DNA from: an uncultured Clostridia bacterium
Lineage (GTDB): Bacteria > Bacillota > Clostridia > Christensenellales > CAG-917
Assembly (NCBI GenBank): GCA_947581925.1
Contig: CANPWB010000006.1
Span: forward strand, 1 to 64,000
Length of the DNA: 64,000 nucleotides
Reading direction: 5' to 3'
Under the pieces are notes generated by a model. The model was given only the letters and a program-made list of their open reading frames with translations. It made no database searches and was not told the origin of the DNA. The number at the start of each line of letters is the position of its first letter. The first letter of the stretch is position 1. Positions 1-64,000 of this stretch are shown piece by piece. The position numbers and the translations under genes were made by a program.

Positions 1-299
1 TCCATGAGCGGCAATGCCTCATAGAAGTTTCGGTGGAACATAAAGTGCTTCATCTGCCTGTTCAAGCCCTTCGGTGTGCGCCCGCTTTCCTGCGCCTCTT
101 TGTCCACGCAGAGGGGGTCTACAATGTTCCCCCAAAGATAGACAAGTTTCTTATCCGTGAGCGCGGGCGTAGCGTCCTCGAACGCATAGGCGCACATAGC
201 GTGTAGCAGTTTGCCGCGTTCTTCGTCCGTGAGCGTGTCCATAAGCTCTGCGTACAGGTCGTAGAACGTGAATTTTGTGAGTTGTGTTTTTCCTTCCAT
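1..299 (-). CDS. DUF6291-like protein (partial, runs off left edge)
   Basis: Reverse-strand ORF open to the window edge, MEGKTQLTKFTFYDLYAELMDTLTDEERGKLLHAMCAYAFEDATPALTDKKLVYLWGNIVDPL..., preceded by a perfect SD (AGGAGG) at about 304-309. Not in the ORF track because it is truncated. Confidence 0.75.
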   Translation of the reverse strand, partial: MEGKTQLTKFTFYDLYAELMDTLTDEERGKLLHAMCAYAFEDATPALTDKKLVYLWGNIVDPLCVDKEAQESGRTPKGLNRQMKHFMFHRNFYEALPLM

Positions 300-589
300 A
301 TTACCTCCTAAAATTTGTAGTTTGTCGCTGTTTACCGACTGCGGCGGAAGTCATAAGTTCTGCATCGGTATCACCTCCTCGTTTGCTGATTGCTGATTGA
401 AGGTTAGAGAAATAGCCCTCTAATATCACAAGGACACTTTTCTCCCAAAGTTGACGGTCTGCGCAAAAACTTTCCCAGAAATTTTTCTCCTCGCGATATA
501 GATTTGAGTGCAACACTCTGAACGCACTTCATATCCGCGACCTAATACTCAAAATGTCCCTCACTTTGGTATGGCGGAATTTTTTGGCA

Positions 590-960
590 GTTTGCAACAT
601 CGAATCGCAAAAATTTTTGTATTTTCCGCGCCGAGAGCGTTGCCGTTCAACACCCCTTCACTTAAAGGGGCGATTTTTTGGCAAAATCGTACCCCCTAAA
701 TTGAAAATTTTTCAAAAAATTTTTCTTTGTCGGATTTAAGTGCCACCGCGTCGTGCTTGCCGTCTTGCAATACCCCCTCACTTAAAGGGGCGATTTTCGG
801 GCAAAACCGAAGGGTCTGAACGCAAAATTCTTCAAAAATTTTTTTCTGCGCTCCCGCAATCTCCTCCGTCGAGAACCCCGCCGTTCAACACCCCTCCAAT
901 AAGAAGAGCGATTTTTTGGCAAAATCGTAGGGTCTAAAATAAAAAGATTTTTGAAGCTCT
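590..960. repeat. three degenerate tandem copies of a ~120-bp AT-rich unit containing a CGATTTT..AAAATCG hairpin
   Basis: 'cgttcaacaccccttcacttaaaggggcgattttttggcaaaatcg' recurs in diverged form at about 640, 760 and 880. Confidence 0.7.
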
Positions 961-1101
961 GCAAATCTGTGGCAAATCGACTGAAATGGAGAAAAGAAAA
1001 ATGAGGAATCCACAAATTTGTTGTGCACTATCGAGTTGCTCCAATGGAGAAAAAGCAAGCATTAAAATGACCCTTTGAAACGGTTACTTTGACATATTCT
1101 C

Positions 1102-1144
1102 TTGACAAACGCACAAAATGCGACTAATATATAGTCATACTATA
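1102..1144 (+). promoter_or_regulatory. sigma70-type promoter TTGACA(1102)-17-TAATAT(1125) with palindrome TATAGT-CAT-ACTATA (1130-1144)
   Basis: Direct reading upstream of the ATPase gene. Confidence 0.6.
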
Positions 1145-1164
1145 GATTTGTCGCAGAGGTGGAT

Positions 1165-2421
1165 ATGTATATCAAGAGAAATATAGAGTCGGTGCTTAAA
1201 CAGAGAGCAAAGAACAGCAGGTGTATTCTCGTTACGGGCGCGAGGCAGGTGGGGAAATCCACGCTGCTTAAAGAGCTGTATCCCGAAGTGCGCTACGTCA
1301 CTTTTGACGACAAGCTGTTGCTGAGTACCGCCATCGAGGACCCAAAACTCTTCATCAAAAATCTGCCAAAGCCTTCCATCATAGACGAGGTGCAGTATGC
1401 TGCTGAGATTTTTCCGTACATCAAAATGGAGTGTGACAAGCCCGGCATGTACGAAAACTATTATCTGACGGGCTCACAGCAGATGCGGCTGATGTCCAAA
1501 GTGCAGGAGTCCTTGGCGGGCAGGATCTCGATTTTGGAGTTGCAGGGTCTTTCCATGCGCGAACTCAACGGGATAGACTTCAACAGGCACTTTGTCCCGA
1601 CGGAGGAGTACATCGCCGCAAGAGAGAAGTGCATCAAACCGTATACTAACCTTTGGCAGACGATACATCGCGGCATGTATCCCGAAATTAACGTCACGGA
1701 GAGGGATTGGCAAGACTTTTATTCGTCATATGTGCGGACGTATTTGGAGCGCGACATCAAAGAGGAAATCGAGATAAAGGATACGCTCGCCTTCACGAGA
1801 TTCCTTTCGGCGATTGCGGCGAGGACGGCGCAAATGCTCAACTATGCGTCGGTAGCGCAGGACGTAGGCGTTACGCAGGCGACCATCAAAAATTGGGTGT
1901 CCGTCTTGGAGCGCACGGGGATAATCTTCATCTTGCAGCCGTACTATTCAAGCCACTTGACGCGCGCGATCAAGACGCCGAAGCTCTATTTCAGGGACAC
2001 CGGGCTTGCCTGCTATCTGTCCAAATGGAACAGCGCTGAGGCTCTCGAACAGAGTGCGGTCGCAGGGAATATGTTTGAAACGTTCGTCATATCCGAGATA
2101 TTGAAGTCGTTCAGCAACGAGGGGAGCGACTACACCTTCAATGTGTTTTACTATCGCGGCAAGGACAAAAAACGCACGAAAGAGAACGGCGAGATCTTCG
2201 AGGCGGAGAGCGAAATAGACCTCATCATCGAGGAGAACGGCACACTCTATCCAATCGAAATCAAAAAGAGCGCCAACCCCAACAAATCTATGGCGTCCGC
2301 CTTTGACGTCTTGGACAAGGACGCCGCCAAAACCCGTGGCATGGGCGCCATCGTCTGCCTGTACGACTCCAAACTGTACCTCTCCGACGACCTCGTCGTT
2401 CTGCCAATTGAGTACGTGTAG
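1165..2421 (+). CDS. ATP-binding protein, AAA_14/DUF4143 family
   Basis: N-terminal Walker A GARQVGKSTLL, Walker B-like PSIIDEVQ; C-terminal SEIDLIIEENGTLYPIEIKKS typical of DUF4143 ATPases. Confidence 0.9.
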   Translation: MYIKRNIESVLKQRAKNSRCILVTGARQVGKSTLLKELYPEVRYVTFDDKLLLSTAIEDPKLFIKNLPKPSIIDEVQYAAEIFPYIKMECDKPGMYENYYLTGSQQMRLMSKVQESLAGRISILELQGLSMRELNGIDFNRHFVPTEEYIAAREKCIKPYTNLWQTIHRGMYPEINVTERDWQDFYSSYVRTYLERDIKEEIEIKDTLAFTRFLSAIAARTAQMLNYASVAQDVGVTQATIKNWVSVLERTGIIFILQPYYSSHLTRAIKTPKLYFRDTGLACYLSKWNSAEALEQSAVAGNMFETFVISEILKSFSNEGSDYTFNVFYYRGKDKKRTKENGEIFEAESEIDLIIEENGTLYPIEIKKSANPNKSMASAFDVLDKDAAKTRGMGAIVCLYDSKLYLSDDLVVLPIEYV

Positions 2422-2442
2422 ATTCTATGCTAATTTTTTAAT

Positions 2443-2472
2443 GTTGACAGTCGTATTTAATTTTGTTATTAT
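2443..2472 (+). promoter_or_regulatory. candidate promoter TTGACA-18-TATTAT upstream of the defence operon
   Basis: TTGACA at 2443-2448 and TATTAT at 2467-2472, 34 nt before the methyltransferase ATG. Confidence 0.5.
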
Positions 2473-2505
2473 ATTTTTAATTATACAATTAGGGGAGGAT
2501 AAAAG

Positions 2506-3429
2506 ATGTCTGTCGAAATAGTGTCAAAAATGAAAAAAGGGTCTTTACCTGATATAAACGACGATCTTTTATTCTTAATAGATGTTGAGCGTTTTCTTGA
2601 TGCGCTTCCAGAAGAGCCGATTTTTGATTTGGTAGTTACTTCTCCTCCTTATAATATAGGCAAAGAGTACGAAAAGCAAGTTCCGCTAGAAGATTATTTA
2701 GTGTGGCAGGAAAGAATTATAAATAAAATTTATCCTCGTCTAAAAGATACGGGGAGTATATGTTGGCAGGTGGGAAATTATGTTGAAAACGGAAGCATAA
2801 CGCCTCTTGATATAGAAATCGCGCCTATATTTAAGAAATTGAATATGCATTTGCGAAATCGAATAATTTGGCATTTTGGACACGGACTTCATAACAAGAA
2901 TCGTTTCAGCGGCCGTTATGAGGTGGTACTGTGGTATACGAAAAGCGATAGCTATACATTTAACCTCGACGATGTAAGAATACCTGCAAAATATCCTGGT
3001 AAGCGTAGTTATCGGGGAGATAATAAAGGGAAACCTTCTGGAAATCCGAAAGGAAAGAATCCAGAAGATGTGTGGGATATTCCGAATGTAAAGGGGAATC
3101 ATGTTGAAAAAACGACTCACCCATGCCAATTCCCGGTAGGATTAATAGAACGTTTGATTCTCGCTTTAACAAATCCAAATGATTTAGTTTTTGATCCTTT
3201 TGCAGGAGTAGCCTCGTCAGGTGTAGCAGCTTTGCTCCACGATAGGCATTTTTGGGGATGTGAGATTGTAAAAGATTATATTAATATAGGTAAACTCAGG
3301 TTAGAACAAACGCTTGACAAAACGATTAAGTATCGTCCGTTTGATAAACCTATTTATGATCCAAGGACAAGTGCTTTGTCGAAAATACCCGATGAATGGA
3401 GGACATCTAATGAAGATTCAGATTTATGA
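2506..3429 (+). CDS. site-specific DNA methyltransferase, beta-class motif order (likely m4C or m6A)
   Basis: Motif IV TSPPYNIGKEY precedes motif I FDPFAGVASSG; SD GGGGAGG. Confidence 0.93.
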   Translation: MSVEIVSKMKKGSLPDINDDLLFLIDVERFLDALPEEPIFDLVVTSPPYNIGKEYEKQVPLEDYLVWQERIINKIYPRLKDTGSICWQVGNYVENGSITPLDIEIAPIFKKLNMHLRNRIIWHFGHGLHNKNRFSGRYEVVLWYTKSDSYTFNLDDVRIPAKYPGKRSYRGDNKGKPSGNPKGKNPEDVWDIPNVKGNHVEKTTHPCQFPVGLIERLILALTNPNDLVFDPFAGVASSGVAALLHDRHFWGCEIVKDYINIGKLRLEQTLDKTIKYRPFDKPIYDPRTSALSKIPDEWRTSNEDSDL

Positions 3430-3877
3430 TCATAGGAGCGGGTTAAAGGTAGTGCCCGAATATATAGTTAAAAACATAGAGGCTATCATAGAAAATGTTC
3501 ATCCTACTATTAAAAAAAATTCGGTTGCTACCTTAAAAAAGTTGGTTAGAAATCAAATGAAAAAAGAAGGATGGGTAGGAGAATATCGCTTGGATGCATC
3601 CTCTCGCATTACTATCTCATCTTATTTAGATGAAGTAGGTTTGTGTTTTCAAACAGGTAATTGTGGCCGAATATATGCTGACTTGCTTAAATTGCAAACT
3701 TTATATGTTAAAGGCAAGATTAAAGCCGGCATAATTCTTATTCCACAAAACAAAACAGCTGTTGAGCTTGGCGGAAATGTTGCTAATTATGAACGGGTAG
3801 TCAGAGAACTTCCAATTTTCAGTCAAGTGCTTACTATCCCTCTTGTAATAATTGGATTTGATGGAACGGAGGATTGA
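3410..3877 (+). CDS. BglII/BstYI-like type II restriction endonuclease
   Basis: Start at 3410 overlaps the end of the methyltransferase gene; LCFQTGNCGRIYADLLKLQTLYVKGKIKAGIILIP...NYERVVRELPIF..IPLVIIGFDG resembles the BglII family as I recall it. Confidence 0.75.
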   Translation: MKIQIYDHRSGLKVVPEYIVKNIEAIIENVHPTIKKNSVATLKKLVRNQMKKEGWVGEYRLDASSRITISSYLDEVGLCFQTGNCGRIYADLLKLQTLYVKGKIKAGIILIPQNKTAVELGGNVANYERVVRELPIFSQVLTIPLVIIGFDGTED

Positions 3878-3881
3878 AATT

Positions 3882-5159
3882 ATGAATGAACAAATTTATT
3901 GTTTTGGCTATCCAAATGAATTGAGAGAAATCAAGATATTCGAAGCGTTAAAAGATGATAGATTAGATAAACATTATATTAATTATCGTGGTAAATATAG
4001 ACCGATTCCAATCATAGAAGTACCAATTGAGCTTCCGGTTTATCGCATAGAAAATATTCGTACAAAAAGCCTTCAAAAAGAATGGCTGTCTCTTCATCCT
4101 GAAATTCCGAAGGATATTTTTATAGGGGATCCATATTCTATTGCAGCTCAAGAAACACAACATCAAATATTGAAAAAGTTAATTGATAAAGAAAATCTAT
4201 TTAAAACTTTCAAGAATGATGATAAGTTGCAACAGACGGAACCTTTAATATGTTCAAGCAATGGAACGGTTGTGAATGGGAATAGACGTCTTTGTGCTTG
4301 GAGAGAGCTTTATTATGGTGATAAATTTAAATATGCTCATTTCCAGTCAATAAGAATTGCTGTTTTACCCGACAATGATCCGCAAGGGATATATGATCTT
4401 GAAGTAGCTTTACAAATCAGTTCGGACATGAAGGCTGAATATGTTTGGCATGCTATTGCGGCTGATTATGTAGAAAAGTTTGAGGCTGGAGTGGACATCG
4501 GCGAGATAGCGCGAAGACAAAATAAAAAACCGGAAGATATTCGAATGTATATTGAGTGTTATCAATATGCCGCTCAATATTTAGAGACAATTGGGCAGCC
4601 TGACCAGTGGTCTATGGTGGACAAGCAGGAGTATGCTTTTAAACAGATAGTAATTGGGCGACAAAAAATTACCAATCCCGGCGATAAAGAACTCTTTCAG
4701 GAGATCGTTTATTCGTTGCTTCAGTCTCCTGTTTCAGGAGATAGGTTATATAAACAGATACCTAAAGTTGTTGCTAATTTAAGGGTTATTGCAGATCAGC
4801 TGAAAAAAAATTTAAATATCCAAGTTGACGAAAGTTCCGATGATGATCTTGATCTTTTGATGAGTGGAGACGAAACAACTAACGGGGAGGATAATGCTAA
4901 AATAGCAGCTGGAATTCGTTCCGTTAACGATCCATTATCAATTACAAAGATTGTGAATGATGTATTGGACAATGCAGACGAATTAGAAAAAGAGAAGAAG
5001 AAAAAAAGTTTCATTTTTGATCAAGTTTTTAAGGCAGCAACTTGTTTGACAAATGCTGTTTCTGCTTTGGATGATATTATGACCAAAGATGGGATTGCTA
5101 GACAGCTTGATAATATTGATGGCGCATGTTTAGTCCTCAAGGATTGGATAAAAAAATAG
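3882..5159 (+). CDS. ParB/sulfiredoxin-like domain protein
   Basis: Motif SSNGTVVNGNRRLCAWRELY resembles the ParB-like G-N-R-R box; charged helical C-terminus. Starts 4 nt after the endonuclease stop. Confidence 0.65.
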   Translation: MNEQIYCFGYPNELREIKIFEALKDDRLDKHYINYRGKYRPIPIIEVPIELPVYRIENIRTKSLQKEWLSLHPEIPKDIFIGDPYSIAAQETQHQILKKLIDKENLFKTFKNDDKLQQTEPLICSSNGTVVNGNRRLCAWRELYYGDKFKYAHFQSIRIAVLPDNDPQGIYDLEVALQISSDMKAEYVWHAIAADYVEKFEAGVDIGEIARRQNKKPEDIRMYIECYQYAAQYLETIGQPDQWSMVDKQEYAFKQIVIGRQKITNPGDKELFQEIVYSLLQSPVSGDRLYKQIPKVVANLRVIADQLKKNLNIQVDESSDDDLDLLMSGDETTNGEDNAKIAAGIRSVNDPLSITKIVNDVLDNADELEKEKKKKSFIFDQVFKAATCLTNAVSALDDIMTKDGIARQLDNIDGACLVLKDWIKK

Positions 5160-5160
5160 A

Positions 5161-6972
5161 ATGGAAATTAAAATAGAATATCTTAATAAATTAGAAAAAG
5201 TCCGAATGCGAGGGGACGCTTCGGATAGCTTTGCGTGGGGAGAATTATATCGTTTTATTTGCGATTATTTGCCGATGCAAATAGTAGTTTATTCCAAACG
5301 AGATATTAGCTTTCCATGGAGACATTTTTTAGCAATAAAAACTTATGTAGGGCAATTTTTCTCCGCACACCGAGATCAATTTAAGATTGTTTTTGACGAA
5401 ACAGCAAAAGCAATGTTAAAAAATGCAAATGCAAGCTCCTATAATTCAGCTTTGGCTCTAGAACATCGCGATATAAATGCAATATCTGAAAAGCTTGTGA
5501 GTATCGGTTTTTTACGCAAATTGACAGATTGCCAAATAAACAATCTAATAAAAATATCACAGCTACCCGGTGCTGCTACATTTTCTGTGCCTGGTGCTGG
5601 TAAAACAACTGAAGCGTTGGCGTTTTTCTTTATTAATGCATCTGAGTTTGACAGGCTTTTAGTGGTGGCACCGAAAAATGCTTTTGGTGCGTGGGAAGAG
5701 CAAATGGATGCATGTATGGGTGTAAACGAATTTAAATTTGTTCGACTCCAAGGTGGCGAAAGTTCAATAAGTACAATATTACAATCTAAACCTAGGTTTA
5801 TGTTGATTACTTATGATCAATTACAACGGGTTAAAAAGGTGATCGCCGAGACTCTCGCGGAAGGCAATGTTTTTATGTTCCTTGATGAGAGCCATCGCAT
5901 AAAAGGAGGAAAATCTGTTAAAAGAGCGGATGCTATATTGGAGTTATCTCATCTCCCTAAACGTAAATTAATAATGAGCGGTACTCCCATGCCTCAGAGT
6001 AGTAAAGATCTAATTCCGCAATTTTCATACCTGTATCCTACAAAAGATGTAACAGAAACAAATGTTATTAATTTGATACAGCCAATATATGTACGCACTA
6101 CGAAAGCGCAACTAGGAATACCGGAGCTTACACATAAAGTAGTTACCGTACAAATGCCGCAGATACAACGAGAAATATATAAAACACTTAAATCTGAAGT
6201 ACGAAGACAACTAGTGCCATATCTATCTGATGCCTCAAGAACTGAGTTACGAAGAATAGGAAAATGTATAATAAAAGTAATGGAGTTTGTGTCAAATCCC
6301 GCACTTTTAGCTTATGACATCGGCTTTGTCTTTGATCGTCGCTTGGGTGAATTACTTCTTCAGTCAGATGGTCCTAAAATTGAATATGTCTGTCGCCGCG
6401 CTAGAGAACTTGCTTCACAAAATAAGAAAGTTATTATATGGTCGTCTTTTGTCAGCAATGTTGAACTTATCGCATTGAGATTACGTGATTTGGGCGCAGA
6501 ATATATCCATGGTGGAGTTGATGCTGGAGATGATACAGATAGCGATACCAGAGAGGGGAAAATTAAACGCTTTCATGATGATCCGACGTGTATGGTTTTA
6601 GTGGCTAATCCAGCCGCTTGTTCTGAAGGTATAAGTCTCCATAAAGTTTGTCAGTACGCTATATATTTAGACCGATCATTCAACGCTGCTCATTATATGC
6701 AATCTGAGGATAGAATACACAGATTAGGTCTTGCACCAGATTCGCATCCGTGTATAGAATTTGTAGAGTGTGAAAATAGTATAGATCAAGTTGTACGTGA
6801 AAGATTGGCTTTTAAAGTAAACACTATGGCGCGCGCTTTGAACGATCCATCCTTGACCGTATCTATCGATGAGGTTGCATTTGATGAGGAAGCCGATGAT
6901 GTGGATTGCTTAACATCAGCAGATGCTCAAGCAGTACTTGATTATTTTTTCAGTGGAGATAATGATGATTAG
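5161..6972 (+). CDS. SNF2-type superfamily II helicase/ATPase
   Basis: SVPGAGKTTEAL (I), FLDESHRIKGG (II, DESH), MSGTPMPQSSKDLIPQFSYLYP (III), SEGISLHKVCQYAIYLDRSFNAAHYMQSEDRIHRLG (V/VI). Confidence 0.92.
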   Translation: MEIKIEYLNKLEKVRMRGDASDSFAWGELYRFICDYLPMQIVVYSKRDISFPWRHFLAIKTYVGQFFSAHRDQFKIVFDETAKAMLKNANASSYNSALALEHRDINAISEKLVSIGFLRKLTDCQINNLIKISQLPGAATFSVPGAGKTTEALAFFFINASEFDRLLVVAPKNAFGAWEEQMDACMGVNEFKFVRLQGGESSISTILQSKPRFMLITYDQLQRVKKVIAETLAEGNVFMFLDESHRIKGGKSVKRADAILELSHLPKRKLIMSGTPMPQSSKDLIPQFSYLYPTKDVTETNVINLIQPIYVRTTKAQLGIPELTHKVVTVQMPQIQREIYKTLKSEVRRQLVPYLSDASRTELRRIGKCIIKVMEFVSNPALLAYDIGFVFDRRLGELLLQSDGPKIEYVCRRARELASQNKKVIIWSSFVSNVELIALRLRDLGAEYIHGGVDAGDDTDSDTREGKIKRFHDDPTCMVLVANPAACSEGISLHKVCQYAIYLDRSFNAAHYMQSEDRIHRLGLAPDSHPCIEFVECENSIDQVVRERLAFKVNTMARALNDPSLTVSIDEVAFDEEADDVDCLTSADAQAVLDYFFSGDNDD

Positions 6973-7822
6973 ACTTACCGCTAATGTTATTTCAGCTGCA
7001 ATAACATTATTTCTACATATAGAGAAACGGCATATTGCCTCGTTTGTGAATATGACTTATTTCAAGATAGATGAGATAGCCATGAACGAGGTATTTGAGT
7101 TTTCTGCTAATTGTGGATGGGTAAAAACTGAAGAAGATATTCCGATACTTACTGATAGAGGGAATCTCATTTTGCAATTATATAAAGAGGCAAAGCCATA
7201 TCGACCGCATATGATTCAAGATTATATCGTTCAGTGCGCCCCAATATGGAGTAGCAGAATTCCGTATGGAAGGCAAGAGGCGTCTTTGTTTATGTCTGAC
7301 GATGAAAGAGCATGCTTTATTGAAGCAGGTTTACTGAATGACGATGTAGATATTAATGTAATAAGATGGTGGGATGAGTTGGCAGAATGCATCCGAAATG
7401 ACAGGGTGAATGAGAATATTAAAACAGGAAGAAGGGGTGAACAGCTAACTATGCTGTATGAACAAAAGAGAACGTGTGTGAATCCGAAATGGATGTCTAT
7501 CGAAAGTAATTTGGTAGGGTATGATGTTCAATCAGTTGTAGATAAAGATGTTAAAATCCCGCTTTTGATCGAAGTAAAAGCATCAAGTGGGAGTATATAT
7601 GAGGCTTGGTTCCATATAACAGCTCAAGAATGGAGAGTCGCGACGACTAGCAAGTTTTATGTATTTCATATTTGGCTATTATCGCCCAATAACAACAAGC
7701 TTGCCACGATTACACCCGACGAAATTACTCCGCATATGCCAACAAATAATTCTGATGGATTGTGGGAAAATACCAAAATTCCATACGCGAGTTTTGAAAA
7801 CAAATTTATTAGTATAGATTGA
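6962..7822 (+). CDS. DUF3883-like domain protein (predicted PD-(D/E)XK-like nuclease fold)
   Basis: GRRGEQLTMLYEQKR...NLVGYDVQSV...KIPLLIEVKASSG..EAWFHITAQEW is the DUF3883 pattern; ATG at 6962 overlaps the helicase stop. Confidence 0.75.
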   Translation: MMIRLTANVISAAITLFLHIEKRHIASFVNMTYFKIDEIAMNEVFEFSANCGWVKTEEDIPILTDRGNLILQLYKEAKPYRPHMIQDYIVQCAPIWSSRIPYGRQEASLFMSDDERACFIEAGLLNDDVDINVIRWWDELAECIRNDRVNENIKTGRRGEQLTMLYEQKRTCVNPKWMSIESNLVGYDVQSVVDKDVKIPLLIEVKASSGSIYEAWFHITAQEWRVATTSKFYVFHIWLLSPNNNKLATITPDEITPHMPTNNSDGLWENTKIPYASFENKFISID

Positions 7823-7833
7823 AGGTGCAAATT

Positions 7834-9960
7834 ATGGAAAAATATATTGCGAATTTAATTTCAGAATTTAAAAATTTTGCGTTAGAGGACATCTCTAATT
7901 TTTCCTATGAGGAAAAATTGTTGTGTCTGTACAGCTACTACCACTATTTTAACGCCGATAGTAGCAAAATTTCTGATGTGTTGCAGGGTGATATTTTTGC
8001 TGACAAATCACCTGATCATATTGCTGGAATTTATATTGATCATGAGTCTGATAATGATGATGTCGATGCTATTATAGTTGTTCAAGAACGGAATTTTGAA
8101 TTTCCTTCCATTCTGAAAATGTTTAAAGAAGCGGAGGCATATGCTTTTGATTCAAAAGATAATAAAGACGATACTCGTGCAAAACTCAGCAAATATTTTA
8201 GAGATGATGATTATCGGTTTTCAGATGCAAAACCACTAAAAATCAGATTGATTACAGATTACACACCAAAAACTTTGAATCAGAAGCGCGCAATTTTGAA
8301 TGCATTACAAGCGCTTGAGCCTGTGAATAAATGTGTGTCATATAGCATATCTTTCGGGTCAGAAATAGAATATGAAATTTTGGAAATAGAAAATCCAAAA
8401 GAATTTGTTGACAAAGCGGTAATTAAAATAGATGCCGTAGAAAACTGTGTCCGGTTTGGAACTGAAAAATCGCTTATTGCAAATATATCAGCGTATTCGC
8501 TGAAATATTTGTATGAGCAGTTTGGTTATAGAGGACTTTTTGCACAAAACTTAAGATATTATGTAAAAAACGCTAAAATTGATGGTAATATTATAGAGAC
8601 AATGCAAGAACATCCTGAAAACTTCTGGTATTATAACAATGGAGTTATCTTTATTTGCGATGATTATACAATTCAAGAGACGAGTATCATATTAAAGAAT
8701 TTCTCGATAATAAACGGCGGACAGACTACCAAGCTTATAGGGGAAACAGAGTTCCAGAATGATTTTTATCTGCAATGCAAGATTATAAAGAATAAATATG
8801 AAGATGAAGAAGAAAAGATTGATTTTATAGCGAATGTTGCTGAAGCCAGCAATACTCAAAAACCTATCAAAGATAAAGATTTAATTGCGAATAAACCGGA
8901 ACAAAGATTATTAAAAAGGCAAATGGCAGAGGTGGGGGTTTATTGCCAAATTAAGAGAGGAGAAAAAGTTAATAAAAAGCTTTATCCCTTGGCATGGCAA
9001 AATACTACAAATGAGGAAATCGGGCAATTTTTGTTGTCTTTTGTTTATCAAAAGCCTGGTACTGCTCGTGGGGGAAAAGCGACAATTTGCGGGAATAAAG
9101 AAAGATATTCGCTGTTGTTCGGGAAAAAGTATAATAGCGACTTATTGATCGATCTTCTTAAGATAAAAGCTTACTATAAACTTTGGGCTAATCAAGTAAA
9201 AAAAATGGATGACGGAAGTGATGAATATAAAGTTGGATTGATCAATAATGGTATGTTCTTTATGACGGCCATTATAGGGGCAATTTGCAAAATTTATTAT
9301 AGAAAAGATATATTGCGTCAGCTTTCTGCAACAATCATATCGGATCAAAAAATGGAGATTGTTTCTCAACATGATATTGACCATCATATTTTGGTTGAAC
9401 AAGATGATCAGAAAAACGCGATTTTTGCTTTGTTTGATTATTGCTATGTAAAATTTTATAGACCGGGTTATCAATTCATGAAATCATTTAAAGACCGTTA
9501 TAATAATTATTCGAACTTCACAAAAGTCAATAATAATTATTATACTTACGTTTTTAGACAGATCGAATTTGAATATCGCTCAGGTATACCGGAAGAAGAT
9601 ATGCAATTTCTAAGCGAGATTCTATATCATGCGACCGATACTGAATTGGAGAGGGATTCAAAACTTCTTGAAAAATATGTAAATGTTATTTCAAATGATC
9701 TGATGATAGACACCGGAGTTTCAGAGGAAATATCTGAATTAATCAAGGAGGAGCTTATTGCTTATAGGACAAGAACTTATAAGCTACATAGAATTAAAGC
9801 CTATGAAGTATTTAAAAATGTTGCATGCGAGAGAATTGCTAAATATGCGCCGCAAAGTTTAGAAGAACTAAAATCACTGAGATGTTTGGATGAAGCTCAA
9901 ATAATTTTGTATGGGGATGATATTATCAATATTGTCAAGAAATTTGTTGTGCGCAATTAA
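7834..9960 (+). CDS. AIPR (abortive infection phage resistance) family protein
   Basis: NLRYYVKNAKIDGNIIETMQEHPENFWYYNNGVIFICDDY...SIINGGQTTKLI is the AIPR hallmark; SD AAGGTG ahead of the ATG at 7834. Confidence 0.9.
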   Translation: MEKYIANLISEFKNFALEDISNFSYEEKLLCLYSYYHYFNADSSKISDVLQGDIFADKSPDHIAGIYIDHESDNDDVDAIIVVQERNFEFPSILKMFKEAEAYAFDSKDNKDDTRAKLSKYFRDDDYRFSDAKPLKIRLITDYTPKTLNQKRAILNALQALEPVNKCVSYSISFGSEIEYEILEIENPKEFVDKAVIKIDAVENCVRFGTEKSLIANISAYSLKYLYEQFGYRGLFAQNLRYYVKNAKIDGNIIETMQEHPENFWYYNNGVIFICDDYTIQETSIILKNFSIINGGQTTKLIGETEFQNDFYLQCKIIKNKYEDEEEKIDFIANVAEASNTQKPIKDKDLIANKPEQRLLKRQMAEVGVYCQIKRGEKVNKKLYPLAWQNTTNEEIGQFLLSFVYQKPGTARGGKATICGNKERYSLLFGKKYNSDLLIDLLKIKAYYKLWANQVKKMDDGSDEYKVGLINNGMFFMTAIIGAICKIYYRKDILRQLSATIISDQKMEIVSQHDIDHHILVEQDDQKNAIFALFDYCYVKFYRPGYQFMKSFKDRYNNYSNFTKVNNNYYTYVFRQIEFEYRSGIPEEDMQFLSEILYHATDTELERDSKLLEKYVNVISNDLMIDTGVSEEISELIKEELIAYRTRTYKLHRIKAYEVFKNVACERIAKYAPQSLEELKSLRCLDEAQIILYGDDIINIVKKFVVRN

Positions 9961-10091
9961 TAATTTTATAATGCACAATTAAAAGTCGAGACATAAAAAT
10001 CATAGAGGCTTATATCATGGTGTGACCTGACAGATATAACTTTTTGTACAGAGATTGTGTTTTTGTTTTGTGTGCATATGGTGACAAATAG

Positions 10092-10280
10092 CTAACGTAA
10101 TATGATACACAAAATTTCATAAAGATCTTTAGCATCAGAACAAATACGAATAGTTTGAATAAGCGATGTTTTTAATTCTGGCGATAAGGATACATCATTG
10201 GCGATACTTATGCATATTTCATCAATGGTTTTTTTCTCAATAGCTTTTCTAATAATATATTCTAAAGCGTCTTCTGACAT
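10092..10280 (-). CDS. small hypothetical protein (62 aa)
   Basis: ORF MSEDALEYIIRKAIEKKTIDEIC..., weak SD (GTGGGTG) upstream. Confidence 0.35.
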   Translation of the reverse strand: MSEDALEYIIRKAIEKKTIDEICISIANDVSLSPELKTSLIQTIRICSDAKDLYEILCIILR

Positions 10281-10364
10281 TTTTCACCCACAATCGAAGT
10301 ATTAAAACATAGTATAAACCAAACGTAAACAAAAATCAACAATTATATCCGTAGAATAAGTATA

Positions 10365-10400
10365 TAACCCCTTGACAGATTTGACGAGAGGGGTTACAAT
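10365..10400 (+). promoter_or_regulatory. promoter TTGACA(10372)-17-TACAAT(10395) spanned by inverted repeat TAACCCCT/AGGGGTTA
   Basis: Inverted-repeat arms at 10365-10372 and 10389-10396; perfect 8-bp arms. Confidence 0.65.
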
Positions 10401-10423
10401 GGGGTTGCATGGATAGGTGGCGT

Positions 10424-12214
10424 ATGAATGAGAATGATTTGCGCAGAGAAATTGCCGAGTTGGAGAGGCGGATCGCCGAGCTGCCGAAAGGCTATATTTC
10501 GAAAAAGAATATAAGAGGCAAGGTCAGGTTCTATTTGCAATGGACGGAGGACGGCAAGAAAAAGAGCAAGTATGTCGATGAGTCGCTTGTTGAGGCTTTG
10601 CGCGCCTCGATAGAGGAGCGGCGGCGGCTGCAAGAGCGAGTGAAAACTCTTAAAGCGCAGTTGCCCATTGGCGCGAAAACAGTCAACAACAGTGATCTGG
10701 TATTCCAAACTACAGTGATATGCGGCGAGCAACTCAGGCAATTTGTCAAGCCCGTTGAAAATTACAAGCGGCGATTTTGCTTTAAGCAGCTGATCGACTA
10801 TTTATACGGCGACGCGCACGACAAAGTTTTGATCCTCTACGGACTGCGCAGAACGGGCAAGACCACGCTGATTCGGCAGGCGATTTCGGACATGACGGCG
10901 GCGGATCTCTCCAAATGCGCGTTCATTCAGATCCGCACGGGCAATACGCTCTCGCAAGTGAACGCCGATCTGCAATCGCTGTCGCGCGGCGGCTACAAAT
11001 ACATTTTCATCGACGAAGTGACGCTCATGGATGACTTCATCGAGGGCGCGGCGCTGTTTTCGGACGTGTTTGCGGCATGCGGAATGAAGATAGTCCTGTC
11101 GGGGACGGACTCGTTGGGCTTTGCCTTTTCGGAGGACGAACAGCTATATGACAGGTGTATTTTGTTGCACACGACGTTTATCCCGTATCGAGAGTTCGAG
11201 GGCGTTTTGGGCGTCAAGGGCATAGACGAGTATATACGCTACGGGGGCACAATGAGCATGGGCGGAGTCAATTACAACACGCCGACGACATTCGCGACCC
11301 CGCAAAGCACCGACGAGTATGTGGACAGCGCAATAGCGCGTAACATCCAACATTCGCTCAAATGCTACCAATATGAGGGGCATTTCAGGGCATTGCAGGA
11401 CCTGTATGAACACGGCGAGCTGACAAGCGTCATAAATCGCGTCATTGAGGACATCAACCACCGCTTTACGCTTGAAGTATTGACGCAAAATTTCGTTTCG
11501 CACGACCTCGGCATCTCCGCAAAAAATCTGCGTAGCGACAGGGAACATCCGACGGATATTCTCGACAGGATAGATAAAGAAGAAGTCACAAGGCGTCTTA
11601 AAGAGGCGCTTGAGATAAGAAACAGGGAAGAGCAGAGCGTCGCCATTTCCGATGTTCACAGAAAGGAGATAAAGGAATATCTTGACCTGTTGGATCTGAC
11701 CGTGGACGTCGAGATCCGCTCCATCCCCGCAAACAACAAAGTCGCCGTGAGAACGTTGTTTTCTCAGCCCGGCATGCGCTATTGCCAAGCGGAGAGCCTT
11801 GTCAAAAGCCTCATGCAGGACGCCACGTTTATGGACATTTCCGCGGCGGACAGAGCGGCGATCGTCGAGAGGATATTGGACGAGATTAAGGGCAGAATGA
11901 TCGAGGATATAGTCTTGCTAGAAACCAAGATGGCGCGCCCGCAACAGCAAGTGTTCAAATTGCAATTTGCGGTCGGCGAGTTCGATATGGTCGTCGTAGA
12001 CCCGACGCAAAACACTTGCGAGATCTACGAGATCAAGCACAGCACACAGCGCGTCCCCGAACAATACAAGAATTTGATTGATGAAACCAAGTGCCGCGAA
12101 ACAGAGTTTTACTTCGGCAAAATCACAAAACGCACCGTCCTCTACCGCGGTGCCACCACACCCCTCGGCCCCGTCGAGTACAAAAACATTGAGGAGTTTT
12201 TGTCCGATTATTAA
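10424..12214 (+). CDS. AAA ATPase with DUF4143-like C-terminal domain and N-terminal coiled coil
   Basis: LYGLRRTGKTTLIRQA (Walker A), YIFIDEVTLM (Walker B), C-terminal GEFDMVVVD..CEIYEIKHS; possible alternative start at 10409. Confidence 0.85.
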   Translation: MNENDLRREIAELERRIAELPKGYISKKNIRGKVRFYLQWTEDGKKKSKYVDESLVEALRASIEERRRLQERVKTLKAQLPIGAKTVNNSDLVFQTTVICGEQLRQFVKPVENYKRRFCFKQLIDYLYGDAHDKVLILYGLRRTGKTTLIRQAISDMTAADLSKCAFIQIRTGNTLSQVNADLQSLSRGGYKYIFIDEVTLMDDFIEGAALFSDVFAACGMKIVLSGTDSLGFAFSEDEQLYDRCILLHTTFIPYREFEGVLGVKGIDEYIRYGGTMSMGGVNYNTPTTFATPQSTDEYVDSAIARNIQHSLKCYQYEGHFRALQDLYEHGELTSVINRVIEDINHRFTLEVLTQNFVSHDLGISAKNLRSDREHPTDILDRIDKEEVTRRLKEALEIRNREEQSVAISDVHRKEIKEYLDLLDLTVDVEIRSIPANNKVAVRTLFSQPGMRYCQAESLVKSLMQDATFMDISAADRAAIVERILDEIKGRMIEDIVLLETKMARPQQQVFKLQFAVGEFDMVVVDPTQNTCEIYEIKHSTQRVPEQYKNLIDETKCRETEFYFGKITKRTVLYRGATTPLGPVEYKNIEEFLSDY

Positions 12215-12275
12215 CCAATTTTGCGCACAACAATGTAAAATTTAAGTGTTTTGTGTGGATTTGGATAAAGCAGTA

Positions 12276-12599
12276 TTATTTATTTGTTATGTCCTTCGCA
12301 ATCTCACACATCTCAGTTTCTATATATGTTGTTATTGATTCCCTTAATAAAACGTAGATCCGACGTCTTAAAGTAAAATCTGTGACTTTTTCAAACGGCA
12401 AATTGCCTCTCGGTATATCGCTTGACGCTAAGTGCATCAAAAAGTAAGGACGATATTCCAGTTTGTTTGAAAGTTCATTGAAAAGGCGGTTGTTCTTTTT
12501 GACGCGATTACTGTCTTGCAGTACGAAGTTGATTTTTTCTATATCTGCTTTGGCATCCGCCAATTTTTTTGTTTTATCAATTGTTTCAAGTACGTCCAT
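12276..12599 (-). CDS. hypothetical protein (107 aa)
   Basis: ORF with SD (GAGGT) upstream of the start. Confidence 0.5.
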   Translation of the reverse strand: MDVLETIDKTKKLADAKADIEKINFVLQDSNRVKKNNRLFNELSNKLEYRPYFLMHLASSDIPRGNLPFEKVTDFTLRRRIYVLLRESITTYIETEMCEIAKDITNK

Positions 12600-12627
12600 T
12601 TTTACCTCATGGTTTATATTTTATTGA

Positions 12628-13410
12628 TTATATGCCGTTCTTCATTCTTCTGAAAAAAGTGGCGCGACTTATGCCAAGCCTTTCGGCGGCTTCGGCGGCA
12701 CTGATTTGCCCTTGTAGAAAAGCTAATTTGTACTTGTCGAAGAGCAAGGGATCTACGGCGATTTGAGTTCGCCCTCTGTATGCCGATCTTGCCTTTGCTT
12801 CCTCAATGCCTCGCATGCGAGCGCGCTTGTTGCGCTCATATCCGTCAACATACAAAGGCATCAAAAAACGATAAAAGGTTTCTCTATTAGCATCGTTGAT
12901 CTCTATCTCTCTCGTTATGAGATAATCTCCCAGACATATTATAACGAGCAATCTTCTTATGAGAGCGTCCCTCCCGAAAGCCAAATCAAACATAGAAGTA
13001 TATCTCATTGTTTGAGGTCCGTTTTCAATCGGCATAATGAAAAATCTGTCACCGGAGTATCTTTTGTTTGTTTTTATTAGCCATTCCAAACGGTTCAGCG
13101 CGTTCATACCGTTTTCTTCAAGTAAAATCCTCACATCCTCCCTGTTTGGAGAGGGCGTTCTTTCGGCGATAAAAACGGGGACTTGGTTGCGTCTCTCATA
13201 AGTTGCTCTTCTCAGAGAGAGGTCTATTCCGGGAATGCCTTGAAAAAGATTATCCGGCAACATGTCTATAACGGCGTAATTCGGCGAGAAAATATATTCA
13301 AACTCTCCGTTTTCCCACTCCGTATAATCTATGCGCCCCACTCTATATATGAAGTGGTAGTCGTCCTCAAGGCAGATCCATCCCGATGTAGTCATACTTC
13401 TCATTTTCAT
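12628..13410 (-). CDS. hypothetical protein with C-terminal resolvase-like helix-turn-helix
   Basis: C-terminus RGRTQIAVDPLLFDKYKLAFLQGQISAAEAAERLGISRATFFRRMKNGI; start overlaps the stop of the upstream kinase gene (ATGA). Confidence 0.75.
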   Translation of the reverse strand: MKMRSMTTSGWICLEDDYHFIYRVGRIDYTEWENGEFEYIFSPNYAVIDMLPDNLFQGIPGIDLSLRRATYERRNQVPVFIAERTPSPNREDVRILLEENGMNALNRLEWLIKTNKRYSGDRFFIMPIENGPQTMRYTSMFDLAFGRDALIRRLLVIICLGDYLITREIEINDANRETFYRFLMPLYVDGYERNKRARMRGIEEAKARSAYRGRTQIAVDPLLFDKYKLAFLQGQISAAEAAERLGISRATFFRRMKNGI

Positions 13411-14261
13411 ATCTCCGTCAATTTGCTATATGCAGGCAACAGTATCTTTTCAAATCGTTGTTTCAACATATATTTGAAAAAGCGTTTATGCGTGTCGGTC
13501 ACAATCTCTATTTTGTCCACAAGCTTGTCGATCTTGCTTTGGTTATAGCGCTTGCAAACTTTTATTACCGCCGCATTACATTCATTATATTGCAAGCTGT
13601 TGATGACTTCAAAGTAAGAACTTTTGTCCCCATTTAATTTTACCTGCGACAGGGGAAATTTATATATCCTATCATTAGTCAGCTCTTCTGAGTTCATTAT
13701 CCTCTCCATCAAATCATCGTCTACAAGCTGTGGAAATAGTGACGAGCCGTTGTCAAATACGGGTGCAAGCGTATATTTGTTATGCTGTTTAAGAAAGCCC
13801 CAATTCGCACCGTGTCTATCGAAATTGCCGATCAGCGCGTCTACAACGTACATCTCCCAAAACCTATCCACCGTTTCTTGCACGTCGGTCAGCTTAGTGT
13901 TGTCTCTGAGCATAAGCATGATGTCATCATAAGAGTATTGATATGTGTCCTTGTCGCGTTCAAGCGAACTTTCACCAACGTCGTTGAAGGGTACGAATTG
14001 GACATCTTTGGTAATAAAATTTTTGCACGCAACCACTTCCTCGCCATCATATGTGCCGAGAAATGTTTCGTGGACATTAAACCCAAGCAACTCATAGACG
14101 TGAGATCCTAAATATTCGCACACATGATTGCACCGCCTCTTCATAGGTGTGTCTATGCGGAATTTGAGCATGTATTCAAACCCACCGATAGATATGCCAA
14201 TCTTCTTTTCCGACCCGCCATAGAATGTGTTTGTCTTAGGGTAATTAGTATAGTCGATCAT
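13407..14261 (-). CDS. HipA/CtkA-like serine/threonine kinase
   Basis: VVDALIGNFDRHGANWGFL and APVFDNGSSLFP are the HipA-like catalytic/metal-binding motifs. Confidence 0.85.
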   Translation of the reverse strand: MIDYTNYPKTNTFYGGSEKKIGISIGGFEYMLKFRIDTPMKRRCNHVCEYLGSHVYELLGFNVHETFLGTYDGEEVVACKNFITKDVQFVPFNDVGESSLERDKDTYQYSYDDIMLMLRDNTKLTDVQETVDRFWEMYVVDALIGNFDRHGANWGFLKQHNKYTLAPVFDNGSSLFPQLVDDDLMERIMNSEELTNDRIYKFPLSQVKLNGDKSSYFEVINSLQYNECNAAVIKVCKRYNQSKIDKLVDKIEIVTDTHKRFFKYMLKQRFEKILLPAYSKLTEI

Positions 14262-14280
14262 ATTGGTATCGCCTCACCAT

Positions 14281-14400
14281 AGTATCAATAGCTTTATTAT
14301 ATTTTTGATACTCTATATTATACAGCAAGTTTGTCAATTGTCAAGCAAATTATGTATAATCTCATTAGAGTTATTTTTATTATTGATACTCGGAAAAATC
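14281..14400 (-). promoter_or_regulatory. promoter (TTGACA-16-TATAAT on minus strand, 14344-14317) with AGTATCAA-type operators at 14281-14288, 14305-14312, 14393-14400
   Basis: AGTATCAA/TTGATACT inverted pair plus a third half-site; TATAAT complement at 14317-14322, TTGACA complement at 14339-14344. Confidence 0.65.
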
Positions 14401-14507
14401 GGATTGTGATTTTTTTTGAAAATTCAATCAAAATCCGCGCGGTCAAAACGAGGGCGGAAGAGCGCAAAATGCTACTGTTTAGTGGCGAAAAACGCAAAGG
14501 GCGGCAA

Positions 14508-14548
14508 TAAAAAAAGCAAGCTCGGTGGTGGTTCTAGAACTTGCTTTT
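14508..14548 (-). terminator. intrinsic terminator
   Basis: On the minus strand, AAAGCAAG...CTTGC followed by a U-tract. Confidence 0.65.
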
Positions 14549-14575
14549 GCTATAACTTCTCGCTTTGATTTTCCC

Positions 14576-14923
14576 TTAAAGCACTTGTTCTGTAGCGCCC
14601 GTCGCGCCGGTTGCGCCTTGTGGACCTGCGGGACCCTGCGGGCCGACTGCGCCTTGTGGACCTGCGGGACCCTGCGGGCCGACTGCACCTTGCGGACCGA
14701 TAGGTCCCATTGGTCCTTGTGGGCCGACGGGGCCGGCGGGTCCGGGGATATACGAGGTCGTTATGCCGCAGCATCTCGAGGGCGTAAAGCCGACAGACCC
14801 TCCGCCGAAATAGGGGGTAGGCGAACCGCCTTGTCCGCATCCGCAGCCCGAAGAGTAGCCGCCTCCGAAGAATGAGCCGCCTCCGCACCCGCAATTTGAA
14901 GAATTACCGAAGTTGAAAAACAT
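14576..14923 (-). CDS. short collagen-like (Gly-X-Y) repeat protein with Gly/Cys-rich N-terminus
   Basis: [60 protein letters not shown] supports start MFFNFG at 14923; two 36-bp tandem DNA repeats. Confidence 0.85.
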
Positions 14924-15579
14924 GTCTGAAACCTCCTTAAAATTTATGTACATGCCGTCATGAGGTCCCGACTTTTTATAAGCGCTATCATTTGTCTATT
15001 CGCGCCCGCCCAATTTATTTCTCGCATAGCGTTTTTATGTCTTTATCTGCCGCCTTTTGCGCAAATTATTTGCGGTTTTGCGCTTCTCCTATGTATGTCG
15101 CGTTTGTATGTTTGCTTCCACGCTCAACCTTTACGCCGGAGTGGGTTTAAGCTTGCACATTAATCCTTGTTCGGCGAGGTTAGCCGTAATTGCTGTGCGT
15201 ATGCCGCACGCGTCCGTCTGCTATATACTATTCAATATAGCGCTAGGGCGTGCAAGTGGCGGCGGTCGCGCTTTTAAGATTTTTGCGCATCGCGGCTTTG
15301 AGCGAATTTGCGGCGTAAGACCGGTATATATATAAAGTTGAAATATGTGATCTCTACGCTTGCCAAGGTCATCGAAAAATTTTATAATATAAAAATAAAA
15401 AGATACGCTTGTTGAGGAGATGTAATAGGAATTATAAATCGACAGATCATAAAAATTCGATGGGATAAATTATTTGCGAAAAATTCAAAATAACAGAATA
15501 GTTCGGCGTCGGGTTTTTGTGTATCGATAGAATATGACGCTCATTTAATGGCTTAAAAATAAAGTAAGGAGTAAAAAAG

Positions 15580-16038
15580 ATGCTGAGAGAATATTTTATT
15601 TGTGCCGGGAAAGGATATGGCCAAAGCAAATTGAACAGCTTTGATGAAGCGTTGAGAGACGCCGGTTTAGCCAACTATAATTTAGTAAAAGTAAGCAGCA
15701 TTTTACCTGCTGGTGTCGATCGAAAACCCCATGTAACGATTCAGGAGGGAAGTGTGCTGTATACTGCCTATGCGAGCATCTCATCCAGTTGTCCGGGAGA
15801 TGTGGTATCTGCTGCAATAGCAGTCGGCCTTCCATTGCAGAAGGAGAATATCGGTGTGATAATGGAATACTCCGGGAAGTGCGATGAGGAATGTGCGCGC
15901 CGATCGGTTTGTTCAATGGTAGAAGAAGCGATGAGGAACAGGGGATATGAGATCAAAGAAATACTATGCTATGCCACATCGACCGAAGGGCGAGCAGACA
16001 TATCTTCTACCGCTTTTGCCGCTATAGCAATGTGGTAA
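15580..16038 (+). CDS. pyruvoyl-dependent arginine decarboxylase family protein
   Basis: LNSFDEALRDAGLANYNLVKVSSILPAG with the Ser-Ser self-cleavage context; IMEYSGKCDEE; AFAAIAMW C-terminus. Confidence 0.9.
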   Translation: MLREYFICAGKGYGQSKLNSFDEALRDAGLANYNLVKVSSILPAGVDRKPHVTIQEGSVLYTAYASISSSCPGDVVSAAIAVGLPLQKENIGVIMEYSGKCDEECARRSVCSMVEEAMRNRGYEIKEILCYATSTEGRADISSTAFAAIAMW

Positions 16039-16282
16039 GCGCACAAAACATAGCTATACAAGAATGCAATAGGTTTCGGAATATATATCCGCAGGATCGG
16101 CGGATATATCCCGCCGAGAACAAGAAAAAAACCGTGTAAAATGTTCCCTAAAGTACTACACTGACTTCGTTATTTTCCGTGCGGGGCCCCGCAGTTATGG
16201 GAGCAACGAAAGAATTTTAAATGCCAAAAATAGCCTTTATAAGCCCAGTATACCAAATATTTTTCCGCAAATTTGATGGGTT

Positions 16283-16375
16283 TTAGGATAAAACGATCGC
16301 AGTGATGAAGAAATAGATGCAAAGACCTATCGTTGCGACAGTGGCCGCATAGTTTTGTTTGATGACTTCAAGCAT
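16283..16375 (-). CDS. 30-aa hydrophobic small protein (not in ORF track)
   Basis: MLEVIKQNYAATVATIGLCIYFFITAIVLS, single predicted TM segment, SD AAGGGG ahead of the ATG. Confidence 0.5.
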   Translation of the reverse strand: MLEVIKQNYAATVATIGLCIYFFITAIVLS

Positions 16376-16613
16376 GTGCCATTCCCCTTATATTTTCTCA
16401 TTTGATTTTACAGTTATGCATTGATTGCCCTTCGCCATGTTGCGCGCGTCTTAGACAAAAATACCGCGCGGCTATATCATTTGTACAGACATTTCTTATA
16501 AATTATGCGGAGAGTGGTATTACCTCCCGTAATGTAGCAAATGCGTATCTTCATAGCGACGAATAAGCGTCAAAACAGGCAAAAAAATACGCGGAAATGC
16601 GGTGCGGCGATAG

Positions 16614-16642
16614 TTGACAATTGCAATTGTATACTATATTAT
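16614..16642 (+). promoter_or_regulatory. promoter TTGACA-17-TATTAT containing perfect palindrome ACAATTGCAATTGT (16617-16630)
   Basis: Direct reading upstream of the 16891 gene. Confidence 0.55.
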
Positions 16643-16890
16643 TAGCATGGATATTTACGAGAATATCTTCGCGTATGCGTACGCGCGGGAGTAAATACAC
16701 GCTTTTTGCACGCGGGGTGTAACCGAACGTGGCTTAGCACGTATTTTAGTGAGGAGAGGGGACGCATGCACCCTGCGCCACGAGCGGAAGATAGGGCATA
16801 GAGCGCGAGTTTTATCCGCAGCGCATGTCCGACGGCGGACGGCAAAAAATCAAATAGTAAAAATAAAATTTTTATATAAAGGAGTCAACT

Positions 16891-17784
16891 ATGACGGAAA
16901 CAGAGATCACCAATCTGCTCAAGCCGCGTTACAAGGCGTATCTTGAGGGCGCGTTCAGACAGATCGAGCCGACGAAGGCGGCAATGGAGTATCGCAAGCA
17001 ACTGCTTGTCAAGCTGCTCGACCGCTCGCAGGAGCTGCATATCCGCGGCATCGAGGACCCGGAGCTCATTTTTAAGACGGCGATAGACGAGCTTGGCGAC
17101 ATGTCCGACAACCTTGAAAAGTTTGAGAATCGCGAGAAGAACAAGGGCGAAATCAAGCGCAAGGTCTCCATGGGCACTATAATAGCAATGACGATAATCG
17201 CGTTGTTCGGGCTGCTGTACGTCATAGCGGGCGCGACGACGGGGCTTTGGCATCCGCTCTGGCTCGTGCTGCTCTTTGGCGTATTTGCAAGCGTGACAGT
17301 GCTTTTGACTTTTGCAGGCATCAAGCTCTACAAAAAGAAGAAGATAGTACCCATCAGGATCATGCTTGTCGCGATCGAGGTGATGCTGTCGGTGTTTGCA
17401 TTTCTCGTATTGCAGATACTCTTCAAGATAAACGGCAGCTGGCTCGTTTTTCTCGCAATGGTAGGGCTGATATTCGGCGTAGACACCGCGATAGCATTTC
17501 TTTTGGGCGACAAGACGAAGTGGATAGAATTTCCCATTTTCATCGAGGTGTTTTGCGTCATGCTGTACGTCATTTTGGGCATTGCGCTCGACCCCTTGAA
17601 CCATGTGGCGAGCATATGGCATCCGGGCTGGATACTGTGCCTCGCGGGCGTGATCGTCGCCATAGTGGAACTCATAGTATTCCTCGTGAACAGGGCGCGC
17701 CTCAAGGCTAAGATGGAAGAGGAGAGAGAGGAAGAACTCAATCAAAAGACGGACGAATCCTATTGGACAGAGTGGGACGACTGA
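16891..17784 (+). CDS. integral membrane protein with permease-prefix (HAAS-like) N-terminal domain
   Basis: Soluble helical N-terminus followed by multiple hydrophobic segments. Confidence 0.7.
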   Translation: MTETEITNLLKPRYKAYLEGAFRQIEPTKAAMEYRKQLLVKLLDRSQELHIRGIEDPELIFKTAIDELGDMSDNLEKFENREKNKGEIKRKVSMGTIIAMTIIALFGLLYVIAGATTGLWHPLWLVLLFGVFASVTVLLTFAGIKLYKKKKIVPIRIMLVAIEVMLSVFAFLVLQILFKINGSWLVFLAMVGLIFGVDTAIAFLLGDKTKWIEFPIFIEVFCVMLYVILGIALDPLNHVASIWHPGWILCLAGVIVAIVELIVFLVNRARLKAKMEEEREEELNQKTDESYWTEWDD

Positions 17785-17826
17785 TCGCACAAAATAGGGT
17801 CAGAACGCATATAATGAGGAGATAAA

Positions 17827-19134
17827 ATGCCTATTTCGTCAAAAAAGAAACTCAAAGCAGAGATATGGGACAGAATGCAATTTCTGTTCCGCAACTACTA
17901 TGACCGCATGGTGCACCTCAAGCTCGTCTACGACGGCAAGCTCGACATAGCCATTTTGAAACAGGTCATAGTGTATATGATAGAAAAAGCGCCCGTGTTG
18001 CACTCGAGTTTCAATACGACGGTGCTCGAGCCCTATTGGAAAGAGGAAAATTATACCATTGACGACATCTTGACGGTCACCGAGACGACGGACGCGGATA
18101 AGGACGCAGATGTTTTCCTCTCGGGCACGATACCGTATGACAACAATGTGCAGATGAAGATAGCCGTATTCGAGCAGGAGACGGAGACGGGCACAAAGAC
18201 CGTGCTGGCGCTCAGAGAAAACCATATGTGCATGGACGGCGGCGATCTCAAGTATTTCATCGTCACGCTGGTACAAAACTACAACCGCCTCAAAAATTCC
18301 GCGTACGGCGAGATAGGGATGAAGTCCGGCTCGCGCAGTCTTGATCAGATATATTCCAAATTCGAGGGCGACGACTTAAAACACGCGCGCGGGCTGTACA
18401 AAAATATCGCGAAAAGCCAGGACCATGTCGGCTTTCCGTGGAGCGCTCCCTCGGACAATGATGAGAACCGCATAATCCGCCGCGAGATAGACGAGGCGCA
18501 TTTCGCCGCGTTGCGCGCGACTTCCAAAAAGCTGGGCATAACAATAAACGACGCGGTCATGGCGATCACTTTCCGCTCGCTCTACGACCTTTGCGGGCTT
18601 AAGGACGACGACAGCCTCACGGTGTCCTGCGCGATAGACTTGCGCAAACACATCGTAGAGGGCGGGGCAAAGGGCGGTCTCACCAACCACACCGCGTGGC
18701 TCGCTTGCCGTACGCTCGAGAGGGGCGCGACAATGCAGGACACCGTCGTCAATGTCATCCGCTCCATGAAAACGTTCAAACGTGATAAGTTTTCGGGACT
18801 CTATTCGCTGCCGCTCTTAAAACTCGCATATACGATTTTGCCGCAGGACGTCGCCGAGATAGCGATAAAGCTCGGCTACGACAACCCCTTGCTCGCGGTC
18901 AGCAATATGGGACAGCTCGACGACAAGGGCATGACCTTCGACGGGCTCACGCTGAGGAGCGGATTCATCTCGGGAGCCACGAAATACAAACCCTTCTTCC
19001 TCATGTCCGTCACGACGCTACTGGGCAGAATGACGCTCTCCACCGCGATACGCGGCTCCGCCCCCGACGTCGCCGTCGCGAACAAGTATTTTGACCTCTT
19101 CGAGAAGTACCTCGACGAATTCACCGATATCTGA
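17827..19134 (+). CDS. condensation-domain/alcohol-acetyltransferase-like acyltransferase
   Basis: HxxxDG motif (NHMCMDGGDLKYF), length and architecture typical of the condensation superfamily. Confidence 0.7.
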   Translation: MPISSKKKLKAEIWDRMQFLFRNYYDRMVHLKLVYDGKLDIAILKQVIVYMIEKAPVLHSSFNTTVLEPYWKEENYTIDDILTVTETTDADKDADVFLSGTIPYDNNVQMKIAVFEQETETGTKTVLALRENHMCMDGGDLKYFIVTLVQNYNRLKNSAYGEIGMKSGSRSLDQIYSKFEGDDLKHARGLYKNIAKSQDHVGFPWSAPSDNDENRIIRREIDEAHFAALRATSKKLGITINDAVMAITFRSLYDLCGLKDDDSLTVSCAIDLRKHIVEGGAKGGLTNHTAWLACRTLERGATMQDTVVNVIRSMKTFKRDKFSGLYSLPLLKLAYTILPQDVAEIAIKLGYDNPLLAVSNMGQLDDKGMTFDGLTLRSGFISGATKYKPFFLMSVTTLLGRMTLSTAIRGSAPDVAVANKYFDLFEKYLDEFTDI

Positions 19135-19149
19135 GAAAAGCGCGTATGC

Positions 19150-19400
19150 GCGCCAAATCGCATACAAACGAATTTTTACGCAGGGCTGCTCGCCCCGCAC
19201 GCCCCAGGTGGGGCGCTGCCCCACACGCCACACGCAGGGCTGCTCGCCCTGCACCTCGGTAAGGGACTTCGTCCCCTGCACCCCAAGCTAAAAACGCGAG
19301 CTAGGCAAATACTTGCCGTCGCTCGCGTTTTTGATTGTGTGTATGGTACAAACTCCAGCGTGAGAGCTTGATATTGACGTCGCGCATTGTCCGAGGTTAA
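19150..19400. repeat. composite hairpin repeat (copy 1)
   Basis: GGGCTGCTCGCCC, GTGGGGCGCTGCCCCAC and GGGACTTCGTCCC hairpins, then AGCTAAAAACGCGAG..CTCGCGTTTTT and 'actccagcgtgagagcttgatattgacgtc'. Confidence 0.75.
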
Positions 19401-19421
19401 CGTAACCTCTGTCCGAGCGTC

Positions 19422-19560
19422 ATCGGGGTCCCCATAATAATGAGCATAGCGAATTTTATGGGGTATTAGATCGGGGTCCCCATAATAATGAGCATAGCGA
19501 ATTTTATGGGGTATTAGATCGGGGTCCCCGCAAAAATATTAAATGTTTTTGCGGGGTGAA
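19422..19560. repeat. two identical 48-bp tandem units plus a diverged third (GGGGTCCCC hairpin family)
   Basis: atcggggtccccataataatgagcatagcgaattttatggggtattag at 19422-19469 and 19470-19517; related hairpin 19518-19560. Confidence 0.9.
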
Positions 19561-19594
19561 TACACGGACTTTGCTCTGTTTGAGCTCTCTTTGC

Positions 19595-20935
19595 TCACTT
19601 TATTTTTGCGCTGATCTTTTCGATATAGCGGCTGTGCTCGGTTTTTTGACCGGCGGCGCGCACAAAGGCGCGGATGTCGTCGCGGTAGTCCTCGACGTCG
19701 TCCTCGTCGAGGTCAAGCTCGTCCGCATATTCGAGGTATTCCGAGAGGCAGAGGTAATACTCCATCTCAAAATTTTCGTAAAGTTTCGTGTCTATGCTGC
19801 CAAGCTCGAAGTTATTTTTGAGGGCGGTGCGCTCGCGCTTTGTTTTTTCCAGCCATTTGAGGGAGCCCTCCTTGTCGCCGAGGTACTTACTGCTCACGAA
19901 GAGGTTTCTGTACGCATACGCCAAAAACAGCGAGAGCAAGCCTTTTGAGTCTATGTTTCGCACGGCGGGCGAGGCGGTTTCGAGGGCTTGTATGCTGTCG
20001 AGAGTCTTAAACGCCCACTCCCTGCAATGCTCCATATTCTTTTTTACGCCGTCCCCCGAGAGGTCGGGGCACATCGCGTACAGCAAATACGCATACGTCA
20101 TATTTTGCGTCACAAAGACTGTAGCCCACTCGTTGAAAGTGCCGATATCGTCCGCGTGTATGCCCTCGAGTATGGCGAGGTTCTTGTCCCTGAACGCGCG
20201 GAAGGCTGGTCTGTCCACATAAAATTCGCTGTCCTCGCGCGCCTTCATAGCCGAGAGCAACTCGAAGAAGGATATGCTGATGGCAGTCGCCGAGGCGAGC
20301 TCGTCCGAGAAGAGAGAGCTGTATGCGTCGCGAAATTTTTTCATCTCCTCGAGGGTCTTGTCCCCGTCGCCGAACATGTGCGCCGCCTGCGTATAAAAAA
20401 GTATGTACTGCGCAAGTTCATAGTCAGAACACTTTGACCCCTGCGCCGAGAAGTGGCTCTCGATGAAGTCCCGCATCTTGTAGCGGTTGTTTATGAGCTC
20501 CATCTTGTTGACGTCCACGGACATCTTCTGCCGCGAGAAGAAGTACGCGGCGATACCCTCCGCGAAAACGTCCTCGTCTCCCGCGCACGCGATTGGCTGT
20601 ACGAACGCATTGTCGAAGTCGGAAGGGTAGACTATCTTCTCCTCCTCACGCCTCACGCAGTGAACCTTCGTCATGCCGTAAGAGGCGAGGGCGTATCCCA
20701 GTTCGAAATACAGATTGCCGCTCACGCTGCCGTCCGCGCGGTTGCCGAATATGACGATCGCCTGATTGCAGCGCTTGAGTTGCCCGAGCACGGTATCGCC
20801 CACGGACGCGAATTCGGAGCTATTGTCCGAGTTGCCGCCCACTATACAGCCGTACCCGCGCCTTTCAAGCAGAGCCTTTACTTTGAGCGCGGACGAGATG
20901 TTTCCGCTCCAAACGATAAAAATATTGTCTTTCAT
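19595..20935 (-). CDS. TIR-like (predicted nucleotide-binding) domain protein with helical C-terminal domain
   Basis: NIFIVWSGN...LKVKALLERRGY...QAIVIFGNRADGSVSGNLYFELGYALASYGMTKVHCV matches the TIR-like pattern with a candidate catalytic Glu in FELG. Confidence 0.75.
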   Translation of the reverse strand: MKDNIFIVWSGNISSALKVKALLERRGYGCIVGGNSDNSSEFASVGDTVLGQLKRCNQAIVIFGNRADGSVSGNLYFELGYALASYGMTKVHCVRREEEKIVYPSDFDNAFVQPIACAGDEDVFAEGIAAYFFSRQKMSVDVNKMELINNRYKMRDFIESHFSAQGSKCSDYELAQYILFYTQAAHMFGDGDKTLEEMKKFRDAYSSLFSDELASATAISISFFELLSAMKAREDSEFYVDRPAFRAFRDKNLAILEGIHADDIGTFNEWATVFVTQNMTYAYLLYAMCPDLSGDGVKKNMEHCREWAFKTLDSIQALETASPAVRNIDSKGLLSLFLAYAYRNLFVSSKYLGDKEGSLKWLEKTKRERTALKNNFELGSIDTKLYENFEMEYYLCLSEYLEYADELDLDEDDVEDYRDDIRAFVRAAGQKTEHSRYIEKISAKIK

Positions 20936-21082
20936 AAGCGTTCTCCTTTAGAGATTATAATAAAACTCTTTTCCGTTTGCAACAAAATTCTCAAATTGCC
21001 TTAAATGCGCAAATAGCACTTGAAATGCAAAATTCATTGTGATAAAATTATTTTAATATAATGTTTAGGGGAGATAAAAATC

Positions 21083-21997
21083 ATGACGCTTGCAAAATTT
21101 CTGTTTGTCGCCATAGACAAAATGTACGACAAATCGCAAAACGAAAACAAAGTCCTCAAATTCGAGGGCGTGACATTTGAGGAAAAAAAGGACATTGCTT
21201 ACGGCGAGACGGCAAATGAAAAGCTGGACATATGCTACGTCAAGCGTACCGTCGGCGAGAAATATCCCGTTTTCTTCGAGATACACGGCGGCGGATTCGT
21301 CGCGGGCGACAAGTGCCACAGGCGCGGCCTCTCGAGATGGGCGGCAAACCTCGGCTATTTCGTCGTCAACGTCAACTACGCTTTGGGACCCGAGGAGAAG
21401 TTCCCGCTCGGCGTACAGCACCTCGTCAAGGCGCTCAATTGGGTGGGCGAGAATGCCGAGAAGTACAATCTTGACCTCGACAATATGTGCGTATCGGGCG
21501 ACAGCGCGGGCGGATATTACAGCGCTATGCTCGCCTGCGTCGCGACAAACAAGGCTTTGCAGGAGAAGTTCGGCGTCAGTACGGATCTGAAGTTCCGCAC
21601 CTGCATGCTCAACTGCGGCATCTACGACATCAACGAGGCGCTCAGCAAGAAGCTGCCTTTCCGCCTCACGGACAGGATACTCTTCGACTTTGCGGGCGTA
21701 CACGTCAAGCAATTGCCGGAGTATGAGTATCACGACGTGCTCGCCCCCTTCGATTTTGTGGACAAGTCTTTCCCCGCCGCGTTCATCACTTATGCGGAAA
21801 AGGATATATTCTGCAAGGGACAAGGGCAAAAGCTCATAGCAAAACTCAATGAGCTCGGCGTACATGTGGAACAGCATCACTCCGTCAAGTTGCTTGACAA
21901 CCACACATATCCGCTCAGCTGGACGACAAAACTCGCGGCAGAAAACGTCAAACTCGCGGAGGATTTCCTGCGTCGCGCGGCAAAGAGAGAGGTCTGA
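21083..21997 (+). CDS. alpha/beta hydrolase (HSL/esterase-like)
   Basis: EIHGGGFVAGDK oxyanion motif, GDSAGGYYSAM nucleophile elbow, C-terminal His. Confidence 0.9.
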   Translation: MTLAKFLFVAIDKMYDKSQNENKVLKFEGVTFEEKKDIAYGETANEKLDICYVKRTVGEKYPVFFEIHGGGFVAGDKCHRRGLSRWAANLGYFVVNVNYALGPEEKFPLGVQHLVKALNWVGENAEKYNLDLDNMCVSGDSAGGYYSAMLACVATNKALQEKFGVSTDLKFRTCMLNCGIYDINEALSKKLPFRLTDRILFDFAGVHVKQLPEYEYHDVLAPFDFVDKSFPAAFITYAEKDIFCKGQGQKLIAKLNELGVHVEQHHSVKLLDNHTYPLSWTTKLAAENVKLAEDFLRRAAKREV

Positions 21998-22222
21998 CGC
22001 ATCTTCTGCCTCCCTGCATTTGCGCAGGGCGGAAGTTTTCGGACTATATGCCGTCTTGCAAGGGCGGTCCATAGGGGCAGTTTTGCCGCGGCGACGGTTT
22101 TGTCTGTAAGCCTCGGCAGCGCCCAACAGGGCAGTGCCGCTCATAGGCGTAGGCAGCTTTGCAAAGCGACAAAAACGGCAAAAAAATATATATGGGGGCG
22201 CAAAATTCGCCCCCCTTATGCT

Positions 22223-22876
22223 ATGAAAAAGAAGGACAAACAAAAAACGGGCTATGTTCCCAAAGAGTACTCCCCAGTTGATAATATCGACAGAGACAAG
22301 TACTCCGAGGAGGAGATAGATCGCGCAAGAGAGGAGGTCGCCTCGCACAATAAGCGCGTGAAGGGTCTTGGCATACTCAGCGTCATCTGGACGTTTTTGA
22401 GCACGGTGTATGCCATAGTTTCCGCTTGCGTCCTCATCTCCCGCCGCTGGGTGGACCACACCGTCACCTATGTGCTCATAGGTATTTTGGTGTTGTACGT
22501 CGGCATTTTCATAGGCGTCGCCGTCTGTGCGTTCGCAAGTCCAAAGGACGGCAAAAAAAGCATGAAGGGCGTAAAGACGGCCTTGAAATTCTTGAAACCC
22601 GTAATGTCCATAGTGCTCGTCGCGCTTTCTATCACGCAGGTCGTCGCAGTATCTATGGACGCGTTCTCTCTCTCGAAAGTGTTCTTTATGGTGTTCACGA
22701 TGCTCGTCGCCTTTTTGCAGATAACTTTTCGAGTGCTGCTGCTTGTCGCCAAAGCGAGGGCAAAGAAAATAGCCAAAGGCTATGAGGTCCGCGTGGAGCG
22801 TTTTATAGACGGGCAAAAGAAGAAGAAAAACTTTCGCGCCAAACTCAAAGAAAAACAGTACCGCGACGATCGATAG
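22223..22876 (+). CDS. hypothetical membrane protein
   Basis: Start MKKKDKQKTGYV; several hydrophobic segments. Confidence 0.65.
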   Translation: MKKKDKQKTGYVPKEYSPVDNIDRDKYSEEEIDRAREEVASHNKRVKGLGILSVIWTFLSTVYAIVSACVLISRRWVDHTVTYVLIGILVLYVGIFIGVAVCAFASPKDGKKSMKGVKTALKFLKPVMSIVLVALSITQVVAVSMDAFSLSKVFFMVFTMLVAFLQITFRVLLLVAKARAKKIAKGYEVRVERFIDGQKKKKNFRAKLKEKQYRDDR

Positions 22877-22944
22877 CGGTTTTTATCATTAAGAAAATCA
22901 AAATGCAGAAAGATTTTATATAATCCACTAAAAAATCGACGGGA

Positions 22945-23193
22945 TCACATATCGGTCAATCCAAGCAAATAATCCACGGTGACGCCATAGAAAGCGGCTG
23001 TATCGGCAAGAAATTGCAATGGCGGCTGCCTTTGTTCTTTTTCATAATGTAGATATGTGACGCTGTTCAACCCGAGCAATTCAGCACATTGCCGCTGAGT
23101 CAGCCCTCTTTCTTCTCGAAGTTCTTTTAAACGTATTCCCAATATAACTTTTTTACCTACAATATTCTGATTATTTCCCATATTCCTTGACAT
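22945..23193 (-). CDS. XRE-family HTH regulator
   Basis: IRLKELREERGLTQRQCAELLGLNSVTYLHYEKEQRQPPLQFLADTAAFYGVTVDYLLGLTD. Confidence 0.9.
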   Translation of the reverse strand: MSRNMGNNQNIVGKKVILGIRLKELREERGLTQRQCAELLGLNSVTYLHYEKEQRQPPLQFLADTAAFYGVTVDYLLGLTDM

Positions 23194-23239
23194 ATTACCA
23201 TTTTGGTAATAAAATAGAGAAAAACTACCAAATTGGTAG
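23187..23239 (+). promoter_or_regulatory. promoter TTGACA(23187)-17-TAAAAT(23210) with two palindromic operators ATTACCA-TTT-TGGTAAT (23194-23210) and CTACCA-AAT-TGGTAG (23225-23239)
   Basis: Perfect palindromes, centres 30 bp apart. Confidence 0.8.
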
Positions 23240-23261
23240 CAATAAAAAGGAGTATGAGCAT

Positions 23262-24893
23262 ATGAGAAAAAAAATTATTGCAAGACTAGCCGTCGTTTTA
23301 GCTCTGATACTGACCATCTCTTGTATATTTGCGGGATGCGATGGATTGTTTGGCAACCGCGGCGACGATTCGCCAAAGGAATACACGATCCAGTACACCG
23401 ACGACGTAGGAACGCATATGTTAAATGTTAAGGAGGGTGCTCCGTATTCTTTGGAGAGTATCCCAAGCCGATATGGCTATGAGTTTTTGGGGCTCTTTGA
23501 CGCGCAGACAGGAGGGAAGCAGTATGTCGGAGCCAACGGTTCTTCGCTCACGCCGTTCAGGGACAATGAAAGTTTGATATTGTTTCCACAGTTCAGCCCT
23601 CTTGAATATACGGTGATTTTAGATTACGGCGACGCGGCGGTCACGGGCGTGAGGTCTGTCACCGCCACATATGACAATGAGCTCCCCGAACTTCCCAACG
23701 GGCTTAGCCTTGCGCATCATAGTTTCACGGGTTGGTACACCGAGAAGAATGGGAACGGCATACAGATCGCCGACGCTTATGGAAACATCCCCCTTGTTTC
23801 TGTGTTCAACAAGAAGAATTTCAATATTGATGATGAGGCGCGTCGCGTCTATTTGTATGCAGGTTTTGCAATCGACAAGCAAACCGTGACATTTAACTTT
23901 GGAGATGGTATTCCCGCGGAAACTATGCTTGTCCCCTATGACACGCCTATAGGAGATATTGTGCCCAAGACAAGAAATGACAAGGGAGAGGCCGGAGCAA
24001 CTTGGAGCAAGAGCCAAGGCGGGGCAGTGTTCTCCGGGAATGTGACCGAGGATATGACGCTTTATGTCAGGGATTGGGCGCCCGTCATAGAACTGAACGG
24101 CAATGGCGTGGAGATCGCGCCTATCGTAGCAAAAGCGGGAACGACGGTAACCCTTCCGATCCCGGAAAAGCCGCTTGCAAAGTTTCTGTATTGGGAAGAT
24201 GAAAACGGAGAGGAATACACCTCTAAGCAGATGCCCGACAGTAGCATAAAACTCAATGCCGTTTGGCAGGCAAAAATAGTGTTTGATGAGAACGGCGGCA
24301 GCGATGTAGCCGACATATCCGAACCCACAGGAGAGACGATCGCTCTTCCGAAGCCCGAGAAAGATGGATATATTTTCGCGGGTTGGTACACGGCGGACAA
24401 AGAAAAGTATACTCAAACAAAAATGCCTTATGCAGGAATTGCCTTAAAAGCAGGCTGGTACAAGGCAAAAAGCGCGTCAAAGACTTTGGTAGATGGCAAC
24501 AGCTCCGTGCAGAGCGATAGCCACCGTGATACCTTTATGGATGCCTTAACGTTGAATTTTTCGGAATATCTGCCATCGGATTTTGACGGAGATATAACCG
24601 TCACGGTAAAATGGCAAGAGAAAAATACAGATGGAGGAAAGAAGAAGGTCGCAGTAGGTTTCTATTCAAAGAAAACCGTCAGCGAAGATTACTTGATTTT
24701 GCGGACAGTCATCGAGCATGCAGATAAAAGTTATATGGACGTGGAGAGAACTTTCAACACGCATCTGACAGGCAACAAGATATATGTCACTTTAGCGAGC
24801 GATTCAAACTCTACAGGTTGGCTGTATAATGGCTATGTATCAGACTTCCGTTATCAACTTACATATCCAGATATTTCATTCTTATATCTGTAA
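23262..24893 (+). CDS. lipoprotein with InlB B-repeat (Listeria-Bacteroides) domains
   Basis: Lipobox LTISCIFAGC; repeats such as IVFDENGGSDVADISEPTGETIALPKPEKDGYIFAGWYT. Confidence 0.85.
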   Translation: MRKKIIARLAVVLALILTISCIFAGCDGLFGNRGDDSPKEYTIQYTDDVGTHMLNVKEGAPYSLESIPSRYGYEFLGLFDAQTGGKQYVGANGSSLTPFRDNESLILFPQFSPLEYTVILDYGDAAVTGVRSVTATYDNELPELPNGLSLAHHSFTGWYTEKNGNGIQIADAYGNIPLVSVFNKKNFNIDDEARRVYLYAGFAIDKQTVTFNFGDGIPAETMLVPYDTPIGDIVPKTRNDKGEAGATWSKSQGGAVFSGNVTEDMTLYVRDWAPVIELNGNGVEIAPIVAKAGTTVTLPIPEKPLAKFLYWEDENGEEYTSKQMPDSSIKLNAVWQAKIVFDENGGSDVADISEPTGETIALPKPEKDGYIFAGWYTADKEKYTQTKMPYAGIALKAGWYKAKSASKTLVDGNSSVQSDSHRDTFMDALTLNFSEYLPSDFDGDITVTVKWQEKNTDGGKKKVAVGFYSKKTVSEDYLILRTVIEHADKSYMDVERTFNTHLTGNKIYVTLASDSNSTGWLYNGYVSDFRYQLTYPDISFLYL

Positions 24894-24909
24894 TAAATTC
24901 TCGCTTTTG

Positions 24910-24937
24910 CCGCCCGCCTTTCAAGCGGGCGGTTTTT
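24910..24937 (+). terminator. intrinsic terminator
   Basis: CCGCCCGC-ctttcaa-GCGGGCGG-TTTTT. Confidence 0.9.
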
Positions 24938-24992
24938 ATATTTGCGAGTCCTATTTTTTGGAGAAAAAGTTGTCAATTTTTTGGAGTGAAAA

Positions 24993-25024
24993 TTGTCAAC
25001 CGAGTTTTGATTTTCGGTTGATAA
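24993..25024 (+). promoter_or_regulatory. BirA operator 1: TTGTCAACC-N14-GGTTGATAA
   Basis: One mismatch in the inverted repeat; upstream of birA. Confidence 0.75.
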
Positions 25025-25093
25025 TTTGGGACGATCGAATTTCGGAGAGAGATATTGTGACAAAAGTTGCGGGGTTTTTCATTGTATGATTTC

Positions 25094-25129
25094 AATTGTC
25101 AACCTATTTTTGAATTTTGGTTGACAATT
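25094..25129 (+). promoter_or_regulatory. BirA operator 2: AATTGTCAACC-N14-GGTTGACAATT
   Basis: Perfect 11-bp arms; matches the BirA consensus as I recall it (TTGTnAACC-N14-16-GGTTnACAA). Confidence 0.9.
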
Positions 25130-25187
25130 CGCGATTTTCCCTATATAATAATGAAAAATGCGATAAAAAACGATCGGGAGAGCGAAT

Positions 25188-26132
25188 ATGACGAGCGAAG
25201 ATGTGTTGAAATATCTTGAAGAAAACAGGGAGAGCTATGTTTCGGGCTCCAAACTCGCGCAGGAGTTAGGCGTGAGCAGGAGCGCGGTCTGGAAGGTGGT
25301 CTCCGCCCTCAAAGCGCAGGGCTTCCCCATAGATTGCGTGCGCAACCGGGGCTATCGCCTCACGGGGGACATGTTGAGCGAGGCGGGCATACGCAAGTAC
25401 ATGTTTGTAGGCGCGTACAAATTCCGCATATACGACATAGTGACTTCCACAAACGACGTCGCGCGCGAGCTTGCGGCGCTGGGCGAGCCCGAGGGCACCG
25501 TCGTAATAGCGCGAGTTCAATCGGCGGGCAGAGGGCGTATGGGGCGCAGTTTCTACTCTCCCGAGGGGTGCGGAGTTTACTTTTCCATAATAGTGCGCCC
25601 TAAGCGAATGGAGAGGCTGCTTACGGTTATGGCGGCGGTGGCTGTCGCGGACGGAATCGAGGACGCAGGCGGGCTTGACACGTCTATAAAGTGGGTCAAC
25701 GACGTATATGTGGGCGAAAAAAAGTGCTGCGGCATATTGACTGAGGCTATCACGGATATGGAGACGGGCGGCATAGACTACGCCGTCATTGGCATAGGCA
25801 TAAACGTGCGCACTCCCGAGGGCGGATTCGGCAAGCTCAAAAACATCGCCGCCGCGGCTTTGGACGGCGTACAGGACGCGCTCAACAAGACCGTAGCGAA
25901 GGTGCTGGACAGGTTTTATGAGCTGTACACCCTCAGCGAGAGGGACGAGATCGTCAGCGAATACAAGGCGCGCTCCTTCCTCATAGGCAGGGAAGTAAAC
26001 GTCGTAAAAGGCGACTACGAGGCTCCCGCGACAGTCGTGGACATCGACGACGACTGCCGCCTCGTCGTCAGATACTCCGAAACGCTTGAGACCGAGAGCC
26101 TCTCCGCCGGTGAAGTCAAGATAAAGCTGTAA
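25188..26132 (+). CDS. birA: bifunctional biotin operon repressor / biotin-protein ligase
   Basis: N-terminal HTH LAQELGVSRSAVWKVVSALKAQG; catalytic SAGRGRMGRSFYSPEG and SIKWVNDVYVGEKKCCGILTE. Confidence 0.96.
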   Translation: MTSEDVLKYLEENRESYVSGSKLAQELGVSRSAVWKVVSALKAQGFPIDCVRNRGYRLTGDMLSEAGIRKYMFVGAYKFRIYDIVTSTNDVARELAALGEPEGTVVIARVQSAGRGRMGRSFYSPEGCGVYFSIIVRPKRMERLLTVMAAVAVADGIEDAGGLDTSIKWVNDVYVGEKKCCGILTEAITDMETGGIDYAVIGIGINVRTPEGGFGKLKNIAAAALDGVQDALNKTVAKVLDRFYELYTLSERDEIVSEYKARSFLIGREVNVVKGDYEAPATVVDIDDDCRLVVRYSETLETESLSAGEVKIKL

Positions 26133-26359
26133 ATGACAAAACCCGCACTTTACTTATACAAAATAACAAGATAAACGTACCTTCTGTCCATGCGCTCTTA
26201 TACACGGACTTTGCCGTGTCCGAGCGATTAACGTACCCTTTGTCCGAGAGTGCCTGTTCGCGGACGGACGCCGTGCCCGAGCATAGGCCTCCCCCTTCTG
26301 CAACGCTGGATAGAGGGCTATCGGGGTCCCCGCAAAAATATGTAATGTTTTTGTGGGGT

Positions 26360-26660
26360 GAGGTTTAGGGGGAGGCTCCGCCGAATAGGCGGTGGTGGGG
26401 GTCACTGTTATATAACGCAACGCAAAATAAAGGTACTCAGGGCCCCCGCAAAATCACTGCGTAATTTTGCGAAGACCCCGTATCGCTCAACATGACAGGT
26501 ATAAAAACATGTCATTCCGAGCTTGTCGAGGAATCCCCTGGTGCAGTGTGGAGTGCCTCTATCAGGGGGGGGATGTTTCGACTTCGCTGCGCTCCGCTCA
26601 ACATGACAGGTTATATAACGTGTCATTCCGAGCTTGTCGAGGAATCCCATTGTTTCGGCT
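26360..26660. repeat. intergenic repeat cluster (G-rich, GGGGTCCCC and TCGAGGAATCCCC families)
   Basis: gggggaggctccgcc..ggtggtgggggtcactgttatataacgcaacgc and two tcattccgagcttgtcgaggaatccc copies. Confidence 0.8.
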
Positions 26661-26692
26661 TTCTATTGAGCCAATAATAAGATAGAGGAAAC

Positions 26693-27364
26693 ATGCAAAA
26701 AAGTTTGACTGCAAAAAGACAAAGCTCTCTCAGGCGGACCGCAAGGCTTGCGGTCATCGCTATGTTCGTAGCGCTCATCACGGTTGGAGCGTTCATCAAA
26801 TTTCCCATAGGCATTGTGCCTGTCAGCATGCAAATGTCTGTCTGCATACTTTGCGCGCTCACGCTGGGGCCGTGGGAGAGCCTCGCCGCCGTCGCCATAT
26901 ACATCGCGATGGGGCTCATCGGCATACCCGTGTTCACCGCGGGCGGAGGGTTTTCGTACGTGCTACAACCAACTTTCGGCTATCTCGCGGGCTATCTCAT
27001 CGCGCTACCCGTATGCGGCGTCATCGCGCGAGGGGTGCGCAGTGACGCGCCAATAAGGTTTTGGAGGTTGTTGCTCGGCGCGCTTGCCGCGACCGCCATA
27101 ACCTACACCTGCGGAGTCATGTATATGTACTGTTTGCTCAACTTCTATGTCGGCAGCGGCATAGAAATAGGCAAAGCGTGGCTCACGGGATGCGCCGTAT
27201 TTTTGCCTACGGATCTCACCTGGTGCGTGGTAGGCTCGCTCGTCGCCCGCCGCGTCGTCCCCATAATAGACCGCGAAAAGCTGACGGGCAGGGGCATGCG
27301 TAAGGAGCTTATGTACCTGCCATATACCCGCGAAAATCCCGCGGAGAGGGGGATTTCGGACTAA
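26693..27364 (+). CDS. bioY: biotin transporter BioY
   Basis: KFPIGIVPVSMQMSVCILCALTLGPWESLAAVAIYIAMGLIGIPVFTAGGGFSYVLQPTFGYLAGYL. Confidence 0.95.
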   Translation: MQKSLTAKRQSSLRRTARLAVIAMFVALITVGAFIKFPIGIVPVSMQMSVCILCALTLGPWESLAAVAIYIAMGLIGIPVFTAGGGFSYVLQPTFGYLAGYLIALPVCGVIARGVRSDAPIRFWRLLLGALAATAITYTCGVMYMYCLLNFYVGSGIEIGKAWLTGCAVFLPTDLTWCVVGSLVARRVVPIIDREKLTGRGMRKELMYLPYTRENPAERGISD

Positions 27365-27654
27365 TCCGCCCGCACGCGAAAATCCCGCCGAGCGTATAGC
27401 AGACGCATTCAATGCCACCGAAGGGGAAATTTCCGACTGAAACGATTTCCAACTACATTTTGAAAATGCGCGCCCCTATGTGGGCTCCTCGCCCACACCT
27501 CGGCAAAGGGCGTTTTGCCCTTTGGGTCCCAAGTTAAAAACGCACTTAAACGACAGAAAAATGCAGTTTATTCGGAAAATATGTCGCGTTTGTTGATTGA
27601 AACAATTGCAATTTTAATATAAAGATAGAGGTTTATAAAAAATTGTAGCGCAAT

Positions 27655-27879
27655 TCAGCGGTCGGTGCGGGGGTAGGGGGTGCGTTCGGAGGTCAAGCCC
27701 AAAAGATAATCGACGCTCGTGCCGTAAAAGTCGGCGAGCTTGATGAGTATTTCGGTGGGGATGTCGTTCTCGCCCGTCTCGTACTTGGAATAGCCCGTCT
27801 GCGACATGCCGAGCATTTTTGCGACTTCGGTTTGATTGAGGTCGCTGTCATTGCGAAGGTCTCTTATTCGAGGGTACAT
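27655..27879 (-). CDS. XRE-family HTH regulator
   Basis: IRDLRNDSDLNQTEVAKMLGMSQTGYSKYETGENDIPTEILIKLADFYGTSVDYLLGLT; alternative upstream start at 27903. Confidence 0.9.
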   Translation of the reverse strand: MYPRIRDLRNDSDLNQTEVAKMLGMSQTGYSKYETGENDIPTEILIKLADFYGTSVDYLLGLTSERTPYPRTDR

Positions 27880-27936
27880 TTTCACTCCCTTTTTTCTGTT
27901 CATAGCAGCAAGCTTGCGGATAATACGAATTATAGT

Positions 27937-27982
27937 TAATCTGTTTCAGATTATTGACTTTTAACCTGTTTTAGGTTATAAT
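27937..27982 (+). promoter_or_regulatory. promoter TTGACT(27954)-17-TATAAT(27977) with operators TAATCTG-TTT-CAGATTA (27937-27953) and TAACCTG-TTT-TAGGTTA (27962-27978)
   Basis: Direct reading; second operator occupies the promoter spacer. Confidence 0.8.
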
Positions 27983-28088
27983 TCTCAATATATCTACAAT
28001 GTGAGACAGCCGAAAATTCAGCAAGCAAATAAATTCAGCAAGCAAATATTGTACGCGCACACGCTCGCGCGCAATTTAGCCGCAAATG

Positions 28089-28118
28089 TTGACATCGCGC
28101 TGCCACCTGCGATATAAT
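28089..28118 (+). promoter_or_regulatory. promoter TTGACA-18-TATAAT
   Basis: TTGACA 28089-28094, TATAAT 28113-28118; predicted start at about 28125. Confidence 0.75.
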
Positions 28119-28124
28119 AAGGCC

Positions 28125-28290
28125 GCCACAATCTGAATAGTTTACAGTAAATTGCACTTATATGGCCAACAAGTGCATTTCTTGGTGTGCAATTTACTGT
28201 ACATATCAAAGATTGTGGCAGATCGGACAAGAGTGCACTTGTTATATATGACTGCTTTATGAGCGTGCGCCCTTGTCGGGCGCATTTTTT
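28125..28290 (+). ncRNA. candidate structured RNA with nested stems, loop pseudoknot and intrinsic terminator
   Basis: P1 28125-28134/28210-28219; P2 28143-28157/28187-28201; pseudoknot 28168-28177/28234-28243; terminator 28266-28290. Confidence 0.65.
28266..28290 (+). terminator. intrinsic terminator TGCGCCC-ttgtc-GGGCGCA-TTTTTT
   Basis: Perfect 7-bp stem and U6 tract. Confidence 0.9.
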
Positions 28291-28328
28291 GTACATCAAT
28301 ATCGGCGAATAGCCGAGAAGGAGAGACT

Positions 28329-31300
28329 ATGAAAAGAAAAAGCAAAATCTTACTAGCCCTGCTTGTAGTGGCATTGCTCATCTGCATCGTGACGGTCACG
28401 CTTGCCGCATGCGACGGGGACAAGGGCTCAAACCCGAACGGCGGGACCGGCGGCACGACGCCGGGTGGCGGAGGCGACACTCCGGGCGGTGGCGGAGGCG
28501 GTACAACTCCGGGCGGTGGCGACACTCCGAGCGTGACTACATACTACACCGTCTCATTCAATACGATGGGAGGAACGCCGATTGATCCCGTTCAAGTTGA
28601 ATCGGGAAAAACCGTTGCGCGTCCTAAAGATCCTACAAAGGCGGGGTCGAGTTTTGTCAATTGGTATCTCGACGCCGACAGGGAGGGCGATCCCTACGAC
28701 TTTTCGTCCAAAGTTGTCAAAGACATAACGCTGTACGCCTTGTGGAACGACGAAAACTTTACTGTGACTTATGACACGGACGGCGGATATCCGATACCGA
28801 AATACAGCACCGTGACGTATGGCACGCAAATAAGCGAGCCTACCGCACCCAAAAAGCAAGGTTTTACGTTGGAAGGCTGGTACAAAGATCCGCAATTGAA
28901 GAATAAGGTAAGTTTTCCGTTTAAGGTCGAACAATCCACTGTGCTTTATGCCAAGTGGAATGACAACGACGCTCTTACCGTAAACTACAAGATCTGCTAT
29001 GACTACGACAATTGGCTGGGGACTTCTGACGCGCTATATACCGCGGATATAAAAGACGTCATGCCTGCCGATAGCGTTTACAGCGTCGAGAGGGGCGGAA
29101 AACTCGATTTTCCCGGCAAACCCGGCGATATTCAAATCGGCGACAGATCCTATGAATTTTATTACTGGTCATTGGATAGTTCTTACCATACAGCTCAAAC
29201 GAGGGCCGCATTGTTTCCCATTGTATGCGAAGAGTCGGACATAACGCTGTATGCTGTTTACGGAAGCAAACATGACTCCGAAAGCTATCCTCCGGCAAAA
29301 CTTGTCGTGCACGTTGACGACAACGAAAAGCCTTTTGAAATATATGGATATAAAGGCCACAATGTATACCTCGCGAATCTTGACGCTGCCAACCCAAATC
29401 CTTTTTATACGGATTTTAACAATTGCTGTTTTAACGGGCAACGCCCCACGGGTTATTATAAGAGCAAAGAGTTTACGATCGAAAACGTATATCAAGTCCC
29501 GTTTGAACTCACAAACGACGTCAACGACGTATATATCAGATGGGAAAAGATGAAAGATGTCCCCGTGCATATTGAAAATTATACGCCCGGCGTGGACAAC
29601 GATACGAAGTGGACGGATGTTGCCGTGCCCTATGCGGGAAAACTTGAAAAACCGACGACGCAAATATCTCCTCTGGGATATACCTTCAACGCCTATTTTG
29701 TGTCTTATGACGGAGAGACATATAACGTTGTGGACGACGTCAACCGTTGGGAGTTTGATATCAACAGAGTTTATAGCGAAATTTGGCTCAAAGCGGATTG
29801 GGTGAAATCCGCAACTGTCCTTTCTTTCGACACCGACGCAGGTTATAAGCTCGGCTCGGTCTGCGTTGACGAAGGGGATAGGATAAGCTATGATATGTTG
29901 CCTGTTCCGTATAAAGAGGTAAACGGTCTTTGTTACAACTTCCTCAGCTGGGAACTTGACGGCAGAGTACTTGACGAGCATTCTGAGTTTGTTGTCGATT
30001 CCACAAAAACTCTCAAAGCTAAGTGGGGGGCGAACCCGATAGATATTTCAAATTTCGATTTTATTTTGAGCACAACAGCGAATAGATATCATATCAGGGC
30101 GAAACTCGACAAAAAAGACGATATCAAAGGAGTTTTGGAGTTGCCCATGCAATATGCGGGGGCAGATGTTACTGTCGTAGAAAGAAGCGGCTTTGAGAAC
30201 TGCACTAACATCACAAAAGTGATAGCGGGCAAAACTTACGTATCATTTTACAATCATGCATTTAAGGGTTGCAAAAATTTGCAGGAAATGCAATTTGACA
30301 GCGATAAGTTGCGGCAATTCGGCGACGGTATGCTTGAGGATTGCACTAAATTGACGACTATCGGCAGATTGAAGAGCGCTCCACGTCTTATTTGCAACGG
30401 TATATTCAATGATTGCGTAAGCCCCTCGTCTTTCTACAAGAAGGAAAATGGTCTTGCCTATTTGGAAACAGACGAGGGCAATGTGCTTTTGGGCACGATC
30501 CAATCGGAGGACAAATCGCAAACGATTCTCGCGCCTTCTCCTCAAACTCCGCTTTACAACAATGTCATTACGTTTGCCACATGGTCATTAAAGTATTTGA
30601 AAAATCTGGAGACGCTCGAGATCCCCGATAGTTGCGTTTCATTTGCGGAAGACATCTTCCCTGAGACAAAAAATTGCTCCTTGAAAAATTTGAAACTCAA
30701 CGAAAAACTTGAAAGCCATACGTTGCCGCAAAACTGGCCTGTGACGCTTGAAACGTTGCAAATGCCCTCTTCTAATAAGTCGTATACGCTCACGAACGGC
30801 TGCCTTATAAAGAATAGCGACAAGTCGTTGGTCTGTTCCACGGTCTCGGCGACGACTATTCCCGACAGCGTCAAAGTGATCGCGTCTTACGGCTGGTCCA
30901 AAAAGACGGGCGAAACGGTGCAGATCCCATCCTCGGTCGAAAGGTTGGATTCAATGGCTTTTTATCAATGCGAATATACGTCATTGGTCATCCCGGACAA
31001 CGTCGGAGCCATAGACCAAAAAGCAGTTTACCAATGCGAAAATCTCGAGAGCCTCAATATAGGCAAGAATGCAAACAAGCTCACAAACACGTTCTTCAGC
31101 TCCATAAATAGCTCAGTAATAGCGCATATAGACATAAGTCAGCAAAACGTGTTTATGCTCTCGCAAGACTCCGTTGTTTATGACAAGCAGGCGTCCCCGA
31201 TCGAGATCATTTATGCGGCGGAGGGCTACAAAGGAGATCTCACGCTCAAGGACGGATTGGAGAAAGTGGAGGAATGGACATTCGAAGGTCAATATGACAG

Positions 31301-33605
31301 ATTCGTTTTCCCAGACAGCGTAAAGGAAATCGGCGGCAATCCTTTCAGATGGGCGACCGTAAAGACGCTGTCATTCGGCGCAAACTTCCCAAAAGTCAAT
31401 GCAAATGACATTTTCGGCGCAACAAATTTAGGCACCGTTTTCGAGGTCTCCGAGAGCAATCCCTATATGATCGAAAAGGACGGCGTCGTTTACACTAAGG
31501 ACATGAAACAGATATTGTTTGTCAGCGGGAATATAAGGGATCTGAGCATACCCGACTCCGTTACATACATTGCAAACGGCATCAATTTGTTGAATTTGAA
31601 CAAGTTGACTCTGCCTGCCAGTTTCACGCTCGATATGTTCAAGAGGTTATTCTTCGGATACTCATTCTACGCAGACGGTCTCACAGAGGAAGACGAGGAG
31701 TGGATAGAACATTGGGAATGGGTAATGGACAATGAAATAACTCCGCCGACTGCCATAGCCAATGAGATCGAAATAAGCCCCGAAAACAAGGAGCTTGCCG
31801 TATACAAGGGAGTCGTGTACACCAAAGACTATCAACAACTTCTCTATATCCCTACGGGCTTTACGGGCGACCTTGAGATCCCCGTACAACTTAAGACTTT
31901 GAGCAGCGGCATACTTACGGACGCGACATCGAAATATTTGCCCGGCGAATATATGGTAAACGTGTTCTCCGATATCTACGAGCCCGAGGAGGGCGAAACT
32001 CCGCCTACGGAAAATCATATTTCGACAAAGCTGGTCATCCCCAAGGACTCCGCGCTGGAAAGCGTCGCGGACAAGGCTTTCGGAGCAACCTCTTTTAATA
32101 CTAAATTTATCGTTTCGATAAGCGAATATGATTTCTCGAACGCCTTAAAGCTCAACAGCATCGGGTCATCGGCATTCGGGACCAATGGGGACGTCACAAA
32201 AATAATCCTTCCGCAAAAAGAAATCAAGGTGGGAAGTTGGGCTTTCGGCTACTGCCCGAATCTCGCGACAATTGAGGCAGACTTTGACAAGATGATCTTG
32301 CTTGGTAGAGGAGCATTTACAGATTCGCCAAAGTTGCTCGACGAACAAAATATGTTTATCAAAAACAATGCGTTGCTGTTCTGGAAGTATGAAGGGGAGG
32401 ACGAGACTTTGCAAGTCCCCGAAGGGATCACTCGCATCATGACAGGCGCTATAGATTTGGACGATGTCCGCTGCATTAAAATTCCTTCCTCCGTTCAAAC
32501 GATAGACAAAGAAGGTGTGAGAGCAGGAGTAGTCTCCCTGTTTGAAATTCAAGTCGATCTCGACGCTATCCCCGATGGATACGCAAAGGAAGAAGGAAAA
32601 GACGTCTGGTACTCGGCTCAATACGGCTTTGTAAATATCCTTCTCAACGGAAAACAAAATGAAAAATTGTACGGTTCGGCAGACGACAGCGAGTTTTTCT
32701 ATGAATTTGATACAACGACCTCTACAGCGACGCTGATCGACGACCATACTTTGAGCTCAGAGTTGAGCGGTAAGGTGACTATACCTTCCAAAGTCAGCAA
32801 AGGCGGGCAACAATACACCGTTACGACCATAGCGGATTATGCTTTTGCACGCAGATTTATTGTGAAAACCAAAAATGCGACGGAGTATGTCCTGCCGGAT
32901 ACTATCATAACCATCGGCAAAGAAGCATTCGATAATCACGACAAGTTGGAGACTATCACGATTCCTGCAAGCGTGACGAGCATAGGCGATGACGTTTTCT
33001 CCAGATGTACTGCTCTCAAGTTTGTCGATGTGACAGAAGGCAACGCTTTATATCAAAGCAAAGACGGGGTGGTGTACAACAAACAAGATAAATCCATTTA
33101 TTTCGTGCCAAGAGCATTGCAAGGAGACGTGACCATTCTAGACGGTTGCCCGGGCTTAAGTTCGAGCTTAGAAAAAAGATTCTCTTCTTCCGGCATTGTT
33201 TCCATAGTCATTCCAGGGAGCGTTAAGAGCATAATTAGAGACGCGTTTGAATATTGCAAGAGTCTGCAGAAAGTCACAATATGCGAAGGCGTAACCAAAA
33301 TAGAGAATGGCGCATTCGACTCATGCACGGCATTGCAAGAGATAATAATTCCCGCCAGCGTGACGATCGTAGAGAACAACGCTTTCTATTCTTGCAAGGC
33401 GCTGAAAAATGTGTACTACGGCGGGAGCAAAACTACATGGGCCTCGATCTCGATCGGCAACAATAATAACAGCACGTTTAAAAACGCCGAACGTTATTAT
33501 TATGCAGACGAAGATCCGTATCTCACAAACCCGAGCGATAATGACCTGTATTGGCATTGGAACAAGGATCGCACTGCTCCCGAAGTGTGGGCAAAGCAGG
33601 ACTGA
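28329..33605 (+). CDS. giant lipoprotein: InlB B-repeats plus BspA-like leucine-rich repeats (1758 aa)
   Basis: Lipobox LAAC, Gly/Pro/Thr-rich linker, 'YTVSFNTMGGTPIDPVQVESGKTVARPKDPTKAGSSFVNWY'; many 'IGKEAFDNHDKLETITIPASVTSIGDDVFSRCTALKFV' repeats. Confidence 0.92.
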   Translation: MKRKSKILLALLVVALLICIVTVTLAACDGDKGSNPNGGTGGTTPGGGGDTPGGGGGGTTPGGGDTPSVTTYYTVSFNTMGGTPIDPVQVESGKTVARPKDPTKAGSSFVNWYLDADREGDPYDFSSKVVKDITLYALWNDENFTVTYDTDGGYPIPKYSTVTYGTQISEPTAPKKQGFTLEGWYKDPQLKNKVSFPFKVEQSTVLYAKWNDNDALTVNYKICYDYDNWLGTSDALYTADIKDVMPADSVYSVERGGKLDFPGKPGDIQIGDRSYEFYYWSLDSSYHTAQTRAALFPIVCEESDITLYAVYGSKHDSESYPPAKLVVHVDDNEKPFEIYGYKGHNVYLANLDAANPNPFYTDFNNCCFNGQRPTGYYKSKEFTIENVYQVPFELTNDVNDVYIRWEKMKDVPVHIENYTPGVDNDTKWTDVAVPYAGKLEKPTTQISPLGYTFNAYFVSYDGETYNVVDDVNRWEFDINRVYSEIWLKADWVKSATVLSFDTDAGYKLGSVCVDEGDRISYDMLPVPYKEVNGLCYNFLSWELDGRVLDEHSEFVVDSTKTLKAKWGANPIDISNFDFILSTTANRYHIRAKLDKKDDIKGVLELPMQYAGADVTVVERSGFENCTNITKVIAGKTYVSFYNHAFKGCKNLQEMQFDSDKLRQFGDGMLEDCTKLTTIGRLKSAPRLICNGIFNDCVSPSSFYKKENGLAYLETDEGNVLLGTIQSEDKSQTILAPSPQTPLYNNVITFATWSLKYLKNLETLEIPDSCVSFAEDIFPETKNCSLKNLKLNEKLESHTLPQNWPVTLETLQMPSSNKSYTLTNGCLIKNSDKSLVCSTVSATTIPDSVKVIASYGWSKKTGETVQIPSSVERLDSMAFYQCEYTSLVIPDNVGAIDQKAVYQCENLESLNIGKNANKLTNTFFSSINSSVIAHIDISQQNVFMLSQDSVVYDKQASPIEIIYAAEGYKGDLTLKDGLEKVEEWTFEGQYDRFVFPDSVKEIGGNPFRWATVKTLSFGANFPKVNANDIFGATNLGTVFEVSESNPYMIEKDGVVYTKDMKQILFVSGNIRDLSIPDSVTYIANGINLLNLNKLTLPASFTLDMFKRLFFGYSFYADGLTEEDEEWIEHWEWVMDNEITPPTAIANEIEISPENKELAVYKGVVYTKDYQQLLYIPTGFTGDLEIPVQLKTLSSGILTDATSKYLPGEYMVNVFSDIYEPEEGETPPTENHISTKLVIPKDSALESVADKAFGATSFNTKFIVSISEYDFSNALKLNSIGSSAFGTNGDVTKIILPQKEIKVGSWAFGYCPNLATIEADFDKMILLGRGAFTDSPKLLDEQNMFIKNNALLFWKYEGEDETLQVPEGITRIMTGAIDLDDVRCIKIPSSVQTIDKEGVRAGVVSLFEIQVDLDAIPDGYAKEEGKDVWYSAQYGFVNILLNGKQNEKLYGSADDSEFFYEFDTTTSTATLIDDHTLSSELSGKVTIPSKVSKGGQQYTVTTIADYAFARRFIVKTKNATEYVLPDTIITIGKEAFDNHDKLETITIPASVTSIGDDVFSRCTALKFVDVTEGNALYQSKDGVVYNKQDKSIYFVPRALQGDVTILDGCPGLSSSLEKRFSSSGIVSIVIPGSVKSIIRDAFEYCKSLQKVTICEGVTKIENGAFDSCTALQEIIIPASVTIVENNAFYSCKALKNVYYGGSKTTWASISIGNNNNSTFKNAERYYYADEDPYLTNPSDNDLYWHWNKDRTAPEVWAKQD

Positions 33606-33645
33606 CAAAAGATAGACACTTGATTTTAAAAATCTCGCGCTAAAG

Positions 33646-33686
33646 TCACACGGCGTCGCTTGGATGGGCGGCGCCGTGATTTTTTG
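33646..33686 (+). terminator. intrinsic terminator
   Basis: CACGGCG...CGCCGTG followed by ATTTTTT. Confidence 0.8.
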
Positions 33687-33699
33687 CCCCATAAAAACT

Positions 33700-34260
33700 C
33701 GGACTAGGGGATGTTTCGACTACGCTCAACATGACAGGGGGGGGGAGTGTCGGCGCTTGGGCGCACCAGGGGGGCTCGACTGCGCTCGGGATGACAGCAA
33801 GTGAGACTAGGGGATTCCTCGACGATGCTCGGAATGACAGCGTGTGAGACCAGGGGATTTCTCGACTGCGCTACGCTCCGCTCGGAATGACATTAAAAAT
33901 ACGTTCGGACGAGGGGATTCCTCGACGATGCTCGGAATGACAAGAGGCGTGGAATGACAGTGCATTTATAACGCAACGTCGGTCTGAGCGACACGGGGTC
34001 CCCATAGAAATGAGCGACGACGTAACACAGTGTAGAAACGCACAGTGTGTGGAGCGAATTTTATGGGGTAAGAATCAGGGGATGTTTCGACAGGCTCAAC
34101 ATGACAGCGTGAGACAAGGGTGATCCTTCGACAGGCTCAGGATGACAGGTAATATAACGGTGTCATGTTGAGCGGAGCGCAGCGAAGTCGAAACATCCCC
34201 GAGTGCGAAGCAGACGTCCTCTACAAGGGGATTCCTCGACTGCGCTCGGAATGACATGGG
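33700..34260. repeat. cluster of short inverted-repeat elements (GTCAT-nnn-GAGC...GTCGA-nnn-AT family)
   Basis: Multiple ggggattcctcgac..gctcggaatgacag, gatgtttcgac..gctcaacatgacag and gatccttcgacaggctcaggatgacagg copies. Confidence 0.9.
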
Positions 34261-34442
34261 GAGGTGTCGGCGCGGATTTTTTTGATATGGCGCTTGATAT
34301 GCGCGCGGGAGTGTGGTAAAATTAGATGAAAAACAACAAAAAGGAGTTGATTTGCGTAGGACAGATTTCCGCAATCAACGCATAGAGCAAAATCAACGAA
34401 ATTAAAACAAGCAAATAAATAAACGATAAAGAGGGATTTTTT

Positions 34443-35480
34443 ATGCAAAACGAGATCAAAGAGAAGATAGACCTTTTGAATGAGCAGGGCAATATCGCAA
34501 CTCCGGGGTACGCGAAAAAGATGCTGTACGTCTACAATCGCGAGAATGTCAAGGCAAACAAAATGCGCCTCAAGGAGTGGGACTATTATTATGTCGGCAA
34601 CCAAAAGTATGCCATTTGTATCACGGTGAGCGACCTCGGCTTTGTGGGCGCGCTCAGCCTCACGATAATGGACTTCGAGACGCCGGCGCAATTCACGAAT
34701 ACGTCGATATTCCTCTTCCCGATGGGCAAGCTGAACATGCCGCGCACAAGCGAGCAGGGCGACGTATATTGGAAAAACGGCAAGGTGGAGATGGGCATCA
34801 CCAACGACGGCAAGATGCGCCACCTCACGGGCGTATATCCAAACGCGGACAAGCTCGGCACGGACGTAAGCTGGGACATCACCCTCACGGACTTTCCCGA
34901 AGAGAGCATGGTGATTGCGACTCCCTTCGACAAGGACAAGCATTTCTATTTCAACCAAAAGATCAACTGCATGACCGCGGAGGGCACACTTAAGCTCGGC
35001 GACAAGGAGTATCCCTTTGACAAAGCGGACAGCATGGGCACCCTCGATTGGGGACGCGGCGTGTGGACGTACGACAACACCTGGTATTGGGGCAGTCTGC
35101 AGACCCGTCTCGAGGACGGCAGCACCTTCGGCTGGAACATCGGCTACGGCTTTGGCAATACGGAGGCGGCAAGCGAGGACATGTTCTTCTATAACGGCAA
35201 GTCGCACAAGATAGGGCGCACTACCTTCCATATCCCCGGCGACGACGAGGGCGCGCCGCGCTATATGGAGGACTGGAAGTTCACCTCCGATGACGGCAGG
35301 CTGGATTGCACTTTCCATCCGCTCATCGACCGCTATGAGCCCTTCGACCTCAAAGTCATGTGCATGATACCGCACCAGGTCTTTGGATATGTAAGCGGCA
35401 AGTGCATACTTGACGACGGCAAGGAGATAACCCTCGACAACGTGCTGTGCTTTGCCGAGAAGGTGCACAACAAGTGGTGA
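34443..35480 (+). CDS. DUF2804-family protein
   Basis: Start LLNEQGNIATPGYAKKMLYVYNRENVKANKMRLKEWDYYYV and ADSMGTLDWGRGVWTYDNTWYWGSL. Confidence 0.85.
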   Translation: MQNEIKEKIDLLNEQGNIATPGYAKKMLYVYNRENVKANKMRLKEWDYYYVGNQKYAICITVSDLGFVGALSLTIMDFETPAQFTNTSIFLFPMGKLNMPRTSEQGDVYWKNGKVEMGITNDGKMRHLTGVYPNADKLGTDVSWDITLTDFPEESMVIATPFDKDKHFYFNQKINCMTAEGTLKLGDKEYPFDKADSMGTLDWGRGVWTYDNTWYWGSLQTRLEDGSTFGWNIGYGFGNTEAASEDMFFYNGKSHKIGRTTFHIPGDDEGAPRYMEDWKFTSDDGRLDCTFHPLIDRYEPFDLKVMCMIPHQVFGYVSGKCILDDGKEITLDNVLCFAEKVHNKW

Positions 35481-35634
35481 GAACTTGCGGCTCCTACGCG
35501 CCTATTTTGTCAAAATCGCGCAAACGTAGTGAGTTTTGCCTCAAAAAACAACAAAATTGCAATAAAAAATCCTTTCGGGTACAAGCCTTATTCGGCAATC
35601 ATCTTTGTATGCGCGCTCAGCGCGGGAGGTGGCT

Positions 35635-36351
35635 ATGCAATACAGCGGTGAAGGCGTAAACGCGCTCGTGTGCGCCGTGGACGACCTTGAAAAATCGACC
35701 TTGATCTATGTGGATCTGCGCCTGCGCGCGCTGCTCAAGTGCCTCGCGCACTATGAGGAGTTCAAAAAGGTGCTCGCCATTTGCTATCGCGGGTTCGACT
35801 ATGAGGCGGAAAAGGCGTACGCGCTCGGGCAGATAGGGGACAGCTACGTCTTCCGCCTGCCAAAGGAGCAAAAAACGCTCGTCGCGCTCGTGTCGCGTAT
35901 GCTGCTCGAGTTCGACTCAGGCGAGGCGGATATACTCACCTTCGCCGCCGCATACTTCCCGTCCGAGTCCAAGCAGGACAGCTTTGTCATTATGTGCGAC
36001 AAGATGATAGAGCCCTTCAAGCGCGCCCTCGTGGACTTTGTTTGGGAGGGCATCGACGACGGCACACAGAATATAGGCCGCGTCGCAGAGCTCGCTCCCA
36101 ACGGCCTGCGCCCCCAGACCGAACACCACCTCGTCAATATGATGAACGCCGTCAACGAGATCGCGCCCGAGGAAAGGGGAGACCTGACTATGATGATAGA
36201 AGGGCTCGCCGCCGCGCTCGACAGCCGCGATACCCTCATGATCAAGTGCATATGGCAGGGGCTCAAACTCATGCTCGGCGCCCGCAAAATGTGCGCTAAA
36301 GATGTCCGCGAGATGGATGAGCTGATGCGCCTCTACCTCATCGCAAAGTAA
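35635..36351 (+). CDS. hypothetical protein (238 aa)
   Basis: Start MQYSGEGVNALVCAVDD with upstream GGGAGG. Confidence 0.65.
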   Translation: MQYSGEGVNALVCAVDDLEKSTLIYVDLRLRALLKCLAHYEEFKKVLAICYRGFDYEAEKAYALGQIGDSYVFRLPKEQKTLVALVSRMLLEFDSGEADILTFAAAYFPSESKQDSFVIMCDKMIEPFKRALVDFVWEGIDDGTQNIGRVAELAPNGLRPQTEHHLVNMMNAVNEIAPEERGDLTMMIEGLAAALDSRDTLMIKCIWQGLKLMLGARKMCAKDVREMDELMRLYLIAK

Positions 36352-36476
36352 AAAACCACGCTATTTGGCGCTATGCTTTGTCAACGTCCATTCCCCTCAC
36401 GGTCACGTACGTCTATGTACGCTCATGCTCGGGAAATGGGCGTTTCCTTGCCTAGCATCCAAATATCGCGGTTTTT
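36351..36476. repeat. 126-bp imperfect inverted-repeat element
   Basis: AAAAACC(a)CG(c)TATTTGG ... CCAAATA(t)CG(c)GGTTTTT with inner ACGTCCATT/AATGGGCGT and GTAC..GTAC stems. Confidence 0.75.
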
Positions 36477-36509
36477 ATTAAACGTAACATTTGTCCGAGC
36501 GACACGGGG

Positions 36510-36690
36510 GTCCCCATAGAAATGAGCGTAGTGAATTTTATGGGGTATTGGATCGGGGTCCTCATAATAATGAGCGTAGCGAATTTTATGGGGTAAAATT
36601 GGGGGTCCCCAAAATAATTACGAAGTGATTTTTTGGGGTATTTGATCAAAGTCCCCGCGAAATTACAAAGTGATTTCGTGTGTGTGGGGG
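36510..36690. repeat. tandem array of four GGGGTCCCC-type hairpins
   Basis: ccccatag..tatgggg, (c)tcataat..tatgggg, ccccaaaataattacgaagtgattttttgggg, ccccgcgaaattac..gtgatttcgtgtg. Confidence 0.8.
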
Positions 36691-36987
36691 CACGGGGAAC
36701 GTCGTGAGGCGAGGGTGGGGCATTTCAATAAATTTGTCCGAGATACCAACGTTTTTCGTGCTTGAACTCTATATGCAAATTGTCCGAGATGTCATCGTTT
36801 GAGGCGTAATTTATGCTGTTTGTATGTTGGCATTTAAAGGCGCGGAAGGGACAAAAATAAAATTAATCGGCATTTGATGTTAAAAAACGCTTGCTAAGGA
36901 GCGCGCGGGCGTGTATAATGTTTTGTACTAATGTAATCTACTAATATAAAAGTGGATAAGATTATATTCTCACTATGGAGTGCAGAT

Positions 36988-39429
36988 ATGAAGAAAAGAC
37001 TGATAATTGCAACAGTGTTAGTGCTTCTTCTCGCCATCGGCTTGACGCTGTTTGTCGGCTGTGACGCGATCTTTACCCGCAACGACCAGCGCGATATGAC
37101 GCAGGTCGTCGCAAAAGTAAACTACAACAACGAGACGAGAGAGATCTACAAGTACGAGTTGCAATCGAGTTTTGCAAACTACGCTTATTACTATGTCAAC
37201 TATTACGGCATGAGCGCCGAGACCGCGGCGAACTACGTCCTGAAATCTCTCGCGCAACAAAAGCTTTTGGTGCTGTTTGCAAGAGAGCAAGTTGCCAAGC
37301 TTGACAACAAGACTAAGCCGGACGGGACCGTCCCCGCGACGGCGGATCTGCTCAGCGACGCCGAGAACGACAAGGCTGTCAAGGACGCAAACGACAGCCT
37401 GCTCTCCTCGCTCAAATCCCTTGTCGAGGACGCCATAACCGAGGACAACTACAACAACGCGACAAACGAGTCGAGCGCGAGCAAGGAGCCCGACGAGGAC
37501 GATGACGCCGAAGTCAAGGATCCCGTCACTGTCCGTTTCGAGTCCTACGGCGGCACCGAGATAGAGGCGCAACGCATCCAAAAGGGCAAGAAGGCAAAGG
37601 AGCCTACCGAGCCTACGAAGGACGGATATACATTCTACGGCTGGTATGATGACGGCGATTATGCAAAGAGCGACACCTTTGAGGCGGATAAGAAAGAAGT
37701 CAATTTTGATACTTTAGTTTTTAACGAAAGCAAGACGCTGTACGCCAAGTGGGCAAAATACGACGCGCCTCGCACCGCGCTCCCCGAGGAAGAGGAAGAA
37801 GAGGAAGAGTTCGACCCCGAGGCGACCATCAAGCCAGAAGATAAGGCAAAGCCTTTCTTCGAGTGGGACGAGGCTAAGCGCTATGAAGAGATAAAGGACG
37901 AGGACTTTGTCAAGAATATCGAGCTCGAAGAAGGTGAAACGCTCGAGACCGTGCTTGGCAAATATATCGAGGACGCCTATGCCGACCTCACAAAAAATTT
38001 GCTGAAAAACCTGTATAAGAGCAACATCGACGAGTGCTGGCAGTACTACCTCACCGCGCAAGAGGACACGCTTATCGTGGACAGGTATGAGAGACTGCTC
38101 GGCAAGGGTGTCACGGTGACAGATGAAGAGATAGAGAACGAGTATAAACGTATTATAGACCAAAATAAGGAGAGTTTCCAGCTTTCGGATACAGGCTATT
38201 CGTCTGCGCTCGGCAGCAGTCTCAACAGCACATATTATCATCCCGCGGACGAGCAGGGCTATGGCTTTGTCACCAACATCCTGCTTCGCCTCGACGAGGA
38301 GAGCCTCAACAAACTCACCGCACAGCTCTCCGCCAACCCCTCCAACAAAGAGGCGGTCAAGGTGCTGCGCAATATCTATCTGTCCGAGCTTACCGTCAAG
38401 ATATCCAACCCCAAATACGACGCGGATGCGAAGTATGAAGAGGACGGCGAGGAAAAAGAGCTTCGCGACCCGATGACAGATCCCGCAAACCGTTTCAATC
38501 CCTCCGGCAAGACGAGTGATTACGATCATTCCTATCAGTTCAAGACGGGCGAAAACACCTACAAAAACAACTATAACGAGCTGCTCACCTTCGGCAAGAA
38601 AGTGGACGAGCAGGGCAAGGAAATAGAGGGCGAGTACGAGATAAAGTTCCAGGCTACGGAGCATCCAACGATGGCGTACCTGCTTGAGAAGTGGCCTGCA
38701 TTCGATCAAGTAGGCAAGACGGGCATTATCCACCAGATCTACAACAGCTTTAAAAAGGTGCAAGAGGTCTGCAAGGCGGACGGCCTCGACAAGCTCACCG
38801 AGGTGTATTGGCTGAGAAAGATGGCATCCACGTGGGCGTACCTCGTCGGCGACGATACGGGCGCAGTGACGTCCAGCTCCAACAACAACGGACTCGGCTA
38901 TCTAATCACTCCTGAGGGCAAGGACAGCAGCTATCTTGCGGATTTCACCGACTATGCGCGCAAGCTCATCAAGGACGGCACGGGCAGCTATGCGCTTGAT
39001 ATGGAAAATGAGTCGGATGATTGGTTCAAGGGCGCTTCCGACGCTAAGGGTACGCTTGCGGGTAACGGTAAGGCGTTTGTCGTCGCGGACAGCTTCATAG
39101 AGAGCGGCTCCACGTCAAACGGCTATGCGGGCATATTCGTGTTGCTCAACACCTATACGGTGTGGGATAACGAGTTGTATAAGACATACGGCAAAGATAC
39201 GATGCCCGAAAATGGAGGTAACTTGCCTAAGGATTTCGTCTTTGACTTCACTCCCGCAAAAGAGGGCGAGGAGCGTCAAACCATCTTCGACCTCATAAAG
39301 GAGAACCTCGAGACCGCGAAAAAGACAAATAAATACAACCTCGAAGTCAACGAAATGGGCAACAAGAACGCGGGCAAGATCGAGTACTATGAAAAGGCGT
39401 ACGAGTCTATTTGGAAGGACTATGAATGA
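36988..39429 (+). CDS. SurA/PrsA-like lipoprotein with an embedded InlB B-repeat
   Basis: Lipobox LTLFVGC; SurA-like N-terminus (VAKVNYNNETREIYKYELQ...); internal VTVRFESYGGTEIEAQRIQKGKKAKEPTEPTKDGYTFYGWYDDGDY. Confidence 0.6.
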   Translation: MKKRLIIATVLVLLLAIGLTLFVGCDAIFTRNDQRDMTQVVAKVNYNNETREIYKYELQSSFANYAYYYVNYYGMSAETAANYVLKSLAQQKLLVLFAREQVAKLDNKTKPDGTVPATADLLSDAENDKAVKDANDSLLSSLKSLVEDAITEDNYNNATNESSASKEPDEDDDAEVKDPVTVRFESYGGTEIEAQRIQKGKKAKEPTEPTKDGYTFYGWYDDGDYAKSDTFEADKKEVNFDTLVFNESKTLYAKWAKYDAPRTALPEEEEEEEEFDPEATIKPEDKAKPFFEWDEAKRYEEIKDEDFVKNIELEEGETLETVLGKYIEDAYADLTKNLLKNLYKSNIDECWQYYLTAQEDTLIVDRYERLLGKGVTVTDEEIENEYKRIIDQNKESFQLSDTGYSSALGSSLNSTYYHPADEQGYGFVTNILLRLDEESLNKLTAQLSANPSNKEAVKVLRNIYLSELTVKISNPKYDADAKYEEDGEEKELRDPMTDPANRFNPSGKTSDYDHSYQFKTGENTYKNNYNELLTFGKKVDEQGKEIEGEYEIKFQATEHPTMAYLLEKWPAFDQVGKTGIIHQIYNSFKKVQEVCKADGLDKLTEVYWLRKMASTWAYLVGDDTGAVTSSSNNNGLGYLITPEGKDSSYLADFTDYARKLIKDGTGSYALDMENESDDWFKGASDAKGTLAGNGKAFVVADSFIESGSTSNGYAGIFVLLNTYTVWDNELYKTYGKDTMPENGGNLPKDFVFDFTPAKEGEERQTIFDLIKENLETAKKTNKYNLEVNEMGNKNAGKIEYYEKAYESIWKDYE

Positions 39430-39451
39430 GAAATATATCAAACGTTATAAG

Positions 39452-39494
39452 AAAATATCGGCGCAGCGAGTTATCGTTGCGCCGATATTTTTTT
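39452..39494 (+). terminator. intrinsic terminator
   Basis: AAATATCGGCGCA...TGCGCCGATATTTTTTT. Confidence 0.9.
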
Positions 39495-39779
39495 ACTCCA
39501 CAAAATCACTTTGTGATTATTTTGGGGCTCCCGATCCAATACCCCATAAAATTCGCTATGCTCATAATTTCACCCAAAAACTCGTTTTGCAAGTCTTTGG
39601 GGTCCGAATGGGGACCCCGATGTCGCCCAGACAGAGCGCAAGGCTGGTATAAGTGCGCTAGGACAAGGGGATTTCTCGACTGCGCTACGCTACGCTCGAA
39701 ATGACAGTTTATGTAGCATGTCATTCCGAGCGTAGCGTAGCGCAGTCGAGGAATCCCCTAGTTTCATAGTAAAAAACGC

Positions 39780-40195
39780 TCGGACAACGCGCGACGTCAA
39801 TCACAAGCTCTCGCGCAGGAGTTAGTACCATACACACAAACCAAAACGCGCGAACTAGTGAAAAAAGCGGGCGTAGCCCGCATAACCAAGCGCAAAAAAT
39901 AGCAAGCCATATGCGCATCTTTGAACAGCTTCTTGCTACTTCTTGCATGCGCAAATATGTGAAGCGTTAAGTTTTTTGCGCGCGGAGCAGCGCAGCATTT
40001 ACGGTGAGCCCTTAAAGACCTTGCTCCGCAAGGGTCGCGGGCTCTGAGCAAATGCAAGCAGTTCGCGCGTTTTTAGCTTGGAGTGCAGGGGACGAAGTCC
40101 CTTGCCGGGGCGCGGGGTGGAACCCCGCATGGGGCGACGAAGTCCTTTGCCGAGGTGTGGGCGCGTAGCCCACAATTAAACACAAAGGATCGGCA
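39780..40195. repeat. composite hairpin repeat (copy 2, reverse orientation)
   Basis: Shares gcgcggagcagcgcagca, agcaaatgcaagc, acgcgcg..tttttagcttg and ggggacgaagtccc with the other copies. Confidence 0.75.
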
Positions 40196-40356
40196 AATTT
40201 TGTTGCGTGCGCGTATATATATTGAATATATATGGAAATGCCAAAAGTATATTATCTGTATAAAATATGGAAATGCAAAAAAGTTGTTCAAAAGGCTTGC
40301 TTTTTTGCAAAATAGTAGTAAAATCGAAATGTTAAAATCACTAAGGAGGTCAAAAT

Positions 40357-40518
40357 ATGAAAGTCGGCGCATATGGCGCATATAGCGTAGCGGGCAGGCT
40401 CTTCAAGCGCAACGGCATAGAGGGTCTTGTAGCCTTTGAGCAAAACATGGGAAACTCGGATATTTTCGGCCTCGAAGTCTTTGCGCGCGGTTCGGCACGC
40501 GGGGTGTTGAGCAAATGA
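40357..40518 (+). CDS. 53-aa small protein (not in ORF track)
   Basis: MKVGAYGAYSVAGRLFKRNGIEGLVAFEQNMGNSDIFGLEVFARGSARGVLSK preceded by AAGGAGGT, 7 nt before the ATG. Confidence 0.55.
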   Translation: MKVGAYGAYSVAGRLFKRNGIEGLVAFEQNMGNSDIFGLEVFARGSARGVLSK

Positions 40519-40702
40519 AAAGCGTCGGGGTTTCTTCAAGGAGACCTCTTATTTTATAAAAACGTAAGAAGTTTCCGTCGGGCATCCGCGCTAATTGCGG
40601 GTAGAGGAGAAAAAAAAGACACAGCAAGAATTTTCTTTTGGAAGTCACGTACAAAATTTACACTTTGCGGAGCTGGGTCCGCAGTCGAAAAAGGAGGATA
40701 TA

Positions 40703-42295
40703 ATGATCATAAGCGAAGAAAGATGCCTGCAAAGATACTTTGAGGCGGAGGTAGTTTTTTCAAATCACATCTCCTCGGAAGAGAGGAGAAAGCTGTTTGG
40801 TGCGTACGCGGACGTGTACGGCGTTGGCGTCGCGCGCGCAGACGAGCTGTTTGCCCTCGCGGAGGATCCCGCGCTCAAGAGCATAAACAGTGACGCTACG
40901 TTCAAACAGCAGCAGAGGATACAACAATTCGCCGAACAATACGGCTACGGCGACGTGCTTGCCGACAACGTGCACGAGATGCTCGGCATAAAGGGCAAGG
41001 CTATATCAGCCGTTACGGAGGCGAAAATAAAGACGGGCGAGAGCCAGACAGCTTCGGACACCGCAAGCCAGGTTGCAAAGGCGTCGCGCGCGGGCAATAC
41101 GACGGCAATGCTACTGTCCATGGTGATGTCTCTTGAAGGCGTGCTCCTCAAAAAGGACGTCGCGCTCGGCAAACGCATACTCTCTAAACTTGCGCTTTGG
41201 ACAAACGTGGATGCGCAACTGTTCGGGCTCAAATATGACAGCGAGCATGCGTCGGAGTATGCCGCTCGCCTTGCCGCGCTCACTACGGGGCTTCCGGAGG
41301 CGGAGCTCCTCGACGTCGCAAAGACGCGCTTGTACCCCCTCCCAAAAGAGGACGCAGGTATGAAATTGCTCCGCAAAGCAGTGGAGAAGGGATTCGCACA
41401 GGCGGAAAACTACGACTCTGCATTCTCGCGCATTTCGCACAGCGAGATACTCTCAAGCGGAGACAAGCAGCGCGTACTGCTCTCGGGTGACGAGACGCTC
41501 ATCCGCGCGGTGAGCACGTTGCCCCTCAAATTGCCGAAAAAGCCTGTTAAACTTGCGATTTCGGAGGTTAAAACCCGTTTTGAGCGCGTAAACGAGCAAA
41601 ATATGGTCGCGAGAGTGCTCTCCTCTCCCACTATGCGCAACAATATCTGTTTCGAGTGCGAGGACGTCATGCTGCTCAAGGAATACATAAGCGGCGTCGA
41701 ACAAGCGGCGGGAGAGAGCAATGTGCAATATATCGAGCTCGACAAGCTGGACGGCACTGAGCTTGGAGGAGACCTCAACAACATCTTCTTGAGAGCGATA
41801 AACGAGGACGAGGTCAACGTGTTTTTGGTCTCTGCGTCCGAGGACTGCCCCAGCGAGTATCTCGAGGCGGTACTCAACTTCACGGACAGCTTTAAGAGGG
41901 CGCACTTCAAGGTGAAAAACCTCGGCGTGGAGCTCAATCTGTCCGCGGTATGCGTCGCACTGTTTGTGGACAGCGCGGTCAGAGGTCCCCTGCAAGGTCA
42001 CGTCACTTTTGTCACTTTCGGCGGCGTGACCGAGAATGAAAAACAGTCCATACTCGACGGCGAGATAAAGGCTCTGCTCAGCAGCGGCGAGTTTGGCGAC
42101 GGGCTCACCCTCGACGAGGACGCGAGAAAACGCCTCGTCGCTATGGAACTCGAGGACAGCACCGTCGTGCTCAGACAGGCGGCGCGTCACGCCTTTATCG
42201 ACGGCTCATCCGTTATCACGCGCGAGGACGTGCTCAAGAGTTTTGAGGAGCTCGGCCCCAATTCCGGTCACCTCGGTTTCGGCAGCAGAGGTTGA
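40703..42295 (+). CDS. hypothetical protein (about 530 aa), possible degenerate AAA+-like
   Basis: Start MIISEERCLQRYFEAE with SD AAGGAGG; C-terminus DGSSVITREDVLKSFEELGPNSGHLGF. Confidence 0.7.
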   Translation: MIISEERCLQRYFEAEVVFSNHISSEERRKLFGAYADVYGVGVARADELFALAEDPALKSINSDATFKQQQRIQQFAEQYGYGDVLADNVHEMLGIKGKAISAVTEAKIKTGESQTASDTASQVAKASRAGNTTAMLLSMVMSLEGVLLKKDVALGKRILSKLALWTNVDAQLFGLKYDSEHASEYAARLAALTTGLPEAELLDVAKTRLYPLPKEDAGMKLLRKAVEKGFAQAENYDSAFSRISHSEILSSGDKQRVLLSGDETLIRAVSTLPLKLPKKPVKLAISEVKTRFERVNEQNMVARVLSSPTMRNNICFECEDVMLLKEYISGVEQAAGESNVQYIELDKLDGTELGGDLNNIFLRAINEDEVNVFLVSASEDCPSEYLEAVLNFTDSFKRAHFKVKNLGVELNLSAVCVALFVDSAVRGPLQGHVTFVTFGGVTENEKQSILDGEIKALLSSGEFGDGLTLDEDARKRLVAMELEDSTVVLRQAARHAFIDGSSVITREDVLKSFEELGPNSGHLGFGSRG

Positions 42296-42309
42296 GAAAA
42301 TATGGAGTT

Positions 42310-42710
42310 TATGAGGGGCTGCTCGCCCCGATCCCTAGGCTGCTTGCATTTGCTCAGGACCCGCGCCCATTACAAAGTAAGGGCGGATAAGGGTCCACCG
42401 CAAATGCTGCGCTGCTCCGCGCGTAAAAATTTAACGCTTCACAATTCGCATTTGACAAGAGGCGAGCCATAGCAGACAAAATGCTCATGGTTCGCGCCTT
42501 TTACGCTTGGGAGACGCGGGCTATGCCCGCTTTTTACACCCCAGGTGGGGCGCTGCCCCACACCCCGGCAAAGGGCGCTTTGCCCTTTGCAATCCCAAGC
42601 TAAAAACGCGAATGTTGCTCTTTCATTGTCCACATTCGCGTTTTTTGATTGATTGCAAGTGCTAAACTCCCGCGTGAGAGCTTGATATTTACGTCACGTA
42701 TTGTCTTAAG
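42310..42710. repeat. composite hairpin repeat (copy 3)
   Basis: GGGGCTGCTCGCCCC, GTGGGGCGCTGCCCCAC, AAGGGCGCTTTGCCCTT, AAAACGCGAATG..CATTCGCGTTTTTT, actcccgcgtgagagcttgatatttacgtcacg. Confidence 0.75.
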
Positions 42711-42934
42711 TTTTTTTATAAAATTGGGGGATTTCTCACTATACCCCACAAAAACATTTCATATTTTTGCGGGGACCCCGTATCCTATACCCCGTAAAAC
42801 TACTACGTATTTTTGCGGGGACCCCGAATCGCTCGAAATGACACATTATATATATTGTCATTCCGAGCGTAGTCGAGGAATCCCCAAGTCCTCACCCCAT
42901 AAAATCACCGCGTAATTTTGCGGGGACCCCGAAA

Positions 42935-43200
42935 TACTTTATCTAGCGTTACGCTATATAACAGTGACCCCCACCACCCGCTTGCATTTGCTCAGGGCTT
43001 GGCACCATTACGAAGTAAGGTGCCTAAAAGCCCACCGCAAGCTGCTGTGCTGCTCCGCGCGCAAAAAATTTAACGCATCACATACTCGTATGCAAGAAGT
43101 AACAATAGAACGCTCTAAGATACTCGTATAGTTTGCTATTTTTTGCGCTTGGGGACGCGGGCTGACGCCCGCTGTTTTGCGCGGAGCCTCCCCCTATATA
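42935..43200. repeat. composite repeat (copy 4) with G-rich module
   Basis: cagtgacccccaccacccgcttgcatttgctcagg...gctgctccgcgcgcaaaaaatttaacgc...gggacgcgggctgacgcccgc. Confidence 0.75.
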
Positions 43201-43454
43201 GATGTTTGTCCTCTAACTTATGTTGAAGAAGGGGTATGCCAAAGCGGAAAATACGTTTGTCTGAGCTACATGGGGTCCCTCCCCCCCGCAAAAATACGAA
43301 ATGATTTTTTGGGGTACAAAATCGCGGCAGATGAAAATTTTTGCAAAACGCTTTACAAATCAGTCGCGATAAGTTATTATATTAAAGCTATTTATTATGA
43401 ATAGCTCAGATTTCCTTTCCCGAAAGGGACAATAGTCCAAAAGGAGGTAATGCT

Positions 43455-43736
43455 ATGGATAAGTATGAGATTCTCTACATTATTCGCGGCGCTGTCGAGG
43501 ACGAGGTCAAAGAAAAGACCGTCCAGAAGTTCGAAGCACTTGTTTCCGCTCAAGGCGGTACGGTGGATGAGCTTGACAAGTGGGGCATGAGAAAGTTCGC
43601 CTATGAGATCGACCATCAAAGTGAAGGCTACTATGTGCTCATGAACGTCACTTGCTCTAAGGAAGCTCAAATCGAGATCGACAGACAGATGCGCAATGAT
43701 GAGAACGTCATCAGGCAGATGATTTTGAAAAAGTAA
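43455..43736 (+). CDS. rpsF: 30S ribosomal protein S6
   Basis: MDKYEILYIIRGAVEDEVKEKTVQKFEALVSAQGGTVDELDKWGMRKFAYEIDHQSEGYYVLM. Confidence 0.97.
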   Translation: MDKYEILYIIRGAVEDEVKEKTVQKFEALVSAQGGTVDELDKWGMRKFAYEIDHQSEGYYVLMNVTCSKEAQIEIDRQMRNDENVIRQMILKK

Positions 43737-43746
43737 GGAGTAAATT

Positions 43747-44127
43747 ATGAATAAGGTATTTTTGATCGGCAATCTGACAAGAGACCCTGAGCTGTCCTCC
43801 ACGCAGGGCGGCATCAAGTTTTGCAGATTTACGCTTGCGGTTTCCCGCAGCTATTCCCGTGACGGCAAGAGGGAGACGGATTTCCTTCCCGTCATAGTTT
43901 GGAGAGCGCCCGCCGACAATTGCGCCCGCTACCTCAAAAAGGGCAGCCGCGCCGCAGTCAGCGGTAGCATTCAGACAAGAAGTTATGACGCACAGGACGG
44001 CTCGCGCCGTACCGTGACAGAGATCGTCGCAGACGAGGTGCAATTCCTCTCTACAAAGAACGAGGATGAGAGAGGTGACGTCGATTTTGACGACCTTAAA
44101 CCCATCGACGAGGATCTTCCATTTTGA
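43747..44127 (+). CDS. ssb: single-stranded DNA-binding protein
   Basis: MNKVFLIGNLTRDPELSSTQGGIKFCRFTLAVSRSY; syntenic between rpsF and rpsR. Confidence 0.97.
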   Translation: MNKVFLIGNLTRDPELSSTQGGIKFCRFTLAVSRSYSRDGKRETDFLPVIVWRAPADNCARYLKKGSRAAVSGSIQTRSYDAQDGSRRTVTEIVADEVQFLSTKNEDERGDVDFDDLKPIDEDLPF

Positions 44128-44147
44128 TTTAAGGAGAATTTTTGAAT

Positions 44148-44396
44148 ATGGCTGAAGAAGTAAAGGCACCGCGTCCTCAAAAGAGAGCGCCCAAAAAGAA
44201 AGTTTGCACCTTCTGCGTTGAGCATATCAATGACATCGACTATAAGGACGTCGCAAAGCTCAGAAGGTATATCACCGAAAAGGGCAAAATTCTGCCCCGT
44301 CGCATGAGCGGCGTTTGCGCAAAGCATCAGCGTCCCCTCGCTATCGCCATCAAGCGCGCGCGTCAAATGGCTCTGCTCCCCTACAAAGCCGACTGA
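44148..44396 (+). CDS. rpsR: 30S ribosomal protein S18
   Basis: [61 protein letters not shown]. Confidence 0.97.
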
Positions 44397-44420
44397 ACTT
44401 TTAGGGATAACACGTAAAAC

Positions 44421-44454
44421 AAACGGCGCAGCAATTCTACTGTGCCGTTTTTTT
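44421..44454 (+). terminator. intrinsic terminator after rpsR
   Basis: AAACGGCGCAG-caattcta-CTGTGCCGTTTTTTT. Confidence 0.9.
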
Positions 44455-44559
44455 GTGGCAGACCCGCCCCTCACTGCGTACTATAATCTATCCCGCTTGC
44501 TCCGCGGGAGCGCTCGGACAATGCAAACGGCGGCTCGGACATGTGTTACTTTATTAGTC

Positions 44560-45445
44560 GAGAACCCCCACCACCGCGCGGTAGCGCGGAGCCTCCCCCG
44601 CAACTCGCCCCATAAAACTCGCTCCGCTCCTTTCTATGGGGACCCCAATCAAATATCCCATAAAACTCGCTCCGCAATTTTATGGGGACTCCAATGTTTC
44701 TCAGACGAGCGTTACGTTGAAGGCGAGGTTTACACACTAATAACGGGCTTTTTTCTTTATCCGTTTTGGGTATCGACCTTCGATAGCACCTGTGTAGAAG
44801 TGTAACGTGCGTTTAGGGGGAGGCTCCCGCGAAATTTTCGCGGGTGGTGGGGGTCACTGTTATATAGCGTAACGCTAGATAAAGTATTACGGGGTCCCCG
44901 CAAAGTTACGCAGTGATTTTGTGGGGTGAGAACTTGGGGATTTCTCGACATTGCTCGAAATGACATTATAAATATTCTGTTATGTTGAGCGATTCGGGGT
45001 CCCCGCAAAAATATGAAATGTTTTTGTGGGGTATAAGAAGAAATCCCCCGGTTTTATAATAAAAACTTAAGACAATACGTGACGTAAATATCAAGCTTTC
45101 ACGCAGGAGTTTTGACACTTGCATACAAACCAAAACGCGTGAACGTGTGACTTTCGTCACTAGTTCGCGCGTTTTTAGCTTGGCGTGCAGGGGACGAAAT
45201 CTAAAAAAGCGGGCGACAGCCCGCGTCCCCAAGCGTGAAAATCGCCGAGCCATGACGAGCGTCTTGGAATGACCTCTTGACTTTCTTTCACGCGAGGAAT
45301 CTGCGACAAGCGATATGGGGTCCCCACAAAATTACGAAGTGATTTTGTGGGGTAATTAAGCGCGGAGCGGCGCAGCAGCTTGCGGTGGGCTTTTAGGCAC
45401 CTTACTCCGTAATGGTGCCAAGCCCTAAGCAAATGCAAGCTAAGC
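44560..45445. repeat. dense intergenic repeat region (G-rich, GGGGTCCCC, TCGA-type and composite copy 5)
   Basis: All four repeat families are recognisable here; no convincing CDS. Confidence 0.8.
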
Positions 45446-46594
45446 GGCTTCTTTGACGGTCAATTTCACTTCGGGGGTGAAGGAGAGGGTGGGGAGACAG
45501 TCGCGTTCGAGGGATCTGCCTACGGACTGGTAGGCTTTCGCTTGCAAGCCGAGGAAGTCAATACCTGTCTCGAGGGAGACGGCGAAGAGTTTTTCCATGC
45601 GCGCGGTGAGCTGTTTCCCAAGGGCGGTCGCGGCGTTTTTGATGAGGGGGCTTGCGCCTGTCAATATCTCGTCGCTGTCCACGAATTGATAGTCGAGAAG
45701 GTCCACTTTGAGCTCGATAGAGGCGGAGATCTTGCGCCCCTTTGCGGAATTATTTACACTTTTGTCGAGTATGCGGAACTCGAAAGACGTGCCGTCCTCC
45801 GCGGTGTAGTTGAGAGAGCCGTAGGTCGTGGTGGACAGGTAGATAGAGAGTATTTCGCTGAGCTCGTCGTCGAGGACGCGGCAGTCGCTATGGTCGAATA
45901 CGAGCACCTTGGACATGTCAAATTGATAGTTGCCTTTCAGTTCCTCTTTTTCGTCCTGCGGCTGATCCTCGAGCTTGACGGGGACTATATAGGGGATAGC
46001 GGTCGCCTCGCTGCGCGAGAGGGAGCGGGCGAGCAAGTCCTTTGCGGTCGTCTCGATAAGCCCGTCCGTGCCCTCGTTGTTTACTATGGCGGTCTGCAAA
46101 AAGTAGGGCGAGCTTATGGTCGTGCTTATGCGGGTGGAGAGCATCTCCTTTGGCGGGAGGGAGCCCGTGACGATTATTGCTTGCTCACGCAAAGCGTACA
46201 TCGCGATGAGCGGATATATTGTCTGCATATGGTCGGGCTTGAGCGCCGATTGTGACATAAAGAGAACTTCACAGTGCGCAAGCGATACAATCAAACCCAT
46301 TTTCTGCGAAATGTCGTCCAAAGCGGATGATACGGTGTTGCCTTTCGCGGTGAATACGTCGAAACGCTGTCCGCCCGTCCCGCTGGTGTTGGAGAGCATC
46401 TGTACGGATTGAGTCGTGACCTCGAACTGCCGCGTCTCTTCGTCGAAATCCACCCCGACGCCTACGACTATGGCGGTCTTTGTGAGAGCGGGGGAGTTTA
46501 CGGTGCGCCCGAATATAAGCAGCAGAGCGACTACGAGCAATACGACTACCCACTTTGTGCGCAGGGCGTATGAGGTTACGTTGAACTTTTTCAT
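45440..46594 (-). CDS. gerAC: Ger(x)C-family spore germination protein
   Basis: VVGVGVDFDEETRQFEVTTQSVQ... DISQKMGLIVSLAHCEVLFMSQSALK; operon position after GerAB. Confidence 0.88.
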   Translation of the reverse strand: MKKFNVTSYALRTKWVVVLLVVALLLIFGRTVNSPALTKTAIVVGVGVDFDEETRQFEVTTQSVQMLSNTSGTGGQRFDVFTAKGNTVSSALDDISQKMGLIVSLAHCEVLFMSQSALKPDHMQTIYPLIAMYALREQAIIVTGSLPPKEMLSTRISTTISSPYFLQTAIVNNEGTDGLIETTAKDLLARSLSRSEATAIPYIVPVKLEDQPQDEKEELKGNYQFDMSKVLVFDHSDCRVLDDELSEILSIYLSTTTYGSLNYTAEDGTSFEFRILDKSVNNSAKGRKISASIELKVDLLDYQFVDSDEILTGASPLIKNAATALGKQLTARMEKLFAVSLETGIDFLGLQAKAYQSVGRSLERDCLPTLSFTPEVKLTVKEAA

Positions 46595-47841
46595 GAGTCC
46601 TCCTCCGCTTTGAGCGAGCCGCTGTCAAGCGCGTCGAATTGGTTTTCCGCCTGCATTTTGAAACCGTCCATTATGTTGTCGGCGAGGCTGGCAGGAGGCT
46701 CGGGATAGGGCAATTCGCGCGGGACGTATTCGTCGTCGAGACAGTTGTATATGCCCGCGTACTTGTATTTTGCGTACAGCGCCGACGCGAGCATAAATAC
46801 GGGGACGGCTACGGCGAGCGCGCTCAAGGCATAGCCCATTTGCCTCGTGGAAAACTCCGCTACGGACTGCGAGGAAGGCACTACGGCAATTATTATTATC
46901 ACGGCGAGGGGGAAGAATATGACCGCGGGCAGGCGGCTCTCCACGGCGCGGTCGCATGCGGCGGTCGCTCCGAAATAGATGAAGGAGAGGGAGAGTATGG
47001 ATACGGACACCGCGGCGAAGAGGTTTGTCCACTCCATGCGGCCTATCTCCATGGACAGGCGATTGAATCCCGCCATGTGTATGAGCAGGTCGGAGACCAT
47101 GCGCAGAGAGTCGCCGTATGCCGCGACGCCCAGCATTACGGTGATGAGCACGGTCGCGAGCGTGAGCGCTATGCTGCCCGTGATGTAGGGCAGGCGCTTG
47201 TTTTTTACGCGCAAAAACGCGAAGGGTATGGCGTCGCCCAGCCACAGCCCGAAACGCGGCAGATTTTTGAAAAAGTCCACGGGCTCCATTGAGAATATGG
47301 GCAGGTTGCGCCCGAAATCGTGATTGGTATCGAAAAAGACGAGGTTGAATACTATGAGCACGAAAAATACGGGGACCAATATCTCCGTCGTGCGCGCAAT
47401 CGTGCGCGAGCCCTTTATGCCGAGGTATATCGCGGGCGAGAGGAAGAGCAGGTAGAGAAGGGAGGGCTCCACGCCGCCGAAGAGCTCGCGGGCGAGGTAG
47501 GATACGCAATAGCAAAAGTAGAAGGTGCCCTTGAGTATGAGCCATACGCTCGCGAATGCGCAGCATATGCGATAGGGCTTTGACGCCGTGCAGCGGAGCA
47601 GGTCGTCGCCGCGCATGCGCACAAAGGCGAATATAAAGGCGGTCAGCAAAAGCTCTGCCGCGGACATTACTATGAACGCCCAGAGCGTGGAGGAGCCGTA
47701 CTCCCCGCTTATCACGCCCGGCGCCGCGGACAGCTTGAAGGCTATGCCTATCGCAAAGATGAGGAAACCCGCCTGCGAGTTGTACACAGTGCCCGAAGGC
47801 AGGTTTTTGTATATCCCATGTTGTATTTTTACATTTTTCAT
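46591..47841 (-). CDS. gerAB: GerAB-family spore germination permease
   Basis: Multi-TM protein located between GerAA and GerAC homologues. Confidence 0.88.
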   Translation of the reverse strand: MKNVKIQHGIYKNLPSGTVYNSQAGFLIFAIGIAFKLSAAPGVISGEYGSSTLWAFIVMSAAELLLTAFIFAFVRMRGDDLLRCTASKPYRICCAFASVWLILKGTFYFCYCVSYLARELFGGVEPSLLYLLFLSPAIYLGIKGSRTIARTTEILVPVFFVLIVFNLVFFDTNHDFGRNLPIFSMEPVDFFKNLPRFGLWLGDAIPFAFLRVKNKRLPYITGSIALTLATVLITVMLGVAAYGDSLRMVSDLLIHMAGFNRLSMEIGRMEWTNLFAAVSVSILSLSFIYFGATAACDRAVESRLPAVIFFPLAVIIIIAVVPSSQSVAEFSTRQMGYALSALAVAVPVFMLASALYAKYKYAGIYNCLDDEYVPRELPYPEPPASLADNIMDGFKMQAENQFDALDSGSLKAEEDS

Positions 47842-47856
47842 ATATGCCTCTATGCC

Positions 47857-49287
47857 TCAGTGTTTGCGTATGCGGGTGCGGTTGGCGGTGGGAATGGAGT
47901 AGGGCCTGTCCACCATGGATACGGTGCCGACTTTGAGTACGGCGTCCTGCAGGTCGGGGTTTATGCGCGGAGCGTACGGCGAGAGGTAGGGCGTGCCGAA
48001 GTTGTCAAGGGAGCTCAGATATCCGATTATCACTATCGCCAATATCACCATGCCCACAAAGCCCGTTACCGCGCTTATAAGCAGGAAGAGCAGGCGCAAA
48101 ATGGATATCGTACCCACCTGGTCGGGAACGCAGAATATGCCTATTGCGCTTAAGGCTATGACAAGCACGGACGGCGAGGATATGAGCCCCGACTTGACCG
48201 CTGTATCGCCCAGCACTATCGCGCCTACGACGGACAGGGATATGCCGAGATAGCGCGGCATGCGTATGGACGCTTGATTGAGCACCTCAAATAGCATCAG
48301 CACAATGAGCATCTCTATCGCGGGCGGGAAGGGTATGCCCGTCGTCGCCGCCATGAGCGTCATCAAAAATTTCAGCGGCAACAGCTGCAAATGGAAGGTC
48401 TGCAGCGCGATATACGCCCCGGGGAGCAGTACCGTAAGCAGCGCGCCAATTATGCGGAACATGCGTATCATTGACGCGCGCCAATCCCCGGAATAGTAGT
48501 CGTAGCCGTCTTGCACATCCTCAAAAATGAGATAGGGAAGAGTTATGACGATGGGCGAGCCGTCCACGATTATCGCGACGCGCCCCTCGAGCAGTTTTGC
48601 GCTAACTACGTCCGGCTTTTCCGACGTCCCCGCCTGCAAAAAGAAGGAAGTGCGCTTTGCCTGTACGAAGGACAGCACGTACGCGCTGTCAATCACGCCG
48701 TCTATGTCTATCTTGCTTATTTTTTCATATATCTGCTTTATGACCTGCCTGTCCGCGACGCCGCGTATGTGCAGCACCGCGACGGACGTCGTGGAATATC
48801 TGCCCACTTGAAAAGTGCGTATGACAAGGTCGGGTGTCTTGAGGCGGCGGCGCATCATTGAAAGGTTGGTCTTTATCTCCTCTATGAAACCCTCGCGCGG
48901 TCCTTTGAGCACGCTGGAGGTGGGAGGCTCCGTGATGGAGCGTTTTTCGGGCTTGCGCAGGGAGTAGACGAAGGCGTCCTCCTCGCCGTCTATGAAGAGC
49001 ACGGCGTCCCCTTCCGCGATGGGCCCGGGCGCGCTGATGACGGGCACGGGCACCGCCGTCTCCGAAAAGCATACCGTGCGCTCGAGAGAGTCCGTATACG
49101 GCTTTGGAAACTCGCTCGCCGCGATAAGGGGTTTCAATATGCTTTGTTCAAACAGCTCGCGGTCAATGCCGCCGTCGATATACGCAAACGCCGCGCGCAC
49201 TCCCGCTATGGTCAGTTCGCGTATTTTGAGGTCGTCGCTGAATGAAAACGTCTGCTGCAGTTTTGATATAGCGTCTTTAAGTTCCAC
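47857..49287 (-). CDS. gerAA: GerAA-family spore germination protein
   Basis: DGVIDSAYVLSF..., VAIIVDGSPIVITLPYLIFEDVQDGYDYYSGDWRASMIRMFRIIGALLTVLLPGAYIAL. Confidence 0.95.
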   Translation of the reverse strand: MELKDAISKLQQTFSFSDDLKIRELTIAGVRAAFAYIDGGIDRELFEQSILKPLIAASEFPKPYTDSLERTVCFSETAVPVPVISAPGPIAEGDAVLFIDGEEDAFVYSLRKPEKRSITEPPTSSVLKGPREGFIEEIKTNLSMMRRRLKTPDLVIRTFQVGRYSTTSVAVLHIRGVADRQVIKQIYEKISKIDIDGVIDSAYVLSFVQAKRTSFFLQAGTSEKPDVVSAKLLEGRVAIIVDGSPIVITLPYLIFEDVQDGYDYYSGDWRASMIRMFRIIGALLTVLLPGAYIALQTFHLQLLPLKFLMTLMAATTGIPFPPAIEMLIVLMLFEVLNQASIRMPRYLGISLSVVGAIVLGDTAVKSGLISSPSVLVIALSAIGIFCVPDQVGTISILRLLFLLISAVTGFVGMVILAIVIIGYLSSLDNFGTPYLSPYAPRINPDLQDAVLKVGTVSMVDRPYSIPTANRTRIRKH

Positions 49288-49571
49288 GTCGACATTATTG
49301 ACAAAACGCGGAGTTTATACGCGAAAATGCGAAGTTAAACGTCGGATATTGCAATTTTCGACAAATTTTTGCAAATATCGGCGCCCTCCGCGTCGCGTCT
49401 GAGCCCGCTTAAGCGCATATCGCTAAAAAAATATCGTTTTGCGGCAAAAAAATTTCCATGTCACTATTGACAAACGCGTATATTATGATAGAATAATCTA
49501 TATTAATTTATTGATACGGAATTGCCTGCACTTTTTCATGCAGACATTTTGTATTTAAGGGGGATCTCAAT

Positions 49572-50456
49572 ATGGCAAATGCTTTGAAAAAAGGCACTAA
49601 GATACTCATCGTAGTGCTCGTAGTGTTCGCGGTGCTCGCCGCCGTCGTTTTGGGTGTGGCGTTTGGCGTCATCAACAACATGAAGTTTATGACTTACTCA
49701 AAGTCAAAACTCAATAAACTTGCGGACAATTATCCTTCGCATGAAGTGGGATTCATTGCGCATAGGGGGCTCAGCGTGGAAGAGTATCAAAACACCGTCG
49801 AGGCGTTCAAACGCGCCGCCGCGGACGAAGGCACCTGGGGCATAGAGACGGACATTTGGGCGACAAACGACGATAATTTTGTGTGCATGCACGATAAGGA
49901 TTCCATCGAGGGTATAGATAATGTGCGCAACGTCGATTTAAAGACGGCTACAACGACTCCGCTCAAGGACAATAAGGAAAGATTCGCCGCGTCTTTCGAC
50001 GAATACCTCAAAATATGCAAGGACGCGGGCAAGACAGCTATAATAGAGATAAAGGACAAAGAGATGACAAATGTAGAACTCGACCGCGTTATGGACAAAG
50101 TCAAGGCGAGCGGCGCGCAGTTCAGATACATATCCTTCCACTTTGACAAACTCAAGTATATCCGCAGCAAGCTGACCGTAGATAAGGCGGAGCTGCAACT
50201 CCTCGTGTATCAGTCGATGTTCAACGGCAAGGAGCAGGACGAGGCGATAAAACTCGACATAGACCTCTCGTGCATGTATCAATTCCTCACCAAAAAGACG
50301 GTGGAGAAATTCCACAAAGCGGGTCGCAAGGTGGGTGTCTGGACGGTCAACAGCGCGCGCGACGCAATGTGCTGCATCGCCGACTTGGGCGTGGACTATG
50401 TGACGTCCGACGTGCGTATGGAAAAGGAAATCGCAAGCTATATCGCCAAACTGTAA
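49572..50456 (+). CDS. glycerophosphodiester phosphodiesterase family protein
   Basis: FIAHRGLSVEEYQNTVEAFKRAA..GIETDIWATNDDNFVCMHDKDS. Confidence 0.92.
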   Translation: MANALKKGTKILIVVLVVFAVLAAVVLGVAFGVINNMKFMTYSKSKLNKLADNYPSHEVGFIAHRGLSVEEYQNTVEAFKRAAADEGTWGIETDIWATNDDNFVCMHDKDSIEGIDNVRNVDLKTATTTPLKDNKERFAASFDEYLKICKDAGKTAIIEIKDKEMTNVELDRVMDKVKASGAQFRYISFHFDKLKYIRSKLTVDKAELQLLVYQSMFNGKEQDEAIKLDIDLSCMYQFLTKKTVEKFHKAGRKVGVWTVNSARDAMCCIADLGVDYVTSDVRMEKEIASYIAKL

Positions 50457-50645
50457 CGGGCGTATCGCAAGCATCGACAAGGATATCGCGAAACCGTAAC
50501 GGTCATCAAACGCGATCTTAGCGGACTTATCGCGAAAATCAAAAGGCGTATTGCCGTAAAGCGCAATTGCACGGCGAAATAAATGCAATTGCATTTTGAA
50601 GGCGACGGCATACGCCTTTTCGCAAAGCTATAAACGAGGTGAGCG

Positions 50646-51614
50646 ATGAAGGAAAGACTGAGCGATCTTAGCTATAAGGACATTTTTGACGCGCAGTTTA
50701 CGCTGTACGCGGGCAATCCCGTTATAAAAAATTTTGGGTTCAGCTTTGTGGCGGCGGACCCTTCCTTGCTCACGCCGGACTGTTCTCCCACGGGACAGTG
50801 GCACCTGTTTTGCCATACGTTTACGGGGATATACAGGCTTGACAGCGCGGACGGCGTGAATTTTGAAAAGCCGCGCAAGATATGCGGGCGCGCTATGCGT
50901 CCCAACATCAATTTGATAGACGGCAGATATTATCTCTTTTACGAGCGCACCCGCACGCTCATGGGCAACGCGCTCACGCTTTTGGGCGGCAAGTGGAAGT
51001 CGGAGATATATCTCACCGAATCCTGCGACCTCGAGCATTGGACAAGCCCAAAGCTCGTGATAGGGCAGACCCGCCCCTTCGAGAAGGACGAGTACGGGCA
51101 GATGATATCAAATCCGTTTTTGATAAGGGAAGGGGACAAATTCAAACTCTACTACTCCTGCGGGCAGACTTTCATCAAGGATTGCGGATTTACGGAGCCG
51201 AAATACATCAGCTACGCCGAGAGCGAGCGCATAGGGGAGGGCTACGTCTCCCGTCCTGAGCCCATTATAAAGCCAGACCCACAGTCGGAGTATTTCAACT
51301 TGTGCTCGGGCTGTTTGAAGGTTTATAAACTGAGCGACCGCTATATAGGTTTGCAAAACGGCATTTTCCAAAAGGAGGGCAAGAGCCATTCCGCGATATT
51401 GTTGCTCAGCTCCGAGGACGGGGACAATTTCGAGTTTGGCAAAGTGCTGCTGTCAAATCAAATGCAGGGGGACAGCGATTGGATGGCGCAGTACGTGTAC
51501 GCGTCCCACCTCACGTATTTTAATGGGGAACTCAGGCTGTATTTCAACGCGCGCAACACCTCAAACAACCTTAAAGGCAGAGAGGGCATAGGTTTTTGCA
51601 GCGCAAAGCTCTGA
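50646..51614 (+). CDS. glycosidase, GH43/GH130-like beta-propeller
   Basis: ADPSLLTPDCSPTGQWHLFCHTFTG...ISNPFLIREGDKFKLYYSCGQTF. Confidence 0.7.
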   Translation: MKERLSDLSYKDIFDAQFTLYAGNPVIKNFGFSFVAADPSLLTPDCSPTGQWHLFCHTFTGIYRLDSADGVNFEKPRKICGRAMRPNINLIDGRYYLFYERTRTLMGNALTLLGGKWKSEIYLTESCDLEHWTSPKLVIGQTRPFEKDEYGQMISNPFLIREGDKFKLYYSCGQTFIKDCGFTEPKYISYAESERIGEGYVSRPEPIIKPDPQSEYFNLCSGCLKVYKLSDRYIGLQNGIFQKEGKSHSAILLLSSEDGDNFEFGKVLLSNQMQGDSDWMAQYVYASHLTYFNGELRLYFNARNTSNNLKGREGIGFCSAKL

Positions 51615-51666
51615 ACGCGCATTGATTTTATTAAAGAGCTTTGATTTTCATAAATTTTGCCATGAG

Positions 51667-51708
51667 CAAAATGTCAAACCTGTCTCGCGAGACAGGTTTG
51701 ACATTTTG
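51667..51708. terminator. 42-bp perfect palindrome, likely bidirectional terminator
   Basis: CAAAATGTCAAACCTGTCTCG|CGAGACAGGTTTGACATTTTG between convergent genes. Confidence 0.75.
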
Positions 51709-51794
51709 TCTGCAAAACAATATTCATACTTATATTGTTTATAATTTTTCGGGTATAGTCTAAATCAAAGATCGGCGACGCGCGCCAAAGATCA

Positions 51795-52295
51795 TCATGG
51801 TTCTTGAATCGAAAAGAGGGGTACCGCGGCGATTATTGAACCGATCGGCAGAAGATACGCCCCCGCCCCGGCGGAATATTTCATAAGAAAGAAGGGGTTG
51901 GCTGCGTTGGAGTTCATTTCCACCACAAATACAAGCCCGAATATAAAGGCGAACACCGCACAGATAATAAGGGCAAGACCGAGCATACAGCGGAAAATTT
52001 TGTTGATTTTCACAACCAGCGCGTGCAACGCCACAAATGCGCACGCCGCAACCGAAAGTAAAGCCGATGTTAAAGCAAAACCTTGTACGACACCGTTCTT
52101 TATACCCACTTGTATGTCGTTCAGACCTTCGTCAAACAGCCGTATGGTTTTCACCTCTTCATAATGACCCACAATATTCACATCGTCTTCGTATTTGCAT
52201 ACGTACCAGGTGATAAACAGACCCACCACGGCAAGGATAACGCCGGCAATCGATATCAAAAGCAACGCAATTTGTCTGCCTTCCAGTCTCTTCAC
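51795..52295 (-). CDS. hypothetical membrane protein
   Basis: Start MKRLEGRQIALLLISIAGVILAVVGLFITWYVCKYEDD; multiple TM segments. Confidence 0.65.
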   Translation of the reverse strand: MKRLEGRQIALLLISIAGVILAVVGLFITWYVCKYEDDVNIVGHYEEVKTIRLFDEGLNDIQVGIKNGVVQGFALTSALLSVAACAFVALHALVVKINKIFRCMLGLALIICAVFAFIFGLVFVVEMNSNAANPFFLMKYSAGAGAYLLPIGSIIAAVPLFSIQEP

Positions 52296-52523
52296 GATAA
52301 AACCCTCCCTGAAAATTTATACTCTCATTATAGCTATATCTTTGACAAAAAGTCAATACAGCTTTAAAATTCGTTTTACTTTTCGCCCGATATCTTATGA
52401 TATAAGCGCGGAGGGCGTTATGACAGAAGGAAAAACAAGGGCGGCGACATTGCCTTCATAGCCGCAAGGAGCAAAAGCGCCCTTTCTTGCGTTGCATCAT
52501 GGATATTTCGATTCTAAACATAT

Positions 52524-53861
52524 TTAAAATTCCACGGTGAAAGTGCTGCCAACGCCGAGCGTGCTTTTTACGCCTATCTTCCAGCCCGATTTTTGGCATA
52601 TCTTCTTTGCGACGGCAAGTCCCAAACCAAAACCTCCGTTTTTGCCTCCGTGCGATTTGTCTACGGTGAAAAAGCGCGAGAATACCTTGCTCATATTTTC
52701 TTCCGCAATGCCGATGCCCGTGTCTTGCACGGTCAATCCGCGATAGTTTAAGGTTATGGTCATGCTCCCGCCGTCTTTGTTGTATTTGATAGCGTTTCTC
52801 ACAAGGTTTCCGAATATCTCCGTAAGCCGTTCATGGCGGCTCATCACCATAACGTTGTCGTCTATGTTTTCAATGATAGTTATGCCTCGCTTGTCCGCTT
52901 CGGGTTTGAGCGCGGATATCATTTCCCGCGCGAGAGCGGAAAAGTCCACTTCGTAGGCGGGCAGGTCGTCGCTGTCGAGTTCACTGAAATTGATTATGCA
53001 GGCGATCAGGCTTGTGAGCCTCTCGCTTTGGGTGAGTATAGTCGCATATGCGAGCTGTTTTTGCTCGTCCGTCATACCGCCCGACCTCAAAAGTTCGGCA
53101 TAGCCGCGAATAGACGTGAGAGGAGTGTTCATCTCGTGCGTGACGTTGGAAATAAACTCATCCTTCGAGTTTTGCGCGCGCTCGACGAGTTCTTTTTCCG
53201 CTTTTATCTCGTCCATTTGGCGGGCGACTACGCGGTTGCGCTCATTGAGGATCTTCGCAATAGGTTCAAGCTCCGAATATTTGCTTTTGACTTCGCCGCC
53301 TGCCGCCGCCTCTTTCGCGAGCTGTTTGACGGGGGACAACGTGATGTGCGTAGATACAAATGCAAATGCGACGCAAAGCAACACCATCACCAATGTGAAT
53401 TGCAAAAAGCCGGGGAGAGTGGAGACGAATATCGTCCAATAGGAATCCGTAAATATGGCGACGCGCACCAAAAAATCTCCGTAATTTCTGCAATAATAGA
53501 CCATATTTTTGCCGAGCGTAGAACTTGAACGCACTGAAAAACCTTCGCCATCGAATATCGCGTCCTTTATCTCTTCGCGCTCCTTGTGATTTTCAAGAGG
53601 CTCGCTTGTGGAGCTGTCCGCAAGCACGTTGCCTTGCGCGTCCATAAAAGTGACCCTTGCGCCGTTCAATTTGTCCGAAAACGCTTTTGCGCCGTCCTGT
53701 GTCAGAGAAAATTCATCGTCGTATTCGTTCATATAGACGCGCAAAAATTCCTTGCTGTCCGCTATGGACGAATCGTAATATATCTGCGTGGATATTATGC
53801 CGAACAGCAACACGCTCAAAAGCGTTATGCCGAAAGACATCAGCCAAATGCGCCATTTCAT
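52524..53861 (-). CDS. sensor histidine kinase (PhoR-like)
   Basis: FISNVTHEMNTPLTSIRGYAELLRSGG H-box; NLVRNAIKYNKDGGSM, DTGIGIAEENMSKVFSRF, GGFGLGLAVAKKI. Confidence 0.93.
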   Translation of the reverse strand: MKWRIWLMSFGITLLSVLLFGIISTQIYYDSSIADSKEFLRVYMNEYDDEFSLTQDGAKAFSDKLNGARVTFMDAQGNVLADSSTSEPLENHKEREEIKDAIFDGEGFSVRSSSTLGKNMVYYCRNYGDFLVRVAIFTDSYWTIFVSTLPGFLQFTLVMVLLCVAFAFVSTHITLSPVKQLAKEAAAGGEVKSKYSELEPIAKILNERNRVVARQMDEIKAEKELVERAQNSKDEFISNVTHEMNTPLTSIRGYAELLRSGGMTDEQKQLAYATILTQSERLTSLIACIINFSELDSDDLPAYEVDFSALAREMISALKPEADKRGITIIENIDDNVMVMSRHERLTEIFGNLVRNAIKYNKDGGSMTITLNYRGLTVQDTGIGIAEENMSKVFSRFFTVDKSHGGKNGGFGLGLAVAKKICQKSGWKIGVKSTLGVGSTFTVEF

Positions 53862-54499
53862 AGTTTGTACCCCACTCCGAATATAGTTTCTATCGGCACT
53901 CCCAATTTTCTGAGGCGGGCGACGTGATTGTCGAGGGTGCGAGTTTCGCCCGTATCATAGCCCCATACTTCGATGAGAAGTTTGTCCCGCGTCAGTACCT
54001 TGCCTTGATTTTCCATAAAGTATTTCAACAGCTCGAATTCTTTGCGGTTCAGTTGTATGGACTTGCCGTCTATCTCGCAGGAGAAAGTTTCCGTGTCGAG
54101 CGTGATGTCCCGCGCGGTCAAAACGGCGGGCTTTTGCTTGCCGCGAATGCGAGCGTTTACGCGGGCGACAAGTTCCAACACCGAAAACGGCTTTGCAATA
54201 TAATCGTCCGCTCCCATATTGAGACCGTTCACCTTGTCTTCCTCTTTGGAGAGCGCGGAGAGCATAATGCAACTGACGGACGGATATTTTTGTTTGACGA
54301 GTTTGAGCGCGTCAAGACCGCTCCCGTCGGGAAGCATTATGTCGAGAAGCGCGACGTCCGGCAACTCTTTTTCGAGCGCGTCCGAAAACGCTTTCAGAGT
54401 AGGGAAGGACGAAAACTTAAAATCATTCATTTCAAGCGCGACCTTCACAAGCCCGCAAATGCTCGTATCATCTTCCAATAAAAACACGTTTCCTTTCAT
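53858..54499 (-). CDS. response regulator, OmpR/PhoB-like
   Basis: VFLLEDDTSICGLVKVALE, DVALLDIMLPDGSGLD, winged-helix LNRKEFELLKYFMENQGKVLTRDKLLIEVWG. Confidence 0.93.
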   Translation of the reverse strand: MKGNVFLLEDDTSICGLVKVALEMNDFKFSSFPTLKAFSDALEKELPDVALLDIMLPDGSGLDALKLVKQKYPSVSCIMLSALSKEEDKVNGLNMGADDYIAKPFSVLELVARVNARIRGKQKPAVLTARDITLDTETFSCEIDGKSIQLNRKEFELLKYFMENQGKVLTRDKLLIEVWGYDTGETRTLDNHVARLRKLGVPIETIFGVGYKL

Positions 54500-54553
54500 A
54501 GCGCACCTCGATGTTATTTTATCACGCTTGAATACAATATTACAAACATCGTG

Positions 54554-54570
54554 ATGTAATAAAAATGTAA
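54554..54570 (-). promoter_or_regulatory. candidate Pho box TTACAT-TTTTA-TTACAT
   Basis: Direct repeat with 11-bp period upstream of the response-regulator gene; shared with the pstS promoter region. Confidence 0.6.
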
Positions 54571-54572
54571 AA

Positions 54573-55361
54573 TCAACCAAATCTGCCGTTGATATAATCG
54601 TCCGTTCGTTTGTCCTGCGGATGGGAGAAGATCTCTTTCGTTTCGTTCATTTCTATCATCTCGCCAAGCAGAAAATACGCCGTATAGTCGGCAATGCGGA
54701 ACGCCTGTTGCATATTGTGCGTGACCATGATGACCGTCATGCGCTTTTTGAGTTCCAAGCAGAGTTCCTCGATTTTTCCCGTAGAAATGGGATCGAGTGC
54801 GCTCGTCGGCTCGTCCATAAGGAGTATTTGCGGCTCGACCGCAAGCGCACGGGCAATGCAAAGCCGTTGCTGTTGTCCGCCCGAAAGACCCAAGGCGGAT
54901 TTGTTGAGTCTGTCTTTCACTTCGTCCCACATAGCCGCGTCTTTCAGGGAGCTTTCCACAATGCCGTCCAGATCCTCCTTCTTGCGAATACCGAAAGTGC
55001 GCGGGCCGTAGGCAATGTTGTCGTATACGCTCATCGCAAGCGGGTTTGGGCGTTGAAAGACCATTCCGACATTTTTGCGAAGCCTTGTCAGATCGCACCG
55101 TCTGTCATAGATATTCTCGCCGCCTATGGTTATTTCGCCCGTGATCTTGCAACCCTCGATCAGGTCGTTCATTCTGTTCAAACTTTTTATGAGCGTGGAT
55201 TTTCCGCAACCCGACGGCCCGATCAGCGCCGTCAGTTTGTTTTTGGGGATCTGCATAAATACGCTTTTGAGGGCGTGAAAACTTCCGTAATACAAATTCA
55301 TTTCCTTTATTGAAACAGCTGTGTCGTCCGCCATTTCAAAGGGCAGTATGCGATTTTTCAT
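54573..55361 (-). CDS. pstB: phosphate ABC transporter ATP-binding protein
   Basis: [57 protein letters not shown]; start [13 protein letters not shown]. Confidence 0.96.
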
Positions 55362-57118
55362 ATTTTTTTCCTCCTGCCTATGTATTCGATGGCGGAAACG
55401 AGCAAATTCAGCACGATGACAAACATAAGCAAGACGCTTGCCGTCGCATAGGCTTCGTTCACTTGCAAGCCGTTTGACATAAACTTCCAAACAAGCACGG
55501 AAAAGCTCGCCGCGCTGTCCGAAAACCCCTGCGGGATAAATGTGCAAGCCGTTCCGACTGTAAAGATGAGCGCCGCACTTTCGTTGACAATGCGCCCGAC
55601 AGACAAGATGACGGACGTAACTATGCCCGAAATGGCTTGCGGCAAAACTATCTTAAAGACCGTGCGAAGTTTTCCCGCGCCGAGAGCGTAACTTGCCTCT
55701 CGCATACTGTCGGGGACTTCTGAAAGGCTTTGCTCCGTACTTCTTATTATCGTGGGCAAAATGATAAGTGCAAGCGTGATCCCTCCAGCCGCTATCGAAT
55801 AGCCCAAAGAGAGCGCGCGCACAAAGAACACCATGCCGAACATCCCGAAGATGATAGATGGTATTCCCGCAAGCGTATCCACAAAAAGTCTCACTATCTT
55901 AACAAACGGATCGCTGCGCTTTGCGTATTCGTTCAGATATATCGCCGCGCCTATGCCGAGCGGCAGGGCGATAACGAGCGCAAGCCCTATGAGCATAATT
56001 GTGGAAACAAAGGCGGGCGCAAGCGTTGTGTGCGCATTGCCGCTTTGTCCAAACAAGAAATCGAGGCTCAAATTGGGAATACCTTTTACAAATACAAAGA
56101 CTACTATAAAGCACAGCACGAACGCGACGAGTATAGCCGCAATCCACGAGAGTACCCACAAAACGTCCTGTCCGCTTCCCGTGCGGCGATAGCTTTTGAA
56201 TATGTCGTTCGCTTTACCTTCTTTCAATCTGCGCGAGAAAAATTTGTTGCCTTCGCGCGGCTTTTTGACTGCCAAAAGGCATAGATTGAGCGCAAGCACA
56301 AACAGCAAAAGCACAAATCCGTCCGCGATCAGCGCAGACCTTTCGTCGGGTGCGGCATAACCCCAATTTTGGACGATATTGCTTGTAAGCGTCGTAAACG
56401 GAACAAACGCGCCCGACGGATAGCCCGTGCCGTTTCCCACAATCATCTGCACCGCCATAGTTTCTCCGACCGCTCTGCCGATGCCCAGAATGACGGCGGA
56501 TATCACGCCGCTCTTCGCCGCAGGCAGCAGAACTTTCCATACGGCTTGATTTTTGCTGCAGCCGAGCGCAAGCGCACCCTCATAATAGTGCATAGGCACG
56601 GACTCCAAGCTGTTTTTGGCGACGGAAGTTATAGTCGGCAAAATCATCACCGACAGAATAAACGTGCAAGCAAGCAGCCCGAATCCCGCGTTTGCCGGAT
56701 GAAAAATATCGACGAGCAGGGGCATCAAAAATTTGTAGCCGAACAGTCCGTAGACGATAGACGGAATGCCCGCAAGCAAATTGACTATCTGCGTATATAT
56801 CTTTTTCAGCTTTTTGGGGCAGTAAAACACAAGCCATACCGCCGTAAAAATAGCAAGCGTTCCGCCCAAAGCGACGGCGCACAGCGTGAGGACAAACGTC
56901 CCGACTATCATTCGCCATATTCCGAATACGCCGTTTTTTGCCGTCCACTCGCTTCCGAAAATAAACTTGAAAAAGCCGACGCTCTTGAAGGCGGGTACGC
57001 TTGCGTACAGCAAATAGCCGATGATGGTGAACACCGCAAGCACGGAGAATGCCGCAAGAAGTGCGAATATCACTTTTGCGGCTATCTCTTTTGATGATCT
57101 GTGAATTGTCGCCGTCAT
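55358..57118 (-). CDS. pstCA: fused phosphate ABC transporter permeases PstC-PstA
   Basis: Two complete permease modules in one 586-aa [20 protein letters not shown] (PstC-like) and [17 protein letters not shown] (PstA-like). Confidence 0.92.
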
Positions 57119-57119
57119 A

Positions 57120-57911
57120 TTACTTTATCGAGATATAGCCCTCGCGCGCTATAACTTCCTGCGCCTCGTCGCTCATAATGTAGTCATAAAAGCCCTTCGC
57201 CGCGTCGGAAAGCGTTTTTCCTTCTTTCAGGACGATGACAAAAGGACGTTGCAGGGAGTAGACATTGTTTATGATATTGTAATAAGTACACGCGATCCCG
57301 TCCAGAGTGACAGCCTTTACCGCATTTGAAAGACTGCCGTATGAGATATAGCCGAGACTGTTTACGGTGCCTTGTATCGCTTCGATCACATTGCCTGTTT
57401 CCGCAAGCGTGGCAATGTTTTGATGATAACTGCCTTCAATGCCCATCAACTCGTCGAACGCCCCGCGCGTTCCGCTGGAAGTGTCCCGCCCGATCCCCGC
57501 CGTAATAGACGTGCCCGGAATCGGCGTACCGTTTTCAAAAAGGGCTTTGACGTCCGTTTTTTTGACGTCGGTGACCGCACAATCTTTTCCGACAACGAGC
57601 GCAATGCCGTCCATACAGAGAGTAACTCCTTCAAGTCCTTCCTCTCCCGCTTTGAGCGCACGGGACGACATTCCAAAGTCATTGAGTCCGTTTTGAGTGT
57701 CGCTTATGCCCTCGCCCGACGACGACATGTTGACGACGATCCTCACGTCATGCGACTTTTCGTATTCCGCCGCGAGGACTTCCATCAGCGGAGTCACCGA
57801 CGACGATCCCGACACGGTTATGACCTCTTGAGAGTTGCATCCAACAAAAATTCCCGCGCATGCGCTCAAAATCGCAATGCAGAGGATGATGACGATAAAT
57901 TTTCTTTTCAT
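57120..57911 (-). CDS. pstS: phosphate-binding lipoprotein PstS
   Basis: Lipobox LSACAGIFVGC; ITVSGSSSVTPLMEVLAAEYEKSHDV, SSGEGISDTQNGLNDFGMSSR. Confidence 0.95.
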   Translation of the reverse strand: MKRKFIVIILCIAILSACAGIFVGCNSQEVITVSGSSSVTPLMEVLAAEYEKSHDVRIVVNMSSSGEGISDTQNGLNDFGMSSRALKAGEEGLEGVTLCMDGIALVVGKDCAVTDVKKTDVKALFENGTPIPGTSITAGIGRDTSSGTRGAFDELMGIEGSYHQNIATLAETGNVIEAIQGTVNSLGYISYGSLSNAVKAVTLDGIACTYYNIINNVYSLQRPFVIVLKEGKTLSDAAKGFYDYIMSDEAQEVIAREGYISIK

Positions 57912-57977
57912 TTTGTTCCTCCATAGGTTTTTGTGCTTTCACTATGGCGCGTCGGCGTAATAAATTTGCACAGCATC

Positions 57978-57994
57978 ACGTAATAAAAATGTAA
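57978..57994 (-). promoter_or_regulatory. candidate Pho box TTACAT-TTTTA-TTACGT upstream of pstS
   Basis: Same motif as at 54554-54570. Confidence 0.6.
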
Positions 57995-58176
57995 AAAAGA
58001 AGGACGGTATTTGCTTGTTTCGCGTTTATCGGCGCAGTTTTTCGTACTGTTTGGCGGGAGTGTATAAATATCCCGCTTGTTTTGGAAAATGGTTTAGAAG
58101 TCGGATATTGATATGGCGGAAAATCGGGTGTATCATATAATAAAATCAACAAAAACCTTATTTAGGGGGCAGAAAA

Positions 58177-59523
58177 ATGTCTTACATTTCCGATGTTATT
58201 GAGCAAACGGCTGCAAAAAATCTAAGCCAGCCTCAATTTATGCAGACAGTTACGGAGGTTTTCTCCTCGATAGCGCCCGCAGTGGAGCAGAACGAGGAGC
58301 AACTGCGCAAATATTGCGTGCTCGAGCGTATGGTCGAGCCCGACAGGCAGATAATGTTCCGCGTGCCGTGGATGGACGACAATGGACAGTTCCATGTCAA
58401 TCGCGGCTTCCGCGTACAATTCAACAACGCGATAGGGCCGTACAAGGGCGGTCTGCGTTTCCACAAGTCGGTAGACCTCGATACGATGAAATTCCTCGCA
58501 TTCGAGCAGACTTTCAAAAACTCGCTCACATCCCTCCCCATGGGCGGCGCGAAGGGCGGCAGCGACTTCGATCCTACGGGCAAGTCGGACGCGGAGATAA
58601 TGCGCTTTTGCCAATCCTTTATGAACGAGCTGTATCGTCACATCGGTCCCGATCTTGACGTGCCCGCGGGCGATATCGGCGTAGGCGCAAGAGAGATAGG
58701 CTTCCTCTTCGGGCAATACAAGAAGATCGCGGGACAGTTCAACAACGGAGTCCTCACGGGAAAGGGCTTGAGCTACGGCGGCTCGCTCATACGTCCCGAG
58801 GCGACGGGCTACGGCGCGACATACTTCCTCAGCGACGTTTTGAAACACCAAGGCGAGAGCATAAAGGGCAAGACCTTCTGCCTCTCCGGTTTCGGCAACG
58901 TGGCATGGGGCGCGGCGAAGAAGATATCCGAGCTGGGCGGCAAGGTGCTCACCATATCCGGTCCCGACGGATACATCTACGACAAGGACGGCGTGAGCGG
59001 CGAGAAGGTGGACTATATGCTCGAGATGCGCTCCTCCAACCGCAACCGCGCAAAAGACTATGCGGACAAGTTCGGCTGCGAATTCGTAGCGGGCAAGAAA
59101 CCCTGGGGCAATGTCAAAGCGGACATCTATATGCCGTGCGCCACACAAAACGAGATCAACCTCGACGACGCAAAGGCTATGGTCAAGCTGGGCGTGCCTG
59201 TCCTCAACGAAGTTTCCAATATGCCCACCACAAATGAGGCTATCGCATATTTGCAGGAGCACGGCGTGCTTGTGGCGCCTTCCAAGGCGGTCAACGCGGG
59301 CGGCGTCGCGACATCCGGTCTCGAGATGACTCAAAACAGCGAGCGTCTGCAATGGACGGCGGAAGAGGTGGACAGCAAGTTGCACCACATAATGAGCAAC
59401 ATCCACTCCAAGATAGTGGAGACCCTCGACGCATACGGAATGTCTTACAACCTCGTCGCGGGCGCGAATCTCGCGGGCTTCAAGAAAGTCGCGGACGCAA
59501 TGATAGCGCAGGGCGTATATTAA
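58177..59523 (+). CDS. gdhA: NADP-specific glutamate dehydrogenase
   Basis: RGFRVQFNNAIGPYKGGLRFHKSVDLDTMKFLAFEQTFKNSLTSLPMGGAKGGSDFDPTGKSD. Confidence 0.97.
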   Translation: MSYISDVIEQTAAKNLSQPQFMQTVTEVFSSIAPAVEQNEEQLRKYCVLERMVEPDRQIMFRVPWMDDNGQFHVNRGFRVQFNNAIGPYKGGLRFHKSVDLDTMKFLAFEQTFKNSLTSLPMGGAKGGSDFDPTGKSDAEIMRFCQSFMNELYRHIGPDLDVPAGDIGVGAREIGFLFGQYKKIAGQFNNGVLTGKGLSYGGSLIRPEATGYGATYFLSDVLKHQGESIKGKTFCLSGFGNVAWGAAKKISELGGKVLTISGPDGYIYDKDGVSGEKVDYMLEMRSSNRNRAKDYADKFGCEFVAGKKPWGNVKADIYMPCATQNEINLDDAKAMVKLGVPVLNEVSNMPTTNEAIAYLQEHGVLVAPSKAVNAGGVATSGLEMTQNSERLQWTAEEVDSKLHHIMSNIHSKIVETLDAYGMSYNLVAGANLAGFKKVADAMIAQGVY

Positions 59524-59550
59524 TAAAAAGCGGCGAGTTTAAAACGCAAA

Positions 59551-59583
59551 AAAAGACGGACTGTTTTTTACAGCCCGTCTTTT
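59551..59583 (+). terminator. intrinsic terminator after gdhA
   Basis: AAAAGACGGaCTG...CAGcCCGTCTTTT. Confidence 0.85.
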
Positions 59584-59655
59584 GATGTCGCGGCGAATTG
59601 CATAGTGGCGAAATTTCTTTGCCGACCGCGCAAAACTCGCTACGTTTATGCGATT

Positions 59656-60096
59656 TTAGGTTTTTAAGGCGGAAAGGAGCATGCCTTTAAGCTCGTCGCG
59701 GCGCTCGGGAGAGAGGGAGTTCGCATACGCGGCGCCTCTTTCCTTTGCGTATATGAACAGTTCAACATCGGACATTTCGGCAAGGCGCGAAAGCGATACG
59801 TCCTCGCCGAGCTTTGCGGCAAGGTCCTGCACGAGCATTATCGTCTTGAGTTTCGCCGTGGATATGCCCAAGTTGTTCGCAGTGCGCTCCAGCATAGCCG
59901 CGGGTTTGTTGCTCACTACGGGGCAGAGCGCTATCTCTCTCTCGTATAGCGAGATAAGTTCGGGCGTGAGCATATCGTAGACGCTCCCGCCGTACGCGGG
60001 TTCTTCCGCGCTTGAAAGCAGCCTCGTCGCGCCCACAGCGCATACGCCAAGCAGGATGAGTGAAAGAAATATCACGGAAATTTTTGCTCTGTTCAT
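59656..60096 (-). CDS. hypothetical secreted/anchored protein
   Basis: Start MNRAKISVIFLSLILLGVCAVGATRLL signal/anchor, then helical domain. Confidence 0.6.
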   Translation of the reverse strand: MNRAKISVIFLSLILLGVCAVGATRLLSSAEEPAYGGSVYDMLTPELISLYEREIALCPVVSNKPAAMLERTANNLGISTAKLKTIMLVQDLAAKLGEDVSLSRLAEMSDVELFIYAKERGAAYANSLSPERRDELKGMLLSALKT

Positions 60097-60287
60097 AGTT
60101 TTACCTCTCTGTATTTTTCCGCATTCGAGACGATTTATACAGAGCGAAAAGGGATATCTGGGAAAATATTGAAAATATATTTGCATATTTGCGCGCGTGT
60201 GCTAAAATATATTCGAGCGCAGGGTGCTAAACTTTGCGTCGGGCATATGATAAGCCGAGGGCAGTTTGCCTAAGCGGAGGGAACAAA

Positions 60288-62597
60288 ATGAAAAATACGA
60301 AAAAAATTATTACGCTTATTTTGGCGGTCGCGCTGGTTTTTGCGCTGGCGCTTACGATGCTCGTCGCTTGCGGCGAGAGCGCTCCCAAAACGCCCTCTTC
60401 CGCGGGGAGCGAAAATAATATCCCCGAAGTAAATGACGAGCCGTCCGAGGGCGACGATATTTTTGAGGGCGGAGGGCAGATAGACCCGCCCGAGGAGCCT
60501 ATAAAGGCGTCCGCATTTTTTGACAAATTTGAAACGCTTGCAAAGTCCGCGGGCGCGACGCCTATAGAGAAGGGCGCGGACCTGTATTTCCACAGCGAGT
60601 TTTCGGGCAAATTCGGGCTGAAAGACGAAAAAGGCGCGCAGGATGACAGCTTCGAGCTGGGCTTTGAGATCGAGGCTATTTTGGACAGGACGTCCAAGGA
60701 CGACAAGGGCGAATACACCTCTCAAAACTCCGCTATCAGGTTGCGGGCGTTTTCGGGGCATACGGATATTTTTGCGGCGAGCTTTTTCGTATACGACCCA
60801 TTGAGCGTGTATCTTGACCTTGCGGGCAGCCACATCAAACTGTCTGCGGAATTCGTGTATGACGACAACAATTTGAACGAACTTATAGGCAGAGCGATAG
60901 GCAAGGCGCTGAATAAGGAATTCAACTTCGACCTCGGCGCGCTGCATTTCGATTTTTCTCTCAACAAGCTCCTCGACGCGATCGTCGAGGGCACGGGCGC
61001 GGAGTGGTCGCCTACCGTGCTTTTGAAGTCTATCGCAAAGCTTATAGGGATAGAGGACGACGGGCAAGCGCTACCCGATCCGGCTCCCGACTATGACTTC
61101 CCGCTTTTGGAAAAGCTGTTTTCCGAAGTTTACAACGCGACGAAGAAGGGAGACGATTACAGCATAATTTGGGATACGCGCGACTCGGATATCATCGCGC
61201 AGGCGATATTCGACAGGCTGTTCGGCGTGAATTTGCTCTTCAAAATGAATTTTACGGAGGAAAACGGCAGGCTCAAGGACGGCGTACGTTTTGAGTACGG
61301 GCTGCCCGAACTCCTCAACGGCGACGGGTGCTATCCATATTTCGGCACGTGCGTGAATTTGCTCGAGATGCTCCCCGTCGAGGGGAAGGAGATAGAGCTG
61401 TCGGCGCCTAAGTCGGAGTACAAGGGCGACATCGCTTTCAAAACGGAGGAGGCTTTTTCTCCATCGGGATTCAAACTGTTTGGCTCCGAGCTCAGAGAAC
61501 TGCGCTTGAGCAAGGCGTTCAGGCTCGACCTCATGCATCCGCTTGCGACAAACGAGACGGCGGCGCAACTGAGGCTTACAATGGCAAACGACGCGACGGG
61601 CGAGGACGTGCTGTTCGACGTAAGTTTCGTGCGCGGCAGACTCGCGATAAAACTCGACCCCAAAGTCGTATTCAAAGAGGGTACGCTGATAGGCGACGCC
61701 GCAAAAAAGCTCCTCGATTTCGTGCTTGGGCTCATCAAGGAGAGCGATCCCGAGCTGGAGGCGCGTATAGCGGGCGCGGCATATGTCGGCGGCGCGGACG
61801 GAGACAGGACGCAGCTGAACGAAAATTTCAACGGCATAGTCGTGAACGATATCCCCGTCAAGGAGCTCTTCGACGGTATGACTTCGAGCGCGATCGACGT
61901 ATACAAAATGTTGTCCGAACTGCCTGCTCCCGAAACTCCCGAGGAGGACGCTCCGTCATACGAAGAGTGGGGAGTCCCCTCCCTCGAAGAGCTGAGAAAA
62001 TATACGCCTGCGTACATCATGCGCGAGAGGATACTGCCCGCGATAGGCGCGCTTATGGACGTATTCACGGAGCTTGACGACGGCAAACTTGGCGTACGCT
62101 CCGACGATATTTTGGGACTTTTGGTGAATATGACGAACAAACTTGTCGGGCTCGAGGGCGGCGACGCGCTTACAGAGGATAAGCTGTTCGACAAGGCGAT
62201 AGAGGGCATGACAAACGTGCTCGACGCGCTTGCACAAATAGGCTTGGTGACTTACGACGAGGAGACTCCCGACGCGCTCTCGCTCATGAACGAGGCGTTT
62301 GAGAAATTGTTTAAGGCGTTCGAGATAAAGGACGCGCCCGAGAAGTCCGAGACGGAGCCGTATGCTAAGTACGCGCTCAGGCTGCTCCTTGCAAACACCT
62401 CTTTCGACTTCGACCTGGACTTGAACGACGGGTGGCGCTACTCGCTCGGTTTCGGCATAGCGGGAGCGAAGTTCACTTACAGCCGCTCCTTCACGCCGTG
62501 GGAGGGGCTTGAGGTACAGGACCTCTACGACGAGGCGGAGCAGGGCTGGCTGCTTTTCGACTTCACCTATTCCACACCCGAAGAGGACAGAGCGTAA
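60288..62597 (+). CDS. large hypothetical lipoprotein (769 aa)
   Basis: MKNTKKIITLILAVALVFALALTMLVAC lipobox; no recognised domain. Confidence 0.75.
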   Translation: MKNTKKIITLILAVALVFALALTMLVACGESAPKTPSSAGSENNIPEVNDEPSEGDDIFEGGGQIDPPEEPIKASAFFDKFETLAKSAGATPIEKGADLYFHSEFSGKFGLKDEKGAQDDSFELGFEIEAILDRTSKDDKGEYTSQNSAIRLRAFSGHTDIFAASFFVYDPLSVYLDLAGSHIKLSAEFVYDDNNLNELIGRAIGKALNKEFNFDLGALHFDFSLNKLLDAIVEGTGAEWSPTVLLKSIAKLIGIEDDGQALPDPAPDYDFPLLEKLFSEVYNATKKGDDYSIIWDTRDSDIIAQAIFDRLFGVNLLFKMNFTEENGRLKDGVRFEYGLPELLNGDGCYPYFGTCVNLLEMLPVEGKEIELSAPKSEYKGDIAFKTEEAFSPSGFKLFGSELRELRLSKAFRLDLMHPLATNETAAQLRLTMANDATGEDVLFDVSFVRGRLAIKLDPKVVFKEGTLIGDAAKKLLDFVLGLIKESDPELEARIAGAAYVGGADGDRTQLNENFNGIVVNDIPVKELFDGMTSSAIDVYKMLSELPAPETPEEDAPSYEEWGVPSLEELRKYTPAYIMRERILPAIGALMDVFTELDDGKLGVRSDDILGLLVNMTNKLVGLEGGDALTEDKLFDKAIEGMTNVLDALAQIGLVTYDEETPDALSLMNEAFEKLFKAFEIKDAPEKSETEPYAKYALRLLLANTSFDFDLDLNDGWRYSLGFGIAGAKFTYSRSFTPWEGLEVQDLYDEAEQGWLLFDFTYSTPEEDRA

Positions 62598-62731
62598 TAA
62601 GGCAGGCGCTTGCAAAATACAGCCCGCATATCGGAGATGTTTTATCGATACATAAATATTTATATAAAATTTTTATGTTTCAATTGCTATAAGCGGGGGC
62701 AAGTGGTATAATTTCGACAAGAGGAGAAATT

Positions 62732-63550
62732 ATGGACGTTTCCGAAAAGAATTTTCTGACCGCCAAGGCGAGACAGCTGCGCGATGACGCCATCGAGACC
62801 ATTGGCACCTTCGGGGTGGGGCACATCGGCGGAGTCATGTCAATAATGGACGCTTTGACGGTCATTTATTATCAAAAGGCAAACAATCTGGATCCCAAAG
62901 ATCCCAAAAACCCGCTGCGGGACAGGATCGTGCTTTCAAAGGGGCACGCGGGTCCCGCGCTGTATGCGGTGCTTGCCGACAAAGGATATTTCCCGCACGA
63001 GTGGCTCAAAACGCTCAATAAAAACGGCACGTATCTGCCTTCGCACTGCGATATGAACAAGACCCCCGGCATAGATATGACCGCGGGCTCGCTCGGGCAG
63101 GGATTGAGCGCGGCGGTAGGCATGGCGCTGGGCGCTAAGCTCGACAAGTTGCCCATCACTGTGTATTGTATAATAGGCGACGGCGAGTCGCAGGAGGGGC
63201 AGATCTGGGAGGCGAGCATGTTTGCGGGTTCGCACAAGCTTGACAACCTCATCGTTATGCTGGACTACAACAAGATGCAGCTCGACGGCCCCGTGTGCGA
63301 GATAAACGACCTTTCTCCCGTCGAGGCGAAGTGGGAAGCGTTCGGATTTTATGTGCAGAGCATTGACGGCCACGATATAGAGGCGATCTCCTCCGCCATA
63401 GACAACGCCAAACAGTCGGGCAGGGCAAATATGATTGTGCTCAATACCGTCAAGGGCAAGGGCGCAAGCTTTGCCGAAAGCGCCAAAAATTGCCACAGTA
63501 TGACAATTACAGAGGAGATGTGGCGCAAGGAAACGGGGAGGTATGAGTGA
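62732..63550 (+). CDS. transketolase, N-terminal subunit
   Basis: GHIGGVMSIMDALTVIYYQ, LSKGHAGPALYAVLADKGY, GDGESQEGQIWEASMFAGSHKLDNLIVMLDYNKMQLDG. Confidence 0.95.
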   Translation: MDVSEKNFLTAKARQLRDDAIETIGTFGVGHIGGVMSIMDALTVIYYQKANNLDPKDPKNPLRDRIVLSKGHAGPALYAVLADKGYFPHEWLKTLNKNGTYLPSHCDMNKTPGIDMTAGSLGQGLSAAVGMALGAKLDKLPITVYCIIGDGESQEGQIWEASMFAGSHKLDNLIVMLDYNKMQLDGPVCEINDLSPVEAKWEAFGFYVQSIDGHDIEAISSAIDNAKQSGRANMIVLNTVKGKGASFAESAKNCHSMTITEEMWRKETGRYE

Positions 63551-64000
63551 TGTTGGACGAAAGAGAGATAAGACAGACGCTTGCCTCCGCTCTCGTCGAG
63601 GCGGCAAAGACCGACGACCGCATTGTCGTGCTCGAGGCGGACCTCATGAGCTGCCACGCGACTAAGGTCTTTAAAGAGGCGTATCCCGACAGGTTTATAA
63701 ACGTCGGCATTGCGGAGCAAAATCTTATAGGCGTCGCGGCGGGACTTGCGACTATGGGCAAGATACCCTTCGCGTACAGTTTCGCGCCGTTTGCGACGAG
63801 ACGGTGTTACGATCAGATATTTATTTCCGTGGCGTACTCGGGGCTGAACGTCAAGATCGTCGGCTCTGAGCCCGGCGTCGCGGCGGAGGCTAACGGCGGC
63901 ACGCATATGCCTTTCGAGGATATGGCGCTTATGCGCGCTATACCGGGTATGGTCTGCGTGGAGCCCACAGACGCTACGCAGATGGAAGGGCTTTTGCCCG
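63550..64000 (+). CDS. transketolase, C-terminal subunit (partial, runs off right edge)
   Basis: ATG overlaps the previous stop (TGATG); MLDEREIRQTLASALVEAAKTDDRIVVLEADLMSC...FINVGIAEQNLIGVAAGLATMGKIPFAYSFAPFATRRCYDQI. Confidence 0.95.
   Translation, partial: MLDEREIRQTLASALVEAAKTDDRIVVLEADLMSCHATKVFKEAYPDRFINVGIAEQNLIGVAAGLATMGKIPFAYSFAPFATRRCYDQIFISVAYSGLNVKIVGSEPGVAAEANGGTHMPFEDMALMRAIPGMVCVEPTDATQMEGLLP

Follow-up and report, generated by a model that had tools for sequence, protein, structure and literature searches.

A co-inherited five-gene cassette with a BglII-fold protein lacking catalytic acids is a candidate ATP-dependent restriction-modification system

The first five genes of an AT-rich operon from an uncultured Clostridia bacterium (GenBank assembly GCA_947581925.1, contig CANPWB010000006.1) form a co-inherited cassette that may constitute an ATP-dependent restriction-modification (R-M) system. 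In the reading that we favour, with a probability of roughly 0.6, a catalytically dead BglII-fold protein (R) would read the site while a DUF3883 protein would do the cutting. The operon lies in a stretch of 64,000 nt that was analysed as a whole and is here called the window. The five-gene system is widespread and apparently uncatalogued.

Organisation of the operon

All six open reading frames lie on the forward strand, and the positions, overlaps and gaps given in a preliminary description of this DNA were confirmed throughout (Table 1). The MTase and R frames overlap by 20 nt, 4 nt separate R from the ParB-like gene, and a single nucleotide separates the latter from the SNF2 gene. The SNF2 and DUF3883 frames overlap by 11 nt, and an 11-nt gap precedes the ATG start of the AIPR gene. 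An alternative in-frame TTG at 7819 would give the AIPR gene an overlap with the DUF3883 gene. Shine-Dalgarno-like sequences stand ahead of most starts in the block. As had been proposed, the block is AT-richer than its flanks, with a GC content of 0.32-0.38 across the six genes versus 0.514 in both flanking ATPase genes (0.482 for the whole window); a search for repeats bounding the AT-rich block returned nothing convincing. The candidate promoter noticed earlier ahead of the block was recovered as a promoter-like site that is strong as judged by its consensus match. Pfam matches were obtained for each of the MTase, BglII-like, SNF2, DUF3883 and AIPR family assignments of the preliminary description.

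Table 1. Features of the six-gene block (positions in the window) and the evidence for each
Feature	Position	Strand	Evidence
Putative sigma-70-like promoter, TTGACA-17-TATTAT	2444-2472	+	11/12 matches, extended -10; consensus match only
MTase	2506-3429	+	PF01555 3.3e-53 (Pfam); TSPPY motif in sequence
R (BglII/BamHI-fold protein)	ATG 3410-3877	+	Endonuc-BglII 3.5e-7; fold; alignments
ParB-fold protein	ATG 3882-5159	+	Fold matches; GNRR motif; ddrB-ParB matches in relatives
SNF2-family ATPase	5161-6972	+	SNF2-rel_dom 6e-19; GAGKT, DESH, HRxG motifs
DUF3883/NOV_C protein	6962-7822	+	PF13020 1.8e-8; PD-(D/E)XK-type motif
AIPR-HRDC protein	ATG 7834-9960	+	PF10592 1.2e-32; HRDC 7.7e-6

Five of the six genes are inherited together

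The comparison set consisted of 64 loci, the window included. The order R-ParB-SNF2-DUF3883 was fixed in all 54 loci with enough sequence, and in 52 of 62 loci the gene directly preceding R encodes an N4/N6-type MTase of the same family as in the window. In 10 loci a C5-MTase adjoins the operon instead; in one clade it replaces the N4/N6-type enzyme, and R is retained beside this unrelated MTase. When pairwise distances were compared between the five proteins, the correlations ranged from 0.86 to 0.97, and permutation gave at most 0.41. The MTase, R, ParB-fold, SNF2 and DUF3883 genes are therefore one co-inherited cassette, which supports the earlier proposal that an R-M pair is combined with an ATP-driven module. 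Independent recombination, which the preliminary description had named as evidence against a single system, was seen for the AIPR gene; the other five genes stay together, the exceptions being the C5-MTase exchange and some R-less relatives of the ParB-SNF2-DUF3883 module.

These R-less relatives include L126, L127, L097 and L012. Four-gene operons of the order MTase-ParB-SNF2-DUF3883 are present in L126 and L127, with an MTase of the same family as in the window, while in L012 a C5-MTase lies beside the module; most R-less relatives also adjoin an MTase. As these loci show, R is not required for the module to exist, so specificity might instead be set by the MTase or by the helix-turn-helix (HTH) of the ParB-fold protein. 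Protein X, encoded by the alphaproteobacterial plasmid variants L005, L006, L008 and L009, was considered as a divergent R and rejected (profile probability 0.3%); no solved structural relative of it was found. Relatives of R were absent from 50,697 phage records.

R has the BglII fold but neither catalytic acid

The structural model of R (pLDDT 93.5) has a BglII fold and superimposes on BglII 1d2i with a TMq of 0.86. Across BstYI, OkrAI, BglII and BamHI, the fold matches had E values of 1e-9 to 2e-7, and TMq was 0.63-0.86 for the BglII/BstYI/BamHI kind. Neither metal-binding acid is kept in any of the 57 aligned R members. Column 70, the position of the catalytic Asp (S70 in the window), holds T, F, S or V and is never acidic, while column 79, the position of the catalytic Glu (C79 in the window), holds Cys in 30 members, Gln in 25 and His in two; in the alignments this column falls on BamHI E111 and BstYI E128. 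Only D91 and E133 mark columns that are at least 90% acidic, and both lie in predicted helices of the model. Three two-gene loci, consisting of an MTase and a BstYI-type protein, have kept the D...E-x-Q motif and lack the ParB-SNF2-DUF3883 module.

One of the two genome-scan patterns had included Cys/Gln at column 79 and could have biased the search. This was checked by a scan of viral contigs with a pattern that did not include column 79, and by a profile search of 399 genomes. The viral-contig scan again returned only C or Q at this column. R is thus very probably catalytically dead across the whole family, as judged from these alignments, and the endonuclease role first assigned to it was not upheld.

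R has 12 invariant columns; Q81 (57/57), G83, N84, R87, D91 and K94 in window numbering are invariant. In those pairs where dS could be estimated, dN/dS was 0.02-0.12. R is under purifying selection, which is strong in the R-containing clade. The dN/dS values together with the invariant columns rule out that R is a decaying remnant. We predict that R is the site-recognition subunit.

The remaining four proteins of the cassette

The TSPPY motif and the PF01555 (N6_N4_Mtase) match indicate that the MTase is probably an N4-cytosine or N6-adenine methyltransferase, and it is predicted to protect self DNA. Avoidance of GATC-core palindromes in the genome was examined as a guide to the recognition site; AGATCT was low, but unrelated palindromes were low too.

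The third protein had no Pfam match in the window, but ddrB-ParB matches were obtained for 22 of 54 relatives. Its top fold matches were Noc, ParB and KorB (probability 1.00, E at least 1.6e-3, TMt 0.35-0.63), with a ParB/Noc/KorB-like N-terminal and HTH region followed by long C-terminal helices, and a GNRR motif is present in all 58 ParB-fold proteins. On the combined basis of modelled fold and conserved motif, its membership of the ParB/KorB/Noc superfamily is confirmed, in line with the earlier ParB-like call; a clamp or adaptor role is predicted.

The GAGKT, DESH and HRxG motifs of the SNF2 protein are intact and show little or no variation across 65-66 homologues; a weak match to ResIII (1.6e-5) was also found. 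The protein is predicted to be a dsDNA motor. In the DUF3883 protein of the window, the PD-(D/E)XK-type motif comprises E153, D181 and E197-V-K199, and E153, E160, D181, E197 and K199 are kept in 59 of 59 members. DUF3883 has been named a novel restriction endonuclease domain (PMC3710099). This published assignment and the motif conservation are what the predicted nuclease activity rests on.

Proposed mechanism and alternative explanations

We propose that the MTase would methylate the host's own sites, and that R, having lost its metal-binding acids, would read the unmethylated site without cutting it. R bound to such a site would load or license the ParB-fold protein and the SNF2 motor, and clamp and motor would then move along the DNA. 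The cutting itself would fall to the PD-(D/E)XK domain of the DUF3883 protein: R resembles a DNA-cutting enzyme but no longer has its active site, so the neighbouring nuclease probably takes over this step. Such a system would recognise a defined sequence and may act against phage. A broader and more tentative reading, for which we see somewhat less than an even chance, is that the cassette represents a new R-M class, in which an endonuclease was domesticated as a nuclease-dead reader that licenses a ParB clamp and an SNF2 motor, with DUF3883 cutting, and in which ParB-SNF2-DUF3883 is a portable engine that pairs with varied readers and MTases.

In a type III-like arrangement, the MTase would be the specificity subunit and recruit the SNF2, ParB-fold and DUF3883 proteins, with dead R as an accessory (a stabiliser, regulator or methylation-state reader). 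The R-less operons of L126 and L127 and the C5-MTase beside the module in L012 are consistent with this, but we consider it unlikely, as R is strongly purified by selection, keeps its BglII-family fold in the R-containing clade and stays when a C5-MTase replaces the MTase, which is easier to understand if R reads the site.

It is less probable still that R remains the cutting subunit through a non-canonical active site, activated by the SNF2, ParB-fold and DUF3883 proteins as R.CglI is by the ATPase H.CglI. The R proteins of CglI and NgoAVII can indeed depend on a helicase-like ATPase (PMC4267653), and Q81 and D91 are invariant. Against this stand the loss of both canonical acids in every aligned member, the predicted helical setting of the only conserved acidic columns and the availability of an intact nuclease motif in DUF3883.

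The preliminary description had included AIPR as an abortive effector of the same six-gene machine, which now appears highly improbable. AIPR follows DUF3883 directly in the window, L015 and L016; however, it is absent from 46 of the 50 loci with room for it, and the four that carry it belong to one Clostridia clade. In one of these, L014, it is truncated beside a complete five-gene cassette, and in the three full copies no lysine follows the N-terminal acidic motif. AIPR was probably acquired once, with a single origin on the tree. It is a separate accessory gene of one Clostridia lineage, its distribution rules it out as a core component, and abortive infection found no support in this analysis. 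Finally, an ordinary type II pair beside unrelated defence genes would fit the type II MTase and endonuclease labels that Pfam and PADLOC give to this pair, but it is also highly improbable given the fixed five-gene order, the correlated distances and the catalytic loss in R.

If the favoured mechanism is correct, many loci that now carry the label of a plain type II R-M pair with a BglII-type endonuclease would be a different, ATP-dependent machine. R would then be an example of a type II endonuclease turned to recognition, and a ParB-fold protein would have a part in restriction. The replacement of the N4/N6-type MTase by a C5 enzyme while R is kept amounts to a natural experiment that bears on the seat of specificity, and the prediction of a dead R and a live DUF3883 is directly testable by point mutants.

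Comparison with known systems

The five- or six-gene set is not described in PADLOC 2.0 or in the open-licence literature searched, and, in line with the preliminary description, it did not match as a set any catalogued system tested. DISARM, Zorya, BREX and Dpd have an SNF2-type ATPase in common with it, and DISARM and BREX an MTase as well, but their signature genes are absent from the set. Against the NCBIfam models for DrmD, DpdE and ZorD, whose cut-offs are 500-1500 bits, the SNF2 protein reached 17-37 bits. Its match to DrmD (36.7 bits, cut-off 610) was the sole DISARM match, where DrmA, DrmB, DrmC and DrmD/MTase are called for, and that to Zorya (17.4 bits, cut-off 1500) the sole Zorya match, where ZorA-ZorB with ZorC/ZorD are; membership of DISARM, Zorya or Dpd through SNF2 was rejected on these sub-cut-off matches.

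Type I and type III R-M systems likewise separate recognition, an SF2 motor and a PD-(D/E)XK nuclease, but the recognition candidate here is a pseudo-endonuclease. Neither HsdS nor HsdR was found in the six proteins by Pfam, PADLOC and NCBIfam scans, nor were type III Mod-Res proteins found among them. The BglII/BstYI/BamHI type II systems share the PF01555 MTase and the R fold. The canonical two-gene relatives keep the endonuclease site, whereas here D...E-x-Q/E is missing in 57 of 57 R proteins and R is always coupled to ParB-SNF2-DUF3883 where the sequence allows this to be seen.

CglI and NgoAVII consist of an MTase, an R protein that is the endonuclease and a DEAD-family ATPase (PMC4267653, PMC5737866). 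They resemble the cassette in joining MTase, R and a separate ATPase in one operon, with ATP-dependent restriction presumed here; however, they comprise three genes rather than five. In the cassette, the BglII-fold R looks dead, and it is joined by a ParB-fold protein and a separate predicted nuclease, DUF3883. Fusions of SNF2 with DUF3883 occur in R-M operons listed with the HEPN family Ava_2192 (PMC3710099). These operons jointly use an SNF2 helicase and a DUF3883 endonuclease domain, as the present cassette does, but there the two are fused and have a HEPN/AAA partner, whereas here each is a protein of its own and the partners are of the ParB-fold and pseudo-BglII kinds.

Organization of the operon and its surroundings

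All six genes of the operon were present with exactly the overlaps and gaps given in the preliminary description. Its AT-rich block and candidate promoter were likewise recovered: GC content is 0.32-0.38 in the six genes but 0.514 in the gene on either side, and the sequence upstream of the block contains a strong promoter-like site. Domain scans assigned genes 1 to 6 to N6_N4 methyltransferase (MTase), BglII-type endonuclease (hereafter R), no family (gene 3), SNF2, NOV_C/DUF3883 and AIPR; the AIPR protein of the window also has HRDC at its C terminus. Further along the window lie a possible HipA-like gene pair and a collagen-like repeat gene adjoining an arginine decarboxylase gene.

Features of the window and of homologous loci
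Feature	Locus	Coordinates	Remark
AAA_14-type ATPase gene (AAA_14-DUF4143), left flank of operon	window	1159-2421	PADLOC candidate PDC-S01 match, 2.7e-100
AAA_14-type ATPase gene, right flank of operon	window	10409-12214	PDC-S01 match, weaker than left gene's
First gene of possible HipA-like pair	window	12628-13410	product ends in helix-turn-helix
HipA_C-domain protein	window	13407-14261	7.6e-17; overlaps preceding gene
Small protein, collagen-like triple-helix repeats	window	14576-14953	PF01391, 2.8e-9
Pyruvoyl-dependent arginine decarboxylase	window	15580-16038
AIPR	window	7834-9960
AIPR	L015	9213-11348
AIPR	L016	14408-16561
MTase-ParB-SNF2-DUF3883	L126	6824-11693	R-less
MTase-ParB-SNF2-DUF3883	L127	325-5386	R-less
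ParB-SNF2-DUF3883-MTase	L097, L129		R-less
C5-MTase-ParB-SNF2-DUF3883-HNH	L012		R-less
ParB-SNF2, divergent C5-MTase gene	L011		R-less
Protein X, directly before ParB-SNF2-DUF3883	L005	8946-9788	R-less; alphaproteobacterial plasmid
Same	L006	8949-9794	same
Same	L008	8934-9800	same
Same	L009	599-1558	same

Five genes travel together

Relatives of gene 3 led to two further loci, L010 in a Clostridia genome (G042) and L007 on a plasmid of Paracoccus denitrificans; both have genes 1 to 5 in the window's order and lack AIPR. The 61 loci obtained by scanning the genome collection with the R alignment are spread over Bacillota, Pseudomonadota, Bacteroidota and several further phyla; one (L056) is from the same species as L007, and since many are MAG contigs, individual placements may be misbinned. 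ParB, SNF2 and DUF3883 followed R in order in all 54 loci with more than 4.8 kb downstream of R (64 loci in total, window included), and a homologous MTase lay directly upstream of R in 52 of 62. Protein distances computed for each of the five genes correlated with one another at 0.86-0.97, with permutations reaching 0.41 at most. The proposed six-gene unit is supported for its first five genes, but AIPR falls outside the shared set, being present in 4 of the 50 loci with room for it (the window, L015, L016 and, truncated, L014), all within one Clostridia clade; L013, the locus most closely related to the window, runs only as far as DUF3883 and gives no information on AIPR. The N-terminal acidic motif of AIPR reads DVDAIIVVQE, DVDAVIAVYSE and DLDFVVAVGCE in the window, L015 and L016, respectively; all three copies are without the following lysine expected in a PD-(D/E)XK site, and the AIPR nuclease may therefore be degenerate.

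Nine of the ten loci without a homologous upstream MTase carry a convergent C5-cytosine MTase gene immediately downstream (that of L032 was assigned by BLAST), a place taken in L025 by an N6/N4 MTase; L037, which also has the C5 gene, was left out of the count because its upstream sequence is too short. A tree of the four core proteins is compatible with a single origin of the C5 variant. The retention of R in loci whose MTase has been swapped for a chemically different one speaks for R being the fixed reader.

R is a predicted pseudo-endonuclease

The AlphaFold model of R was confident (pLDDT 93.5), and its only significant PDB matches were BstYI, OkrAI, BglII and BamHI. In the PD...D/ExK scheme two acids are metal ligands, while the third residue can be E (BamHI) or Q (BglII) (PMC4081073). 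Sequence alignments place C79 of the window R opposite BamHI E111 and BstYI E128, and Q81 opposite BamHI E113 and BstYI Q130. The 57 aligned members have Cys, Gln or His at position 79 and Thr, Phe, Ser or Val at position 70; Q81, G83, N84, R87, D91 and K94 are invariant. Because one genome-scan pattern had position 79 built in, viral contigs were scanned with a pattern free of it as an unbiased check, and every residue it returned at that position was Cys or Gln. When 399 genomes from the phylum of the window were searched with a profile, they gave one further five-gene member (Cys at 79) and five other matches, three of them two-gene MTase and BstYI-type systems with D...E-x-Q kept and the ParB-SNF2-DUF3883 module absent. 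R is under purifying selection (dN/dS 0.02-0.12 where dS was estimable). R is very probably a pseudo-endonuclease; a rival explanation gives it a non-canonical active site.

Proposed mechanism

In the best supported scheme, the MTase would protect, R would read the unmethylated site, ParB and SNF2 would clamp and move, and DUF3883 would cut; the rival here is an MTase in a type III-like role. The gene 3 protein model (pLDDT 88.8) found Noc, ParB and KorB as best folds at probability 1.00, although the E-values, from 1.6e-3 upward, are modest and the coverage is partial; ddrB-ParB was matched in 22 of 54 members. All 58 gene 3 proteins carry a GNRR motif, presumably the counterpart of GERR in ParB CTPases with Asn for Glu. 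SNF2 motifs are intact. E153, D181, E197 and K199, kept in 59/59 DUF3883 proteins, are as would be expected of a PD-(D/E)XK nuclease, and DUF3883 was earlier named a novel REase domain (PMC3710099).

ParB-SNF2 occurs also without R, mostly with DUF3883, and an MTase lies in or near most such loci, L009 excepted. The ParB-SNF2-DUF3883 trio therefore looks like a portable restriction engine to which R is one attachment, and this is what most weakens the case for R as the reader. Protein X (280-319 aa) has many invariant Cys, His and Trp residues and gave no similarity in Pfam, PDB or against the R profile; two of its four copies lie near Vsr and C5-MTase genes. The MTases of L126 and L127 carry an insert between the KNPEDV and IPNVK motifs, and the L126 operon adjoins a relaxase gene.

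Comparison with known systems

The earlier view that the set does not correspond to the defence systems it listed was supported: PADLOC 2.0 offers no family to which gene 3 could be assigned and matches R only weakly, as a type II REase, NCBIfam names no system for the operon proteins, and the set is not described in the open-access literature searched. We rate the MTase-R-ParB-SNF2-DUF3883 cassette as a new variant of restriction-modification, with a fair chance that it represents a new class.
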